Origin: Jezberella montanilacus
GTDB taxonomy: Bacteria > Pseudomonadota > Gammaproteobacteria > Burkholderiales > Burkholderiaceae_B
Reading direction: 5' to 3'
DNA: 64,000 nt
Assembly (NCBI RefSeq): GCF_003003055.1
Contig: NZ_PVTV01000014.1
Location: forward strand, 186,001 to 250,000
Shown here: positions 1 to 64,000 of the stretch, in pieces
How positions within the stretch are numbered: the stretch's first letter is position 1
How the letters are laid out: every line of letters begins with the position of its first letter
The notes under the pieces: generated by a model
The model's database searches: none
What the model was told of the DNA's origin: nothing
Seen by the model: only the letters and a program-made list of their open reading frames with translations
Translations under genes and position numbers: made by a program

Positions 1-116
1 TCGACGTGCAGATTTCAAGGTTGCGCAAACTCATTGAAACCAATCCTTCTAAACCCGCTTATATCCAAACGGTTTGGGGCCTAGGTTATGTTTTTGTGCC
101 AACTGGCCATCGCTAA
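1..116 (+). CDS. ompR: OmpR-type response regulator, C-terminal end (partial)
   Basis: Only the last 38 codons are in the window. They encode the end of a winged-helix DNA-binding domain: the recognition helix ISRLRKLIE, then the wing with [11 protein letters not shown], which is typical of OmpR/PhoB-family regulators. The gene stops with TAA at 114-116 and overlaps the kinase gene that starts at 88 by 29 nt, as in an ompR-envZ two-component operon. The N-terminal receiver domain lies upstream of the window. The OmpR name rests on the kinase next to it; RisA, the Bordetella name for this family, would be an equal choice. Confidence 0.8.
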   Translation, partial: DVQISRLRKLIETNPSKPAYIQTVWGLGYVFVPTGHR

Positions 117-1035
117 GCGGCAGAAGTTTTCTCTGTTCTACCGTGCACTGCTGGTGCTAACGCTTATTCTCGCTAGTGGTCTGATGCTTGAAGCCATACT
201 GGATCAATCGATCAGCGATGATATCTGGCTAAACGCACTCTGCGATGTGCTCTGTTTACTTGGGTTGGCGGTCATCGGGACATTGGCCTTCATGAACTAC
301 GTCGATCGAGCGCTGATCAACCGACAACGAACTGAAAAAGAGAGTGAGATCATGCTTGCAGGGCTGTCGCATGATTTACGTACTCCGCTGACTCGGATGC
401 GTCTTGAAATCGAGCTTAGTGCCATGAGTGAGCATTCAAAAACCGCCATCGATCATGATCTGGCTCAGATTGAGCATGCCTTGGCCCAGTTAATGAACTA
501 CGCGAAACCATCACGAATAAGACCCATTGAAAACATCAATTTGTCTGCGGCGTTACACACCTTTATCCAGACTGAAAAAAGGCGATGGCAGGGATTGAAT
601 GTGCGCTTAGCTGTCAAAATTGCACCCGACGTTTATGTCAGAATCAGCCAACAGGACATCACGCGCGTTCTCATGAATTTAGTGGATAACGCGCTGCGCT
701 ATGGTCGGGATGACAGGGGTCAACTGGATTTGCTCATCCGCCTAGAAAGAACCGACGCGCTGGCCTTTCTGGAAATCTCGGATCGCGGTCGAGGGGTCAA
801 ACCAGAAGATACTGAAAACTTGATACGTCCGTTTGTCAGGGGCCATCGCCAATCCAGCGATGGCGCGGGTACCGGTTTGGGGTTAGCTATTGTCGAACGG
901 CTGATGAGACGAGCTGATGCTGAGCTCACGTTGATCTCCCGCGAGGGAGGCGGGTTGACCGCTCAGATATGCGCGGCTTGCTATGCGTCGACAGCGAACA
1001 GCAAAGCGACAACGGTCGCAGCGATGCCTTCTTGA
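88..1035 (+). CDS. envZ: EnvZ-type sensor histidine kinase, short form
   Basis: Inner-membrane sensor kinase of 315 residues that would phosphorylate the upstream OmpR-type regulator. Two membrane helices are visible at about 16-35 and 48-70, separated by only about a dozen residues. The H-box [15 protein letters not shown] follows, with the phospho-accepting His at about 95. The N-box [10 protein letters not shown] is near 197-206, the G1 box DRGRG near 232 and the G2 box GAGTGLGL near 259. A stop codon at 82-84 in the same frame fixes ATG 88 as the upstream limit. EnvZ and RisS proteins are usually around 450 residues or more with a large periplasmic domain. Here both that domain and most of the HAMP linker are missing, although the catalytic motifs are intact. 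The 3' end overlaps the convergent ispF gene by 55 nt. Confidence 0.85.
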
Positions 1036-1475
1036 CGACCTAAATAGCCAAGACCTTCATTGGTTTTGGCCTTGATATTGATCACCTCAGGCGCTACTTG
1101 CAGATCAGCCGCAATATTAGCCACCATGGCGCTCGCGTGCGGGCCTATTTTAGGAGCTTGCGCATGCACGGTCGCATCGAGATTACCCAACCGCCATCCT
1201 GCAGCTTGTACTTTGGCGAAGGCCGCCCGTAACAACACCCGGCTATCCGCACCGCGATATGTTGGATCGGTATCAGGAAAGTGACGACCGATATCCCCTA
1301 ACCCGGCGGCGCCCAAAAGCGCATCGGTCACTGCATGCAGCAGCACATCTGCATCAGAGTGCCCCAACAAGCCACGGGCATGAGGGATGGTCACACCACC
1401 GATGATCAACGGGCGCCCCTCAGCGAAGGCATGAACATCAAACCCTTGACCAATTCGCATAGTTGACTGACTCAT
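981..1475 (-). CDS. ispF: 2-C-methyl-D-erythritol 2,4-cyclodiphosphate synthase
   Basis: Cytosolic MEP-pathway enzyme that cyclises CDP-methylerythritol 2-phosphate to the cyclodiphosphate with release of CMP. The 164-residue product has the family length. The zinc ligands are visible as Asp13 and His15 in GFDVHAF and as His47 in the segment [11 protein letters not shown]. The C-terminal part carries the conserved [13 protein letters not shown] segment. The gene lies 24 nt downstream of ispD in the same direction, the usual ispDF operon. Its last 55 nt overlap the end of the convergent kinase gene, so both C-termini are encoded on opposite strands of one stretch. Start ATG at 1475 gives [12 protein letters not shown]; a start at the second Met is possible. 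Confidence 0.95.
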
Positions 1476-1499
1476 CTTTGATATTTCATCCCTCTAGCA

Positions 1500-2240
1500 T
1501 CATAACCACGACTCTACCCAGGCGAAGTCCTCGGGCCACGTGACCTTTACATTACGACCTGACCCGTGCACCAAAAGGGGACTAAACCCAGCTGCTTCCA
1601 TGGCCGATGCCTCATCGGTGATGACCAATCCTTGTTCTAACTCTCTTGCTAGCGCTTCTTTTAAGGCAGAAGCCAATTGACCGGCTCTGAACATCTGCGG
1701 CGTCTGAGCCAGCCATAAACCATTTCGATCAACTGTTTCATGGATACGCATACGACCGCTTCTGGCTTCGCCTGTTGGCGGGGTCTGGCGCTTCATCGTG
1801 TCGGCTACAGGCAAGGCAAGTAAACCGCCCTCATCGGCGGCTAAGCAAGCATCGATCAAACGCCCCAGTGCCTCACGAGGCAAACCCGGCCTAGCCGCAT
1901 CGTGAACTAAGACCCAGTCACCAGGGGACAAGGCCGCATCAGCAAGCCCATTCAGAACGGTATGGGCCCGTGTGTCGCCCCCATAAGGCCGCCATACCGT
2001 GCGGGGCAGACCTGCTAAGGCTTGCGCCACAATTGTGTCGTGCTCGGCAACGACCACCCTGACCTCAGCCACACGGGTGTCTGTAAGCAAGGCGCTGACA
2101 GCATGGCGCAACATAGGTTGCCCTGCAAGTACCTGATATTGCTTAGGTAATGACGATTTACCTGGGATAGCCGCTCGCGCCCCGATGCCGGCTGCGGGGA
2201 CGAGTGCAATTATTTTGGGGTGAGTAGGGGTTTCACGCAT
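1500..2240 (-). CDS. ispD: 2-C-methyl-D-erythritol 4-phosphate cytidylyltransferase
   Basis: Transfers CMP from CTP to methylerythritol 4-phosphate, the step before IspE and IspF in the MEP pathway. The 246-residue protein begins with the nucleotidyltransferase signature ALVPAAGIGAR (about 12-22) and the catalytic KQY segment at 33-35. HDAARP at 113-118 contains the metal-binding Asp. The conserved end-domain segment IHETVDRNGLWLAQTPQMF is present. The gene heads an ispD-ispF operon. It is transcribed away from mfd, whose start codon lies 45 nt from the ispD start, so the two share a short divergent promoter region. Confidence 0.95.
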   Translation of the reverse strand: MRETPTHPKIIALVPAAGIGARAAIPGKSSLPKQYQVLAGQPMLRHAVSALLTDTRVAEVRVVVAEHDTIVAQALAGLPRTVWRPYGGDTRAHTVLNGLADAALSPGDWVLVHDAARPGLPREALGRLIDACLAADEGGLLALPVADTMKRQTPPTGEARSGRMRIHETVDRNGLWLAQTPQMFRAGQLASALKEALARELEQGLVITDEASAMEAAGFSPLLVHGSGRNVKVTWPEDFAWVESWL

Positions 2241-2285
2241 CAGTATGATTTTATAATCGTTCTTTGCTTTTTAGATATCCCTGAC

Positions 2286-5200
2286 ATGCCGGTCGCTTTG
2301 ACTGCTGTTCCCGCACTGCTTGCCGCATTAAAACCCGGTTTGCGATTTACACACTCCCGTCCACCAGGGTCGGGGGACGCTCTTCTGTTGTCTCAAATTT
2401 CCCGGCAGGCAAAACAAACGCTGGTGGTGCTGACGGCCGATCCGTTAGCGGCACAGCGACTGTCTGACGAAATCAACATCTTTGATCCGAGCCTGCGGGT
2501 AAGGCCTTTACCTGACTGGGAGACGCTGCCCTATGACAGCTTCTCACCCCATCAGGATTTAATCTCTGAACGATTGCGTACGCTGCACGCGTTGATGCAG
2601 TCACAGGTCGATATCCTGACCGTGCCGATCACGACGGCACTGTACCGGCTGCCGCCCCCAAGTTTTCTCGCTGCCTATACCTTTTCGTTCAGGCAAAAAG
2701 ACAAACTCGATGAGGCAGCGCTTCGGCAGCAATTGATGCTGGCCAACTACGCCCATGTGTCTCAAGTCACGATGCCGGGCGAGTTCTGTGTCAGGGGTAG
2801 TCTGATCGATCTCTTCCCAATGGGGTCGGTATTGCCCTACAGGATCGATTTATTCGACGATGAAATCGAGTCCATCCGCGCCTTTGATATTGACACCCAA
2901 CGTAGTCTCTATCCGGTTAAGGACGTGCAGCTCTTGCCTGGTCGCGAGTTCCCTATGGATGAACCCGCGCGCAACTTGTTCAGAGCCAAGTTTCGGGAAA
3001 TTTTCGAAGGCGACCCCTCAAGAGCACTACCGTACAAAGACATCGGCGCGGGGATCCCCTTTGCTGGGGTGGAATACTACCTACCTCTATTTTTTGAGTC
3101 GACTGCAACCCTGTTTGACTACTTGGGTCAAGAGACCATCGTGGTGACAAGTGGGGATATTGATGATGTCATCACCCGCTTCGCACGTGACACCAGTAGC
3201 CGCTATCACTTTTTAAAAAGCGACAGAGAACGGCCTGTTCTGGCGCCTGAAGAACTGTTTTTGAATCAAGAAGTCTTGTTCGAGCAGCTCAGGCGGTTTC
3301 CGCGAGTTGCGCTCACCAGCGATACGCCACACCCCGATTTTTCGATAGCGCCCGAGGTCGGCGTCTCACGTCGCGCTGATGACCCCTTGGCCAAACTACG
3401 TGCGCTACTCAACAATAAACAAGTTGATCAGCGAGTAAGAGTGCTGCTCTGCGCCCAGTCACATGGTCGTCGCGAAACCATTCAGCAAATGTTGGGTGAG
3501 CATCAGATCACGCTCGATGCACAAACCGAATCGGTATCTGAATTTATCGATAGCGATGCCCACTTCGCGATCGGGGTCGCTGCGCTGGACAAAGGTTTCT
3601 GTGTCCCTGGTCAATCACTGATCTTCTTAACCGAAAACGATCTCTATCCAAGCCATGGTCCGTCAGCGCGTCGAGGTCGCAAAGACCAAGAGCGCGCCAG
3701 TGACGTCGAGGCAATGATACGTGACTTGTCAGAGCTGAGGCCTGGTGACCCTGTCGTCCATACACAACACGGTATTGGTCGGTATCATGGTTTGGTCAAC
3801 ATGGATCTGGGTGAAGGACAAACCGAGTTTTTGCACCTCGAATACGGCAACGAGACCAAGCTTTACGTACCGGTATCGCAGTTACATGTGATCGCCCGTT
3901 ACAGCGGCGCCGATCCAGACGCAGCCCCCCTGCATTTATTAGGTTCGGGGCAATGGGACAAGGCCAGACGCAAAGCTGCTCAGCAAGTCCGCGATACCGC
4001 TGCAGAGCTGCTGGATCTCTACGCCAAGCGCGCCGCCCGCCAGGGGTTTGCCTTCAAATTGCCGATTGGGGATTACGACCTGTTTGCCGACGGCTTCGGT
4101 TTTGACGAGACAGTCGACCAAGCTCAGGCAATCCAGTCAGTTCTCGCTGACATGACCTCAGGCAAACCGATGGATAGACTGGTTTGCGGCGACGTTGGTT
4201 TTGGTAAAACCGAAGTTGCGTTGCGCGCCGCCTTTCTGGCGATCGCCAACAGCAAGCAAGTGGCCTTACTTTGCCCGACTACTTTGCTGGCTGAGCAGCA
4301 CGCGCAAACCTTTGCCGATCGCTTTGCCGACTGGCCGGTCAAAGTGGTCGAGCTGTCGCGTTTCAGATCCGCTAAAGAGGTAAGTGCTGCGATTGCCGGC
4401 ATCAACGCTGGTACTGTCGATATTGTCATCGGGACACACAAGATCTTGTCCAAGGACGTGAAATTCAAGCAACTTGGCTTGGTCATTATTGACGAAGAAC
4501 ACCGTTTTGGTGTGAGACAAAAAGAAGCGTTGAAATCACTTCGCGCAGAAGTGGATGTGTTGACCTTGACTGCCACCCCTATTCCCCGGACGCTGGGCAT
4601 GTCGCTCGAGGGAATTCGTGACTTTTCGGTGATTGCGACTGCGCCACAAAAACGTCTGGCAATCAAGACCTTTGTCAGACGTGAAGACAACAGCACGATA
4701 CGTGAAGCCTTGCTGCGTGAGCTAAAACGCGGCGGGCAAGCTTATTTTTTGCATAACGAAGTCGAAACCATTCACAATCGCCGGGCTCGGCTCGAAGAGC
4801 TTGTGCCCGAAGCGCGCATTGCCGTCGCCCATGGACAAATGGGCGAGCGGGATCTTGAACAGGTCATGAAAGGCTTCTATCAGCAACGATTCAATGTCCT
4901 GCTGTGTACAACCATCATTGAAACGGGGATTGACGTCCCGACTGCCAACACCATCATCATTCACCGTGCAGACCGCTTTGGTTTGGCGCAATTGCATCAA
5001 CTTCGAGGCCGGGTTGGCCGGTCGCACCATCAGGCCTATGCCTATTTGATGACGCCGGGCGATGACGCGATCACCAAGAATGCCAAGAAGCGCCTAGAGG
5101 CCATTCAGGCCATGGAGGAGCTTGGTGCAGGGTTCTTCCTGGCTATGCATGATCTTGAAATCCGCGGCACGGGTGAAGTGCTCGGTGATTCCCAATCGGG

Positions 5201-5735
5201 CAATATTCAAGAGATCGGTTTCTCGATGTACAACGATATGCTCAACGAAGCAGTTCGCGCGATGAAAGCAGGCGAAGAACCTGATCTCGACGCCCCGTTC
5301 ACGGCAGGGTGTGAGGTGAATCTGCATTTGCCCGCTTTGCTGCCAGCTGACTATTGTGGGGATGTTCACGCAAGACTAACTCTCTACAAACGTTTATCCA
5401 ACGCTAAAGACGATGATGGGCTGATTCGCATACAAGAAGAATTGATCGATCGGTTTGGCAAATTGCCTGATGCCGCTCGTGCCTTGATCGCGACACATAA
5501 AATCCGTCTCGCTGCGATTGCGCTGGGTATACAGAAAATTGACGCCAGCGAAGCGCAAATTTTGCTGCAATTTAAACAAAATGCCCCGGTAGATCCTTTG
5601 AAGTTGATTGAACTGGTGCAGAAACAAAGGCACATCAGATTTGCTGGACAAGATAAACTTCGTGTCGAAGTAAAAAGCACTGATTTGAATACTCGAGTTG
5701 ACACCATCAAAGCAGTCCTGCGTTCAATCAGTTAG
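2286..5735 (+). CDS. mfd: Transcription-repair coupling factor Mfd
   Basis: DNA translocase that removes stalled RNA polymerase and recruits UvrA for nucleotide excision repair. From ATG 2286 the product has 1149 residues, almost exactly the usual Mfd length. An in-frame start at 2220 would lie inside ispD and add 22 unrelated residues, so 2286 is preferred. The N-terminal UvrB-homology module includes FSPHQDLISERL. The RNA-polymerase-interaction (CarD-like) domain begins near residue 483 with PGDPVVHTQHGIGRY. The helicase core has Walker A GDVGFGKTEVA near 635, DEEH near 734, TATPIPRTL after it, and the TRG-type segment with RGRVGRSHHQAYAYL. The C-terminal domain is complete. The gene is followed 24 nt later by serB. 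Confidence 0.97.
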   Translation: MPVALTAVPALLAALKPGLRFTHSRPPGSGDALLLSQISRQAKQTLVVLTADPLAAQRLSDEINIFDPSLRVRPLPDWETLPYDSFSPHQDLISERLRTLHALMQSQVDILTVPITTALYRLPPPSFLAAYTFSFRQKDKLDEAALRQQLMLANYAHVSQVTMPGEFCVRGSLIDLFPMGSVLPYRIDLFDDEIESIRAFDIDTQRSLYPVKDVQLLPGREFPMDEPARNLFRAKFREIFEGDPSRALPYKDIGAGIPFAGVEYYLPLFFESTATLFDYLGQETIVVTSGDIDDVITRFARDTSSRYHFLKSDRERPVLAPEELFLNQEVLFEQLRRFPRVALTSDTPHPDFSIAPEVGVSRRADDPLAKLRALLNNKQVDQRVRVLLCAQSHGRRETIQQMLGEHQITLDAQTESVSEFIDSDAHFAIGVAALDKGFCVPGQSLIFLTENDLYPSHGPSARRGRKDQERASDVEAMIRDLSELRPGDPVVHTQHGIGRYHGLVNMDLGEGQTEFLHLEYGNETKLYVPVSQLHVIARYSGADPDAAPLHLLGSGQWDKARRKAAQQVRDTAAELLDLYAKRAARQGFAFKLPIGDYDLFADGFGFDETVDQAQAIQSVLADMTSGKPMDRLVCGDVGFGKTEVALRAAFLAIANSKQVALLCPTTLLAEQHAQTFADRFADWPVKVVELSRFRSAKEVSAAIAGINAGTVDIVIGTHKILSKDVKFKQLGLVIIDEEHRFGVRQKEALKSLRAEVDVLTLTATPIPRTLGMSLEGIRDFSVIATAPQKRLAIKTFVRREDNSTIREALLRELKRGGQAYFLHNEVETIHNRRARLEELVPEARIAVAHGQMGERDLEQVMKGFYQQRFNVLLCTTIIETGIDVPTANTIIIHRADRFGLAQLHQLRGRVGRSHHQAYAYLMTPGDDAITKNAKKRLEAIQAMEELGAGFFLAMHDLEIRGTGEVLGDSQSGNIQEIGFSMYNDMLNEAVRAMKAGEEPDLDAPFTAGCEVNLHLPALLPADYCGDVHARLTLYKRLSNAKDDDGLIRIQEELIDRFGKLPDAARALIATHKIRLAAIALGIQKIDASEAQILLQFKQNAPVDPLKLIELVQKQRHIRFAGQDKLRVEVKSTDLNTRVDTIKAVLRSIS

Positions 5736-5759
5736 CGGCAACCCAAGACCTTTATAAAT

Positions 5760-6617
5760 ATGTCGAACACTCACGTTGTGATTCAATCCCCTAGTCTGGG
5801 AACTAGTCTGATCGAGCAAGCTGCCGCGCTGGCTAGTTGTGAGGGCGTTCAACGAATCAGCCACACTGCTGTGCGATTACTGAAAGTGACCGACGACGCG
5901 CAGACTAAACAAGCGCTGACAGAGTGGGGTGAGCAGCAAACTGTCGATACAGCATTCATTCAAGCTGGCGCCAGGCTATCCGATTGCAAGATTCTCGCGA
6001 TGGACATGGATTCGACCTTAATCAACATTGAATGCATCGATGAGATCGCAGCATTTGGTGGCGTTAAAGAGCAAGTCTCATCAATCACCGAAGCTGCCAT
6101 GCGCGGTGAAATCAAAGACTTTAGCGAGAGTCTGACAAAACGGGTCGCATTTCTTGAGGGCTTACCGGTAGAAGTGCTGCAATCTGTCTACGAGCAGCGC
6201 TTGCAGCTCAACCCTGGGGCACAAGCGCTCATTGACACAGCCAAACACGCAGGTCTTAAAACGTTGCTGGTGTCAGGTGGTTTTACATTCTTTACCGACA
6301 AGCTCAAAGCGCGATTAGGCTTGGACGCTGCTCATTCAAATACCCTTGAGCAGGTCAACGGCCGACTGACCGGTCGCGTACTCGGTCGTATTCTCGATGC
6401 GCAAGGTAAGGCGAACACCTTAACTGCCTTTGCCAGAGAACACGATGTTAGGCCGGAGCAAATTATCGCAATGGGTGATGGCGCCAACGACCTGAAAATG
6501 CTTGCGTTGGCGGGCTACTCGGTTGCCTACCGGGCCAAACCGGTGGTGCGAGCGCAGGCCAGGTATGCGCTAAACGTTGCTGGGCTCGATGGCGTACTGA
6601 ACTGGTTTGAGCACTGA
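5760..6617 (+). CDS. serB: Phosphoserine phosphatase
   Basis: HAD-superfamily enzyme for the last step of serine synthesis, hydrolysing O-phosphoserine. Motif I is MDMDSTL with the nucleophile Asp82 and the acid/base Asp84. The SGGF segment supplies motif II, and GDGANDLKML is the metal-binding motif IV. At 285 residues it matches SerB proteins with an N-terminal ACT-like extension. The start ATG 5760 lies 24 nt after mfd, and no strong ribosome-binding sequence precedes it. It runs convergently with the DUF2818 gene, about 80 nt away, and I saw no clear hairpin terminator between them. Confidence 0.95.
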   Translation: MSNTHVVIQSPSLGTSLIEQAAALASCEGVQRISHTAVRLLKVTDDAQTKQALTEWGEQQTVDTAFIQAGARLSDCKILAMDMDSTLINIECIDEIAAFGGVKEQVSSITEAAMRGEIKDFSESLTKRVAFLEGLPVEVLQSVYEQRLQLNPGAQALIDTAKHAGLKTLLVSGGFTFFTDKLKARLGLDAAHSNTLEQVNGRLTGRVLGRILDAQGKANTLTAFAREHDVRPEQIIAMGDGANDLKMLALAGYSVAYRAKPVVRAQARYALNVAGLDGVLNWFEH

Positions 6618-6696
6618 TAGCCGTTTGAACGTTCATACCGTTCTGGACACCGGCGCTGCTCTAGTCCTTACTACAGACTCGAACGCAGATTCTGTA

Positions 6697-7002
6697 TCAT
6701 CGCTTCAGCAAATATCTGAAGACAAATCCGGGAAAAGCCAGTACGGCAAAGAGCGTCGACGTAATAGCGAAGAATTCCCAGTTTTGGGGGAAGACATTAC
6801 CTAAGGCGGACTCGAAGGCCCAGCCAACCCCGCCAATCAGCAAATAAAAAATAATCAGCTCGACAGCTCTTAACCAAAAGGGCTTAACCGCCCTGAGCTT
6901 AGTCATGGAAATCAAGCCGAAGAGCCGCTCGCTAACAAAGGGTAAGTTCGCTAAGGCTAACGCCAGAACAATTAACAACCAGACAGCAATAGATTGGCTC
7001 AT
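6697..7002 (-). CDS. DUF2818 family membrane protein
   Basis: Small inner-membrane protein of 101 residues, starting MSQSIAVWLLIVLAL. Three hydrophobic segments are visible, around 3-18, 47-65 and 80-97, with a basic tail FRYLLKR. This family sits just downstream of nuoN in many betaproteobacteria, and the same arrangement is seen here, 21 nt after the nuoN stop. An upstream in-frame ATG at 7020 would add six residues; 7002 is preferred by similarity to family starts. Function is unknown. Its place as the last gene of the nuo operon suggests a role linked to complex I, but nothing in the sequence proves it. Confidence 0.8.
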   Translation of the reverse strand: MSQSIAVWLLIVLALALANLPFVSERLFGLISMTKLRAVKPFWLRAVELIIFYLLIGGVGWAFESALGNVFPQNWEFFAITSTLFAVLAFPGFVFRYLLKR

Positions 7003-7023
7003 GCAGTCAATGCACCGCAACCA

Positions 7024-8508
7024 TCAAGTAAAAGCCGTCTGAACTGCGCGGACGCAAAGATTGATCAAGTCACTGGGCAGAAGGCCGAGACCAAGCACAG
7101 CTAAACTGTTTATCACCATTAAGGTGCTCGTTGGCCAAGCCGTTTTAGGGACAGCTGCAGCATTCATGTCAGGCTCATCGAAATACATCACTTTGAGCAC
7201 ACGAAGGTAATAGAACGCGCCAATCAGCGAGAACATCACTGCATAAACCGCAATCCACAGATGATCGGATTGCAACAAAGCTTGCAGAATCAGCAACTTC
7301 GCCGTAAAGCCAACCAAGGGGGGTAGACCCGCTAACGAGAACATCGTCAAGAGCAAAACACCTGCCATCCAAGGGCTACGACGATTCAAACCTTTCAGAT
7401 CAGAGATTTCTTCGCAGTCCATTCCTTCTTTCGACAACAGCAGGGTCATGCCAAAAGTAACAAGCGTGGTCAGCACATAGGTCAGCATATAAAAAACTGC
7501 TGACCCATAGGCATAAGCATCGCCACCTGCTGACTCGTTAGACGTACCTGACGCAACGCCCAGCAACACAAAACCCATGTGTGAAATCGTCGAATACGCC
7601 AGCATGCGCTTGAAATTACTCTGCATGATTGCGGTCAGATTACCAACGGCCAAGGACAACATACCGAGAATAATCAGCATGGGTTGCCAGCTGGGTTGCA
7701 GCGCGATCAGCGCATCTGCCAGAATACGCAAAGCAATCGCGAGCGCAGCCAACTTAGGTGCTGCGGCAAGCACCAGGGTTACAGCAGTCGGTGATCCTTG
7801 GTAGACATCTGGCACCCACATATGGAAAGGCACAGCGCCCAGTTTGAAAGCCAACCCTGCGACTAAAAATACTAAGCCAAACATCAGTGGATATTCTTTA
7901 GGCTGCCCAGAGAAGATTGCATCACCAATGTCAGAAATATCGATTGAGCCAGTCGCCCCATAGATCATTGACATCCCATAGAGCATGAAGCCAGAAGCTA
8001 GGGCGCCGAGCACGAAGTACTTCATCGCAGCCTCAGTCGAGACCACATGATCACGACGCAAAGCCACCAAGGCGTAAAGCGCGAGCGACATGAGTTCCAG
8101 ACCAAGATAGATGCTCAGGAAGTTGCTGCCCGAGATCATGATCAGTTGACCCAGTAACGCAAACAGGACCAAAACATAAAACTCACCGCCACGCAACATA
8201 TCACGGCTTTGCAAGTATTCGCGACTGTAAACCAGGGTCGCGAAAACAGCGATATACGAAGCGATTTTCAGGACGTAGGACAACTGATCCACAACAAATA
8301 AACCAGAAAAACTAGCGCCGATCATACCGTTGACGATCTGCAATCCTGACAGCAACATCAGTCCCACAAGCGTAAAAAGAGACAGTCCATAGGCAAGGGT
8401 TCTTCTGGGATCACTACTTAGGGCATCAAGCACCAGAATAACCATGCCCATCACGAGCAAGAAAATCTCTGGGGCAGCCAGGGCAAAGTCGAATGGGGAT
8501 TGCATCAT
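7024..8508 (-). CDS. nuoN: NADH-quinone oxidoreductase subunit N
   Basis: Antiporter-like membrane subunit of complex I, 494 residues with about fourteen hydrophobic helices. The conserved segment [17 protein letters not shown] carries the helix-5 glutamate. [17 protein letters not shown] and the following alanine-rich helix are the classic lysine-channel region, and [14 protein letters not shown] lies in the second half. It takes part in proton pumping in the distal membrane arm. Last nuo subunit gene in the operon, 8 nt after nuoM. A second Met follows immediately, so the start may be at 8505. Confidence 0.95.
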
Positions 8509-8516
8509 GGCGAGGC

Positions 8517-10019
8517 TTACAGTTTAGAAATTGAGACGTGTTGCAACAGGGCCTGAACTGAGACGTGCATGACATCAGTAAAGGGCTTGGGATAGAGACC
8601 CATGAAGAGCACCGCAATTGCCATCACCCCAAGGATGAGGAACTCACGATTAGAGATATCCTGAAGTTCACGAACGTGTTCGTTAGCGATTTCACCAAAA
8701 GCGACTCTCTTAGCCATCCAAAGGGTGTACGACGCACCCAGGATGAGTGCGGTAGCTGCCAACAGGCCAACCCAGAAGTTAAATTTGACGGCACCCATGA
8801 TCACCATGAATTCACCGACAAAACCGCTGGTAGCAGGCAGACCTGCGTTCGCCATACTGAACAGGATAAAGAAGGTAACAAACTTGGGCATGGTATTGAT
8901 CACGCCACCGAATTCAGCGATCTCGTGAGTGTGCATCCGGTCATACAACACACCGATGCAATAAAACACTGCACCGGAAACAAAACCGTGCGAGATCATC
9001 TGGACAATGGCGCCTTCGAGACCTGCAGTATTGAACAAGAACAAGCCGAGTGTGACAAAACCCATGTGCGCCACGGATGAGTACGCAACCAGCTTTTTCA
9101 TATCTTCTTGCACAATTGCCACCAAGCCGATATAAATCACAGCGATCAGAGACAAAGTAATCATCACTGGCGCTAAGGCCAGCGAAGCATCAGGCGCTAT
9201 CGGTAACGACAAGCGGATAAACCCATAGGCACCGAGTTTAAGCATGATGGCGGCCAGCACGATTGACCCCCCTGTCGGTGCTTCAACGTGGGTGTCTGGC
9301 AGCCAGGTATGCACAGGCCACATCGGCATTTTGACGGCGAAAGCGGTCAGGAAAGCAACAAAAATGAAGGTCTGCTCTGTCATCGTCAAGGGCAGCTTGT
9401 GCCAAGTGAGAATGTCAAACGAGCCGTCAGCTCTGCTCCAAAGATAGATCAGTGCGATCAGTGTCAGCAAGGAACCAAGCAACGTGTACAAGAAGAATTT
9501 GAACGCAGCATAAACACGGTTTTCGCCGCCCCAGACACCCACAATGATGTACATCGGGATGAGCGTGGCTTCAAAGAAAACATAAAACAACATGCCGTCT
9601 AGCGCAACAAAGACACCAACCATCAAGCCAGACAAGATGAGGAATGCGGCCATGTACTGCGCGACGCGAGTCGTGATTGCCTGCCAGCCTGCAAGCACCA
9701 CGATTATCGTGATGAAGGCCGTTAATAACACGAACCACATTGAAAGACCGTCTACGCCAAGGTGATAAAACACCCCGAAGGACGGAATCCAGTTACGCAT
9801 CTCGACAAACTGCATCAAAGCAGTCGTTTGATCAAAATTAGCGTAAATCGGGATAGTCACCAGAAAACTGATTACGGCACCGACAAGCGCAAGAATTCGC
9901 ACCAGACTGGCTCGCTGATCATTGCCAATTGCCAGGATGATTAAGCCAAACGCGATCGGGACAAAGATCGCAAGCGTAAGCCAAGGGGTAAAGTTAGAAG
10001 CCATCTCGCTTGCCATCAT
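8517..10019 (-). CDS. nuoM: NADH-quinone oxidoreductase subunit M
   Basis: Antiporter-like proton-pumping subunit of 500 residues. The conserved helix-5 glutamate is visible at about 150 in [30 protein letters not shown] and the helix after it form the channel region. [14 protein letters not shown] is the second conserved block. The start ATG overlaps the nuoL stop as ATGA (10016-10019), which points to translational coupling. Met6 at 10004 is an alternative start that would agree with shorter homologues. Confidence 0.95.
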
Positions 10020-12061
10020 TTATTAAACAGAACAAAGAAGCTGATCATGGCCATCAGACCGACGATCATCGCGAATGCGTAGTGATAGATGTAACCTGAC
10101 TGTCCGCGACGCACTACCGCGGCAATCGCACCGACTAGCCGGGCGGATCCATTCACGAACACCCCATCTATCAGTGCACGGTCGCCGCCTTTCCATAAAC
10201 CGGTCGCCAACATCCGTGCACCACGCGCCAAGACTTGTTCATTGAACCAGTCGAAGTAATACTTGTTTTGTAAGACTGTATTGATGCCTGACAAATGGCG
10301 CTCGATTGCTGCCGGCACTTTGGGGTTGATGAGGTAGCAATACCAGGCCACCACGAAACCCGCCAGCAACAGGAAGAAAGGTAGGCTGACAAATCCAGCA
10401 AGCGCGGCGTCGACGTAGCCATGCCACTCGTGAGCGAGTTCGTGCATGGCAGGATGCTGATGCAGAACTGTGATCACATCCTTGAAATACGAGCCGAACA
10501 GCAAGGGATCAATCACCAGCGCACCCAACACGACAGACGGGATGGCCAAAGCAACAAGCGGTACGGTAACAACCCAAGGTGACTCATGCGGTACGCCACC
10601 GTGGTGACCGTGATCATCGTGTGAGTGATCGTCGTGGCCATGGGCAGCATGCGCCGAGTGATCCGTATGACCATGATCACCATGCGTATCAAAACGCTCT
10701 TTACCGTGAAACACCAAAAAGTAAACACGGAATGAATACAGGGAGGTGATGAATACACCAGCTAAGGTCGCATAGTGAGCAAACTGGGCTCCCCAAACCG
10801 TCGCAGCGCCTGCCGCTTCAATGATGTGATCTTTCGAGTAAAAGCCTGAAAAGAAAGGGGTACCGACGAGAGCCAAGGTACCGATCAGGAAAGTAATCCA
10901 GGTAATTGGCATGTACTTGCGTAAGCCACCCATGTTGCGGATGTCCTGATCGTGGTGCATGCCCATGATGACTGAGCCAGCACCCAGGAACAAGAGTGCC
11001 TTGAACGCCGCATGGGTCATCAAGTGGAAGATCGCGACAGAATATGCCGAGGCGCCAAGCGCGACCGTCATGTAACCCAGCTGCGATAAGGTTGAGTAAG
11101 CCACAACCTTCTTGATGTCGTTTTGCACAATGCCCAGAATGCCAAGAAACAGCGCACCGATAGCACCAATGACAATGACAAAAGACAGCGCAGTATCCGA
11201 CAGTTCGAATAGTGGTGAGAAGCGCGCCACCATAAAAATACCAGCGGTGACCATCGTTGCAGCGTGAATCAAGGCAGAGATCGGCGTGGGGACTTCCATC
11301 GAGTCGGGCAACCAGGCGTGCAACGGTACCTGAGCCGACTTACCCATCGCACCGATAAAGAGGCAGATACATGCAACAGTGATCAGCATCCAGTCTGAGC
11401 CCGGCAATTTCAAGGTTGCCAGATGATCGGCTTGCTTGAAAACCTCGCCATAGTGCATCGAGCCCGCGTAGGCGAACAACAGACCAATTCCGAGGATAAA
11501 ACCGAAGTCGCCTACCCGATTGATCAGGAAAGCCTTCATGTTGGCAAATATCGCTGTGGGCTTGGTGTACCAGAATCCAATCAACAGATAAGACACCAGA
11601 CCCACGGCTTCCCAACCAAAGAACAGTTGCACCATGTTGTTGGACATGACCAACATCAACATGGCAAACGTGAACAGGGAGATATAGGCAAAGAAGCGTT
11701 GATAACCAGGGTCTTCTGCCATGTATCCGATGGTGTAGATGTGAACCATCAGTGATACCGATGTAACCACCACCATCATCAGCGCACTCAATGGATCAAT
11801 CAAGAAACCGACTTCAAGCTTGACGTTATCGAGCATGGCCCAGGTGTAAACAGTGCCATCAAAGCGCAAGCCACCGAGTACATCTTTCAAAACGATGACC
11901 GAACCAATCACCGACACCGCAACCAGTGCGATGGTGATGAAGTGCGCTGCACGACGGCCAATTTGCTGTCCCAGAAATCCAGTGCCAAAAAATCCGGCAA
12001 GCACTGCACCCAATAAGGGAGCGAGGGCAATAATTAAATAAATAGAAGGTACGCTAGACAT
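10016..12061 (-). CDS. nuoL: NADH-quinone oxidoreductase subunit L
   Basis: The largest antiporter-like subunit, 681 residues, at the distal end of the complex I membrane arm. The conserved glutamate lies at about 151 in FFGWEAVGLVSYLLIGFW. PLHAWLPDSMEVPTPISALI marks the proton-channel helices. The C-terminal part contains the long lateral helix region. Between about residues 455 and 490 there is a soluble loop very rich in His and Asp, with many HDDH and HGDH repeats, in the stretch before the last helices. The gene starts 17 nt after nuoK and ends overlapping nuoM. Confidence 0.96.
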   Translation of the reverse strand: MSSVPSIYLIIALAPLLGAVLAGFFGTGFLGQQIGRRAAHFITIALVAVSVIGSVIVLKDVLGGLRFDGTVYTWAMLDNVKLEVGFLIDPLSALMMVVVTSVSLMVHIYTIGYMAEDPGYQRFFAYISLFTFAMLMLVMSNNMVQLFFGWEAVGLVSYLLIGFWYTKPTAIFANMKAFLINRVGDFGFILGIGLLFAYAGSMHYGEVFKQADHLATLKLPGSDWMLITVACICLFIGAMGKSAQVPLHAWLPDSMEVPTPISALIHAATMVTAGIFMVARFSPLFELSDTALSFVIVIGAIGALFLGILGIVQNDIKKVVAYSTLSQLGYMTVALGASAYSVAIFHLMTHAAFKALLFLGAGSVIMGMHHDQDIRNMGGLRKYMPITWITFLIGTLALVGTPFFSGFYSKDHIIEAAGAATVWGAQFAHYATLAGVFITSLYSFRVYFLVFHGKERFDTHGDHGHTDHSAHAAHGHDDHSHDDHGHHGGVPHESPWVVTVPLVALAIPSVVLGALVIDPLLFGSYFKDVITVLHQHPAMHELAHEWHGYVDAALAGFVSLPFFLLLAGFVVAWYCYLINPKVPAAIERHLSGINTVLQNKYYFDWFNEQVLARGARMLATGLWKGGDRALIDGVFVNGSARLVGAIAAVVRRGQSGYIYHYAFAMIVGLMAMISFFVLFNK

Positions 12062-12078
12062 ATCGTGTGGTCGTCCGG

Positions 12079-12387
12079 TCAGCCGTTGAGGCGGTCAAGT
12101 TCATCGACATTGATGGTGTTCAAGTTACGGAACAACAGCACCAGAATTGCCAAACCAATCGCGGCTTCAGCAGCAGCAACGGTCAGGATAAAGAACACAA
12201 ATACCTGGCCAATCGAGTCGCCGTACCAGGTTGAGAAAGAAACGAAGTTCATGTTGACGGCAAGTAACATCAGCTCGATCGACATGAGCAAAACGATAAG
12301 ATTGCGTCGATTCAAGAAGATGCCGAAGACGCCGATAGCAAACATAATCGCGCCAAGCACGAGAAAATGGGGCAAGGTCAGAGTCAT
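12079..12387 (-). CDS. nuoK: NADH-quinone oxidoreductase subunit K
   Basis: Small membrane subunit of complex I, 102 residues with three helices. The buried glutamates of the central proton pathway are visible in [11 protein letters not shown] and in [13 protein letters not shown]. The start codon shares one base with the nuoJ stop (TAATG), so translation is likely coupled. It has the family's usual length. Confidence 0.95.
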
Positions 12388-13037
12388 TACGCTTTGTCTC
12401 CCGAGGGCGCCACATCAGTAGCAGGCGGTGTTGGATTGGCACCAATAGCTTCTTGGCTGGGGATATTGACTAAGCGCACCCGATCTTTCGCACGCACTCT
12501 GACAGCTGCTGAGGGATCGTTGTATTTGACGTCCCGACGTTGACGCAAGGTCAAGGCAATTGCGGCGACCATACCCACGAGCAAGATGGCAGCGCCGATT
12601 TCAACGGCAAACGGATACTCGGTATACATGACCGTGCCAAGCGTTTTTGCGTTGTTGTAGTCAGCACCCAAATCAGCTGCTGGACCAACATCCTTGAAAC
12701 TGGTCGTCAAGACCAACGTCATCTCGACAACAAGGATCGCACCAATTGCTAAACCGACGGGCAAATAAGTTCTGAGACCTTGGCGCAGCTCTTCCATCCG
12801 GACGTCAAGCATCATCACGACGAACATGAACAGCACCATCACTGCACCAACATAAACCAACACGAGCAGGAGCGCTAAAAACTCTGCTCCCAACAGCATC
12901 CAGATCATGGCTGCGTTAGCGAAAGCAAGAATGAGGTGCAAAACCGCGTTGACAGGGCCAGACGCGGTAATCACTCGCAGACCGGCATAAACCAGCACTG
13001 CTGAGAAAAGATAAAAAAGAATAGTATCGAGTGTCAT
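12387..13037 (-). CDS. nuoJ: NADH-quinone oxidoreductase subunit J
   Basis: Membrane subunit of complex I, 216 residues with five predicted helices in the first 165 residues, including [17 protein letters not shown] with the conserved helix-3 pattern. After about residue 170 there is a soluble basic and then Pro/Ala-rich tail ending APSGDKA, typical of betaproteobacterial NuoJ. It starts 18 nt after nuoI. Confidence 0.94.
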
Positions 13038-13055
13038 ATTTTCAAGCCCGGATGA

Positions 13056-13544
13056 TCAGCGATAAGGCGCATCAGCTGCACGGTTTTTTGCAATGTCATC
13101 TTCGTAGCGATCACCGACTGCCAAAAGCATGTCTTTCGTGAAATACAAATCACCCCGTTTCTCACCGTGATATTCGTGGATATGCGTCTCAACGATGGAA
13201 TCAACAGGGCAACTTTCTTCACAGAAACCACAGAAGATGCACTTGGTCAGATCAATGTCGTAACGGGAAGTACGACGTGAACCGTCTTCACGGACATGCG
13301 ACTCAATCGTGATAGCCATTGCTGGACAGACTGCTTCGCACAGTTTGCAAGCGATACAACGCTCTTCGCCATTTGGGTAGCGCCGCAAGGCGTGCAAACC
13401 ACGAAAACGAGGTGACATCGGCGTTTTCTCTTGGGGATAACGCAAAGTGATCTTACGCTTGAAGAAATACTTGCCCGTCAGCTTCATGCCCTTAAACAAT
13501 TCGATGAGCAACAAACTGCCGAAAAAATCTTTGATCGCTTCCAT
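13056..13544 (-). CDS. nuoI: NADH-quinone oxidoreductase subunit I
   Basis: Peripheral-arm subunit carrying two 4Fe-4S clusters (N6a and N6b) on the way to quinone. From ATG 13544 the protein has 162 residues. The cluster motifs are [12 protein letters not shown] (Cys63, 66, 69, 73) and [12 protein letters not shown] (Cys102, 105, 108, 112). The frame stays open upstream to 13631, into nuoH, but ATG 13544 is preceded by AAAGGC and matches the family start MEAIKDFF. The gene begins 28 nt after the end of nuoH. Confidence 0.96.
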
Positions 13545-13572
13545 TACTTGCCTTTTTGCCGTTTTGTCGCGT

Positions 13573-14649
13573 TCATTTCCAGATGTTCCAGGGGGTCTGC
13601 ATCCAGATCGCCACAACCACCAGCCACACACCGGTTAGTGGGATGAAAATTTTCCAACCCAGACGCATAATCTGGTCGTACCTATATCGCGGGAAAGATG
13701 CCCTGAACCAAATAAACAAAGAAACCACCAAGAAGGTTTTGATTGCCAGCCAGATCCAGCCAGGGATCCAGGTCAACGGCACAATATCAAATGGTGAAGT
13801 CCAGCCGCCCAAGAACATGATCGCCGTCATGGCTGATAAGAAAATCATGTTGGCATATTCACCCAAGAAGAACAGGGCAAAGGCCATACCTGAATATTCA
13901 ACCATATGACCCGCCACAATCTCAGACTCACCCTCGACCACGTCAAAGGGGTGACGATTGGTCTCGGCCACGATCGAGATGATGTAGATGATGAACAAAG
14001 GCAGCAGAGGCAGCCAGTTCCAGGACAGGAAGGTTAAGCCCATCCCGGCAAACATGCCGCGCGATTGCGAATTCACGATGGCAGACATGTTCATGCTGCC
14101 AGATACAAGCAACACGGTCACCAGCACAAAACCCATCGCCAGTTCGTACGACAGCATCTGTGCCGACGCACGCATTGATGCCAAAAAGGCATATTTGGAA
14201 TTGGACGCCCAACCTGCCACGATCACGCCGTAAACGCCCACAGAACTCAAAGCAGCTACATAGAGCAAACCTGCGTTCACGTTAGCGAGCACGATTTCCG
14301 GACCGAAAGGAACGACCGCCCAGACCGCGAGCGCGGGCATCAGCGTCACAACAGGCGCGAGGATGAAGAGAATCTTGTTTGCCTGAGTGGGAACAATGAC
14401 TTCTTTTGTCAGCAGTTTGAACACGTCGGCGAAAGGTTGCAGCAACCCCCTAAAGCCCACACGATTGGGGCCACGACGCACGTGCATGAAACCGATCATC
14501 TTGCGCTCCCAATAGGTCAGGTAAGCCACACAGATAATCACTGGCAGAGCGATCACGACGATCTTGATCAAGATCCAAACGACGTACCAGATGGTTGGGC
14601 CAAGTAAGGCTGCGCCGTAGGATTCAAGAATATTGAGCAAGTCCTTCAT
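13573..14649 (-). CDS. nuoH: NADH-quinone oxidoreductase subunit H
   Basis: Membrane subunit of 358 residues that forms the quinone chamber where the peripheral and membrane arms meet. It shows about eight helices and the conserved loops [36 protein letters not shown] and [19 protein letters not shown], rich in the acidic residues of the E-channel. Its ATG shares one base with the nuoG stop (TGATG). Confidence 0.96.
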
Positions 14650-16976
14650 CAGGCACGCTCCACGCTAAGTTCAGCAAAAGCACCGCCAAGCGCCATTGTC
14701 GCGGCAAAACCAGTCGACACGCGGATGGTACCAGGCGCAACGGTCTTATCAGCTTCTGCTGAGATCATGATTTGCCCGGCCGCAGATTTCACACGAATCA
14801 TTGATGAAACGTCGAGCGCCAAGTCAGTCAGCGTATCAGGATGCAACTTGGCGACAGGCGCTTTGGATGCAGCAGACTGCTGAAGTGCCTGAGCCCGGCG
14901 AACCATCGCATCGCTGCGAAAGATGGGGGTATCTGCTACGCGTTGCAGCGCTTGACCCGGAGACGCAAGGCCTACCGGTGCTTCAATGGCATTGGTTAAG
15001 CGAGACTCAATCCCACCAGCCAGCACAGCATCCCGCACAGATTCAGACGACTCATCATCAAAACCACTCAGTTGCAAGACATTACCCAGTACTCGCAAGA
15101 CTTTCCAGCCTGGGCGAGTTTGACCTTGAGGCGCAACAGTGCCCTTGAAGCTTTGAGCTGTCCCTTGGGCGTTGACAAAAGTCCCTGAGGTTTCTGTGAA
15201 AGGTGCAATCGGCAACATCACATGCGCCCAATCGCTTGCGGCAGAGGCAAATGACGTCAAGGCTACGACGAACTGGGCAGACTGCAGAGCGATCAAAGCC
15301 TGCTGACCGTCATCAGCATCCAAAGTAGGTTCTGCGTGCAGAACCACATATGCTTTCAAAGGATCGGCCAACATCGCCGCAGCGGTCTTACCGCCCGCCT
15401 TGGGCGTCGCGCCAGCCAGATAGCCACCGACAGTATTCGCGCCTGAAGTCAAGAAACCTAAAATGCCGCCAGCAATTTGAGCGATCAGTTGAGCGTTGGC
15501 GGCAATCAACGAAGCCTGTGGCGAGTTGACTGCAACACTACCCAGCAAGATGGAGATTTTTTCACCACTGGCCAGGCTTTGAGCAATCGCCTGTGATTGC
15601 GCACTTGGCTTGACGCCTGACAATTCATCCGACACGCTGGTTGATTTAAGGCCGGCCAAAGCGACAGCCACTTCAGCCAGCGTATTGGCAATTGCGTCCG
15701 GCCGAACCACGGCACGTGCGGTCAATTTAATTAAGGCATCGTCGCCGGCGACATCAATGGTTGATACCTGAGCGCCCTGCTTTGCCGCCTGACGCAAGCG
15801 TTGTGCGAAAAGGGGATGGTCTTTACGTAAGAAAGAGCCCACGACGAGAACACGATCATGCGCGCCCAACTCTGCGATCGGCATGCCCAACCAGGGTGTG
15901 CCAGCCAAGGCGGCATCAAAGCCAACATCCGTCTGACGCAAACGGAAATCGATATTCTCAGAGCCCAGACCACGCATCACACGCGACAATAACGAGAGCT
16001 CTTCGAGCGTTGAATATTCGGCTGCGAGGGCGCCAATTTGTGCTGCACCGGATTCTTGCTTGACTGTTTCAAGGCCTTGGACAACCGCTTGCAACGCGTC
16101 AGACCAGGAGACTTCACGCCACTGACCATCGCGACCTTTGACCATCGGTGCCTGCAAACGATCCTCTGCGTTGAGGCCTTCGTATGAAAACCGATCACGA
16201 TCGCTAATCCAGCACTCATTGATGTCTTCGTTTTCAAAAGGCACGACACGCATTACCTGGTCATCTTTGACTTGTATGACCAGGTTGGAACCGACGCTAT
16301 CGTGCGGGGACACTGAGCGACGACGAGCGAGTTCCCACGTGCGGGCGTTGTAACGGAAAGGCTTAGAGGTCAAAGCCCCGACTGGGCAGATATCGATCAT
16401 GTTGCCCGACAACTCGGACTCAACCGCCTGGCCCACGAAAGTGGTGATCTCTGAGTGCTCTCCACGGCCAATCATGCCGAGCTCCATGACACCGGCTATC
16501 TCTTGGCCAAAGCGCACACAACGAGTACAGTGAATGCAACGGGACATTTCTTCAGCTGAAACCAATGGCCCCAGGCTCTTATGAAACACGACACGTTTTT
16601 CTTCAGCGTAACGTGACGAAGACGAACCGTAACCCACTGCAAGATCTTGCAGCTGACACTCACCACCTTGATCGCAAATCGGGCAATCGAGGGGATGGTT
16701 AATGAGCAGAAACTCCATCACACTTTTCTGAGCGGCTACGGCGCGCTCTGAACTGGTGTGAACCACCATGCCGTTTGTTGCTGGCGTGGCGCAGGCTGGC
16801 ATGGCCTTAGGCGCTTTCTCAACCTCAACCAAACACATCCGACAGTTTGCCGCGATGGACAGTTTCTTGTGATAGCAAAAGTGCGGCACATAGACGCCAA
16901 GCTTATGAGCAGCATGCATCACCATGCTGCCCTCTTGCACTTCGACTTTCTTGCCGTCGATGGTTAACTCAACCAT
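14649..16976 (-). CDS. nuoG: NADH-quinone oxidoreductase subunit G
   Basis: Large iron-sulfur subunit of the NADH module. From ATG 16976 it has 775 residues and starts [13 protein letters not shown], the standard 2Fe-2S ferredoxin fold. The 2Fe-2S ligands are Cys34, Cys45, Cys48 and Cys62. The His-Cys3 4Fe-4S site is His94, Cys98, Cys101 and Cys107. A further 4Fe-4S site is CIHCTRC followed by DICPVGAL. The rest is a molybdopterin-oxidoreductase-like domain. A longer frame to 17015 would overlap nuoF by 25 nt; 16976, 14 nt after nuoF and preceded by GGA, is preferred. Confidence 0.95.
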
Positions 16977-16990
16977 AACTTGTCCAGACC

Positions 16991-18358
16991 TTAAATGTAG
17001 GGAGCCACCACACATCGCTTATGCTCGATGTGGTGCGCAAATTCGTCACGGAAATGCTTGATAAATCCTCGTACTGGCATAGCTGCTGCATCACCTAGCG
17101 CACAAATCGTGCGACCCATGATGTTGAGTGCAACCGAATCCAACAGATCAAGATCATCAGGGCGACCCTGACCGTGCTCGATCCGGTTAACCATGCGGAA
17201 TAACCAACCTGTGCCTTCACGACAAGGCGTGCACTGACCGCAGCTTTCTTCATGATAGAAATAAGACAGCCGCAGGAGTGACTTGACCATACAGCGACTT
17301 TCATCCATCACGATGACCGCACCCGATCCAAGCATGGACCCAGCTTTGGCGATCGCGTCGTAATCCATGGTGGTGTCCATCATGATGTCTGCTGGCAATA
17401 CCGGTGCACTGGATCCGCCGGGGATCACGGCCTTGAGTTTGGCACCGTGACGCATCCCGCCGGCTAGTTCCAGCAACTTGGAAAACGGCGTACCCAGCGG
17501 AATCTCATAGTTACCGGGGCGCTCTACATCACCCGTGATCGAAAACAGTTTGGTGCCACCATTATTGGGCTTACCCACTTCGAGGTAGGCTGCACCGCTA
17601 TTGCGGATAATCCAGGGCACCGCTGCAAAAGTCTCGGTATTGTTGATCGTTGTGGGTTTGCCGTACAACCCGAAACTAGCCGGAAAAGGTGGTTTAAAGC
17701 GTGGCTGGCCTTTTTTGCCCTCGAGAGATTCGAGCAAGGCGGTTTCTTCGCCGCAAATGTAGGCACCGTAGCCATGAAAGGCGTGTAGCTGAAAACTGAA
17801 CGCTGAACCTAGTATCTGGTTGCCCAGGAAACCCGCGGCGCGTGCTTCTTCCAAGGCTTCTTCGAAACGACTGTAGACCTCGAAAATCTCGCCATGAATA
17901 TAGTTGTAACCGACATCGATCCCCATCGCGAAAGCAGCAATTGCCATGCCTTCAATCACAATGTGCGGATTCAGACGCAAAATATCGCGGTCTTTAAACG
18001 TACCAGGTTCACCCTCGTCGGAATTACAAACTAAGTACTTTTGGCCTGGGAAGCTGCGGGGCATGAAGCTCCATTTCAGGCCGGTCGGGAAACCAGCACC
18101 GCCACGACCGCGCAGACCAGAGGCCTTAACCTCAGCAATGACTTCTTCTTGTGTCATGCCCGAAGTCAGAATCTTACGCAGTGCCTCATAGCCACCGCGC
18201 TTAACGTAATCCGCCAAACGCCAATTACCGCCATCGAGCCCTGCCATGATCTGCGGGTTGATATGCCGATCGTGCAGCGCCATGGACGCAGGCAAATCCC
18301 CACCTGGCGCAGCATCAAGGCCTTGGGAATACTTTTGCAATACAGCGACAGCGCTCAT
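16991..18358 (-). CDS. nuoF: NADH-quinone oxidoreductase subunit F
   Basis: NADH- and FMN-binding subunit, 455 residues, the entry point of electrons into complex [15 protein letters not shown] is the glycine-rich nucleotide-binding stretch, [17 protein letters not shown] binds FMN and NADH, and [13 protein letters not shown] near residue 370-380 supplies the 4Fe-4S cysteines. The ATG overlaps the nuoE stop as ATGA (18355-18358), which supports this start. It gives about 25 residues ahead of [10 protein letters not shown], where many homologues begin, so a start at that internal Met is also possible. Confidence 0.95.
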
Positions 18359-18849
18359 GCGACACCCCCAGTGCTTGAAAGATCCGCAATCATTGCATCA
18401 ATCCTTTTAGCAGACATGCGCACGCACATGTGCTTGTTATTTACCAGAAGCACAGGCGAGTCACCGCAAGCACCCATGCATTCGCCTTCGATCAATGTAA
18501 ACACGCCATCAGGTGTTGTCTCTTTCAAGCCAATCCCCAATTTATGCTTCAAGTACTCAACGGTTTTCTCGCCGTCGCGCAAGGCGCATGGCAAATTGGT
18601 ACAAACAGAAATCTTGAACTTGCCCACAGGACGCGTATCGAACATGTTGTAGAAAGTCGCGTTCTCTTGCACCAGAATCGCTGGCTGACCAAGATAGTTG
18701 GCGACGTCTTCAACCACTTCAGGCGATACCCAACCCTTCTCGCTCTGCGCGATGGTCAAAGATGCCATGATGGCTGACTGCTTCTGGTCGGCCGGGTATT
18801 TGGCGACTTCGCGATCAATCAGTTGGTAAGCCTGTTCAGAGAGCAGCAT
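18355..18849 (-). CDS. nuoE: NADH-quinone oxidoreductase subunit E
   Basis: Thioredoxin-like 2Fe-2S subunit (cluster N1a), 164 residues. The four cysteine ligands are Cys83 and Cys88 in VCTNLPC, and Cys124 and Cys128 in GECMGAC. The N-terminal helical part [19 protein letters not shown] is typical. It starts 32 nt after nuoD and overlaps nuoF by 4 nt. Confidence 0.95.
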
Positions 18850-18881
18850 AATTTAAATCCGTTATAGATCTCTTGACCCGT

Positions 18882-20138
18882 TTAGCGGTCAATCTCACCA
18901 AAAACAATATCCTGAGTACCAATGATGGTCACAGCATCCGCAATCATGTGTCCATGAGCCATTTCATCCAGCGCATGCAGATGCGGGAAGCCAGGCGCAC
19001 GGATTTTTAGACGGTACGGCTTGTTGGCACCATCGGAAATCATGTAAATACCGAACTCGCCTTTAGGGTGTTCGATTGAGACGTAGGCCTCGCCAGCTGG
19101 AACACTGAAACCTTCAGTAAATAACTTGAAGTGATGGATCAGTTCTTCCATGTTGGTTTTCATTCCGGTGCGGTGCGGTGGAGAAACCTTATGGTTGTCC
19201 GACATCACAGGACCTGGATTGTTACGCAACCACTGCACGCACTGGCGAATGATGCGATTACTTTCGCGCATTTCAGCAATTCGCACGAGATAACGATCAT
19301 ATGAGTCGCCATTGACACCGACAGGAATATCAAAATCAAGACGATCATAGACTTCGTAGGGTTGCATCTTGCGCAAGTCCCACTCGACCCCAGAGCCGCG
19401 CAGCATGGGGCCCGTAAAACCTAAAGCCTTGGCACGGTCTGGGCTAACAACGCCGATGCCAACCAAGCGTTGCTTCCAGATACGATTATCGGTCAGCAAG
19501 GTTTCGTATTCATCCACACAAGTGGGGAATCGTGTGGTGAAGTCATCAATAAAATCAAGCAAAGAACCTGAACGAGCATCGTTCATGGCTTTCAGCTCTT
19601 TTGGTGACCGATATTCGCTGCTTTTGCCATACTGAGGCATGGCATCAGGCAAATCGCGATAGACCCCACCCGGGCGATAGTAGGCTGCGTGCATACGCGC
19701 ACCTGACACTGCCTCATAGCAGTCCATCAAATCTTCACGCTCACGAAACGCATAGAGAAAGACCGCCATCGCGCCCACGTCAAGACCGTGTGCCCCCAGC
19801 CACATGAGGTGGTTGAGCAAACGGGTAATCTCGTCAAACATCACGCGAATATACTGAGCACGCACAGGTGGTGCAACACCCATCAACTTCTCGATTGCCA
19901 TCACATAGGCATGCTCGTTACACATCATCGAGACGTAATCAAGCCGATCCATATACGGCAGCGCTTGCAAAAAGGTACGATGCTCGGCCAATTTTTCAGT
20001 GGCACGATGCAGCAAGCCAATATGGGGATCTGCGCGCTGGATAACTTCACCATCCAGCTCAAGCACCAGGCGCAACACGCCGTGAGCAGCCGGATGCTGT
20101 GGCCCGAAATTTAGTGTGTAGTTTTTGATTTCTGCCAT
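18882..20138 (-). CDS. nuoD: NADH-quinone oxidoreductase subunit D
   Basis: The 49-kDa-type subunit at the quinone-reduction site, 418 residues. The N-terminal loop [20 protein letters not shown] carries the conserved quinone-site His. It is related to the NiFe-hydrogenase large subunit but lacks the nickel cysteines. The C-terminus ends IVFGEIDR, the family ending. It follows nuoC with a 2-nt gap, so the two are probably translated together. Confidence 0.96.
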
Positions 20139-20140
20139 GA

Positions 20141-20761
20141 TTAGCGCCCCACCCCGTAACCATCTTCGCGAATGATGCGTGGGATGTTCTCACGGGGTTC
20201 GATAGAAACAGGTTGGTAGATCACTCGACCCGCTTCTGGGTCGTAGCGCATCTCAACGTTACCGTAAACAGGGAAATCCTTACGGAAAGGATGACCGATA
20301 AACCCATAGTCAGTCAAAATGCGCCGCAAGTCCGGATGACCTTCGAAAACAATACCAAAGAGATCAAAGGCTTCACGCTCAAACCAGTTCACACTCGGCC
20401 AGACCTTGACCAAGGAATCCAGCACGGGGAAGTCATCGTTGGACGCGAACGTCCGAACGCGTATACGCCAGTTATGTTTAATCGACAGCAGATGAGCCAC
20501 CACAGCAAACCGTGCTGCAGGTTTCAGCTCTGCTTGAGACACTTCACCGACGCGACCTACACCATAGGTCGAATAGTCAACGCCGCACAAGTCAACACAG
20601 GACTCAAAACGCAGCGAGGGTTCATCGCGAAGCTTCAAGCAGGTTTCTTCCCAACGGTCAGCGGCAATCACGACAGTGATTTCATCCAATGCCACCGTGA
20701 CTATTACCTCTGGCCCTAGCACAGCGACAACTTGTTGTTGCAAGGTTTCTAACCTGGACAT
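20141..20761 (-). CDS. nuoC: NADH-quinone oxidoreductase subunit C
   Basis: The 30-kDa-type peripheral subunit, 206 residues, separate from NuoD here (fused in E. coli). The signature [20 protein letters not shown] followed by [12 protein letters not shown] is clear. It has no metal centre and serves as a structural connection between NuoB and NuoD. It starts 22 nt after nuoB. Confidence 0.95.
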
Positions 20762-20783
20762 ATTTCAAGCCTGTTTAATTTAA

Positions 20784-21263
20784 CTATGCACGAGCAATGG
20801 TGTTGGTTCGACGAATCTTGTTTTGCATTTGCAAGAGACCGTAGACCAGGGCCTCTGCGGTGGGTGGACATCCGGGCACATAGACATCAACCGGCACCAC
20901 GCGATCACAGCCACGCACTACTGAGTAGGAGTAGTGATAGTAGCCACCGCCGTTGGCACAGGAGCCCATTGACAAGACCCAGCGTGGCTCAGGCATCTGA
21001 TCGTAAACCTTACGCAATGCAGGTGCCATTTTGTTACAAAGTGTGCCTGCCACGATCATCAGATCTGATTGACGCGGGCTTGGGCGAAATACCATGCCCC
21101 ATTGGTCAAGATCATAGCGCGCGGCGCCAGCATGCATCATCTCGACCGCGCAGCAGGCTAAGCCGAAAGTCATGGGCCACATCGAGCCTGTCTTTGCCCA
21201 ATTGATGACTTTATCAGCACTAGTTGTGACAAAGCCTTGCTTCAAGATACCGTCAATTGCCAT
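20784..21263 (-). CDS. nuoB: NADH-quinone oxidoreductase subunit B
   Basis: Carries cluster N2, the last iron-sulfur cluster before quinone. The 159-residue protein has the ligands Cys37, Cys38, Cys102 and Cys132, in the contexts [19 protein letters not shown] and [11 protein letters not shown]. Length and motifs are standard. It starts 24 nt after nuoA. Confidence 0.96.
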
Positions 21264-21287
21264 ATTTGTTCTCAGATCTTGTGGGGA

Positions 21288-21647
21288 TTATTCCCAATCC
21301 AACGCGCCTTTTTTCCACTCGTAGATGAAGCCTACGGTGAGGACAAGCAGAAATATCATCACTGTTATGAAGCCAACCATTCCGACCGAACCACTGGCAT
21401 TCGCCCAAGGGAATAGAAACGCGATTTCTAAGTCGAACAGGATAAATAAAATGGCAACGAGATAATAGCGAATATCGAACTTCATTCGCGCATCGCCAAA
21501 AGCCTCGAAACCACATTCGTAGGCTGATAATTTTTGTGCATCGGGCTTGTTAGGGCCAATCAGGGAACCCGCAGCGATCAAAGCAAAACCGATCAGGGTA
21601 CCTACAACGATAAAAAGCAAAACGGGAAAATACTGTTGCAAATTCAT
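21288..21647 (-). CDS. nuoA: NADH-quinone oxidoreductase subunit A
   Basis: First gene of the nuo operon: membrane subunit of 119 residues with three helices. The conserved loop [20 protein letters not shown] and [13 protein letters not shown] carry its key acidic residues. ATG 21647 gives the family start [13 protein letters not shown] Met three codons upstream (21656) is less likely. Confidence 0.95.
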
Positions 21648-21734
21648 CCAGATCATCCGTATGTTGATGATGTTTGTAGACCAAAAACTAGCGGATTTAC
21701 ACCGATAAATAACCAGTCATAAACGCGCGTACGA

Positions 21735-21743
21735 ATTCTAGCA
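21735..21743 (-). promoter_or_regulatory. Possible extended -10 promoter element for the nuo operon
   Basis: Read on the minus strand this is TGCTAGAAT, matching an extended -10 (TGnTATAAT) with one mismatch, about 90 nt upstream of nuoA. No convincing -35 hexamer is visible 17 nt upstream. It lies just beyond the porin terminator at 21774-21802, so nuo transcription could start here independently of the porin gene. Confidence 0.3.
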
Positions 21744-21773
21744 TTTAGATTAGGGAAATTACGGGTATCGTTT

Positions 21774-21802
21774 AAAAAAACAGGCCACCGCATCGGGTGG
21801 CC
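21774..21802 (-). terminator. Rho-independent terminator of the first porin gene
   Basis: On the minus strand a 7-bp GC-rich stem (GGCCACC / GGTGGCC, at 21783-21789 and 21796-21802, 6-nt loop) is followed, after two bases, by a run of seven T. It lies about 85 nt after the porin stop codon. Confidence 0.85.
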
Positions 21803-21886
21803 CGCTGAATTTAACTTCACTTCAACTTCACTTTAACTGTGCTTTAATTTACTCAATTTAGCTTAGCCTTTTTTGGCTAGTACTAA

Positions 21887-23095
21887 TTAGAATGTGTGGC
21901 GCAGACCAACCATGACCTGGGTAGCATTCAAACCGCTAACCATGGCGTAGTTGCTGGTGTACGAACCAAAAGCATAGAGGTTTGTACGCTTAGAGAAGTT
22001 GTAGGTGTAACCCAATGAATACGTGCTCTGGTTAGCCGACGAGACATAAGCAGCCGATTGCGAGAATGCCGCATTAGGATTGGCCATTTGCCATGAAGCC
22101 AACAGCATCCCATTTGCGCCAACAGGTGCTGACAAGCCTAACAAGTAGGCGTTTACAGCAACACCTGGTGCGAAAACAACGTTACCAGTTGTTGCGGCGG
22201 ATGGGTCTGTGATGTCGCTTGTCGTGATGCCCTGCATCTGCTGATTACCACCAGCCAACAAACCGTTGTATTGACGACCGTAGTCAGCGTAAACCTTAGC
22301 CACGCCGAAATCGTAAGTACCACCAACGATGAAACCATTAACGTTGTTCAAGCCACCAATGACATTTTGGTTGGGGTTGAGCTGCTCATACGTGGCAACT
22401 AAGTACAACGGACCGTTTGAATACTTAGCACCTGCTGTCATACCGGTCAGGTTGTTCTGAGTGTTGAAGTTGTAAGCTGCTGCAGCTGATCCAGCTGTGT
22501 ATGTGGTTGCACCAGCAGCGGTTGTTGTCTGATAGTAAGAGGCATTACCAGCGGCAAACGAGTAGCCAACTTTAGCCTGGAAACCGCTCATGACTGGCGT
22601 TTCGTAGCTCAACAGATTGTCGTAACGGGCTGCGTCCCAAGTGAAAGCGGTAGTCGAACCGACCAACGCGCTAGCGATTTCAAATGGATCAGTCTTCAAG
22701 CCCATGTAGTCGTATGAAACTGAGTTTTGACGACCGAATTTAAGGGCGCCAAAAGCTGCGTTTTGTAAGCCAAACCATGACTGGCGATTGAACAAACGAG
22801 CTGAGTCCGACTGAGTGCCGTTACCGGGATTAAACCCTGACTCGAGCTGAAAAATAGCTCCGTTACCGCCGCCAAGATCTTCGACACCCTTCATGCCAAA
22901 ACGTGAGCCGGATTGTTGGCCATTTCTTGCGCCAAACTGTGATGTACCAACGCTACCGGTTGTGCTGTTCGAGTATGAGTAGTTGGTGTAGGACAAAGCA
23001 GCATCAACCACGCCGTAAAGCGTGACGCTAGATTGTGCCGACGCGGCACTGACGAAACCAGCCAGCAACGCTGTAGCAAGTAGGGTCTTTTTCAT
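21887..23095 (-). CDS. Gram-negative porin (first copy)
   Basis: Outer-membrane trimeric porin of 402 residues. A signal peptide MKKTLLATALLAGFVSAASA is followed by QSSVTLYGVVDAALSY, the first strand typical of Burkholderiales general porins. FGRQNSVSYDYMG lies in the barrel, and the protein ends VGLRHTF with the C-terminal Phe needed for Bam-dependent insertion. It is a close paralogue of the next porin (about 398 residues), with near-identical signal peptides and ends but differing loops, so the pair arose by duplication. It has its own terminator, and a leader hairpin shared with the second copy. Substrate choice cannot be read from sequence. Confidence 0.93.
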   Translation of the reverse strand: MKKTLLATALLAGFVSAASAQSSVTLYGVVDAALSYTNYSYSNSTTGSVGTSQFGARNGQQSGSRFGMKGVEDLGGGNGAIFQLESGFNPGNGTQSDSARLFNRQSWFGLQNAAFGALKFGRQNSVSYDYMGLKTDPFEIASALVGSTTAFTWDAARYDNLLSYETPVMSGFQAKVGYSFAAGNASYYQTTTAAGATTYTAGSAAAAYNFNTQNNLTGMTAGAKYSNGPLYLVATYEQLNPNQNVIGGLNNVNGFIVGGTYDFGVAKVYADYGRQYNGLLAGGNQQMQGITTSDITDPSAATTGNVVFAPGVAVNAYLLGLSAPVGANGMLLASWQMANPNAAFSQSAAYVSSANQSTYSLGYTYNFSKRTNLYAFGSYTSNYAMVSGLNATQVMVGLRHTF

Positions 23096-23131
23096 TTAGG
23101 GAATCCCCGAGGATTTGAGTGACAAGTACAA

Positions 23132-23147
23132 CAAACAAATATGTTTG
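23132..23147 (-). promoter_or_regulatory. Leader hairpin upstream of the first porin
   Basis: CAAACA / TGTTTG arms of 6 bp around a 4-nt loop, 37 nt upstream of the start codon, inside a leader that resembles that of the second porin. The same stem with a different loop occurs at 24595-24610. Confidence 0.5.
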
Positions 23148-23290
23148 CCGAGAGATGAGACCTTGTTGGTGTCTCAAAGCTTTCGCGAACCTCCTCATGC
23201 TAACGAACCGAGCTTGCTGGATTTATGACACTTGGCGAATCAGATGCTATTGTTTCAGGACTGTTGTGTTTTATATACAGAGCACTAATA

Positions 23291-23319
23291 AAAAAGAGCC
23301 ACCCGAAGGTGGCTCTTTT
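23291..23319 (-). terminator. Rho-independent terminator of the second porin gene
   Basis: A perfect 12-bp stem (23292-23303 with 23308-23319) closed by a CGAA tetraloop, with an A-rich plus-strand start that gives a T run on the minus strand. It lies about 43 nt after the second porin's stop codon and separates it from the first porin's promoter region. Confidence 0.92.
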
Positions 23320-23361
23320 CACTCAGACTAACCTAAGTTAGCTGCTTGACTAAGTTTTTGC

Positions 23362-24558
23362 TTAGAACAAGTGACGCAGACCGACAGTAACTTGAGTTGC
23401 ATTCAAGCCGCTGACCATTGCGAAGTTGTTTGCGTATGAAGCAAACGCGTACATGTTTGTACGCTTCGACATTTGGTATGTGTAACCCAATGAGTACACG
23501 TTTTCGTTAGCAGACGACACGTATGTGTTTGCCAGTGAAGAGAATGTACCGTTAGGTTGTGACATCTGCCATGCAGCCAATACTTGGCCGTTAGCACCGA
23601 TAGGAGCTGACAAACCGAGCAAGTAACCGTTAACTTGAACGCCAGGAGCAAAAACAACTGAACCTGTTGTTGCGCCTGAAGGATCAGTGATGTCAGACGT
23701 TGTTGTACCGATCAACGCTGATGCACCACCAGCCAACAGACCACCAGTTTGACGGCTGTAGTTAGCGTAGGCTTTAACGACGCTGAAGTCATAGTAGCCG
23801 CCAACGATCAGACCGTTAACGCTGTTCAAACCACCAACAATGTTCTGGTTAGGATTGATCTGGTCATAAGTCACTGTCAAGTAGAGAGGGCCATTTGAAT
23901 ACTTGGCACCAGCTACAACAGCTGTCATGTTGTTTTGTGTATTGAAGTTGTACGTTGCAGCGCTTGAGCCAGCAGTGTAAGTGCTACCGTTTTGGTAGAA
24001 CGAAGCTTGACCAGCAGCAAACGAGTAACCGACTTTAGCTTGAAAACCACTGATAACAGGTGTCTCATAGCTCAGCAAGTTGTCGTAACGGCCTGCATTC
24101 CAGGTGATCGTTGTAGTCGAAGAAGCTTGGCTACCCGAAATACCGAACGGATCGGTCACAACGCCCATGTAGTCCCATGCCAATGAGTTCTGGCGACCGA
24201 ACTTGACATTACCCCAGGCTGCGTTCTGCAGACCGAACCATGACAGACGGTTGAAAATACGTGTGCTGTCAGCGGCTGAACCGTTGCCAACGTTGATGCC
24301 TGATTCGAGGTTGAAAATTGCTTGGTTACCACCACCAAGATCCTCAACACCTTTTAAACCAAAGCGATTGCCCGACTGGGCACCGTTACGCCAGCCGAGC
24401 TGTGACGTACCGACGCTACCAGTTGTGGCGTTGGAATAAGAGTAGTTGGTGTAGCTGATACCACCGTCAACAATACCGTACAAAGTAACGCTGGATTGTG
24501 CCGAAGCAACACCAGCAAAGCCGGCTAGCAGGGCGGCAGCGAGCAGAGTCTTTTTCAT
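23362..24558 (-). CDS. Gram-negative porin (second copy)
   Basis: Outer-membrane porin of 398 residues, paralogous to the downstream gene. Signal peptide MKKTLLAAALLAGFAGVASA, then QSSVTLYGIVDGGISYTNY. The barrel segments LEDLGG-type, FGRQNSLAWDYMG and GFQAKVGYSFAAG are shared with the first copy. It ends VGLRHLF with terminal Phe. Codon use looks strongly biased, as expected for a highly expressed porin. It has its own leader and terminator, so the two genes are probably separate transcripts. A close pair of this kind often differs in regulation; an OmpR-type system is encoded 23 kb away, but I see no proven OmpR site. Confidence 0.93.
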   Translation of the reverse strand: MKKTLLAAALLAGFAGVASAQSSVTLYGIVDGGISYTNYSYSNATTGSVGTSQLGWRNGAQSGNRFGLKGVEDLGGGNQAIFNLESGINVGNGSAADSTRIFNRLSWFGLQNAAWGNVKFGRQNSLAWDYMGVVTDPFGISGSQASSTTTITWNAGRYDNLLSYETPVISGFQAKVGYSFAAGQASFYQNGSTYTAGSSAATYNFNTQNNMTAVVAGAKYSNGPLYLTVTYDQINPNQNIVGGLNSVNGLIVGGYYDFSVVKAYANYSRQTGGLLAGGASALIGTTTSDITDPSGATTGSVVFAPGVQVNGYLLGLSAPIGANGQVLAAWQMSQPNGTFSSLANTYVSSANENVYSLGYTYQMSKRTNMYAFASYANNFAMVSGLNATQVTVGLRHLF

Positions 24559-24594
24559 TTAAGAAATCTCCGATGATTTGAGTGACAAGAGCAA

Positions 24595-24610
24595 CAAACA
24601 GGCTTGTTTG
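24595..24610 (-). promoter_or_regulatory. Leader hairpin upstream of the second porin
   Basis: CAAACA / TGTTTG arms around a GGCT loop, 37 nt upstream of the start codon, the same distance as in the first porin. The arms are kept while the loop differs between the copies (AATA in the first), which suggests the stem itself matters. Confidence 0.5.
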
Positions 24611-25117
24611 CCGCCCCCCTAACTCCGCTAAGGGAAGTTGATATGTATTGCATCAAAGTTTCGTTGCTGTGGCTATAAAAGACTGAAGGATTGTGACAAA
24701 CAACCGTTAAAACGTTGGACTAATGCAACACAAATCCACTTTACTTTAATTATTATAAGGGTTAACCCTTATCAAAAGACAGTAATCAGTCTTGCGTCTA
24801 AAAACTCATCGTCGTGTCATATTTTGTCATTTAAAACGTCGGGAAATATGCCCCTCCGACAAAGTAATGGTGCTGTAGCACTGAAGTCTTACTTGCCAGA
24901 ACCATTAATCCAGTTACACCGGCAAAAGCGGGCATCACATTTTGTGTGGATATAAACAGTGATTTATTAGCGATCACGAAGGGATCGTAATTTCATGAAC
25001 AACGGGTGTGGGGGGAGATGATCCTCAAAATGAGGCTTGGGGGAGTGGTATTTGGGGTATTTGAGATATTTGAAGTCTTGGGATCAAAGCGTATAGCCTG
25101 AATCTGGATCTAAAGCT
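24611..25117. other. Non-coding region between second porin and tRNA-Leu(GAG)
   Basis: About 500 nt without a credible gene. It must hold the promoter of the second porin. It contains the 18-bp palindrome at 24755-24772 in an AT-rich stretch. The part from 24900 to 25117, downstream of the tRNA on the minus strand, shows no clear hairpin terminator. A plus-strand open frame of 105 codons at 24638-24955 has no recognisable domain and no good start signal. Confidence 0.6.
24755..24772. promoter_or_regulatory. 18-bp perfect palindrome, candidate operator for the second porin
   Basis: ATAAGGGTTAACCCTTAT is a perfect inverted repeat about 200 nt upstream of the second porin's start, in an AT-rich segment suited to a promoter. 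Its symmetry and length fit a dimeric regulator's site. The regulator is unknown to me, and no equivalent was seen before the first porin. Confidence 0.45.
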
Positions 25118-25202
25118 TGGTGCCGACGGCGAGACTCGAACTCGCACAGCTTTCGCCACTACCCCCTCAAGATAGCGTGTCTACCAATTCCACCACGTCG
25201 GC
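25118..25202 (-). tRNA. tRNA-Leu(GAG)
   Basis: An 85-nt class II tRNA including the encoded CCA. The acceptor stem GCCGACG pairs with CGTCGGC, the anticodon loop reads TTGAGGG with anticodon GAG, there is a variable arm, and the T-loop is GTTCGAGTC. It lies between secG and the porins; in related Burkholderiales this tRNA usually sits directly between secG and nuoA. Confidence 0.95.
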
Positions 25203-25333
25203 ATGTTTGATGCGACTTTAGATCGACTTAATCGTTACTTTATCGTTGGACCTGAAGCCCAGCAATATAAAAAACCAAAGTAAGCCAAAAATTGTAGCAT
25301 GCACAGGCGCAAGGCTCGGCATGCCGGACTAAT

Positions 25334-25762
25334 TTATTTCGAGACTGGCGCCCCTGGCACAGCAGGCATCGCTGGGGCACTCGGTGCTGCCGGCATCGAC
25401 GCGGCGCTCGGTGCTGACGTAACGCCTGGCAAAGACGGCACTGCCGTTTCTTTAGGGGCGGCTGGCACGGCAGGCGCTGACTGTGTGAAGTTTTGCATCA
25501 CACCCGTATCCTGGCCCTTAGTGCCGCGATTTGAGACGTAGGCTAAAGCAATCGTGGTAATAAAAAAGACAACAGCTGCCCACTTCGTTGCGCGAGACAA
25601 GAAATTGGCCGCGCCAGTCGCACCAAAAAGACTACCCGCTGAGCCACCACCAAAGGATGAGCCCATATCTGCGCCCTTGCCTTGTTGCAACAACACCAAA
25701 GAGATGATGGTGAGCGAGGCGATGATTTGAACCACCAACAAAATATTAAACATCAAAGACAT
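25334..25762 (-). CDS. secG: Preprotein translocase subunit SecG
   Basis: Small inner-membrane subunit of the SecYEG channel, 142 residues. Two helices are visible (about 5-24 and 58-76), separated by the conserved loop LLQQGKGADMGSSFGGG and SLFGATGAANFLSR. After about residue 90 the protein ends in a low-complexity Ala/Pro/Val/Ser tail, a common feature of betaproteobacterial SecG. Met4 at 25753 is an alternative start. It follows tpiA by 29 nt in the same direction. Confidence 0.93.
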   Translation of the reverse strand: MSLMFNILLVVQIIASLTIISLVLLQQGKGADMGSSFGGGSAGSLFGATGAANFLSRATKWAAVVFFITTIALAYVSNRGTKGQDTGVMQNFTQSAPAVPAAPKETAVPSLPGVTSAPSAASMPAAPSAPAMPAVPGAPVSK

Positions 25763-25791
25763 TGAAAGACTCCGAAAACTAAGTTGACGAA

Positions 25792-26586
25792 TTACGCACC
25801 AATGCGCAAGAACTCGTCAGCCATTAAAGATGCCCCGCCGACCAAGGCACCGTCGATATCAGGCATTGCAAACAAACTGGCAGCATTACTAGATTTCACG
25901 CTACCACCGTATAAAACTTTCACATCAGGTGCGCCAGCCGCTGAGAGCGCCTGCCGGATCCCTGCATGAACTTCTTGCGCCTGCTCAGGCGTGGCCGTAC
26001 GACCTGTGCCAATGGCCCAAACCGGTTCATAGGCAACAACCATCTGGCGCAGTGACTCAGCACCCAAAGCGATCACAGGCGCTAATTGCTTGGCAATCAC
26101 CTCATGCACCTGACCCGCATCGCGCTCAGCCAGGGATTCGCCCACACACACCACGGGTGTCACACCACGTATGAGCGCCGCTTTGGCCTTCTCTGCCACG
26201 AGTTCATCACCCTCAGCGTGCATAGAACGACGCTCTGAATGCCCCACCAAAACCCAGGTGCAAGCAAAATCTTTGAGCATCGCCGCAGATACCTCACCGG
26301 TATATGCGCCAGCATCACGTGCACTGACATCCTGCGCACCCCAGGTGATCTCAGTCGCTTTCAGGGCCTCGGCGACTTGCGCAAGGTAAGGTGCCGGAAC
26401 ACAGACTGCAAAGTGAGCACTCGCCTCAGCTACACCCTCAGCCAAGCCAGTGCGCAAATCTGCCAGCAACTTGGCGTTAGCAGCCAAACTGCCGTTCATT
26501 TTCCAGTTACCCATCACCAAAAGAGCCTTTAACTTCTGGCTCGCAGCATCTTGAGATTTCGTTGTGGATGAATCAGTTTGGCTCAT
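25792..26586 (-). CDS. tpiA: Triosephosphate isomerase
   Basis: Glycolytic enzyme that interconverts dihydroxyacetone phosphate and glyceraldehyde 3-phosphate. The 264-residue protein has the catalytic residues Asn27 and Lys29 in GNWKMNGS, His116 in VLVGHSERR and Glu187 in AYEPVWAIGTG, and the phosphate-binding LYGGSVKSSNA and DGALVGGASL segments. The first 20 residues form a polar extension. It heads a tpiA-secG operon and is transcribed away from tRNA-Ser. Confidence 0.96.
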   Translation of the reverse strand: MSQTDSSTTKSQDAASQKLKALLVMGNWKMNGSLAANAKLLADLRTGLAEGVAEASAHFAVCVPAPYLAQVAEALKATEITWGAQDVSARDAGAYTGEVSAAMLKDFACTWVLVGHSERRSMHAEGDELVAEKAKAALIRGVTPVVCVGESLAERDAGQVHEVIAKQLAPVIALGAESLRQMVVAYEPVWAIGTGRTATPEQAQEVHAGIRQALSAAGAPDVKVLYGGSVKSSNAASLFAMPDIDGALVGGASLMADEFLRIGA

Positions 26587-26665
26587 GTTTGGGACGAAAT
26601 TGTCAGTAAACCAAACATTGTATCCTTATATCGCCTGCAAATGGGTTATGATGGCGGGCTTAACA

Positions 26666-26755
26666 GGAAGCGTGGCCGAGCGGTTTAAGGCACCGGTCTT
26701 GAAAACCGGCGAGGGTTCACGCCCTCCGTGAGTTCGAATCTCACCGCTTCCGCCA
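26666..26755 (+). tRNA. tRNA-Ser(UGA)
   Basis: A 90-nt class II tRNA with encoded CCA. The acceptor stem GGAAGCG pairs with CGCTTCC, the anticodon stem CCGGT/ACCGG encloses the loop CTTGAAA with anticodon TGA, there is a long variable arm, and the T-loop is GTTCGAATC. A glycosyltransferase gene on the minus strand reads into its 3' part. It marks the edge of the polysaccharide locus. Confidence 0.96.
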
Positions 26756-27752
26756 ACGCCAGCAAACATTGCCGCTGCTTTGCCTCTGAATACTGCGTCC
26801 TAAGGTGCCCCACCTGGCGTGTCAATTCAGGGTGTTCTAGCAAGCCGTTTTCGACTGCCACGATCTTGCGCCTGATCGCTTGAACAAAGGCGTGAATATT
26901 GCCACTTTCAATCACCTCAAACAAAGGTGCTTCGAAGTACTCTCTTGCCCCCTGCCCGGTGTAACCAACCACAGCATTGCCGCAAAAGGCAGCTTCAAGC
27001 GGTGGCAACCCAAAGCCTTCTAGGTCGCAGAAAGACATAAAGATAGAGCTAGACTTGAGCGCCTGACAGACAGCATCCGCCTTCAACTTGCCTATCTCGA
27101 CCAAGACCCAGTCAGCGGGCAAGTAGGGTTGTAAAAAGTAACAAAGCTTGGCAGAGTGATCAGGCAAACGATGACTCATGTAGGTAATGGATTTTTGACG
27201 TCTAGGCATCGGTTGGGCCATATCCATATAGACGTCGTCAAGGCTGGGCAACACTTGAAGGATTTTGCCGGGATCAAGCGAGGGATAAGCCAGCAAAATC
27301 ATCTGGGTGGTATCGGCCGAGATCGACAAAATCACATCCGCGTTTTCATAAACGTCTCTCAAATTAGCAAAGTTCAGTGGCCAGCGCCCATTCATCATGA
27401 TGTAGCCGCCTTGCACAAAGATTGCATAACGCACACCTAAATCAATACATTGACGGCCGACAGAACCGGCCCAAATTTCCGGGATCACTGCAAAGTCGTC
27501 TGAGGGAATCAGCAAATCTGCTGCACAGCACTTAGGCTTGCGATTGAAAAGCCGTGCATCAAGCGATCTCGCGCGTATTGGAGCAAAAGACTGAACGTGA
27601 TGGGTGAACCAAGGGGATGAGAAACCGGGCGATTCGGGGTGAAAGATGGATGCGGATTGCCCCAAGTCAGTTAACAATTCAGCGTGGCGATAGATCACCT
27701 GAATGCCACCCGCAGGATGAGAAGCGATCGGACAAAAATAGACGATTTGCAT
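26685..27752 (-). CDS. GT4-type glycosyltransferase reading into tRNA-Ser
   Basis: Predicted cytosolic glycosyltransferase, about 355 residues from ATG 27752 (MQIVYFCPIASHPAGG). The frame is open to a TTG at 27773, with another ATG at 27761. The nucleotide-sugar-binding motif of GT-B enzymes is visible in FCDLEGFGLPPLEAAFCGNA, followed by GYTGQGAREYF. The donor and acceptor cannot be told. The last 23 codons lie antisense to tRNA-Ser, so the C-terminus (starting EAVRFELTEG) is simply the complement of the tRNA and unlikely to be an evolved part of the enzyme. It is the outermost gene of the polysaccharide locus, divergent from the phosphoglycosyltransferase gene. Confidence 0.8.
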   Translation of the reverse strand: MQIVYFCPIASHPAGGIQVIYRHAELLTDLGQSASIFHPESPGFSSPWFTHHVQSFAPIRARSLDARLFNRKPKCCAADLLIPSDDFAVIPEIWAGSVGRQCIDLGVRYAIFVQGGYIMMNGRWPLNFANLRDVYENADVILSISADTTQMILLAYPSLDPGKILQVLPSLDDVYMDMAQPMPRRQKSITYMSHRLPDHSAKLCYFLQPYLPADWVLVEIGKLKADAVCQALKSSSIFMSFCDLEGFGLPPLEAAFCGNAVVGYTGQGAREYFEAPLFEVIESGNIHAFVQAIRRKIVAVENGLLEHPELTRQVGHLRTQYSEAKQRQCLLALAEAVRFELTEGVNPRRFSRPVP

Positions 27753-27880
27753 CTGATCCATACCCCGCGACAAGCAAGTCTGAACTTCACTGCGTGTGAA
27801 TAAAGTCCCTTTGCTGTGGGGTCAGGATACAATGAACTCAGAGACAGCCCGCTTTTCATTTTCAATGGTTGGGGGTTTAC

Positions 27881-28600
27881 ATGCGCAAAACAAAGTTTTC
27901 GTTTGCTATTGAGCGCAATAAAAATAAGATAGCTGAAAAAATCGCAGAACAACAAATTCTAGCGAGACGCAATACCTGGCACAGCAGACCTTTCTGGCAC
28001 CGTGTGCTCAAGCGAGCAATGGATACCGTCGGCTCACTGTCACTATTCATCGCCTTATCCCCCTTGATGTTGTTGACTGCGCTTTTAATAAAACTCACAG
28101 ACGGCGGTCCGGTGATTTTCTGGCAAAAGCGGGTTGGCAAATGGGGACATGTATTCAGCTTTCCCAAATTTCGGTCAATGGTTGTGCACGCTGAAACCAT
28201 GCAGGCTGCCCTTCAACCTTTCAACGATCATGGCGTCGGATCAGTCACCTTTAAAATGAAAAAAGACCCGCGTTTAACATGGGTTGGTCGCTACATTCGA
28301 CAGGCTAGTATTGATGAGCTGCCGCAGCTCTGGTGCGTACTTAGGGGCGACATGTCTTTGGTAGGTCCTCGGCCACCACTACCCGAAGAGGTCACGCATT
28401 ACTCGCTCAATGATCGCCGGCGTCTGGATATTGAGCCGGGTTTAACCTGCTTCTGGCAAGTGAAGGGGCGTTCAGCAATCCCTTTCCCCCAACAAGTCGA
28501 ACTGGATGTGGATTACATCGAGAATCCAAGCCTCGAAGAGGATTTCAAATTGCTTGCAAAAACCTTACCCGCCGTCATCAAAGGCAATGGTGCAAGCTGA
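27881..28600 (+). CDS. Polyprenyl-phosphate sugar-1-phosphate transferase (initiating enzyme)
   Basis: Membrane enzyme that loads the first sugar phosphate onto undecaprenyl phosphate to start each repeat unit. The 239-residue protein is a short monotopic type. A hydrophobic segment follows KRAMDTVGS. The family signatures are GPVIFWQKRVGKWG, FPKFRSM, DPRLTWVGRYIRQASIDELP and MSLVGPRPPLPEEV, and it ends with PGLTCFWQVKGRS. The ATG at 27881 has GGGGG five bases upstream; the frame's earlier TTG at 27869 is ignored. The next gene overlaps its end by 14 nt, so the two are co-translated. Confidence 0.93.
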   Translation: MRKTKFSFAIERNKNKIAEKIAEQQILARRNTWHSRPFWHRVLKRAMDTVGSLSLFIALSPLMLLTALLIKLTDGGPVIFWQKRVGKWGHVFSFPKFRSMVVHAETMQAALQPFNDHGVGSVTFKMKKDPRLTWVGRYIRQASIDELPQLWCVLRGDMSLVGPRPPLPEEVTHYSLNDRRRLDIEPGLTCFWQVKGRSAIPFPQQVELDVDYIENPSLEEDFKLLAKTLPAVIKGNGAS

Positions 28601-30527
28601 ACAAGCAGAAGCCCCTCCTCTTTTGCCACTCGGCTCAACGCCCCGGCATGCCATCCTGATCGCCTGTTGGAATAGTACAGACCCGCAGCTGCAAGCGCTC
28701 AGTATCGACAGCGCAAGTACCCCTCTGATGGCTCGTCCTTTAGTCCAGCGAGCAGTCGAACAACTGGCCAACCTGGGATGCATACGACTGACCGTCATCA
28801 CAGGTACGCAGAGCGCTGCGTGCCAACGACTGCTGGGTGATGGCGAACGCTTTGGTGTGACTTTAGATTATGTGAACGCGCAAGATAGCGATCATTACCA
28901 GACAAAGCTGGTCGGGACGTTAGGTATCACAGAAGAACGTGTTTGGATTGCCTCAGCGACGACGGTGCCTGACAGTGACGCATTGCTCGAACTGATGACA
29001 CGACCTGAATCGTTGCGCAATCGTATTGTTGTCTCAAAAAATGACAGTAAAAATCGGTGGCTAGGCTGGGGGATTCTGGATCCGAAATTAGCGCTTGCAC
29101 TCATTCTAAAATCCCACAGCGGATCAGATTTAGAACAGGCCATACTGGACGAACCGACGCTTCAACGGGTTCAGTGCACCGATGCGCTTACTCTGGAATC
29201 GGGGGCGAGCGCCCTACAGTCCCTTATGTATCTCATGAAACGAGGTCATCCGGCAGGTGTCATTGCCAAGCGCATGCATTCGCCAGGCGTTTGGATCGCT
29301 GGGGATTCAACCATTGACCCAGAGGCGACACTCAATCCACCTATCTACATAGGCCATCAGGTCAGAATCGATGCGGGCGCAACGGTGGGACCAGGCGTGG
29401 TGATCGAAGCAGGCTCGATCATAGAGGCTGGCGTGTTCATCCGAAACGCCTGGATACTGCCACACACCTATGTGGGGCATCAAACTACCTTGATTAATGT
29501 AATCGTATCTGGCAACAGCGTACTGAGTCTCGACCATCAGGTTTTGATTAAGGTAACTGATCCTTTTTTGCTGGATGGTGACATGACCACACGCACAGCA
29601 ACGCAAGGGCCCGGACTGGTCGAACGCCTAACTGCAGTGATGCTCTGGTTGATTCTGGCGCCCTTAGTTTATTGGTGGCGACGACGACTACAAATGAAGC
29701 AGACGCCTACCGTCGCAGGCGCTTATAACGTTGCATTCCCTGATCGGATGACCTATGGGTTTAAGACCCAACTCACCGCGCTCAAACCTGAGATAAATCT
29801 GGCGCAAGATCGTTTACCCCGCGCGCTGGCCTTTCATTTTTTCAACACGTTTTATCCAGGTTTGATCGATATCTGGTGCAGTCGCGTCAAATTCATCGGA
29901 CTAAAGCCGCGCAATATGGATGAAATCGTTCATCTGACTCAGACTGAACAATTACGCTATGCGCATTGGCCAATCGGGCTCATTAACCAATCCACCCTGA
30001 ATGGTCAGGAATCGAGAGAAATACCGACACGACAGGGTATGCCCCTACGTCGTTCAGTCCAATTGGTACTAGGATACGGACAGCAGGTTCATCGCAGTGT
30101 CGCTCAACCAGTTCTTTCTCAATACTCGGCAACGTCACCAACCGATACTGAGCCACGATTAACACAACTCTCGCGAACTGAAGATCTGATGAAACTCTCC
30201 CAAACCAAACCGGGTATCGCCGTTGTGCTGCTCAGCAGTGAAAGCCTTGACATTAAAAACGTCAAAAATTTTCGAGCTCGAATCAAACCTATCATCGAAC
30301 AGAATCACACGATCTTGCTTGATATGCATAAACTCACTTTCATCGATAGTGCTGGCCTAGCCGCCCTGCTCTACTGTTTGAGAGCCATGACAAAAAAGCA
30401 CGCCACGCTGCGTTTGTTTGGCATGTGTCAAACCGTACACGCTCTGTTTGAACTGGTGCGCATGAGTCGCGTGTTCAAGATCTATTCAACCGATGTTGAA
30501 GCACTGAAAAATCTGCCTGAGGGCTAA
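28587..30527 (+). CDS. Multidomain protein: NTP-transferase-like, left-handed helix, PGT-like membrane part, STAS
   Basis: A 646-residue protein of unknown role in the polysaccharide operon. The first 200 residues resemble a degenerate sugar nucleotidyltransferase. Residues about 232-318 show hexapeptide repeats of a left-handed beta helix (IYIGHQVRIDAGATVGPG and IEAGSIIEAGVFIRN). A hydrophobic helix follows near 346-364. The segment near 370-470 contains FIGLKPR, where initiating transferases have VGPRP, so it may be a decayed phosphoglycosyltransferase. The final 110 residues are a STAS domain with the classic FIDSAGLAALLY; the phosphorylatable Ser is residue 588. It starts at ATG 28587 inside the end of the previous gene. 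The STAS and beta-helix calls are firm; the two others are tentative. Confidence 0.7.
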   Translation: MVQAEQAEAPPLLPLGSTPRHAILIACWNSTDPQLQALSIDSASTPLMARPLVQRAVEQLANLGCIRLTVITGTQSAACQRLLGDGERFGVTLDYVNAQDSDHYQTKLVGTLGITEERVWIASATTVPDSDALLELMTRPESLRNRIVVSKNDSKNRWLGWGILDPKLALALILKSHSGSDLEQAILDEPTLQRVQCTDALTLESGASALQSLMYLMKRGHPAGVIAKRMHSPGVWIAGDSTIDPEATLNPPIYIGHQVRIDAGATVGPGVVIEAGSIIEAGVFIRNAWILPHTYVGHQTTLINVIVSGNSVLSLDHQVLIKVTDPFLLDGDMTTRTATQGPGLVERLTAVMLWLILAPLVYWWRRRLQMKQTPTVAGAYNVAFPDRMTYGFKTQLTALKPEINLAQDRLPRALAFHFFNTFYPGLIDIWCSRVKFIGLKPRNMDEIVHLTQTEQLRYAHWPIGLINQSTLNGQESREIPTRQGMPLRRSVQLVLGYGQQVHRSVAQPVLSQYSATSPTDTEPRLTQLSRTEDLMKLSQTKPGIAVVLLSSESLDIKNVKNFRARIKPIIEQNHTILLDMHKLTFIDSAGLAALLYCLRAMTKKHATLRLFGMCQTVHALFELVRMSRVFKIYSTDVEALKNLPEG

Positions 30528-30565
30528 AGCCCTCCATAACAAACACGACGAAGGGCAAGCGCAAC

Positions 30566-31129
30566 ATGTGGACAATCTCTCTTGATCGTGCCCTGAGCAA
30601 ATGGGCGTTGATGAGCACGCAGATGGGATGGGGCCAGATTGTGGTCTTGCTCATCTATCTTACTTGCGTGTGGTTGTGTTTTGTTTGCGGTTATTCCGCG
30701 CGCCAGCTAAAGGAAAATTCAATAGGATGGTTTACTGCTGCATTCATCATTGTTCTATTGCTTATCGAGAATACCCTGCACTTTACCGAACTGTTTGTTT
30801 TTCTCATGCGTGATGTGGCAACTCGCTCGGGTTGGTACGAGGACCGACGATACTTTCAATCCATCACACTATGGGGTGTTGCTTGCGTCACGCTCTATTT
30901 CTTTGCTTGGTTGCGCCATCGACTCGATACGCATTGGGAGCTGCACAGCAATATCATCATTGGCCTTGCCATACTCATCGCGCTGAGTTTTTTACGCATT
31001 ATTTCGTTACACGATACCGATGCGGTGCTTGCCGAGATCTATCTGGGCGTCCGGCTTGAGCGGGTGTTTGAATTAACCGGCTTAAGCCTCGTTTTCTATG
31101 GGACGTTAAGAAAACTGAGGACAATTTAA
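30566..31129 (+). CDS. Unknown integral membrane protein
   Basis: A 187-residue protein I do not recognise. About five hydrophobic segments are visible: near 22-42, 53-78, 98-114, 125-145 and, less clearly, 168-180. Short charged loops contain RHRLDTHWE and LHDTDAVLAE. It lies 38 nt after the STAS fusion gene in the same direction, with AAGGG upstream of its ATG, so it is probably co-expressed with the initiating transferase. It ends 2 nt before the convergent glycosyltransferase gene. A role in polysaccharide assembly is inferred only from position. Confidence 0.65.
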   Translation: MWTISLDRALSKWALMSTQMGWGQIVVLLIYLTCVWLCFVCGYSARQLKENSIGWFTAAFIIVLLLIENTLHFTELFVFLMRDVATRSGWYEDRRYFQSITLWGVACVTLYFFAWLRHRLDTHWELHSNIIIGLAILIALSFLRIISLHDTDAVLAEIYLGVRLERVFELTGLSLVFYGTLRKLRTI

Positions 31130-31131
31130 AT

Positions 31132-32343
31132 TTAGCGATCATCCCTTTCAGTTCGAATCCACCGAGCGCGCTTTTTTAATATAAAAGTCAGATAGATCGG
31201 CAGTTTCCAAATCGCATAAAGTGGGACCTTCAATAGATCACTTAGAGTCAGGATTCGGCGTCCAAAAAACCACCAACCCAAAACGATTGCCATCGCAAAG
31301 CAAACGTCAACGCCAAGCAAGGTCCACAAAGCGTCGTACAGGGCAGCCGAGAAGCACGCCGCAAGACCTGTACCGATCAGCACCGTGCCCAGCACCATGA
31401 AATAAAGCGCAATCGGCGGAATACTCAGATCAAGTGCCAGCACCGCGAGTGACAAATCACGGCGTCGAAAGGCAATTGTGATCATGGAAGGCAGCTTCGC
31501 GAGCATCACTTGCAGGTATCCGTGCTCCCAGCGTTCTTTTTGTTTGCGAACAATATCTGGATTATTCATAAAGGTACTGGTCACCGGAAACGCTGGCAGG
31601 AAAACTGCTGGATAGCCAAGACTGGCCAAATCAATCCCCAGCATCAGGTCTTCGACAATATGTGGCGTCGCGAGTTGCGCCTTGGCGATTAACGCCCAGG
31701 GCAAAGCCATACCTGTGCCCATCAAATGACAGGCGTCTCCCAGTTGTGATGATCCCAGTGGTCGGACAAAGTTTTTCATCAGCATGGCAAATTCCATCGT
31801 CCTGATGGTTAAACCTGCACCTTCGGTGGCATACATAAGTGATGGCATTTGCACAGGGCGACCAGTCTCTTGGCAAACCTGTGCAATGGCAGACAACGCA
31901 CCGTCAGACAACAAGCAGTCTGCGTCGACAACCACTACAACGTCTGGCGGATCGGGGCGTAAATAATCAACCCCGAATGCAAGGGCGTAGCCTTTACCCC
32001 GTTTGAGTGCCGCGATACGTTCTATCACGGTTGCGCCGGCCTGTCTGGCTTGTCTTGCTGTGTCGTCGCTACAGTTATCCGCGATCACGATAAGGCGATC
32101 GCCCTGACCACGTTGTTTTAGCTGCACAAACAGGCTTTTAACGGTTGGCACTAAATGGTGGGATTCGTTATGCGCAGGGACGAGAATCGCCAGCCGAGGT
32201 AACAAAAGCGTTGGCTCGCTCGAAGCCTGCGAGAGGAGAGCACCCCTATATTTACGCACAATTGCAGCAAGTGTCAGCGTCAGAAGCGCAAAGGCGGGTA
32301 TGCCAACAAGCACAGCTATTAGGGTTAACACAGCTGAGAACAT
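31132..32343 (-). CDS. Membrane GT2 glycosyltransferase, processive-synthase-like
   Basis: Inner-membrane family 2 glycosyltransferase of 403 residues. One N-terminal helix is followed by the GT2 domain with LVPAHNES, the DNCSDDT loop and the VVDADC metal-binding motif. HIVEDLMLGIDL supplies the catalytic acid, and RKQKERWEHGY is the QxxRW motif of processive synthases such as cellulose or beta-glucan synthase. Three or four helices follow at the C-terminus. ATG 32343 has AAGGGA at a good distance; the frame's earlier TTG at 32391 is not used. The substrate is unknown. It is divergent from the Wzc-like gene. Confidence 0.85.
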   Translation of the reverse strand: MFSAVLTLIAVLVGIPAFALLTLTLAAIVRKYRGALLSQASSEPTLLLPRLAILVPAHNESHHLVPTVKSLFVQLKQRGQGDRLIVIADNCSDDTARQARQAGATVIERIAALKRGKGYALAFGVDYLRPDPPDVVVVVDADCLLSDGALSAIAQVCQETGRPVQMPSLMYATEGAGLTIRTMEFAMLMKNFVRPLGSSQLGDACHLMGTGMALPWALIAKAQLATPHIVEDLMLGIDLASLGYPAVFLPAFPVTSTFMNNPDIVRKQKERWEHGYLQVMLAKLPSMITIAFRRRDLSLAVLALDLSIPPIALYFMVLGTVLIGTGLAACFSAALYDALWTLLGVDVCFAMAIVLGWWFFGRRILTLSDLLKVPLYAIWKLPIYLTFILKKRARWIRTERDDR

Positions 32344-32469
32344 GTAATTTCCCTTGTTTAGACCACCAATTGGACCTTCAACTCGATACAATGACTCTCA
32401 GCACCTTATAGTGCATTTACTTCGGGTACAGATATAAATAGTCTCCCAACGATCGGCATCAAGCCGTTA

Positions 32470-34563
32470 ATGAGTTTAATCAGGCATTACCGCATCGCCG
32501 GCGCTGTCTGGTTGCTAGTCATGATCATTGGTGCCCCCCTCGCATGGCAGAAAGGCCAACCCCACTATCTTTCCGAATCTGTTTTTCAGGTCTCACCCAC
32601 CTATATGAAAAACATTGATGCCGATAGCGAGGTACAACTGGGCTCAAATTCACAATACCGAGAGTACGTCAGTCACCTGGCCAGTAGCGTGATTCGCTAT
32701 GACATTATTGAAAAAGCGCTGCAAATACTCGCAAACGAACGCGTTGACATCAAGCCTGCGAATTTGACACAACGTGAGTACATCGAAAAGCTGCAGGCCA
32801 CGCTTTTTGTGCGCACGATACCGGACACCTACATGGTCCGTATTGGTATTGAGAGCGAGCAAAAACAAGATATCGATAAGCTGATCAATGCGATTACCGA
32901 CTCTTTTTTGGTAACAACAAAGAAAGAACAAATATTTGGATCCGGTGAACGGCTTCGTTTTGTCGAAGACGTGCAGACAAAACTGCTGAGCGAAATCGCA
33001 GCGGCTGAAACTGCTCGGGTAAACCTTGCAGAAAAACTAGGGGTCACGACGTTTAGCGAAAACACACAAAATCCCTATGATGCCGTGTTAACGCAAGCCA
33101 GAGACAGGCTGACGAAAAATTCGATTGAGCTTGCTGAGGCGCGTGCTGCTAATCGCACGTTTAACGAGAAAAAAGAGTTGCCTGCCGATGCTCGTTTGTC
33201 CTTGCGAGATTTGAGACAACAAGATCTCGGCATGCAGACCATGCGTAACGAGGTCTTCAAGCGCACAGAAGAAATTAATCAGACCTTGACTGGCCTGGCA
33301 AGTGATCACCCTCTCTACAGGGACTTGAAGAGCGAGCTATTAAAAATAACCGCAGATCTTGAAGCGCGGGAACAAGCCTACGATGTGCTTAGTTTTAAAA
33401 ACTACCAAATACGCTTCGCCGTCTCAGTTGACCAAAAAATCGAGATCGAACAATCGCTTGAAAAAACCGTCTCAAAACTTCAGAGCCAAGCGGGTGAATA
33501 CGCGCGACTGTTTCAGCAGGCAATGCGGCTCACCACTCAAATAAGAAGCTACGAGGCAGATCTGACCACCGTCCGAAACAGGGCGAGTTTTCTGGATACG
33601 GAACGCAATGCCCTGGGGTTTGTTCGACTGGTCACGCCTGCCCTGCCAGCAGAAAAGCCAACTGGTGTGGGCAAGCGCAAGACCTTCCTCTTTTTATTCC
33701 TACTGGCTTCGGGGCTTGCCCTCGGCGCAACCGTCGCCCTGGATATGATGGATCGTCGTATCAGAACAGTTAACGAAGCCGAGCAACTGATGGGCATGCC
33801 AGCCGCAGGCTGGCAAATTCATGTGGATGATCTGCCCACGCGACTATTTGGTGTCGAGCAAAGCAAACGCTTTGCAGCCACCTTAATCCGTAACCACAGC
33901 GCTACGGAGCGTGGTGCGTTCTCGTTCTCTTCGGCTAAAGCATCGACTGGCGTGATGCAAATCATTCTGGATACAGCAGTAGCACTCCGGCAATTGGGTC
34001 ATACCGTTCTTATCATTGATGCCGATACGGCCTCAGCTCAGTTGCGCGCGGTTGATACTCGCCCCGGGTTGACCGAGTACTTATCCGGTTCGGCAAGTGC
34101 AACAGACATCGTTCGAAAGAATACCGAACTGGATGTGGATGTCATCCACATCGGCAATCTTGGTCTCTTGGGTATTCAACAAATCGAACAGTTAAATACA
34201 GGTGTCAAGAAGTGGGTAGAACAATATAACTTTGTCCTCATCAATTTGCCTTGCCTGCTACTGAGTGCTGACGCTGAGTTGCTCATCCAGACGCTCGGAC
34301 AGGTATTCTTGGTCATTGAAGCGGACTCCGTCCTTCGCGGTGAAGCGAATCGCGCGAAAAGACTGCTACAGAAAATCGATCCTAAAGCTGTGGGTTTGTT
34401 TGTCAACAATGTCCCGATGATTTCTGGTGGTGGCTATATGAAGGAGTTGATGATCGAGACGTTAACGCAAAAATCTTATCGCCAATTCATGACACAGCCT
34501 TCGTGGTTGATGCAACTACAATTGTTTTGGACAGAGCTGTGTATTAAACATCCACGGCGCTGA
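32470..34563 (+). CDS. Wzz/Wzc-like polysaccharide co-polymerase with degenerate kinase domain
   Basis: Inner-membrane protein of 697 residues that should set chain length or couple synthesis to export. Transmembrane helices lie near 11-27 and 403-425 and bracket a long periplasmic part rich in coiled coil. The cytoplasmic domain has the fold of BY-kinases, but the Walker A loop near 485-497 reads FSSAKASTGVMQ, without the GxGK(S/T) lysine. Walker A' survives as VLIIDAD, and the later motif reads LINLPC instead of the usual IDTPP. The C-terminal tail has no tyrosine cluster. No Wzb-type phosphatase gene accompanies it. It is probably catalytically inactive as a tyrosine kinase; that is an inference from motifs. 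Confidence 0.82.
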   Translation: MSLIRHYRIAGAVWLLVMIIGAPLAWQKGQPHYLSESVFQVSPTYMKNIDADSEVQLGSNSQYREYVSHLASSVIRYDIIEKALQILANERVDIKPANLTQREYIEKLQATLFVRTIPDTYMVRIGIESEQKQDIDKLINAITDSFLVTTKKEQIFGSGERLRFVEDVQTKLLSEIAAAETARVNLAEKLGVTTFSENTQNPYDAVLTQARDRLTKNSIELAEARAANRTFNEKKELPADARLSLRDLRQQDLGMQTMRNEVFKRTEEINQTLTGLASDHPLYRDLKSELLKITADLEAREQAYDVLSFKNYQIRFAVSVDQKIEIEQSLEKTVSKLQSQAGEYARLFQQAMRLTTQIRSYEADLTTVRNRASFLDTERNALGFVRLVTPALPAEKPTGVGKRKTFLFLFLLASGLALGATVALDMMDRRIRTVNEAEQLMGMPAAGWQIHVDDLPTRLFGVEQSKRFAATLIRNHSATERGAFSFSSAKASTGVMQIILDTAVALRQLGHTVLIIDADTASAQLRAVDTRPGLTEYLSGSASATDIVRKNTELDVDVIHIGNLGLLGIQQIEQLNTGVKKWVEQYNFVLINLPCLLLSADAELLIQTLGQVFLVIEADSVLRGEANRAKRLLQKIDPKAVGLFVNNVPMISGGGYMKELMIETLTQKSYRQFMTQPSWLMQLQLFWTELCIKHPRR

Positions 34564-34565
34564 CG

Positions 34566-35279
34566 TCAGCGTAAGCGTCTAAGCCAACTTTTTATTTGTC
34601 GGCATACCTGCAATAGCCTCACTGGAAAAAATGACTGTGCGCGACTTGGTCCGGAGACATCGCTTTCTGAACTGCGCTGCACGATCAGTGACTGACTGGC
34701 GCGCAGAGTGGTCACTTCGGGATGCTGTGCTCTAAAGGTGTTGTAAGCCGCATCTAGATGCATCGGCCCGCCTAGGGGATCACCTGGTGGCCTCATCAGA
34801 TAAACTTCCAAGTCATGAATTAATACCGAAATAACGCGTTGGTTCACTGCGTAAGCATGGGTACAAAGAATGCTGTTCGACGTAAGCAACCAGCGCAGAG
34901 GGCCTGGCTCGGTTGCCAGAAAATGACCGGGGTACAGCAGGTCCCAGTCGTCCTTCAGAAAGCTACCCAAGCTAGGCATTGAATCAACCAGCACCGGTAA
35001 AAACATCGCGTCATCTTCTAAAACCAGCAACCGGTTGACCTTGTCAGCTCGTGCTTGCCTGAGAACCTCAAGGTGACTGAGATAACAGCCACGGGCACCA
35101 ACACTGGGAAACCCACCGACCGAGTCAGGTCGAATCGCATCAAAAAAACTGACCCGGCCGTGACCGGGCACTAGCCCATAAGCACTAAGATCAGTCGCGA
35201 TGGCAGCACGCCGATCCAGTCGGTAGGGTAGGCTGACAATACGAATGGAGTCAAAGGCAGAGAGGATAGAGTCACTCAT
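34566..35279 (-). CDS. GT25-family glycosyltransferase
   Basis: Predicted glycosyltransferase of 237 residues in the family of LPS beta-1,4-galactosyltransferases (GT25). Visible features are IRIVSLPYRLDRR at the N-terminus, ARGCYLSHLEVLRQA, the acidic LLVLEDDAMF metal-binding segment and THAYAVNQ. Its ATG overlaps the stop of the WecG-type gene as ATGA, so it is the last gene of the wza-to-GT25 operon. It converges on the Wzc-like gene with a 2-nt gap. The exact sugar is unknown. Confidence 0.85.
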   Translation of the reverse strand: MSDSILSAFDSIRIVSLPYRLDRRAAIATDLSAYGLVPGHGRVSFFDAIRPDSVGGFPSVGARGCYLSHLEVLRQARADKVNRLLVLEDDAMFLPVLVDSMPSLGSFLKDDWDLLYPGHFLATEPGPLRWLLTSNSILCTHAYAVNQRVISVLIHDLEVYLMRPPGDPLGGPMHLDAAYNTFRAQHPEVTTLRASQSLIVQRSSESDVSGPSRAQSFFPVRLLQVCRQIKSWLRRLR

Positions 35280-36478
35280 AAGATTCCATTCCAGAAAAAC
35301 AACAGGCGCAGTGTTTTTGAAACACTGGTTAGTTGCAGGGATTGCCCTGAGGATTGCATCGCCGCCATAAAGCGCAGCAATCGCCCCCCAAACAGAGGAC
35401 CAAAAAAAACAAAGTGTTGTAAATCGATAGACACGGGCAGTTGCAACGTCAGCGCTTGGCTCAGGTGAAGATTAATCTGCATCGGAACGGCATCATCAAC
35501 AGCGCCGAACAACGAGAGCGTCGCCTGCAGGCCATCCTCTCTGACTACAAGTGTTGATGTCGCGGCCTCACGGGTGTCGCTGTCGGATCGCTTGCATTGA
35601 CAAGCACCTGCAAGCCTGTGTTTAAGTCTGCACATAAGCTGGTGCTTAAACCGATAACTGACCCCCCGCATAACTTTGCGGTACATCCTTCTCATACCAA
35701 GCCAAATAGCATAGGGCAGAATTTTCGAGAGGAGCAACACCACAAGCACCTGCAGATCCAACCAGTATCGGCGCCAGAGCTCTGGCTCTTCTTTTATCCG
35801 CCATAACCACTCCATACCACCTCGGCGCACCCAAGTGGGCGCTCGTTTAATTCGCTGCGACTGAAAATTAATCACCGCGCCCAGGTTGCATATAACGGGG
35901 ATTTTCAGTCGAGTCAGATTGAGCTGAATCCATTGCTGAGCTTTACGGGCTTCAAGTGCCACCACTAAAAAGTCCGCCTTTGATTGATTAATCTGTTCAA
36001 GCGTTTCGTCTGTACTCAAGTCTTCTGCACTGCCAAAACCAGGCGTCCTAAATCCCACGCAGCGCATTCCCTGAGAATGCTCATTTAATTGCTCACTGGC
36101 CGCAGCAGCTGAACCTGGCTGGCCACCGTAGAAAAACACTCTGATAGTCTGCTGCCCTGAGGGTGCGGGCTCATGACTCAGCTTTTCGAACAAATCTGAT
36201 CCCGCTACCCGCTCTGGCAATCTGGCACCGAGCAAACGAGAGATCCAGACTAGTGGCATTCCGTCGGCCACACACAAATCACTATCGCGTAAGGTTTGGC
36301 GAAAGTCAAAGTCAGTTTTGCCAAGAGACAAAAAATGTAAATTAGGCGTCGTAATAAACAATCTGCTGCGGCTGAGCACCGCCTCGTGCACACATGCAAC
36401 GGTGTCAGCAAGAGTCACAACATCAAGTGGTATGCCAGCCAAACACAAAACCTCGCGTGTATCTTCATGTTTCTTCAT
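35276..36478 (-). CDS. WecG/TagA/CpsF glycosyltransferase with C-terminal STAS-like domain
   Basis: 400 residues. The first 235 form a GT26 (WecG/TagA/CpsF) enzyme: FITTPNLHFLSL, DSDLCVADGMPLVWISRLLG, LPERVAGSDL, VFFYGGQPG and VALEARKAQQW. The end of this part, RAPTWVRRGGMEWLWR and RRYWLD, is typical of the membrane-associating tail. After a basic linker, residues about 308-400 form a domain that matches the STAS pattern (SIDLQHFVFFGPLFGGRLL), but the Asp-Ser of active STAS domains is replaced by Gly-Pro. It transfers a sugar to a lipid-linked acceptor by family knowledge. The gene is coupled on both sides by ATGA overlaps. Confidence 0.82.
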   Translation of the reverse strand: MKKHEDTREVLCLAGIPLDVVTLADTVACVHEAVLSRSRLFITTPNLHFLSLGKTDFDFRQTLRDSDLCVADGMPLVWISRLLGARLPERVAGSDLFEKLSHEPAPSGQQTIRVFFYGGQPGSAAAASEQLNEHSQGMRCVGFRTPGFGSAEDLSTDETLEQINQSKADFLVVALEARKAQQWIQLNLTRLKIPVICNLGAVINFQSQRIKRAPTWVRRGGMEWLWRIKEEPELWRRYWLDLQVLVVLLLSKILPYAIWLGMRRMYRKVMRGVSYRFKHQLMCRLKHRLAGACQCKRSDSDTREAATSTLVVREDGLQATLSLFGAVDDAVPMQINLHLSQALTLQLPVSIDLQHFVFFGPLFGGRLLRFMAAMQSSGQSLQLTSVSKTLRLLFFWNGIL

Positions 36479-37881
36479 GACAGCGAGTGAACGATAGCGA
36501 GAAGGGCTAGATTAACCAGATGACCTGCTCCTGCCCCCCCAACAAAGGCTGGAGCCCAAACATATTCTGATTTGAAAGAGAGCAGCCCTTCTCGCCACTT
36601 GAAGTAAATACATAAGGGCCAACTTGAAAACTGCGCGAGCACGATCGCAAAGATGGCGCCACGCGCCTCTTCGAAATAAAAGAAAGTCGGAATCCCAACT
36701 ACCAGAAATAGTGCTCTAAGTAAATTGTTTGCACTCACCAGATCAGGACGATCGGTAGCGAACATAAACTGTTCAACCACTTGATAGCGCAATCCAAGCA
36801 TCGTCAACCCCAAAAGCTGTAACATCCAGCCAGCTTCATGGTAGCGAGCGTCGTACAGGACCCAAACCAGCCACTGACCACAGGTGAAAAGCCCCCCCGC
36901 TATCAGCCCCAGCAATAGATCGGCTAACTGTTGAAAGCGTGTATAGATCCTTGTTACATTCAGTTGATCATTGAGCGCCATACTCAAGCCAGGAAAAATC
37001 ACCTGACTAAGCAAGGTGGAATAGATTGCCGTCACCGCGGACACCAAAGCACTGGCGATGGCAAACACGCCAAATTGGTTCAATGACAAATAATTCCCAA
37101 AAATTATTTTTTCAGTATTCGCCGCAAAAAAGCCAATCACGGACGAGACGAATATCCATTTGCCATATTTGAACATCTCGCTTGCATAGAGAGCGTTCCA
37201 GCGTGGCGCAATCCAAGGCCCTGACAAATAGAGATTACTCAAAGCGACTCGAACGCAAGAAGACACCAGCCAACCCGCCAGTAAGCCCCATATCGAACCG
37301 GTCAACCACACGAGCGTGATCGTAGAGATGGCAGCGGCAACTTGAGCAGTCAATTCGAGCTTGGCAATACGATCTCCTCGCAGGGATCGCTGAGCAAGCG
37401 CAAATTTCATCGAAACTAAGCCATCAAGTAGCGCGCACAGACCCACAAACGCAATCATCGACGGTAACTGAGCATCCGCGTAGACACTTGTAGTCTTAAA
37501 CAATCCTGTAAACATCCCAAGATAAAGACCTGCCGCACTCAACAACATCAATACAGTCAGAATCAGACCACGCAGAAATTCAATCGACTGAGCGGTCCCG
37601 ATAAACGAATCTGCGTAAGCCCGGTCACTTTTTACAACACTCTGCCACACCCCCAAATCAGAGAACATCGAGAGCGCGAAATAAATCGTACTGACAGCGG
37701 CCATCAAACCAAAGGCTTCTGGTGCCAACAATCGCGTTAAGACCAAGTTGCTAAAAAGGCGTAACACCTGTGATGCAGCGTTACTTCCCAGCATCCAGTA
37801 AGCGGTCTTCCACACTCGTGCCTTGAAGCTCACACGCACTGGATCCACGAGTGCATCAGACTTTTGGCTTGAATTCACCAT
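36475..37881 (-). CDS. Wzx-type oligosaccharide flippase
   Basis: Multi-pass inner-membrane protein of about 468 residues with some twelve to fourteen helices, in the polysaccharide transporter (MOP) superfamily. The N-terminal part NAASQVLRLFSNLVLTRLLAPEAFG is typical of RfbX-like flippases, and ALVSAVTAIYSTLLSQVIFPGLS lies in the middle. It should move the lipid-linked repeat unit to the periplasmic face for polymerisation. ATG 37881 overlaps the stop of the preceding glycosyltransferase by 7 nt; a frame extension to 37923 is less likely. Confidence 0.9.
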   Translation of the reverse strand: MVNSSQKSDALVDPVRVSFKARVWKTAYWMLGSNAASQVLRLFSNLVLTRLLAPEAFGLMAAVSTIYFALSMFSDLGVWQSVVKSDRAYADSFIGTAQSIEFLRGLILTVLMLLSAAGLYLGMFTGLFKTTSVYADAQLPSMIAFVGLCALLDGLVSMKFALAQRSLRGDRIAKLELTAQVAAAISTITLVWLTGSIWGLLAGWLVSSCVRVALSNLYLSGPWIAPRWNALYASEMFKYGKWIFVSSVIGFFAANTEKIIFGNYLSLNQFGVFAIASALVSAVTAIYSTLLSQVIFPGLSMALNDQLNVTRIYTRFQQLADLLLGLIAGGLFTCGQWLVWVLYDARYHEAGWMLQLLGLTMLGLRYQVVEQFMFATDRPDLVSANNLLRALFLVVGIPTFFYFEEARGAIFAIVLAQFSSWPLCIYFKWREGLLSFKSEYVWAPAFVGGAGAGHLVNLALLAIVHSLS

Positions 37882-38894
37882 GGCTGGGTCGGACTCAAAC
37901 GTCCACCCGACGTATCGCGCCATGCGCGATCTAGCAAGGCACCATAAGCAGCGTAAGCGGCAGCCTCAGCCGGGCTTGCAAGCAAGCGAGCTTTACACTT
38001 GCGGAGGCTACAGAAAAGTCGCTCGAGGCCGTAAGCACACCAAGCGCCCCGCCACCCGTGCTGCTTGCGGTAGTAAAGAAGATAGCTGCGAAGGCGCCAG
38101 CGTTCGATTTGAGCGTTCGCTTGCGAAAAATGCTCAGTGCCTAAGGTTCTCGCAGACGCACCGCCAATATGCAGGCATTTGAGTTGCGGCCAATAAAGCA
38201 CCACCAGGCCAGACGCTCGCATTCGCTTGCATAGATCGACCTCCTCAAAATACATAAAGAATCGTTGGTCGAAGCCACCAAACTCCTCAAAGAGCACCGC
38301 AGGGATAAATACAAAGGCACCTGTGATCCAGTCTACCTCGCCGGACACTGTTGGATCGTCTGCCCCACGCATAAAACGAGCAAAGAGCGGGTGCTTTGGA
38401 AACCGACACGCTAAACCCGACAATCTGAAGAACTCATCGAGTAAGGTCGGAAAGCGTCGAGCGCAGACCTGTCTGCTGCTGTCCAGAGACAGAAGCTCGC
38501 CGCCGCCTAAGCCGACTTCTGGATGCTTATCCATCAGTTCGACTCCAGCCTTGAGCGCACCGGGCTTGGGCAAGGCATCAGGGTTGAGTAACAATAGATA
38601 TTGTCCGTGCGCCTGTTTCGCGGCCAGATTATTACCAGCCGCAAAGCCAAGATTCAAATCGGACCGGATAGCTTTTACCCAAGGGTAATGTGACGTGATG
38701 TGTATGAAACTATCGTCTTGTGACGCGTTATCCACCACAATGACTTCGGCGCTGACTCCCTCGGTATGCAAATCAAACGAACGCGTCAGTTCCGCGTCCA
38801 GATGATCTAATAAAGACCCGATCAGTGCAGTCGAGTTATAAGTCACTATCAGGATCGAAAGCCGCATGGGATTCGTTTGTGTCATGACTACCAT
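37875..38894 (-). CDS. GT2 glycosyltransferase, rhamnosyltransferase-like
   Basis: Family 2 glycosyltransferase of up to 339 residues. LSILIVTYNS, VIVVDNASQDDS, LNLGFAAGNNLA, LLLNPDALP and FMYFEEVDLCKR are the signatures of the rhamnosyltransferase/WcaA-type group. The frame offers ATG at 38894 and 38885; the latter lies 2 nt after the stop of the preceding gene, the former overlaps it. It is in the same tight operon as the flippase. Donor sugar unknown. Confidence 0.88.
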   Translation of the reverse strand: MVVMTQTNPMRLSILIVTYNSTALIGSLLDHLDAELTRSFDLHTEGVSAEVIVVDNASQDDSFIHITSHYPWVKAIRSDLNLGFAAGNNLAAKQAHGQYLLLLNPDALPKPGALKAGVELMDKHPEVGLGGGELLSLDSSRQVCARRFPTLLDEFFRLSGLACRFPKHPLFARFMRGADDPTVSGEVDWITGAFVFIPAVLFEEFGGFDQRFFMYFEEVDLCKRMRASGLVVLYWPQLKCLHIGGASARTLGTEHFSQANAQIERWRLRSYLLYYRKQHGWRGAWCAYGLERLFCSLRKCKARLLASPAEAAAYAAYGALLDRAWRDTSGGRLSPTQPW

Positions 38895-41185
38895 CCATCA
38901 CTAGGCGTAGACGCTAAAAACGACTGATAGATTCCGCTGAGTTTGAGCACATTTGTCATCAGGTTGAAATCACACACCACCTTTTGTCTTGCCCGGCTTG
39001 CGATTTGCTCGCGCAAGGCGGGCTGGGTCATCAGACGTTCTAACTGATGCACTAATGAGTCGAGGTCACCCTGCGTCGCCAGCAAGCCAGTTCGGTTGTG
39101 TTCAATCAGTTCTGGAATCCCGCTGACAGGTGTCGAGACGCACGGCACGCCACACGACATAGCCTCCATCAATACAACAGGGATACCTTCATTCAAACTG
39201 GGCAGAACAAAAATATCAGCTTTAGCAAACTGGTCGAGTACGGCTTGATGCGCTAGAGCTCCAGTCATCACGACTTTATCTCCGATCTCTGCAGCGGCGA
39301 TGGCTTGCTCAAGACGAAGCTGATCCGGACCGGCACCTACCAAGACCAACTTAAAGTCGTGGCCTAGATCCCGCAATTTTGCACAAGCTTGAATGAGCAA
39401 CAATTGGCACTTAGATGGGATCAGTCGACCGACACAGAGCAAACGCTGGGGTGCCACATGAGACTGCCTTGCCGCGAAAGCAAAACGATTGGTCTCAACA
39501 CCGAGTCGACAGACGATGAGTTTGGCCCAGTACTCCGGTGCGCTGAGCCGCATCAACACTGCTTTGAAATACTGACTCATGCAGATCAACCTATCGGCCT
39601 CTTTAACCTTTAAAGCCAGATGTTGTCCCGTGACGTCGTCAAATTCGTCGGAGCCGTGTATTGATAGTGATAAGTGGCAGCCTGTCAGCCGCTTGACGAG
39701 CAACCCAACGGTTGCTGCCGCATTGCCAAAGTGCACATGCAAAAAAACCAGATTATTTTGCCGCATCCACTTAGCAATAATGGCTGCCTCTAGGGCATAC
39801 GCCAAACCCAGCAGACTGCATCGACGGCTTTCCAGACTGAAGCCAAAACAAAACATTTTGAACAGAACGATCGGTTGAAAAGACCAGTAGAACAAGGCGT
39901 GCAGTGCTCCGCTATAACCCTCTGCCTTCACGTAAAACGTATGATTGGCTTCCTGTAACTGCGCCGTATTTTGGGTGAGATCTTGCGAGCGCCCCAGATG
40001 AGCGGCTGAATTAATCGATGCCGTCAGAATCTCGTGACCGAGACGCCTGAGCTCTTCGATTTCTTGAAGAATAAAGGTGTGAGAGGTAGCAGGATAAAGG
40101 CTGATCAAGTATGCGAAACGAGGGAGCACGTTGGGAGCTGTCCGAAGTGCATGCTTATGACTAACTAGACCAAGGATTCGCCTCTGAATATGAGTGCGAT
40201 ACCATACCAACTGACCAAGCACGGCAGGCACTTTGCAAAAGAAGGTGTGCATGGCGTACTGCCAGCGCAGCCATCGGTTGTTTGGCGCTTTCCAGGCACA
40301 GCGTGACGCGGTGCGCGCCAAGGCAAGCAAACCAGACGCTACAAACAAACCGAACAGCCACGGCGTGTTGAGGCACGCTAACAAAAGCATCAGTGGTAAC
40401 ACTAAAAATAATAGGCCTTGCCACCAATCTCGGCGTGCCTCGTATTGCCAGAGCGGATTGCCGATCTGACGCATCTGGTGGGCCACCTCAGCGAGACAAA
40501 TACCAGATCTAAAAGCCCGATTCCAATATTCCTTAAAACTCGTCATACCCAAATCATGGCGAGCCATCGGCAAATCAAACAACTCAATGAGCCAGCCGTT
40601 CGCGCGGAGTCGAGCACAGAGCTCTGGCTCTTCTCCCCCCTGCAACGCGGGATTAAAACCATCCACAGCAAGCAGACAACTGCGCCGAACAAACGCGTTA
40701 CCGCCAAAAAATAAGATCTCACCTACTGGAGTGATCCAGTCTAGATCGATCATCTTATTAAAAAAAGAGTGGTTGGGATGGGCTTCTCGCAGATGGCCCG
40801 TGATCGCGCAGCGACGCGAGTCAGTCATCTTTGACAGCGAGAACGCAACGAAGTCTGGAGATATCATGCTATCCCCATCCAGGAACATAATGAACTCACC
40901 GCGCGCGAGCTGTAACCCTAGATTGCGAGCCTTCGCAGCACTCGGATGCGCATCGTCAAGCATATAGGCAGCGGCATCAAGGCGCTTTGCCTCTTCCATA
41001 CTTTGGTCTGTCGAACTCGAATCAATATAAATGCACTCATGCGCAATACCCCGCCAATCGACTTGCTGCACCGCTAAGAGGCATTGCGTCAGACGTGCGC
41101 CCTCATTGCGACCGATCACGACAACAGAGACCACGGGGGCAGTGGCGCTTGAAGCGTGCAGCAAACCTTCTGTTTGAACGGCCAT
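38888..41185 (-). CDS. GT2-GT4 bifunctional glycosyltransferase
   Basis: A 765-residue fusion. Residues about 18-330 are a GT2 domain with VVVIGRNEG, YIDSSSTDQS, the DGDS metal-binding motif and GGEEPELCARLRANG, followed by two hydrophobic helices. Residues about 345-765 are a GT4 (GT-B) domain with HVHFGNAAATVG, SIHGSDEFDD, LLCVGRLIPSKCQ and NEGIPVVLMEAMSCGVPCVS. Each half keeps its catalytic signatures, so the protein could add two sugars in sequence. It starts 9 nt after the Wza-like gene. Confidence 0.88.
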   Translation of the reverse strand: MAVQTEGLLHASSATAPVVSVVVIGRNEGARLTQCLLAVQQVDWRGIAHECIYIDSSSTDQSMEEAKRLDAAAYMLDDAHPSAAKARNLGLQLARGEFIMFLDGDSMISPDFVAFSLSKMTDSRRCAITGHLREAHPNHSFFNKMIDLDWITPVGEILFFGGNAFVRRSCLLAVDGFNPALQGGEEPELCARLRANGWLIELFDLPMARHDLGMTSFKEYWNRAFRSGICLAEVAHQMRQIGNPLWQYEARRDWWQGLLFLVLPLMLLLACLNTPWLFGLFVASGLLALARTASRCAWKAPNNRWLRWQYAMHTFFCKVPAVLGQLVWYRTHIQRRILGLVSHKHALRTAPNVLPRFAYLISLYPATSHTFILQEIEELRRLGHEILTASINSAAHLGRSQDLTQNTAQLQEANHTFYVKAEGYSGALHALFYWSFQPIVLFKMFCFGFSLESRRCSLLGLAYALEAAIIAKWMRQNNLVFLHVHFGNAAATVGLLVKRLTGCHLSLSIHGSDEFDDVTGQHLALKVKEADRLICMSQYFKAVLMRLSAPEYWAKLIVCRLGVETNRFAFAARQSHVAPQRLLCVGRLIPSKCQLLLIQACAKLRDLGHDFKLVLVGAGPDQLRLEQAIAAAEIGDKVVMTGALAHQAVLDQFAKADIFVLPSLNEGIPVVLMEAMSCGVPCVSTPVSGIPELIEHNRTGLLATQGDLDSLVHQLERLMTQPALREQIASRARQKVVCDFNLMTNVLKLSGIYQSFLASTPSDGW

Positions 41186-41194
41186 TGGCTGTTA

Positions 41195-42247
41195 TTAGAA
41201 TTTCAGATTGCTTGGGTTAAAGAACAACAACGTAAAGAACGGTGAAATCTGACGCATGAAGTAACCAAAATCGGCAAGCCCGCTGCTCGGTACGAAAATC
41301 ACGTCACCGTCTTCAAGCGCATAGTTCACCACGCGAGACGGATCAATGAGTGCCGCAAAAGGCACAATAACCAGTTCTTTCGCGCCCGATCGATACAAGC
41401 CAATCGATTCTGGGGCAGCGTTGTCATTGGGCCCGCCAGCCTGAGCAATCGCATCAAGCAACGACATACGCGGAGTCAAGCGGTAAGAGCCGGGCTTCTG
41501 AACCTGACCCATGACGTAGACTGCTGTATCTGACGAATCGGGGATAAAAACGATATCTCCTTTTTTCATTCGAATGTTGTAATTGACATCGCCATTGAGC
41601 AAGGATTTGAGATCCACCCAAATCATTTTGTTACGACCACGAATGATCGCCGCGCGAGTGAGGGTTGCTTGCTTATCAAGAATTGGCATGGCGCCAGCAC
41701 TAGCCAGCACGTCAACCAGTGTCGGCGAAAATGAGAATTTCAACGCACCCGCGTGCTCGACGCGACCTAGCACAGTGACAAAGTTAGAGCCGTACTCGTC
41801 GATCGCGACGCTGACGTTAGGGTGGGTATAGAAACTTTCTAGTCGTCTCTTGATCTCTAACTGCGCCTCTTCGCGCGACAAGTCGTTCACATTCATCACC
41901 CCGGCCAAGGGCACAGAGATCTTGCCATCGGGTCCGACCAAATGCTTACCGGTCATTTCAGGCCGCCCAAACACCTCAACACGCAACACATCGCCACTGC
42001 CGATGGCATAAGGTGGATTGAGCATCTCTTCGAGGATCGCCAGGTCTTCTTTGCGAAGCAAGACCTTCGCATCGTTGGACTTTTCCGCGGCTTTGAACAG
42101 GGGATCTTTTTTAACCAGCGATTCAATATCTGCGGGCGCTCGCGGCGGCCTATCGGAAGCGCACGCCCCCAACAACAATACCGTTAGTAGTGTCAACCAA
42201 AAACAGCATGCTTTCAAAATGCCATGACGAGGGGTAGTAAGGGTCAT
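41195..42247 (-). CDS. Wza-type polysaccharide export lipoprotein
   Basis: Outer-membrane export channel component, 350 residues. The lipoprotein signal ends LLGAC with the modified Cys at 29. The polysaccharide export domain begins with YAIGSGDVLRVEVFGRPE and GPDGKISVPLAG. Two SLBB-like modules follow (VTVLGRVEHAGALKF and VYVMGQVQKPGSYRL). The protein ends with an aromatic segment where Wza has its membrane-spanning helix. It heads the minus-strand operon that runs through the glycosyltransferases and flippase to 34566. It is divergent from the polymerase gene. Confidence 0.92.
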   Translation of the reverse strand: MTLTTPRHGILKACCFWLTLLTVLLLGACASDRPPRAPADIESLVKKDPLFKAAEKSNDAKVLLRKEDLAILEEMLNPPYAIGSGDVLRVEVFGRPEMTGKHLVGPDGKISVPLAGVMNVNDLSREEAQLEIKRRLESFYTHPNVSVAIDEYGSNFVTVLGRVEHAGALKFSFSPTLVDVLASAGAMPILDKQATLTRAAIIRGRNKMIWVDLKSLLNGDVNYNIRMKKGDIVFIPDSSDTAVYVMGQVQKPGSYRLTPRMSLLDAIAQAGGPNDNAAPESIGLYRSGAKELVIVPFAALIDPSRVVNYALEDGDVIFVPSSGLADFGYFMRQISPFFTLLFFNPSNLKF

Positions 42248-42309
42248 CTTAGAGACCTCTCTGTGATAATCATTAAGGAATATCTACATACCCGAGAGCA
42301 TTCAACCCC

Positions 42310-42315
42310 TATACT
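42310..42315 (+). promoter_or_regulatory. Possible -10 element for the Wzy-like gene
   Basis: TATACT, a five-of-six match to the -10 consensus, lies 27 nt upstream of ATG 42343. No good -35 is visible, so activator dependence or chance are both possible. The 95-nt divergent region (42248-42342) must also hold the promoter of the Wza-led operon. Confidence 0.3.
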
Positions 42316-42342
42316 AAGCCTAAAAGGGAATAACAGGCATAC

Positions 42343-43698
42343 ATGACTGCATATATTGTGTTTGTCGCGATGGGACTGTCGATCTACATGATCCGACATC
42401 AAAGCCTTGAACGGGCTTTCCTGTATGTCTGGATACCTTTTTTTATTTTGATGCCCGAGTCGTTTTATGTCGATATTCCGGGGCTACCAGATCCAAGCTT
42501 TATGCAAGCCGCGATCATTCCAATCGTCATCGCGCTCGTACTCAGACAGGGATTTAACGTGCAGCTGGGCCTGATGGAGTGGCTGATCGCCATCTACTTG
42601 GTGTTTCGTGTCGTGGTCGATTACAGCAGTCGCGGTTACGCTGACGCGCAAAATTACACTTTTTTCCTTTTGACCTCAATGCTTGGCCCCTACCTGTTGG
42701 GACGGTATTTGATCAAAAACCGCTTGATGGATATCGACACAGCCAAGATGTTTGTGTTGATGTTCATCATAATGTTTCCAATGATGATTTTTGAACTCAA
42801 CTATTGGGTAACGCCGATTTATAAATTGCTCGCCCCTTTGTTCCCCAACGCACAAAGTGGCCTATCAGTTCGTTATGGAATTGCTCGTGTGCACGGCTCC
42901 TTCACCCACCCTATCCTAGCGTGCATCATGATTTTGATCGCTTACCGGTTACATCGCTGGCTAACATGGAAAGGCGTGTGGGATCAGACGCAGAGCGGTT
43001 TACTGGGAATTTTTCAGCGTATCAGCATGGCGATGCGAGTACCGATGAGTTCCCAAATCTCGATCATGCTCTTACTCACTGCCATGCTGACGATATCTCG
43101 TGGCCCCTGGCTTGGAGGCCTGTTCGGTGCAGTGATTGCTGCAATCGGACATAGGCCTGACCCCAAAAAAATTCTGTATGTGGTTGTTCCGCTGATGGTG
43201 CTCACGGCGGTAATTGGAGGTCTGTTGCTCAACGATTACCTGTCTCCGGGTCCCGGGATCTCACTGAGCTACGAAGCAGGCACGCTGTTGTATCGCAAGA
43301 GTCTGCTCGATCGTTATTTTGGCTTCGTCCTCGAGCGCCCGTTCACGGGCTGGGGATTGACCACTACCCCCAGACTGCCGGGCATGGAGTCTGTAGATAA
43401 TGGTTTTCTTTTAATGGCACTTGAACACGGCCTGCCGGCACCGCTTCTATTTATTGCCATGCTTGCCTTTGCGATTGTCTCTCAAATCTATTTCGCCATT
43501 CAGGGCGATGACGATAAACCCGCAATTGGGTTTACGTTTGCAGGAATCTACGTCATGTGTTTTATCGCGTTTACAACTGTGTATATCGGTGCCCAAACCA
43601 TGCCGATGATTTTTTTATTACTGGGCTGGGGCGAGAGCATTCGTCACCGGGACAACAAACCGGTTGAACCGCCTTCATTTAAGCGTGTCATTTGTTAA
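42343..43698 (+). CDS. Wzy-type polysaccharide polymerase / O-antigen ligase family protein
   Basis: Inner-membrane protein of 451 residues with about ten to twelve helices. The large periplasmic-loop region and the Wzy_C-type segment are recognisable: RVHGSFTHPILACIMI, LTISRGPWLGG, and ERPFTGWGL followed by VDNGFLLMALEHG. It should polymerise repeat units on the periplasmic side, or ligate chains to an acceptor; sequence alone does not separate the two. ATG 42343 is preceded by CAGG. It is a single-gene unit on the plus strand, ending 4 nt before the convergent acyltransferase gene. Confidence 0.85.
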   Translation: MTAYIVFVAMGLSIYMIRHQSLERAFLYVWIPFFILMPESFYVDIPGLPDPSFMQAAIIPIVIALVLRQGFNVQLGLMEWLIAIYLVFRVVVDYSSRGYADAQNYTFFLLTSMLGPYLLGRYLIKNRLMDIDTAKMFVLMFIIMFPMMIFELNYWVTPIYKLLAPLFPNAQSGLSVRYGIARVHGSFTHPILACIMILIAYRLHRWLTWKGVWDQTQSGLLGIFQRISMAMRVPMSSQISIMLLLTAMLTISRGPWLGGLFGAVIAAIGHRPDPKKILYVVVPLMVLTAVIGGLLLNDYLSPGPGISLSYEAGTLLYRKSLLDRYFGFVLERPFTGWGLTTTPRLPGMESVDNGFLLMALEHGLPAPLLFIAMLAFAIVSQIYFAIQGDDDKPAIGFTFAGIYVMCFIAFTTVYIGAQTMPMIFLLLGWGESIRHRDNKPVEPPSFKRVIC

Positions 43699-43702
43699 AC
43701 GC

Positions 43703-44155
43703 TTAGATCCTGTGGATGATGCGGGCCGGTATACCCACTGCGGTACAGTCATCGGGCACGTCTTCCAGCACCACAGCATTTGCTCCAATCCAAGCTCGAT
43801 TCCCAATATGGATACCACCGAGCACTTTCGCGCCTGCCCCCACATAGACATCGGAACCCAGCACTGGGGCGATACCACTTGCCACAATCCCGATCGTGAC
43901 TTGCTGCATGAGCACGCAACGCGGACCGATTATCGCGTTCTGATGCACCACAATACCGGTTGGATGCGGCAAGTCCAGATCAGCACAGATACTTGCCAGG
44001 CGATGAATATCCGAAGCAGTGATCGTGCTCCAAAACTTGTGGCGTAGGCTTGCGTATAACTTAAGCCCCTTGCCAAGCCAGTCGGTTCGACTAACAAACC
44101 TTTGATAGTCGAGAATACTTTTGACGAGAATCACGTGAGACCGAACCTTAGGTCG
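43703..44155 (-). CDS. CysE-like hexapeptide acetyltransferase
   Basis: Left-handed beta-helix acyltransferase of about 150 residues in the serine-acetyltransferase-like group found in polysaccharide loci. Hexapeptide repeats run through GIVVHQNAIIGPRCVLMQQV, GSDVYVGAGAKVLGG and GNRAWIGANAVV, ending in VPDDCTAVGIPARII. ATG 44155 overlaps the stop of the GT4-DUF535 gene by 8 nt, which favours this start over upstream ones that lie deeper inside that gene. It probably acetylates a sugar of the repeat unit; the substrate is inferred from context. Confidence 0.83.
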   Translation of the reverse strand, partial: RPKVRSHVILVKSILDYQRFVSRTDWLGKGLKLYASLRHKFWSTITASDIHRLASICADLDLPHPTGIVVHQNAIIGPRCVLMQQVTIGIVASGIAPVLGSDVYVGAGAKVLGGIHIGNRAWIGANAVVLEDVPDDCTAVGIPARIIHRI

Positions 44156-46430
44156 CATGGATGAGTACCCCAATGCGTGCCGCCAGATCAAGATCAAGCT
44201 TGTTGAGTAATTGGTAACGCCTTTCATAGGCTGCGCGCTTTCGGGATGGGATATGCTCTGCGATTTTTTGATGGTACTGCACAGGGATCTGGTAGAAACC
44301 TGTGATCGTATCTTGCACACCATTAAATTCGATCCATTGTTGATCGTAGTCCGTCACTAATTGTTGGCGATCAAACGGTCCAAAAAACGGATGTCGATGA
44401 TGACGATGAGCCTCTGACACCCCAAGCAAGCACGAGAACGCTAATCGTCTGGCGATCATTTGAAGTGAGCTCAGCAAAAGACTCCGGGCTGACAAACCAT
44501 AAAAGTCTTGTGTGATTTTTTTATAAATTTGCGTACGTTCATCACTGGCAATTGAGTGAGCCATCCCTTGTACGGCACCCATATAGACAATAGTCATGCC
44601 AGCCTCACGTCCAAACGTAAAAGCGATGGACGAAACCCTGACCTCATGCTTGAAAATATTCAAAACGAGCTCGCCTTCTCGCTTAAACCACTCGGGTCGG
44701 TCAAGCACAAGCCTCAGACCCTCTGAGAAGGAAGACAGGTCTAACAGTAGGGCTGGGGATTCGCTCACAATGCCCAGCAGGACCGGATAGTTTTTTTTGA
44801 GTATTTCATAATGTCTGGCTTTCTTATCTAGCCGCTGTTCAACTGTCCAGGTATTGTTGATATACGGCCACTCACACATGCCGATTACATCTATTTGATT
44901 GATGAACAGAGGCGGCAAATCAAGTACAGAAATTCGCTGAAAAAACTGCAACAAGGCAGAGCGATGCGCTAGGGCTGCACCCCACAGAATCATTCTTCTT
45001 TTGAAACCAGACAGGCTGGATTCGGGGTGAATACTGCGAGCTGCTTGCTTGATCACAGGTAGCAGACTTAACAAGCCAACCGAATGATTTATCTTTGAAG
45101 CTTCAGCCACGCCAAGAGACTGATGAAAGTCGGGCTTAGGCCCCTGACTTGTGACCCATTGCAAAACCTGAAGGACTTGTGCTGCCTTCGCATCCCAGCT
45201 GAATAACTGTCTTGCACGGCTGTAGGCGCGCGCTGAGCGAGACTCAATTTGTTCAGGCTGCCCTGCCAACTGATCAAATAAGTGCTTGAACTGCTCAATG
45301 ATTACAGTGCGCGAAGCCATGGCAATAAGAAAGCCCGTATCGGCGGTGACCAGTTCACCTGGACCGCCATAGTTGACGACAGCAGGCACCAAACCAAGTG
45401 CCATGGCTTCAAGTACAACGGCACCGCCAAATTCTCGGATACTGGGAAGCACGAGCAGATCCCTGGTGACCAGCAGCTCCTGCAAACCATGATGAGACAC
45501 CCAACCTGTTAGCTCGACCCGATTTGAGATGCCAAGATCAAGGATCATCTTTTCGAGAAGAGGTCGTTGGGGACCCTCACCAATGATCGTCAGATGAATG
45601 CGTCCCGCTCGGATCAACGCAGCAGCAGCCTCGAGCAGCATATCTGCCCCCTTGTACGGCACCAAACGACCAACAAAGACAAGCCTAAGCGGTACAGCGC
45701 AGGTGCGCAGGCGTCTGAGGGTGAAGCGCGCAAGATCGATGCCGTTTTCCGGGATGTAGATACACTTGTGGTGATAGCGCTGTGGCTCAAGTGCAAGCGT
45801 GTCTTGAGACCCGACAATGATAGCCGCAGCATAGTCGCGGGTCGAACGATAACCGGGCAAAAGTTTATAGAAGGCTCGCAAGTAACTCAGCCATTCATTT
45901 TCGTCACGCCTGGCAGCGTCAAACTCGTGTGGCCAGGGAACGCCCCCGTTTAAAGGGCCAAGCACAAAGGGCACGCCGGCGCGGGCACAACGTTTGGAAA
46001 GTAAGCTGGGGGCTGTCGGGCTGAGCGGCGTGATGCGATACACGACGTCGAACTGATGGTCACCGATTGCTCTGCCCCACGCTCGCCATAGTAACCATTC
46101 AAAATACGGGTAGGCAAAGGAAGATAATGCCGTGACGACGGTCCAGCCCTTGCCTTCACCGCCACGCAGCCAGGTCGCGAGTTGATACATCGGCTTAGCC
46201 ACACGCTCTGAGTCAATCACAGAAAAATCCTGACCAAGGACGAGACCTGCTCGTTGAAGTGCGCCCTGATTGCGAACCTGAGTGACGAGATGACCGGCTG
46301 TCAGTCTCATGACTGCGATGGCATGTGACCAGCCTTCAAGGGGCACACTGACCCACTCTGGGTTGCAGGCCTCAGCAATGATCAATACACGGAGTTTGCG
46401 CTCCGACTTCACCGAATCAGACATCACCAT
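44148..46430 (-). CDS. GT4 glycosyltransferase fused to VirK/YbjX (DUF535) domain
   Basis: About 760 residues from ATG 46430, which has AGG upstream; the frame runs on to a TTG at 46463. Residues about 10-395 are a GT4 enzyme with ITPLSPTAPSL, FVLGPLNGGVPWP, LRLVFVGRLVPYKGAD and REFGGAVVLEAMALG. Residues about 473-755 are a complete DUF535 domain, recognisable from FSEGLRLVLDRPEWFKREGE, GAVQGM, TQDFYGLSARSLLL, VSEAHRHHRHPFFG, YDQQW and PSRKRAAYERRYQLL. DUF535 proteins are linked to envelope stress and LPS modification, but their biochemical activity is not established. The two modules are usually separate proteins. Confidence 0.85.
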   Translation of the reverse strand: MVMSDSVKSERKLRVLIIAEACNPEWVSVPLEGWSHAIAVMRLTAGHLVTQVRNQGALQRAGLVLGQDFSVIDSERVAKPMYQLATWLRGGEGKGWTVVTALSSFAYPYFEWLLWRAWGRAIGDHQFDVVYRITPLSPTAPSLLSKRCARAGVPFVLGPLNGGVPWPHEFDAARRDENEWLSYLRAFYKLLPGYRSTRDYAAAIIVGSQDTLALEPQRYHHKCIYIPENGIDLARFTLRRLRTCAVPLRLVFVGRLVPYKGADMLLEAAAALIRAGRIHLTIIGEGPQRPLLEKMILDLGISNRVELTGWVSHHGLQELLVTRDLLVLPSIREFGGAVVLEAMALGLVPAVVNYGGPGELVTADTGFLIAMASRTVIIEQFKHLFDQLAGQPEQIESRSARAYSRARQLFSWDAKAAQVLQVLQWVTSQGPKPDFHQSLGVAEASKINHSVGLLSLLPVIKQAARSIHPESSLSGFKRRMILWGAALAHRSALLQFFQRISVLDLPPLFINQIDVIGMCEWPYINNTWTVEQRLDKKARHYEILKKNYPVLLGIVSESPALLLDLSSFSEGLRLVLDRPEWFKREGELVLNIFKHEVRVSSIAFTFGREAGMTIVYMGAVQGMAHSIASDERTQIYKKITQDFYGLSARSLLLSSLQMIARRLAFSCLLGVSEAHRHHRHPFFGPFDRQQLVTDYDQQWIEFNGVQDTITGFYQIPVQYHQKIAEHIPSRKRAAYERRYQLLNKLDLDLAARIGVLIHAT

Positions 46431-46476
46431 CTGGCAGCCTATTGTGAATACTCGCGGAGACAAGTCCCCAGCCCGA

Positions 46477-48975
46477 TCAGTTCAGGGCGTTTCGATCTCT
46501 TGACTTCAAGCCCACCATTCGAAAGGTGTTCGCATCCAGATCCAACAGTTGTCTGGGCTCAACGTTCATGGCATTCCACCGAAAAGTCTTAGCGGCGACA
46601 ATCAGCTCTACGACACTCAAGCTCTGATAGTCAAAGCTTAAGTCGGTGAATGCATCGGTAAGGACTAGCTGGTCAATTTTTGCGTAGAGTGGCTGACAAG
46701 CCTCACGTTCAAGACTGCTAATCCGTCCGCGAGCTTCAGCACAAGCTAACCACTGCTCGGAAGGCAAGCTATATGCAGTCTTAACCCCTTTTTGCCTCAA
46801 GGTCTGAACACATCCAATTACGTTGCGATCGCTGAGGTCAATTTCTGTCGCTAATGAGACCAAAACAGTCTGACCGGCAGATAATGTCGGTTCAACCAAC
46901 GCCAGAAGTTGCTGACAGAACCTGCTTTCTTTTAGGTCACGTACCTGCAACCAAAGGGAAAGCTTATTGCGGGAGGCAATCTCAACGACGGTGCCGATAG
47001 CCGCTCCTGGTACCGATGCGCTTGAAACGGTTAAAGGGACTGCGCCCTGAGAATTGGCAACAACATCCAGTTGAAGACAATTGGCTACCATCGCGCCACG
47101 TAAAGCCATGGCGATCGTATTAACGGCCGAGTAACACAACGCGGATTGATCAAGCAGATGGGTTTGGCGCGCCACAAATATGCGAGTGGGATCATCGGCT
47201 GAATTAGTTGCGGGAGCAGATGCCCCCGCTGCTGAGCCGTGCACATCCGCGTTATTTGTATTGACATAGGTATCGCCAGAGGACGTTCTTCGAACCAGCA
47301 CGGGCGGGATATAGGCGTCTTGTGGTGCCCCGATAAGCCGTGGCAGCACCAGTGCAGTCTCTGCGACCTGCCCGCCCAACAAATCAATGATGGTTGCCGG
47401 GATTTGCGCGAGCGTTGTCAACGCAGTCGTCTCTGACAAGTGTTTATAGTTATTAAACAGGTCGGGATACATCAGCCGTGCAGACGCGTTAAATGAGACG
47501 AGCAGCGGAACCCGAGCCATTTCGTGCGTAAAGCGTGACGATTCATGGCCTCTCGACGTAAACACCGACTCGCCATGATCTGAAAAATAAATCAGCACAG
47601 TGGGATTTTCAAGCCGACTGAGCTTTTCAATGACTTGGCTTACGGTGCGATCGACATAGCGTATTGCGGAGTCATAATTTTCAATGTTCTCAGTTGCACC
47701 TCGAACCGTCCCAGCAATGGCCGCATCACTTCTATTTTTAAAGTAATCATCGACGTGCGGGTAAAAATCCTTCGGGATCGCCCCCAGGTATCCATTCATG
47801 CCACCGTGTCCCGCAAACGAATGCAAAAAAACGACGGAACTATTCGCTGAACTCAATTTTGGTATCAGCACATCGAGATGCTTTAAAAAGAAGTCTCCGT
47901 CATAGGGCCGGTTGATCATGTACTCAGCATTACCCAGACGGGTGGTATCCACACTGTATTGCTTTTGAGCATGCTTAAAGATGATTGAACCCGCCATGTT
48001 CCAAGTGCCTTCTTCCCCTTGGTTGCTGAGTAAATAGCTTGGGATGTGGTTGTATGCAAGCAGGTCGGGAAGACTAACTCGAGTCCTTGAGGTGATGGGC
48101 AATAAATCCTGATTGGTGTGAAGTCCAATACTCAGTGCTTCTAGCAACGAGTCAGAGGTGTGAGTAAAGGTCGACATCACATTTTTAAATACCAGCACCT
48201 GACTGTCTTGTTGTGCCAGACGAGTCAATTCTGGGGTTGTGTCGCGAGGGTAACCATAGAGGCCCATGTTCATGACTGTCGTTGATTCGCCAAGGTAAAT
48301 CACGACATTCAATGGTCGATTAAACACAAGTGGCATTGCGGGATTGTCGAAGTTTTTGGCTGCCCTATTGAATATTTCGGAGTTGCTTTGATAGCTTAGG
48401 GTTGCTCGGACCGACAAAATATATAAGGCGACTGCCGTGAGGCAAAGCCCCGCCAAGAAGCAAAAAACAAACGTCGTCTGTCCGGAGAAGTTGCCTTTAC
48501 GTCGAACGACAAGCAATGCAGAAAAGATAAAAAAGCCAGCAATCCCATACAGTGCTAATCTTCGATAAGCAATGAAAGGCACAAAAATACTGAGCATGCC
48601 CGGAATGAAAAATAGCGCTTCGTGCAAGTCGAATTTCTGTGTCTCACTGAACGAATCCGCGCCAAGCCCGAGCAGCCAGACAGACACGGATTCATAGTAA
48701 ATCACCCAGGCAAAGGCGATGAGGGTCACCAACACCAACGGTACCCAATACCGTTTAATTAAAAAACTTGCCGCGACCAAACAAATGCCGAGAAGAAAAA
48801 GGTATTCGGGCTGCTGCTGCGAGACGATCTCAAAAAGCCTACCAACGTTATATCTCGCAAGCTCTTTTGAACTCGGCCTGATACCGAGCAGGTAAGCCGC
48901 CATGGTCATGCCTGTCAACACGCCCACACCCGCAAGAAGGTAGCCCCAACGCCGGCGGACTGCGGTCACGCACAA
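46477..48975 (-). CDS. Phosphoethanolamine-transferase-like sulfatase-fold enzyme with extra C-terminal domain
   Basis: Inner-membrane enzyme of 832 residues. The first 190 residues contain five or six helices. The alkaline-phosphatase-type catalytic domain (about 215-550) has YLGESTTVMNMGLYGYPRDT, with the GES nucleophile/metal region near 228, FLHSFAGHGG, and YFSDHGES near 466. This matches the EptA/CptA/OpgE family that adds phosphoethanolamine to glycans or lipid A. After a low-complexity Ala/Ser/Asn linker near 580-600, about 230 further residues form a domain I cannot assign; alternating strand/helix segments such as NCLQLDVVAN and LSLWLQVRDLK hint at a TIM barrel. It overlaps the methyltransferase gene by 10 nt. 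Confidence 0.8.
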   Translation of the reverse strand: MCVTAVRRRWGYLLAGVGVLTGMTMAAYLLGIRPSSKELARYNVGRLFEIVSQQQPEYLFLLGICLVAASFLIKRYWVPLVLVTLIAFAWVIYYESVSVWLLGLGADSFSETQKFDLHEALFFIPGMLSIFVPFIAYRRLALYGIAGFFIFSALLVVRRKGNFSGQTTFVFCFLAGLCLTAVALYILSVRATLSYQSNSEIFNRAAKNFDNPAMPLVFNRPLNVVIYLGESTTVMNMGLYGYPRDTTPELTRLAQQDSQVLVFKNVMSTFTHTSDSLLEALSIGLHTNQDLLPITSRTRVSLPDLLAYNHIPSYLLSNQGEEGTWNMAGSIIFKHAQKQYSVDTTRLGNAEYMINRPYDGDFFLKHLDVLIPKLSSANSSVVFLHSFAGHGGMNGYLGAIPKDFYPHVDDYFKNRSDAAIAGTVRGATENIENYDSAIRYVDRTVSQVIEKLSRLENPTVLIYFSDHGESVFTSRGHESSRFTHEMARVPLLVSFNASARLMYPDLFNNYKHLSETTALTTLAQIPATIIDLLGGQVAETALVLPRLIGAPQDAYIPPVLVRRTSSGDTYVNTNNADVHGSAAGASAPATNSADDPTRIFVARQTHLLDQSALCYSAVNTIAMALRGAMVANCLQLDVVANSQGAVPLTVSSASVPGAAIGTVVEIASRNKLSLWLQVRDLKESRFCQQLLALVEPTLSAGQTVLVSLATEIDLSDRNVIGCVQTLRQKGVKTAYSLPSEQWLACAEARGRISSLEREACQPLYAKIDQLVLTDAFTDLSFDYQSLSVVELIVAAKTFRWNAMNVEPRQLLDLDANTFRMVGLKSRDRNALN

Positions 48976-49571
48976 CCTTGAAAGACGAGGTTGCTACGAC
49001 CCACTGAACTCTTGGAAAATCTTGCTTCTAATAAAGCGCGATCAATTTGGGCAAAGCCAAATGCAGACGACAAAAAATCAAGCCAAGGTATCCCATTAAA
49101 TTTTGACAAATAAATGAGTAACATCGCCTGTGGCACTTGGCGGTGGCACTGCTCAAGAAAAATCAAAGGATCCGGCAAAACGGAATAAACATGCAGCAGG
49201 GAAACGTGCGTCGCAGTTGAGTACTTCTCGATTGCACTTTTAGCGTCGAGCACGTCAAAAGTGAACTGCTGTGAGGATGCGTTTGGTACCGCCTGAGCCA
49301 GCGCTAGCGCGATTGAGTCGGGATCGGTAAAAATGATGCGGCTGCTCGGTTTGAGTCTGAGCAAGGGGATGCAAGCGCCAATCCCAGTACCCAGATCAAG
49401 AACCGTAGAATATTCAAGCGCGTTGACATACTCTGCGAAGTGCTGGTAACTGGACTTTTGCCAGACCGCCCAGGTGTAGGGATAGATCGACCGCCAGCAT
49501 GCCCATTTGTTTTTAATGCTTGCCCGGGCGGTTAGTGCGATTTGATCCTCCACCAGCACTACCCCCAGCAA
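48966..49571 (-). CDS. Class I SAM-dependent methyltransferase-like protein
   Basis: About 195-201 residues. Motif I VLDLGTGIGACIPLL and the acidic IIFTDPDS after the second strand are the SAM-binding signatures; FTFDVLDA and LLHVYSVLPDP follow as motifs III-IV. No ATG is available at the N-terminus. The frame opens at TTG 49571, and a GTG at 49553 with GGGGG eight bases upstream is a good alternative start. It probably methylates a sugar or lipid in the polysaccharide pathway, judged from position. It overlaps the next gene by 10 nt. Confidence 0.72.
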   Translation of the reverse strand: MLGVVLVEDQIALTARASIKNKWACWRSIYPYTWAVWQKSSYQHFAEYVNALEYSTVLDLGTGIGACIPLLRLKPSSRIIFTDPDSIALALAQAVPNASSQQFTFDVLDAKSAIEKYSTATHVSLLHVYSVLPDPLIFLEQCHRQVPQAMLLIYLSKFNGIPWLDFLSSAFGFAQIDRALLEARFSKSSVGRSNLVFQGCA

Positions 49572-49613
49572 GCATCAACCTTGCATCGACCAGCATAAAG
49601 TGCAGGCAGGGAC

Positions 49614-50507
49614 TTAGTCCCAGTCGTTACTACCACCTCCACCACCATTATCGCCCCCATCATCCCATGAGGAAGAATCAGTCGCGCCGAAGTTTTGCCC
49701 TCCCATATCAAACGGCTGTTGTGCTGGACTATCCCAAGACGAGTCGAGCTGACCAGCCTGTGCGGGAGGAATAAAACCTGATGAGCCGCTATCGTGATGA
49801 CCATCACCCATGACCCGATGCATCAGTGCCTCGCCTGCAACGACACCCACACCGAGTGCGGCGCCAGTCGCCAGGCTTCCCATCAGGCCTGAACCCATTC
49901 CACCTGGAGCAGGGGCTGCAGGCGGATAGCCCATCGGCTGGCCAGGCATCCCGCCCGCTGGGCCTGCCGGTGGCACAGGATTACCGAAACCGCGTCCAAA
50001 TGTTGCAGCAGGACCAGCACCGTTCATGGGCATGGATGCAGGTGGCTGAGTTTTGTTACGACCAAAGGCAAAGTAAAGCAGGGCACCCATTAAAGCCAAA
50101 GCGCCAATGATCCAGCCCCATGGTATGGATGGCTTGAGCTGATTAATTGCTGCTTGCTTCGCCTGGTTCGCGCTTGATCCGATAAAAGTGCGCAAAGCTT
50201 GCACGACTTCGGGTTTCTCGCCAGGCAGCCCGGGCGACAACTGCTCAGCGGTGGCCAGCTCGGCTTTGGCACGATTAAGCAAGCCTTGCTTTGCGTAGAT
50301 TTCAGCTTGCACAAAATGCGCTTTACCGCTGTTCGGATGGTCTCTAAGCACTTGATCCATCATGCTTTGAGCCGCTTTAAAATTGCCCGACTGAGCAGCC
50401 TGATAAACCTCTTGCATGCTGGGTTCTGCAGCGACTGCCAACCCGGCAACGCATGAAAGCGACATAACCAAAGCGACCAGCAGTCCAGTAATTAAACGAC
50501 GTGGCAT
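49614..50507 (-). CDS. TPR-containing membrane protein with Gly/Asp/Trp-rich tail
   Basis: A 297-residue protein. A signal peptide or anchor (MPRRLITGLLVALVMSLSC, cleaved near AVAAEP) is followed by two tetratricopeptide-like units (about 30-100: YQAAQSGNFKAAQSMMDQVL and KAHFVQAEIYAKQGLL). A membrane helix WGWIIGALALMGALLYFAFG follows, then a Pro/Gly/Met-rich stretch, a second weakly hydrophobic glycine-rich segment and a tail of Gly, Asp, Ser and Trp. ATG 50507 has AGGAG at the right distance; the frame extends to 50552 without need. It may be co-transcribed with the methyltransferase 42 nt downstream. Function unknown. Confidence 0.75.
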   Translation of the reverse strand: MPRRLITGLLVALVMSLSCVAGLAVAAEPSMQEVYQAAQSGNFKAAQSMMDQVLRDHPNSGKAHFVQAEIYAKQGLLNRAKAELATAEQLSPGLPGEKPEVVQALRTFIGSSANQAKQAAINQLKPSIPWGWIIGALALMGALLYFAFGRNKTQPPASMPMNGAGPAATFGRGFGNPVPPAGPAGGMPGQPMGYPPAAPAPGGMGSGLMGSLATGAALGVGVVAGEALMHRVMGDGHHDSGSSGFIPPAQAGQLDSSWDSPAQQPFDMGGQNFGATDSSSWDDGGDNGGGGGSNDWD

Positions 50508-50730
50508 GGCGGAAACTCCTGAAAAAGACCTGAACACACGATACTCCAACAATTTGTTACATGGGGACGATTAGTTAACTTAACAATACCGCAACCTATA
50601 AAAAGTATTAGTGATATCCCTTAGGTTTTATTTATTAACTAAGACTAATAAATTGAAGAATGGTTCCTTTTGCACCGACGAGAAGCACCGGCAGTAGCGA
50701 AAAACAAATAAAAGTCGCACAATACGGTTT

Positions 50731-51753
50731 ATGGTTACTAATACAGCACATCAAACGACACAGGGGGGTAACACACCCTTGATAGATCGCTTCGGCAGGC
50801 GGATCGAGTATCTGCGATTATCTGTGACCGACCGTTGCGATATGAAGTGCACCTATTGCTTGCCCAAAAGCTTTAAAGGCTACCAAGAACCCAAAGACTG
50901 GCTGACGTTTGACGAAATAGAACGCGTCGTGGGAGCCTTCGCCAAACTAGGGACATCCAGAGTCCGGTTGACTGGCGGTGAGCCGCTTCTGCGACGTAAT
51001 CTTCCCGACTTAGCTGCTCGCCTAAGTGCCCTGCCAGGCATCACGGACCTATCCTTATCGACGAACGGCTCTCGCTTGCCCGAGTTTGCAACTGCCTTGC
51101 GTGCCGCTGGCGTTCGCAGATTGAATGTCAGTCTTGATAGCCTGGATCGTGAATGTGTCACGCAAATTACGGGGCGTGATTCGATTGACGATGTGATGGC
51201 CGGTCTGGATGCTGCTCAAGAAGCGGGTTTTTCCCCGATCAAACTCAATATGGTTGTGATGCCGGGCGTCAACGCACACGAGGTTGAGGCCATGGCCAAG
51301 TTCTGTATGGACAGGGGTTTTATCCTGCGGCTGATCGAGACCATGCCGATGGGTAGCACTGGTTTGGGGTCAGGCTACACCCCCTTAGGCCCGATTTTGG
51401 ATCAATTGCGCGACAAGTTCGATCTCATTCCAGAAATCAATAAAGAAATGGGCGGTGGCCCTGCCCGGTACTGGCGCACGCAAGATGGTCGCGGGCAGAT
51501 CGGATTGATTACCCCCATCAGTCAACACTTCTGTGAAACGTGTAACCGCGTTCGTCTATCCGTTTCTGGCACGCTCTACATGTGCCTGGGCCAGGAAGAA
51601 AAAGTCGAACTAAGGCCTTTACTGCGCGATGGTTGCTCTGATGAGGATTTGGTTCAGATCTTGCGACAGGGCATTGAGCTCAAACCCGAGAAGCACGAGT
51701 TTCGCGAAGCCCCCACCAAAATTATCCGTTTTATGTCGCAAACTGGCGGTTAA
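50731..51753 (+). CDS. moaA: GTP 3',8-cyclase MoaA
   Basis: Radical-SAM enzyme for the first step of molybdenum cofactor synthesis. The N-terminal 4Fe-4S cluster is bound by Cys36, Cys40 and Cys43 in CDMKCTYC, and the C-terminal cluster by Cys268, Cys271 and Cys285. LRLTGGEPLLR-type residues (VRLTGGEPLL) are in place. The 340-residue protein ends in the conserved Gly-Gly. ATG 50731 lacks an obvious ribosome-binding sequence; a TTG at 50779 preceded by GGGGGG would give MIDRFGR, close to shorter homologues, and is worth considering. It is the first gene of the moa cluster. Confidence 0.95.
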   Translation: MVTNTAHQTTQGGNTPLIDRFGRRIEYLRLSVTDRCDMKCTYCLPKSFKGYQEPKDWLTFDEIERVVGAFAKLGTSRVRLTGGEPLLRRNLPDLAARLSALPGITDLSLSTNGSRLPEFATALRAAGVRRLNVSLDSLDRECVTQITGRDSIDDVMAGLDAAQEAGFSPIKLNMVVMPGVNAHEVEAMAKFCMDRGFILRLIETMPMGSTGLGSGYTPLGPILDQLRDKFDLIPEINKEMGGGPARYWRTQDGRGQIGLITPISQHFCETCNRVRLSVSGTLYMCLGQEEKVELRPLLRDGCSDEDLVQILRQGIELKPEKHEFREAPTKIIRFMSQTGG

Positions 51754-51798
51754 GGTTTCTCCTCGGTATGCCGCCAAAACACGGCATACAATTGCCCT

Positions 51799-53034
51799 AT
51801 GAAACCACGTGTCCAATTACTCGACTTCGACGCAGCCAGACTGCATTTACTTGAGCAAGCTTCTTCGCCTGCGACCTCAAACCATCCAACACAGACGCTG
51901 AACCTGCTTGAGGCGCTGGATCGTGTATTGGCCGCACCGGTTGTCTCACCGATCAATGTCCCGGGCTTTGATAACTCAGCCATGGATGGTTATGCGCTGA
52001 ATGTCTCTGATTTTGCTCGGCTGCCCGAGTCGTTTGAGGTTGTTCAACGTATTGCCGCTGGGCATACAGGTAGCTCAATCGAGGCCGACACTGCCGCACG
52101 AATTTTTACGGGCGCCCCTATCCCCCAAGGCTGCAACGCAGTGGTGCCACAAGAACACACAACCGTCGATGGTACTGAGGTCAAACTTACTCAAGCCATT
52201 GAGCACAGCCAAAACATTCGGCGATGTGGCGAAGATATACGCGCAAAATCTGAAATCCTGCCTGCTGGCGTCAAACTTGGGCCTCAGCACCTGGCCATGA
52301 TTGCTTCGATCGGTGTCGCCACGGTATCTGTTTACGCGCCCCTAAAGGTCGGCGTCTTTATGACGGGCGACGAGCTCACCGAACTGGGTCAAGCGCTTGA
52401 ACCGGGGGGCATCTACAACAGCAACCGCTACGCCATCGTGAGTCTGCTCACTAAGCTCGGTTGTGTGGTCAATGACTACGGCATCGTGCGCGACTCTGCT
52501 GAAGCCACTCGCGAAGCTTTTATCAAAGCTGCCAGCGAAAACGATGTCGTCATGACCTGTGGTGGCGTCTCGGTCGGTGAAGAAGATCATGTCAAGGGCG
52601 CAGTACAAGCGTTGGGGAAACTCGATCTGTGGCAAATATCCATGAAACCCGGCAAGCCTTTGGCTTACGGTAAAGTCGGTCAGGCGGATTTTATCGGCTT
52701 GCCAGGCAATCCTGTTAGTGCATTTATTACGTTTTTATTGATGGCGCGTCCGTTCTTATCAAAGCGCATGGGCTTGAAGGATTTTGACCTCAAGTACCTC
52801 GAAGGGATCTCTGGTTTTGACTGGCCTCGCCCAGACGGTCGCCGCGAGTTTTTGCGGGTGGCTCGCAAGGTGGATGCGTCAGATCAAACTGTGCTTGAGC
52901 TCTATCCCAATCAGGGCTCTGGGGTCATGAGCAGTCTTGCTTGGGCAGAGGGCTTAGCTGACGTTGCAGCGGGAACCAAAATACAAGAAGGCGACGCACT
53001 TCGCTACCTGGCTCTGTCAGACTTGCTGAGTTAA
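51799..53034 (+). CDS. moeA: Molybdopterin molybdenumtransferase MoeA
   Basis: Inserts molybdate into adenylylated molybdopterin. The 411-residue protein shows DNSAMDGYAL, the FTGAPIPQGCNAVVPQE domain, TGDELTELG, CGGVSVGEEDHVK, MKPGKPLAYG and GLPGNPVSAF, the standard MoeA order. It follows moaA by 45 nt and precedes moaD by 3 nt. Confidence 0.96.
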   Translation: MKPRVQLLDFDAARLHLLEQASSPATSNHPTQTLNLLEALDRVLAAPVVSPINVPGFDNSAMDGYALNVSDFARLPESFEVVQRIAAGHTGSSIEADTAARIFTGAPIPQGCNAVVPQEHTTVDGTEVKLTQAIEHSQNIRRCGEDIRAKSEILPAGVKLGPQHLAMIASIGVATVSVYAPLKVGVFMTGDELTELGQALEPGGIYNSNRYAIVSLLTKLGCVVNDYGIVRDSAEATREAFIKAASENDVVMTCGGVSVGEEDHVKGAVQALGKLDLWQISMKPGKPLAYGKVGQADFIGLPGNPVSAFITFLLMARPFLSKRMGLKDFDLKYLEGISGFDWPRPDGRREFLRVARKVDASDQTVLELYPNQGSGVMSSLAWAEGLADVAAGTKIQEGDALRYLALSDLLS

Positions 53035-53037
53035 ACC

Positions 53038-53301
53038 ATGGCAAAACCCATCACACTGCTCTATTTTGCACAATTCAGAGAGCTCTTCGGCTGTAGCCAA
53101 GAGACGCTGGATCTGCCCGACGACGTGGCAACACTGAATGATCTTATTCAGTTGTTATGCCAGCGAGGTGATGTCTGGCAAGAGCAGCTCGGTGGCGACA
53201 AGGCGTTTCGCGCTGCCATTAATCAGGATATGGTTGAGGTGACGGCAACGATTCCAGCTCATGCAGAGATCGCCCTCTTTAAACCTGTTACGGGCGGTTG
53301 A
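53038..53301 (+). CDS. moaD: Molybdopterin synthase sulfur carrier subunit
   Basis: Ubiquitin-fold small subunit of 87 residues. It starts ITLLYFAQFRELFG and ends KPVTGG, with the terminal Gly-Gly that is thiocarboxylated to donate sulfur. It begins 3 nt after the moeA stop and 12 nt before moaE, so it is part of the same operon. Confidence 0.93.
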   Translation: MAKPITLLYFAQFRELFGCSQETLDLPDDVATLNDLIQLLCQRGDVWQEQLGGDKAFRAAINQDMVEVTATIPAHAEIALFKPVTGG

Positions 53302-53313
53302 GAGGCCAGCAAA

Positions 53314-53832
53314 ATGACGAGCCGACCGGGTGATACCCCTGATTCGAGTGCAACCAGGATTTCTGTTGCCGTACAAACAGACGATTTCGATCTAGCGAAA
53401 GAACACGCGTTTTTGGTGGCCGGCGATCATGGTATCGGCGCAGTAGTCAGCTTTATCGGGATGGTCAGGGATCTGAATCTGGCTGACGATGTCGTTGCGC
53501 TCGAGCTTGAACACTACCCTGGCATGACTGAAAAAGCGCTGACCAAGATCGCAACACAAGCGTCTGAGCGATGGCAATTGCAGGCTGCTCGTATCCTACA
53601 TCGGGTGGGCAAGATGTATCCGGGCGATCAGATCGTGATGGTGCTGACAGCGAGCCCTCACCGTCATGAGGCCTACGAAGCCAATACCTTTATGATGGAC
53701 TTTCTTAAAACAGAAGCGCCCTTCTGGAAAAAAGAATGGACACCTACTGGACCACGCTGGATTGAGGCGCGCGAGACCGATTCTGACGCTGCAACTCGGT
53801 GGTCGCAAGCCCGGCAAGTTCAAGAAACTTAA
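53314..53832 (+). CDS. moaE: Molybdopterin synthase catalytic subunit
   Basis: Large subunit of molybdopterin synthase, 172 residues. It converts cyclic pyranopterin monophosphate to molybdopterin with MoaD. Family blocks are GAVVSFIGMVRD, LELEHYPGMTEKAL, HRVGKMYPGDQIVMV, SPHRHEAYEAN and LKTEAPFWKKEW with the catalytic lysines. The first 25 residues are a polar extension. It lies between moaD and mobA. Confidence 0.94.
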   Translation: MTSRPGDTPDSSATRISVAVQTDDFDLAKEHAFLVAGDHGIGAVVSFIGMVRDLNLADDVVALELEHYPGMTEKALTKIATQASERWQLQAARILHRVGKMYPGDQIVMVLTASPHRHEAYEANTFMMDFLKTEAPFWKKEWTPTGPRWIEARETDSDAATRWSQARQVQET

Positions 53833-53872
53833 GAAACAACCTACGCCCGCGTTGCAACTCAAAAAAACCACC

Positions 53873-54496
53873 ATGACAGAACTGACTCCTCTTGAAACGA
53901 TTGAAAATCCCGCTTTTTACTACGAAGCATTAGTACTGGCTGGCGGCCGTGGCAGCCGGATGGAAGGTAGGGATAAGGGTTGGATCATGTGGCAAGGGCA
54001 TCCCTTGATCGAACACGTATTGGATCGATTAAAAAATCAAACTGTGCCGCCTCACAGAATCACCATCAGCGCCAATCGCAATCTTGATGCCTATCAACAG
54101 ACCGGTCATGTCGTGCTGTCAGATGACAGAGCGGGCTACCTTGGACCGCTGGCAGGCATTGAATCAGCCTTAGTACGCTGCAGGCAGCCCCTGCTATTAG
54201 TGCTACCTTGCGACACACCGGCTATCCCTTTTGACCTTGCCGAGCTGCTGCACAGTGCGATGGCGGCTCAACCCTCAGCTCAAGGGGCCTATGCAACAAC
54301 TGCAGATGGCCCTCATCCACTTTGCTGCTTACTTAAACCGTCAGTAGGACCTTTATTGTCAAAGTTTCTTGATGCTGAGCAAGGCCGGATTGTCGACTGG
54401 CTAAACACCGCAGGTGCAATCCCCGTTAGTTTTAACGATGCGGAGGCCTTCGCCAATTTCAACGATGCGACCATGCTGCAAGAGAAGGATCAATAA
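53873..54496 (+). CDS. mobA: Molybdenum cofactor guanylyltransferase MobA
   Basis: Attaches GMP to molybdenum cofactor to form the bis-MGD precursor. From ATG 53873 it has 207 residues. The nucleotide-binding motif [20 protein letters not shown], then [10 protein letters not shown] and [10 protein letters not shown] are characteristic. The frame extends upstream into moaE, but ATG 53873 gives the normal length. It precedes moaC by 2 nt. Confidence 0.93.
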
Positions 54497-54498
54497 TC

Positions 54499-54978
54499 AT
54501 GAGCGCAGATCTGACTCACTTTGATGCTGCGGGCCATGCCCACATGGTTGACGTGTCCAGCAAGCGCGAAACACATCGCCGTGCCGTGGCCAGCGGCACA
54601 ATTTCGATGCATCCAGCGACGTTTGACAAGCTTGCACAAGGCACGGCGTCAAAAGGTGACGTCTTGGGTGTTGCCAGGCTGGCCGGCATTATGTCAGCCA
54701 AGCAAACCGGCAATCTCATCCCCTTATGTCACCCCTTACCGTTAAGCCACGTGTCGGTTGAGTTTGCCCTCGACCAAGCGGCCTGTGTTGTCACCTGCAC
54801 AGCAGCGACAGAAACTGTCGGCCGAACCGGGGTCGAAATGGAAGCAATGACCGCTGTCAGCGTTGCACTGCTAACCATTTACGACATGTTGAAAGCCGTT
54901 GATCGTGGCATGGTGATTAATGCCGTCAAGTTAATTGAAAAGCATGGTGGTAAATCAGGAAGCTGGGTTGCCGACTGA
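54499..54978 (+). CDS. moaC: Cyclic pyranopterin monophosphate synthase MoaC
   Basis: Acts with MoaA to make cyclic pyranopterin monophosphate. The 159-residue protein has [50 protein letters not shown] and [11 protein letters not shown] with the active-site His, Glu, Asp and Lys residues. Last gene of the moa cluster, 2 nt after mobA. Confidence 0.96.
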
Positions 54979-55085
54979 GCATCGCTAATATTTTTCGTTG
55001 CAGATCTTGCACAACAATTCGCACGCTTCAAGTTTGTCGTACAATCTGCCCCTTACAAAATCCTGCCCCGCAGGATAACTACCCC

Positions 55086-55172
55086 GCCCGGGTGGTGAAA
55101 TTGGTAGACACAAGAGACTTAAAATCTCTCGCCTTTACGGGTGTACCGGTTCGATTCCGGTCCCGGGCACCA
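55086..55172 (+). tRNA. tRNA-Leu(UAA)
   Basis: An 87-nt class II tRNA with encoded CCA. The acceptor stem GCCCGGG pairs with CCCGGGC, the anticodon stem AGAGA/TCTCT encloses CTTAAAA with anticodon TAA, followed by a variable arm and the T-loop GTTCGATTC. The mobile mystery pair lies directly after it; no copy of its 3' end was seen further downstream. Confidence 0.96.
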
Positions 55173-55209
55173 GACAATTGCTAAGGTGACTGCAAGGCGG
55201 CACAACTCG

Positions 55210-55797
55210 TCAACTACGGGCAAAAGCGATCAAATCAAGAGGCTGCCCTTGATCAGCTGCACGCAAAGCAGTCAGATAACGGTTTCGAAGCTCCCCTACA
55301 GATTCAATGGATGCCTCGCTGCGCCCCCAAGTCAGCCGTGGACGGCTCAGACGCATTGCCAGTAAATCTGCCGTCAATCGCGCATGACGTCCGTTGCCAT
55401 TCGGGAAGGCATGGATCCACACTAGCTGATGATGAAAACGCACAGCAATCTCGTCGTTGTCAAAGACACGATTCTCAATTTGATACTGGGTATTGTCCAG
55501 CAAGTTGCGTAATTTCACAGCAATCTGCGTCCAGTCAACACCAATGTTCTTATTACTTTTCCGAAACGTCCCTGCCCACTTCCAGGTCTTATCAAACATC
55601 TTGCGGTGCAGGTCACGGATGAACCCCTCATCCAACAAGTCCCGCTTTTTTTGCCTTACCGCCCAACGATCTCCCTGAGCGATATTTACTTGTTCCCAGG
55701 CGTTCAGGTCACCCTGCGTTGAAATATGCGCGGGCACCAAACCAGCGGCTTCGTCTGGATCGAGAGGGGTTGCACCAATCGGGTAATGAAATTCCAT
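55210..55797 (-). CDS. Fic-domain 'mobile mystery protein B'
   Basis: 195-residue protein of the MobMystB family. The Fic catalytic loop HAFPNGNGRHAR (129-140) is intact, with the catalytic His129, so it could transfer AMP or another nucleotide to a protein target. KTWKWAGTFRKSNKNIGV is the conserved substrate-binding strand region. ATG 55797 gives MEFHYPIGATPLDPDEAAGL, the family start; the frame extends to 55836 inside the regulator gene. It is the second gene of a two-gene unit, 10 nt after mobile mystery protein A. The pair behaves like a toxin-regulator module by gene arrangement, but a toxic effect is not established. Confidence 0.9.
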   Translation of the reverse strand: MEFHYPIGATPLDPDEAAGLVPAHISTQGDLNAWEQVNIAQGDRWAVRQKKRDLLDEGFIRDLHRKMFDKTWKWAGTFRKSNKNIGVDWTQIAVKLRNLLDNTQYQIENRVFDNDEIAVRFHHQLVWIHAFPNGNGRHARLTADLLAMRLSRPRLTWGRSEASIESVGELRNRYLTALRAADQGQPLDLIAFARS

Positions 55798-55807
55798 ATA
55801 CAGCAAC

Positions 55808-56266
55808 TCACCATAGTTCGCGGCGCGAGCCTTCAATCAGATCTTTGACCGCTCGGTCGAACTGAAGGTTGTTTAGAGAACTATTCACCGCCTGATCCTC
55901 TAGGACCATAGAGTGAGCAATCGGTGCCAGCCGCTCTCTGGCAACAACTTCTGCCCGCTCATGCAATAGCTGGGTCAGGCTGGTGCGAGGCACCAATGCA
56001 TAGTGCAGTTCACAATCCAGTGCCGATGCAAGCTTACGCAATGTGCCGAGAGTGATGGTGTCTGTCGCCTCTGAGCTTTCCAGCTTGCGTACTCCAGCAT
56101 GTGACATACCTAACCGGCGAGCGAACGCCGCAGCGGACATCCCCAAAGACTCGCGGATTGCACGCACCCAGCCTAATCTGGGGCGCGAGATCGATTGCAC
56201 TGCCCCAAAAGAGGTCAGCAGAGTATCAACTTGCAGAAGCTGAAGATCGCGTAATTGGTTTTTCAT
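55808..56266 (-). CDS. Xre-type regulator 'mobile mystery protein A'
   Basis: 152-residue DNA-binding protein of the MobMystA family. The helix-turn-helix lies at about 30-85 (VRAIRESLGMSAAAFARRLG, then HAGVRKLESSEAT and TLGTLRKLASALDCEL). It always accompanies the Fic-type protein B in scattered genomes. The gene starts immediately downstream of an AT-rich region holding three repeats that are probably its own operators, so autoregulation is likely. Confidence 0.9.
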   Translation of the reverse strand: MKNQLRDLQLLQVDTLLTSFGAVQSISRPRLGWVRAIRESLGMSAAAFARRLGMSHAGVRKLESSEATDTITLGTLRKLASALDCELHYALVPRTSLTQLLHERAEVVARERLAPIAHSMVLEDQAVNSSLNNLQFDRAVKDLIEGSRRELW

Positions 56267-56268
56267 GT

Positions 56269-56345
56269 AACCTAAAGGTATCGTTTCAGTCTTTATATTT
56301 TAACCTATAAGTTACATAAATGCACTATAAAATAAACCTATAGGA
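56269..56345. promoter_or_regulatory. Three evenly spaced operator-like repeats before mobile mystery A
   Basis: Three related partly palindromic sites: AACCTAAAGGT at 56269-56279, AACCTATAAGT at 56302-56312 and AACCTATAGGA at 56335-56345. Their starts are exactly 33 bp apart. The consensus AACCTATAGGTT is close to a perfect inverted repeat, and CCTATAGG in the third is perfect. The first abuts the regulator's start codon. The stretch is AT-rich and contains promoter-like TAAAATAT on the minus strand. Confidence 0.7.
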
Positions 56346-56362
56346 TTATTTTATCGAATAAC

Positions 56363-57103
56363 TTAGTGCTGCAAAATCTTAGATAAAAACTGAATCGCCC
56401 GATCGCTTTTGGGTTGCGTGAAGAAGTCCTCTTTCGTCGCATCTTCAACGATCTCACCCTGATCCATAAAGATGACACGATTGGCAACCTTGCGGGCAAA
56501 GCCCATTTCGTGAGTGACGACCATCATGGTCATGCCCTCTTTGGCAAGATCCACCATGACATCCAAAACCTCACCGACCATTTCAGGGTCGAGCGCTGAC
56601 GTGGGTTCGTCAAACAACATGACATGCGGATCCATGCACAAGGCTCGAGCGATGGCAACACGCTGTTGCTGCCCGCCCGATAACTGACCGGGAAATTTAT
56701 CTTTATGTGCCGTCAGACCCACACGGTCCAACATTTTTAAGCCACGCGCTAAGGCCTCATCCTTACTGCGCCCTAACACTTTGATCTGCGCCAAAGTCAG
56801 ATTTTCAGTCACATTCAAATGCGGAAACAATTCAAAATGCTGAAACACCATCCCCACCTGACTGCGCAGCTTAGGCAGATTAGTTTTCGGATCGTGCACT
56901 GGCACATCGTTAATGAACAACTTACCCTCTTGAAACGGCTCAAGGGCATTCACACATTTGATCAGCGTCGATTTGCCCGACCCCGAAGGGCCGCAAACCA
57001 CCACCACCTCACCACGATCGACGTGTGTACTGCAATGCTTCAGCACGTTAAAGCTACCGTACCATTTTGATAAATCGTCGATCACAATCATTTTGTCTGA
57101 CAT
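56363..57103 (-). CDS. gltL: Glutamate/aspartate-type ABC transporter ATP-binding protein
   Basis: Cytoplasmic ATPase of an amino-acid importer, 246 residues. Walker A is GPSGSGKST at 38-46, the signature [15 protein letters not shown], and Walker [23 protein letters not shown] supplies the switch His. It is the last gene of the gltI-J-K-L unit and lies 14 nt after gltK. The specificity (glutamate/aspartate) is taken from overall similarity of all four proteins and the E. coli-like gene order. Confidence 0.92.
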
Positions 57104-57117
57104 GGTGGCTCTCTCAA

Positions 57118-57807
57118 TCAGGCAACGGCTAAACGACGTTGCAATTGCTTCACGGCCAGCGAAGCAACAAAGGAAATCACAAAATAAACCAGGGCTGCGA
57201 ACAGATACATTTCAACCAAGCGACCATCGCGCTGAGCCACCTTGCTGGCTGCCCCCAAAAAGTCGGTGATCGACAGGACATAAACCAGTGACGTGTCCTG
57301 AAACAACACAATCGTCTGCGTGAGAAGCAACGGCATCATGGATCTGAAAGCCTGTGGCAAGACAACATAGACCATTACTTGCCAATAACGCATGCCTAAG
57401 GCTTGCGCTGCGGACGTCTGACCGCCAGGCACAGCTTGTATCCCCGCACGCATGATCTCAGAAAAGTATGCTGCCTCGAAGAGAGAAAAGGTGACGAGCG
57501 CCGAGGTAAACGCCCCGACGGTCATGGGTCGTGATGCACTGGTTACCCATTGACCAATATAGGGGAGTAGAAAGTAAAACCAAAAGATCACCAGTACCAA
57601 GGGCAACGAGCGGATTAAGTTGACATAGCCCGCGGCAAGTTTTTGCAGCGCCGTGAATTTTGATAACCGCATCATGGCGATCAAGGTACCTAGCACGATA
57701 CCGCTCAAGGCAGCCAAGCCCGTCAAAGTCAAGGTAAAACTCATCCCGTCGCGAAAGAGATAGACCCAGGATCTTTGAATGACATCGAAATCGAAATGAC
57801 TAAACAT
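57118..57807 (-). CDS. gltK: Amino-acid ABC transporter permease (GltK-type)
   Basis: Inner-membrane permease of 229 residues with about five helices. The His/Glu/Phe-type permease loop is visible as [20 protein letters not shown] followed by [24 protein letters not shown]. It forms the channel with GltJ. It starts 12 nt after gltJ. Confidence 0.92.
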
Positions 57808-57819
57808 GGATCATCGCCT

Positions 57820-58569
57820 TTAATGCACAACGGCGCTGGCAGAGACACCCAGGAATCCAGGTACGGAGACCGCTCGCTCAAGTTTGCGCATCAAGAAGGT
57901 GACAACGAGATTCGTGACTAGGTAGAGCACTGTCGCCACCGTGAAGGCTTCGAATACTTGAAACGAAAACTCCTGCATGGATCGGGCGCGCGCAGTGAGC
58001 TCCATCAAGCCAATGGTGAGCGCGACAGAGGTGTTTTTTATCGTGTTCAGGAACTCTGAGGTCATCGGCGGAAGCATCACCCTCAAGGTGATTGGCAACA
58101 AAATATAGCGATAGGTCTGGGCCGTGGTGAGCCCCATCGCAGTCGCTGCTAACTTCTGCCCTTTCGGCAAAGACAGGACGCCTGAGCGCACTTGCTCTGC
58201 CACCCTTGCGGACATGAACAAGCCTAAGCCCAACACCGCAGTGTAGAAAGACGCATTGGGCATCTGCTTGATCATATCCCCCAAATGCCTGGGGACTAGT
58301 TCAGGGATAACGAAGTACCAGAGAAACAGCTGAACCAATAAGGGGATGTTTCTGAACAATTCGACGTAAGCATCACCCAAAAGACGACCAAACCGGTTGG
58401 GCAAAGTCCTTACGACGCCAATTGCCAAGCCGAGCGTGAAAGCAAGCACCCAAGCGCAAGCAGCGGTGATCAGCGTCCAGCTCAAGCCGGACAGCAACAT
58501 CTGCAAATAACTGCCCTGCCCCTCTGGAGACATCTCTAGGAGGATGCCCCAGTTCCATTTGTAGTTCAT
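57820..58569 (-). CDS. gltJ: Amino-acid ABC transporter permease (GltJ-type)
   Basis: Inner-membrane permease of 249 residues with several helices. AYVELFRNIPLLVQLFLWYF is the typical N-terminal half, and ARVAEQVRSGVLSLPKGQKL with TAMGLTTAQTYRYILLPI is the permease loop contacting the ATPase. It is separated from gltI by 52 nt that contain a hairpin with a T run. Confidence 0.92.
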   Translation of the reverse strand: MNYKWNWGILLEMSPEGQGSYLQMLLSGLSWTLITAACAWVLAFTLGLAIGVVRTLPNRFGRLLGDAYVELFRNIPLLVQLFLWYFVIPELVPRHLGDMIKQMPNASFYTAVLGLGLFMSARVAEQVRSGVLSLPKGQKLAATAMGLTTAQTYRYILLPITLRVMLPPMTSEFLNTIKNTSVALTIGLMELTARARSMQEFSFQVFEAFTVATVLYLVTNLVVTFLMRKLERAVSVPGFLGVSASAVVH

Positions 58570-58577
58570 GTTGGCTC

Positions 58578-58604
58578 AAAAAAACCCTGCCAAACGGGGC
58601 AGGG
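58578..58604 (-). terminator. Intercistronic hairpin between gltI and gltJ
   Basis: On the minus strand, CCCTGCC / GGCAGGG arms (58585-58591 with 58598-58604, 6-nt loop) are followed at once by seven T. Because gltJ starts only 9 nt further on, it probably acts as a partial terminator or 3' stabiliser that makes the binding protein more abundant than the membrane parts. Confidence 0.8.
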
Positions 58605-58621
58605 TGATTAGCATAAAACGA

Positions 58622-59536
58622 TTATTTGTATGAATCAGGATCTGGATTGTCAGTCGGATTCGCGAAGGCTTTTTTCAGTTCTGCAGAGGCAGGTTGATTC
58701 AAGACAATCCCTTTAGGAGGAATCGGTTTTTCAAACCACTTGGCATGCAAAGCCAGCATCGCTGGGGACTTGTAGAGCTTGCCTGCTGCTTCATCAACGA
58801 CTTTTTTGAAAGCTGGGTCATCACGAGGGATCATGAAACCATAGGGCTCAGGCTTAGAGAAGGCATCCTTAGAAATTTCAAAATCGCCGGGCATTTTGGC
58901 TGAGCCGATCAAACCAGCAAGGATAATGTCATCCATCACAAATGCCGCTGCGCGACCTGTCTCAACCATCAAAAAGCCTTCCGGATGATCCTTAGCGCTC
59001 AGGATGGTCAAGTTCAAGTTCTGTGCAACGTTGGCCTCAGTCACTTGCTTAATATTCGTGCTGCCTGCAGTGGATACCACTGTCTTGCCTTTCAGGCTGG
59101 CGATATCGGTGATACCCGATCCTTTCTTGTAAACGTAACGGCTAGCGGTCAGGTAGTAACTGGGACCGAAAGACACTTGCTTCTGACGATCGACGTTATT
59201 GGTGGTTGAACCACACTCAAGGTCAATCGTGCCATTCGCCATTAAAGGGATTCGGGTCGCAGAAGTCACCGGATTCAGTTTGACTTGCAGGTTAGGCATG
59301 TTCAGTTGAGCCTTGATACCGTCGACAACCGCCATGCAAATATCCATCGCGTACCCGACAACCTGCTGCTTGTCGTCGTAGTAAGAAAACGGCACCGATG
59401 CGTCGCGATGACCGATCGTGATGGTGTTGGTCTCTTTTATTTTTTTCAAAGTACCCGTCAACTCTTGCGACAGGGCAGCATTTGAGAGCACCAAACTTGC
59501 TACTGCCAAAACACTCAACTGGATAAATTTCTTCAT
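58622..59536 (-). CDS. gltI: Periplasmic glutamate/aspartate-type binding protein
   Basis: Periplasmic substrate-binding protein, 304 residues, with a signal peptide MKKFIQLSVLAVASLVLSNA and cleavage near ALSQE. Conserved ligand-binding blocks are TITIGHRDASVPFSYYDD, NGTIDLECGSTTNN and GKTVVSTAGSTN. It captures acidic amino acids for the GltJKL importer. First gene of the operon; its ATG has GAGG upstream. Confidence 0.92.
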   Translation of the reverse strand: MKKFIQLSVLAVASLVLSNAALSQELTGTLKKIKETNTITIGHRDASVPFSYYDDKQQVVGYAMDICMAVVDGIKAQLNMPNLQVKLNPVTSATRIPLMANGTIDLECGSTTNNVDRQKQVSFGPSYYLTASRYVYKKGSGITDIASLKGKTVVSTAGSTNIKQVTEANVAQNLNLTILSAKDHPEGFLMVETGRAAAFVMDDIILAGLIGSAKMPGDFEISKDAFSKPEPYGFMIPRDDPAFKKVVDEAAGKLYKSPAMLALHAKWFEKPIPPKGIVLNQPASAELKKAFANPTDNPDPDSYK

Positions 59537-59727
59537 GCCCGACCTCGCGTAAAGTTAACGTAATAAAAAAATAACAACTTAACGCTATTTTGCACTGCAA
59601 CAGACAAAAAAAGCCAGCACTTGTTTACCCTGAGGGCCAGTCCGCACACAAACACTCTCTTGGGCGATAATCTCGCACATATTTATCGCAGAACCCATCG
59701 CACCACTCGTTCGATCAACCTAACTGA

Positions 59728-62385
59728 ATGACTATGCTGAGCCCTTCAAAAACAACTGACACCGATCACGAAGAAACCGCCGAGTGGCGTGAGGCATTTG
59801 CCGCCGCGCTACAAAATCAGGGGCCAGAGCGTGCGAGGTTTCTGCTCGACGAGCTAGTGAGACTCGCCCACACCTCAAAAATCGGCTGGCAGCCCGAACT
59901 CAACACCCCTTACGTCAATACGATTTCGGTTGACCAACAACCCGTGTTCCCCGGGGATTTAGCGATTGAAGAAAGACTGGCATCCCTCATGCGCTGGAAT
60001 GCGCTGGCGATGGTGGTGAGGGCGAATCAGGCTTATGGCGAGCTGGGTGGTCACATCGCCAGCTATGCAAGTGCTGCGGATCTCTTTGAGACCGGCTACA
60101 ACCATTTCTTTCACGCTCGCGAAGGCCTTGAGCCGGGGCAACATCGCGGCGACCTGGTATTTTTTCAGCCGCATAGCGCACCCGGTGTCTATGCCAGAGC
60201 TTACTTAGAAGGTCGCCTGACCGAACAAGATCTCTTGCATTATCGGCAAGAGATCGTGGCCGGCAGCAACGGGGCACAGGGTCTTTCAAGCTACCCTCAC
60301 CCTTGGCTCATGCCTGATTTCTGGCAGTTCCCGACGGGTTCGATGGGCATTGGCCCGATTAGCTCCATCTATCACGCCCGCTTCATGCGCTACCTGACCC
60401 ACCGCAACCTGCTCGACTGCAGTCATCGCAAGGTCTGGGGCGTATTTGGTGACGGGGAGATGGATGAACCCGAATCCATGAGCGCGCTCACGCTGGCCGC
60501 TCGAGAAGGTCTCGACAACCTGGTCTGGGTGGTCAACTGCAACCTGCAACGACTCGACGGCCCTGTTCGTGGTAATGGTCGGATTATTGACGAACTTGAA
60601 AAGCTCTTTCTCGGTGCTGGCTGGAACGTCATCAAACTGGTCTGGGGTAGTGACTGGGACGGGCTCTTTGCCCGCGATCTGACTGGTGCGCTGGCACGTA
60701 CCTTTGCAAACACAGTCGATGGCCAGATGCAAACGTTTGCTGCCAAGGATGGGCGCTTCAATCGGGACACCTTTTTTGGACAAGACGAAGAGCTAGCCAA
60801 ACTCGCGCAAGGCATGACGGATGACCAGATCGATAGACTGAAGAGAGGCGGACACGATCTGGTCAAGATTCATGCGGCCTACGCAGCAGCTGCGAATCAT
60901 CGTGGCCAACCTACTGTCATCCTGGCACACACCAAGAAAGGCTATGGCATGGGTAGTGCTGGTCAAGGCAAAATGACCACGCATAGTCAGAAGAAATTTG
61001 ATGAAACCGATCTGATCGAGTTTCGCAATCGGTTTAATCTGCCACTCAGTGATGAGCAGGCGACGTCATTGAGCTTCTATCGTCCAGCTGCCGACAGCCC
61101 AGAAATGCAATACATGCACTCGCATCGGCAAGCATTGGGCGGCTTCTTGCCCAAGCGTGAAACGACATGTGAGCTGGTTCCCGCGCCAGAGCTGATGCAG
61201 TACGCAGGCTTTGCCGTGCAAGCCGATGGCAAAGAAATGAGTACGACCATGGCTTTCGTGCGTATGCTAGGCGGCCTGCTCAAGGATCCACAGCTCGGCC
61301 CTCGCATTGTGCCTATCGTCGCAGATGAAGCACGTACTTTTGGTATGGCCAATCTGTTTAAACAGGTTGGCATCTACTCAAGCGTAGGTCAGCGCTATGC
61401 ACCCGAAGACATTGGCTCAGTGCTCAGTTATCGCGAAGCCCTGGATGGCCAGATTCTCGAGGAGGGCATCTCTGAGGCGGGTGCCATTGCAAGCTGGACA
61501 GCTGCAGCGACGAGCTACAGCGTGCACGGTTTAGCCATGCTGCCCTTCTATATCTATTATTCAATGTTTGGCTTTCAACGGGTTGGCGATCAAATCTGGG
61601 CGGCGGCAGATCAACGCCCTCGCGGCTTTTTGCTGGGCGCGACCTCAGGCCGTACGACACTCGGTGGTGAAGGCTTGCAGCATCAAGATGGCAGCAGTCA
61701 CGTGCACGCGTCGACGATCCCCAATTGCAAGGCCTACGACCCGGCGTTCTCGGGCGAAATGGCGATCATCATCGATCAAGGCATTCGAGACATGATGATT
61801 GACCAGAAGGATCTGTTTTATTACGTCACGCTCATGAACGAGAATTACGCGCAGCCAACGCTCAAAATGGGTGTCGCTGATCAAGTCATCAAGGGCTGCT
61901 ACCTATTTGAAACTTACACACCAGCCAAACCGGCTCACGGTTCACCGTGCGTAACGCTCCTGGGATCGGGCGCTATCCTGACTGAAGTCATCAAAGCAGC
62001 TGAAATACTGGCAACTCAAGGTATCAAGGCCTACGTCTATAGTGTGACAAGCTGGAGTGAGTTGGCTCGTGATGGGATACGTTGCCAGCAAGAAGCCATA
62101 GCGGCACGCGCAGACGGCTCAAAATCAACGCTGAGTGCGCCTTTCCTGTGGCAGCAGCTGGGTCAGAGTGAAGGGCCAGTCATTGCTGCAACCGACTACG
62201 TCAGGATGGTGCCCGAAACAGTCAGGGCTTACGTGCCATCTAACCGCATTTACTTAACCTTAGGTACTGATGGTTTTGGTCGAAGTGATACGCGTGCCGC
62301 ACTAAGAGATTATTTCGGTGTTGACGCCGCTCATATTGCTGAGGCAGCCCTGTTTGCTCTATCTGGGCAGCAACCGGCATCTTGA
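59728..62385 (+). CDS. aceE: Pyruvate dehydrogenase E1 component, homodimeric type (stand-alone)
   Basis: Thiamine-diphosphate 2-oxoacid dehydrogenase E1 of 885 residues, the full AceE length. The TPP-binding motif GDGEMDEPES begins near residue 242 and continues to the NCNLQRLDGPVRGNG segment. The first-half HIASYASAADLFETGYNHFF, the central SVGQRYAPEDIGS and the C-terminal ATDYVRMVPE blocks match AceE. AceE normally heads an operon with the E2 (aceF) and E3 genes. Here the next genes are a PIN-domain protein and an acyltransferase-like hydrolase, so this may be a second E1 acting on pyruvate or a related 2-oxoacid such as 2-oxobutyrate. The substrate cannot be read from sequence. Confidence 0.88.
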   Translation: MTMLSPSKTTDTDHEETAEWREAFAAALQNQGPERARFLLDELVRLAHTSKIGWQPELNTPYVNTISVDQQPVFPGDLAIEERLASLMRWNALAMVVRANQAYGELGGHIASYASAADLFETGYNHFFHAREGLEPGQHRGDLVFFQPHSAPGVYARAYLEGRLTEQDLLHYRQEIVAGSNGAQGLSSYPHPWLMPDFWQFPTGSMGIGPISSIYHARFMRYLTHRNLLDCSHRKVWGVFGDGEMDEPESMSALTLAAREGLDNLVWVVNCNLQRLDGPVRGNGRIIDELEKLFLGAGWNVIKLVWGSDWDGLFARDLTGALARTFANTVDGQMQTFAAKDGRFNRDTFFGQDEELAKLAQGMTDDQIDRLKRGGHDLVKIHAAYAAAANHRGQPTVILAHTKKGYGMGSAGQGKMTTHSQKKFDETDLIEFRNRFNLPLSDEQATSLSFYRPAADSPEMQYMHSHRQALGGFLPKRETTCELVPAPELMQYAGFAVQADGKEMSTTMAFVRMLGGLLKDPQLGPRIVPIVADEARTFGMANLFKQVGIYSSVGQRYAPEDIGSVLSYREALDGQILEEGISEAGAIASWTAAATSYSVHGLAMLPFYIYYSMFGFQRVGDQIWAAADQRPRGFLLGATSGRTTLGGEGLQHQDGSSHVHASTIPNCKAYDPAFSGEMAIIIDQGIRDMMIDQKDLFYYVTLMNENYAQPTLKMGVADQVIKGCYLFETYTPAKPAHGSPCVTLLGSGAILTEVIKAAEILATQGIKAYVYSVTSWSELARDGIRCQQEAIAARADGSKSTLSAPFLWQQLGQSEGPVIAATDYVRMVPETVRAYVPSNRIYLTLGTDGFGRSDTRAALRDYFGVDAAHIAEAALFALSGQQPAS

Positions 62386-62966
62386 GACCCACACTCGTTT
62401 TAGATGCCTGCGTGCTGATGTCGGGCGTGTTGCGCCCTGCTCTGCTCGATATGGCTGAACAGGGGCTCTTTAATCCCATCTGGTCAGACCGGATTGGTGA
62501 CGAGTGGCGGCGCAACGCAGGCCGTTTATGGCCAATTGCAGGCGAGCTGCTGGATCAGGAATGGCGTTTGATGGAGGAGCGGTTTTCTAACGCCAATCAG
62601 GGTGACGTCAGCGCGCTAGAACAAGGCTTGCGCCAGAGCGACAAGAAAGACTGGCATGTGATTGCAGCAGGTATCTCGTCGCGCCGAAGTAATCCCTTAA
62701 GCGAAACAACAGTGCTGACCTGGAACCTCAAAGACTTCAGACGGTCTGAACTGCGGCGCCACGAACTTGGCCTGAGCGATCCCGACACCCTGTTATCGCG
62801 CTGGTGGCCTGATCATCACCAGTTGATCTCAAGCACCATCAGGGCAGCGATTGCACAATTAGTTCAAGAGGGCCGCAGGCAAACGGATTCCACTGGCAAC
62901 TTTCTTAAACGTGAAAGGCTCTTTCGGTTAGCAACACTCTATGCCGAAGCTGATATTCGTGGTTAA
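62382..62966 (+). CDS. PIN-domain protein coupled to aceE
   Basis: A 194-residue protein with a PIN-type nuclease fold. VLDACVLMSG at the N-terminus holds the first catalytic Asp (residue 8), followed by PIWSDRIGDEWRRNAG with its acidic residue, KDWHVIAAG with a further Asp, and TWNLKDF. The start must precede Asp8, and the only candidate is a TTG at 62382 that overlaps the aceE stop as TTGA, so it is translationally coupled to aceE. No antitoxin-type gene is next to it, unlike most PIN toxins. It might be an orphan toxin or an RNA-processing factor. Confidence 0.72.
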   Translation: MRPTLVLDACVLMSGVLRPALLDMAEQGLFNPIWSDRIGDEWRRNAGRLWPIAGELLDQEWRLMEERFSNANQGDVSALEQGLRQSDKKDWHVIAAGISSRRSNPLSETTVLTWNLKDFRRSELRRHELGLSDPDTLLSRWWPDHHQLISSTIRAAIAQLVQEGRRQTDSTGNFLKRERLFRLATLYAEADIRG

Positions 62967-63017
62967 GATAAGGCCTCTATTATGCAAACTTCACTAAAGT
63001 AACGATAAGGGCAAGTC

Positions 63018-64000
63018 ATGAGCGACTATCCAATTTTTCATGCAGGTAATGTGGTTTTGCAATCTGGCCTGACTTTGCGTGATGCTCGACTGGCTTATCA
63101 AACCTACGGCACCCTGAATGCCGACAAGTCAAACGTCATTTTGTACATGACCTCCTTTGCAGCCCACCACTATGACGTGGACTGGCTGATCGGGTCGGGC
63201 AAGGCCTTAGATACTGATAAATATTTTGTCGTCGTACCTAATTTATTCGGCAACGGCTTGTCGTCGTCACCCAGCAACGCGACCGAACCCTTTACAGGCA
63301 CCCGTTGGCCCTACTTCACGATTTTGGACAACATTCGGGTTCAACACACGTTGCTGACCGAACACCTTGGCATCCACTCGCTTGAAATGGCCTGCGGTTG
63401 GTCTATGGGTGGCCTGCAGGCCTACCACTGGGCGTCTTACTACCCTGAGATGGTCAAGCGTATGGTCGTCTTGTGCGGGGCGGCTAAATGCTCGCCACAT
63501 AATCAAGTGTTTATCGAAGGGGTCCGAGCTACCCTGACCGCTGATCCAGCCTTTCAGAACGGCAGCTTTGTCAGCCGTCCAGAGAGAAGCCTGAGAGCGA
63601 TGGGTCGAAACTACGCTGCCATGGCCATGTCGCAGACCTTTTATCGCGAGGAAATGTGGCGTCGTGCAGGCTTCTCCTCCCTCGAAGACTTTTTGGTCAT
63701 GTCCTGGGAAGCTAATTTCTTGAAGCGCGACGCTAACAATATGCTGACCCACTTGTGGGCCTGGCAAAATGCCAACATCGCTGCCAACGATAAATACAAG
63801 GGCGATTTCAAGGCTGCGTTGAAAGCCATTACCGCAGACTCTCTGATCATGCCAGGTTCAACTGATTTGTATTTTCAGGTTGAGGACAATCGACTTGAGG
63901 TGGAGCAAATGCCCAACGCCAAGCTTTTGCCAATTGTGTCTGATTGGGGTCATCGCGCAGGCTTGCCATCTGCCAACATTGAAGACGCGGCGTTTATCAC
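63018..64000 (+). CDS. Homoserine O-acetyltransferase-like alpha/beta hydrolase (partial)
   Basis: 327 codons are in the window, starting at ATG 63018 with AAGGG upstream; the end is beyond it. The family block [19 protein letters not shown] and the nucleophile elbow CGWSMGG (Ser129) are clear, with Asp283 in STDLYF and His312 in WGHRAG completing the triad. MetX-type enzymes are usually about 370-400 residues with the triad His nearer 350, so this is a shorter relative. It may act as an acyltransferase or a hydrolase; the name is from fold only. Confidence 0.78.

Follow-up and report, generated by a model that had tools for sequence, protein, structure and literature searches.

In Vibrio fischeri, the STAS protein SypA and the kinase/phosphatase SypE belong to the syp polysaccharide locus, and STAS proteins lacking a SypE-type partner are also known in V. 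vulnificus and V. parahaemolyticus (PMC4517449). The means by which SypA controls polysaccharide, and its target, are described as unknown in the accounts consulted (PMC4517449, PMC8256260). Control at the level of the initiating phosphoglycosyltransferase (PGT) has been described in Myxococcus xanthus, where the phosphorylated response regulator EpsW activates the PGT EpsZ post-translationally (PMC12802240). Two further STAS proteins are relevant: All4160 of Anabaena, a glycosyltransferase with an N-terminal STAS domain (PMC8256260), and MlaB of Escherichia coli, a subunit of an ABC transporter with Thr52 at the interface, for which phosphorylation is not shown in the account consulted (PMC7367683). 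Among the open-licence papers listed in searches that linked STAS or partner switching to PGTs, exopolysaccharide, pseudoenzymes or fusions, none describes the arrangement reported here, as judged by title and opening of the abstract.

The locus analyzed here lies within a 64,000-nucleotide stretch of Jezberella montanilacus DNA (contig NZ_PVTV01000014.1, positions 186,001 to 250,000), referred to as the window. In it, a STAS domain is joined in a single reading frame to the end of a protein encoded next to an initiating PGT. The features of the locus, in window coordinates, are as follows.

27869..28600 (+), true initiating PGT of the small monotopic type, likely start ATG 27881 (Bac_transf 206.6 bits, whole model)
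28587..30527 (+), fused 646-residue protein: pseudo-NTP-transferase, left-handed beta-helix, membrane helix, pseudo-PGT, linker, STAS
28644..29156 (+), nucleotidyltransferase-like region, about residues 20–190, lacking GxGTR (Pfam in relatives, Foldseek)
29283..29531 (+), left-handed beta-helix with hexapeptide repeats, about residues 233–315 (Pfam Hexapep, 33 bits)
29595..30098 (+), PGT-like remnant, residues 337–504, including hydrophobic helix 344–367, lacking Asp-Glu (alignment of profiles A4 and A5; six relatives above the Bac_transf cut-off)
30108..30188 (+), linker, residues 508–534, where relatives have an intergenic gap (frame and codon test; separate genes in relatives)
30189..30527 (+), STAS domain, residues 535–646 (Pfam, fold match to SpoIIAA)
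30566..31129 (+), small multi-pass membrane protein, 38 nt after the fusion gene

The upstream PGT retains its catalytic dyad (D149-E150 in the numbering of alignment A5), and its gene shares 14 nt with the fusion gene. The membrane protein is followed by a GT2 enzyme, EpsU-like at a score under the cut-off of that model, and by a chain-length/tyrosine-kinase-like protein, also below cut-off. Glycosyltransferases, a flippase-family protein, a Wzy_C protein, and an export protein are encoded farther along the window, and the fusion gene is therefore read as lying in a Wzx/Wzy-type polysaccharide locus. Three other frames of the window were recorded: 44148–46463 (−), in the same locus, a 771-residue protein combining a group-1 glycosyltransferase and DUF535 in one frame, an unusual fusion; 38888–41185 (−), a 765-residue frame comprising a GT2 and a GT4 glycosyltransferase; and 46477–48975 (−), a Sulfatase/CptA-like protein. 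A long frame directly upstream of the PGT in two relatives, G002 and G016, is Sulfatase/CptA-like by appearance.

The sequence-only reading had described one intact frame of 646 codons with hexapeptide repeats, a hydrophobic helix, and a complete STAS domain with an Asp-Ser motif, and these modules were recovered. The frame reads without a stop from 28587 to 30527. In the fused protein, Pfam places STAS at 539–638 (E = 3.2e-15; 56.2 bits against a cut-off of 22.6) and Hexapep at 253–287 (33 bits against 27), and the NCBIfam model ant_ant_sig also scores above its cut-off (55.1 against 53.45). The motif IDSAGL begins at residue 586, so that the serine is residue 588 (codon 30348–30350); D587-S588 aligns with the DS of six relatives, and a phosphorylatable Ser/Thr after Asp is thus present. 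In relatives, the free STAS gene begins at the counterpart of Met535. An AlphaFold model of the whole protein, built from a six-row alignment, had a mean pLDDT of 49 and was too poor for use outside the STAS domain, where pLDDT was ∼77–87 except at the ends; the helix at 344–367 is seen in this low-confidence model. Foldseek matched the STAS part to SpoIIAA-like structures (TMt up to 0.82; SpoIIAA 1thn, 0.81) and the N terminus to RmlA-type enzymes, the latter at low TM and over low-confidence residues. When solved structures were searched by sequence, pyrophosphorylases, proteins with a beta-helix, and anti-sigma antagonists were matched weakly, each where expected.

The remaining modules are recognized through homologues. 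Relatives were collected with profile A2, made from the non-STAS part, and with a broader 12-row profile, A4. At E ≤ 1e-10, A2 matched four genomes among the 32 examined for the genus and the same four among 268 of the family. In the order sample, 55 of 399 genomes were matched at E ≤ 1e-5, namely the window genome, G398 and G525 at full length, and 52 partial matches, which were left out of the member count; in the family of G398, four of six genomes matched, two by the N terminus only (left out). In the class sample, A2 matched 62 of 369 at E ≤ 1e-5, mostly partially, and A4 matched nine of 369 at E ≤ 1e-20: six full-length proteins, G805, which is cut by a contig end, and the partial G990 and G810, both left out. 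The 13 members are thus G000 (the window genome), G002, G016, G026, G398, G525, G721, G851, G1019, G788, G805, G829, and G935. A pattern search of genome contigs with the single fused protein returned no relative, an alignment search of genome contigs returned three loci (G016, G002, and G026), and plasmids gave single-domain matches only, in four records. An 805-residue open frame in G1019, considered as a second fusion, proved to be a backward extension of the gene into the overlap with the upstream PGT. The earlier remark that no described protein is known with this order of modules in an exopolysaccharide locus needs dividing: without STAS the order is that of a conserved family, and the fusion to STAS was found in the window genome only.

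Six class relatives of similar length were scanned with Pfam, a set that leaves G1019 outside. The NTP_transferase cut-off was passed by all five of those with an N terminus, whereas the fused protein itself stays below it (13.1 against 21.2 bits). Bac_transf was passed by all six, only over about positions 88–178 of 179, the C-terminal half of the model and not the whole catalytic domain, and the window protein gave no Bac_transf match at E ≤ 1. In a plain profile search the window protein alone gave no match to the PGT profile at E ≤ 10, and G002, G016, G026, G398, G525, and G829 gave matches under the inclusion threshold. With hhalign, the family profile A4 aligned collinearly with the profile of true PGTs, A5, starting at the membrane helix and continuing to the end (Prob 83.9, E = 7.8e-6). 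Because the window protein alone matches neither the PGT profile nor Bac_transf, its assignment runs through the class relatives. The NTP-transferase-like module and the decayed PGT that had been suspected around FIGLKPR (from residue 436) are in this way both upheld.

Both catalytic signatures are lost across the family. The Asp-Glu dyad of PGTs is absent, on reading the alignment, from 13 of 13 members, with Thr-Phe in the corresponding columns of the window protein as read from the hhalign alignment, and GxGTR is replaced in all 12 members that have an N terminus, whereas the true enzyme of L096 retains it. For this reason the fused protein is probably no enzyme, and its non-STAS part would represent a conserved pseudo-enzyme family. 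The earlier proposal that the STAS end switches or docks an enzyme is accordingly kept as to the switching or docking and revised as to the enzyme.

In neighborhoods of ∼3–18 kb, several of which end at contig ends, a true PGT lies directly upstream of the pseudo-enzyme gene in 8 of the 13 members (G000, G002, G016, G026, G398, G525, G721, and G1019). The contig is cut on the PGT side in G851 and G805, and no PGT was found upstream in the stretch read for G829 and G935. G788 has a PGT domain fused to a WecG-type glycosyltransferase farther upstream (L093 5223–6635 (+)). STAS is fused to the pseudo-enzyme in one member, G000, and is the next gene in five (G002, G016, G026, G398, and G525; that of G016 lies on a second contig, together with the end of the pseudo-enzyme gene). 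A gene for a SpoIIE-type phosphatase is found nearby in seven, these five together with G788 and G805. It follows STAS directly in G398 and G525. A single gene, for a PAS protein (by Pfam call in G002), intervenes in G002 and G016; the intervening gene of G026 encodes a solute-binding protein, and there the SpoIIE frame leaves the contig. No STAS was found near the SpoIIE genes of G788 and G805, the former of which also carries an HATPase_c_2 gene. Neither STAS nor SpoIIE occurs in the stretches read for G721, G851, G1019, G829, and G935, so the switch does not accompany every member of the family. A role as a switch is supported by the genes for a SpoIIE phosphatase and an HATPase kinase that lie close to the free STAS gene of relatives. 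Elsewhere, the G319 locus L096 (7092–9515 (+) and 2518–4088 (−)) has a WecG-type glycosyltransferase fused to a beta-helix region and a free STAS gene adjoining a true nucleotidyltransferase gene, another polysaccharide locus with STAS.

The order in G002 is PGT, pseudo-enzyme, STAS, PAS protein, PAS-SpoIIE-HATPase protein, membrane protein, and GT2; that of the window is PGT, pseudo-enzyme::STAS, membrane protein, and GT2, two genes fewer. A run of PGT, pseudo-enzyme, STAS, and SpoIIE/HATPase genes, in this order, is found in G398 and G525, which belong to another family of the order, and separate genes are for this reason likely to be the ancestral state. The membrane protein at 30566–31129, whose G002 counterpart gives a weak 7TMR-DISM match below cut-off, still adjoins STAS in the window despite the missing kinase/phosphatase.

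The reading we favor, at a shade under an even chance, is that the non-STAS part is a regulatory pseudo-enzyme acting on the PGT and targeted by a SypA-like STAS switch, which fusion has hard-wired here. Its N-terminal half would correspond to a nucleotide-sugar pyrophosphorylase (NTP-transferase plus beta-helix) without the catalytic signature, and its C-terminal half to a PGT without the catalytic Asp-Glu. The pseudo-enzyme would pair at the membrane with the live PGT encoded next to it and set the activity of that PGT, and the beta-helix half may sense the supply of nucleotide sugar. That a live PGT should pair with a dead one is conceivable, since WbaP is described as a homodimer (PMC10942596). 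In the ancestral arrangement, the free STAS protein would be phosphorylated by the HATPase kinase and dephosphorylated by the SpoIIE phosphatase encoded nearby, and would bind the pseudo-enzyme, thereby turning the initiation of polysaccharide synthesis on or, alternatively, off. With STAS built into the pseudo-enzyme and the kinase/phosphatase gene gone, the switch in the window genome is probably locked in the STAS-bound state. More tentatively, a class of regulators may be represented, in which a dead nucleotide-sugar enzyme combined with a dead PGT pairs with a live PGT under the control of STAS; the fusion would then name the target of STAS proteins in polysaccharide loci.

Alternatively, the protein might have nucleotidyl- or acyltransferase activity in the polysaccharide pathway, with the beta-helix acting on a sugar, and STAS would merely dock it close to the membrane complex. 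Many proteins with a beta-helix are acyltransferases, Hexapep is above its Pfam cut-off here, and the gene is placed among glycosyltransferases; against this stand the uniform loss of GxGTR and of the PGT dyad described above, which makes an active enzyme unlikely.

A SpoIIE/HATPase gene is absent from the window locus, and the kinase/phosphatase of G002 found no match in the window genome in a search that had no positive control. Genome searches with PF07228 (SpoIIE) and PF13581 (HATPase_c_2) carried controls. The single protein matched by the former carries PP2C_2 and Pkinase domains; the latter matched five, in all of which the best ATPase family is HATPase_c, three also having HisKA, so that these five are of the histidine-kinase type, not RsbW-like. 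PF01740 (STAS) matched a single protein of the genome, the fused one. A cognate RsbW-type HATPase_c_2 kinase and SpoIIE were found in the same genome in G002, G398, and G525 and not in G000. As judged from these profiles, the window genome has lost the SpoIIE gene, and no convincing substitute was found in it. Elsewhere in this genome, L097 484–2229 (−) joins a PP2C phosphatase and a protein kinase in one protein.

With its partner gene missing, the STAS domain might be an unused, decaying tail and the fusion without a function of its own. Six of the 34 positions that are invariant in six other STAS proteins are altered in the window, including the residue after Ser588; the far relative G319, however, likewise alters 6 of 34. 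In a relative-rate test with G525 as the outgroup, the window STAS showed 20 lineage-specific changes against 7 in G026 (p = 0.019) and 15 against 7 in G002 (p = 0.13). For the pseudo-enzyme part, p was 0.44 against G026, and in the comparison with G002 the window lineage was the faster (p = 0.025); the PGT gave p = 0.59 and 0.86, respectively. The excess of STAS over the pseudo-enzyme part was not significant (p = 0.08 with G026, 0.80 with G002). The result is mixed, and the suggested faster evolution of STAS, which would fit decay, is weak evidence. Moreover, identity to the genus relatives is 50%–53% for STAS, against 36%–40% for the pseudo-enzyme part (61%–62% for the PGT), and the intact frame, the STAS score of 56 bits, and the retained DS motif all speak against decay, so that we regard a mere relic as improbable, to the same degree as an active enzyme.

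A STAS domain acting on some other target, such as a regulator of a sigma factor or a different kinase, with the pseudo-enzyme as a membrane anchor only, is considered less probable still: STAS proteins classically bind anti-sigma kinases, but none of the five HATPase_c_2 matches is RsbW-like, and fusion and adjacency both indicate the pseudo-enzyme as the partner.

Finally, the junction was examined. In the linker, the other two frames contain two stops each between 30096 and 30189, and the codon score is best in the frame of the ORF (−1.4 against −6.2 and −7.3), a weak signal. The pseudo-enzyme and STAS genes lie in different frames in G002, G026, G525, and G398, with gaps of 50, 47, 31, and 41 nt, and in G016 they share a frame with two TGA codons between them. 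The fusion could have arisen by loss of stops or, if base calls are wrong, could reflect one error; as the frames differ in four of five relatives and are shared in one, a single base error is unlikely to lie behind it. By eye, the linker DNA resembled the leader of the STAS gene in G002; this likeness was rejected, since 263 of 2000 shuffles were equally good, and L020 and L019 were worse. Free STAS could still be made if translation also began internally, at ATG 30189. That homologues carry the modules as separate genes, which had been named beforehand as a warning of a frame error, is true of all five relatives with an adjacent STAS; evidence for the error itself did not emerge, with one genome of the species seen. 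The least probable explanation is thus an artefact of assembly or sequencing, in which one wrong indel, able to mask a gene end given the stops in the other frames, or one wrong stop-codon base in the linker joins two genes, because the linker codon score, the frame already common to both genes in G016 (no frame change being needed), and an assembly of 19 contigs rated 100% complete all argue against it.

In the favored reading, the natural fusion serves as a "Rosetta stone" for the target of STAS proteins of polysaccharide loci: together with the adjacency in relatives, it indicates a concrete one, the pseudo-PGT encoded with the initiating PGT, and suggests that dead paralogues may regulate PGTs. 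A related architecture is that of GMPPA, a non-catalytic regulatory subunit in GDP-mannose pyrophosphorylase, which shares the NTP-transferase and beta-helix arrangement but is without the membrane, PGT, and STAS parts; GMPPA gave a weak sequence match at 203–301, and the GMPPA/GMPPB complex a low-TM match to the model. As described, SypA resembles the free STAS of relatives in its polysaccharide locus, its conserved serine, and the combination of kinase and phosphatase in one protein, and differs from the window STAS, by description, in being free-standing and not fused to a pseudo-PGT protein; the open question of its target becomes one of direct binding and activity tests. In the EpsW-EpsZ pair, a small signaling domain likewise controls polysaccharide post-translationally at the initiating PGT (PMC12802240), but the domain is a receiver and not STAS, the PGT is large, and no pseudo-enzyme intervenes in the system described. 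All4160 also joins STAS to a protein of a polysaccharide pathway (PMC8256260), although, compared by description only, its STAS domain is N-terminal and attached to a glycosyltransferase. MlaB shows that a STAS protein can directly regulate a target other than a sigma-factor system (PMC7367683), but it is a separate protein with an unrelated target. As far as these accounts extend, the parts are known and the arrangement is new, the literature supporting separately each half of the proposal, control by STAS and control of the PGT.
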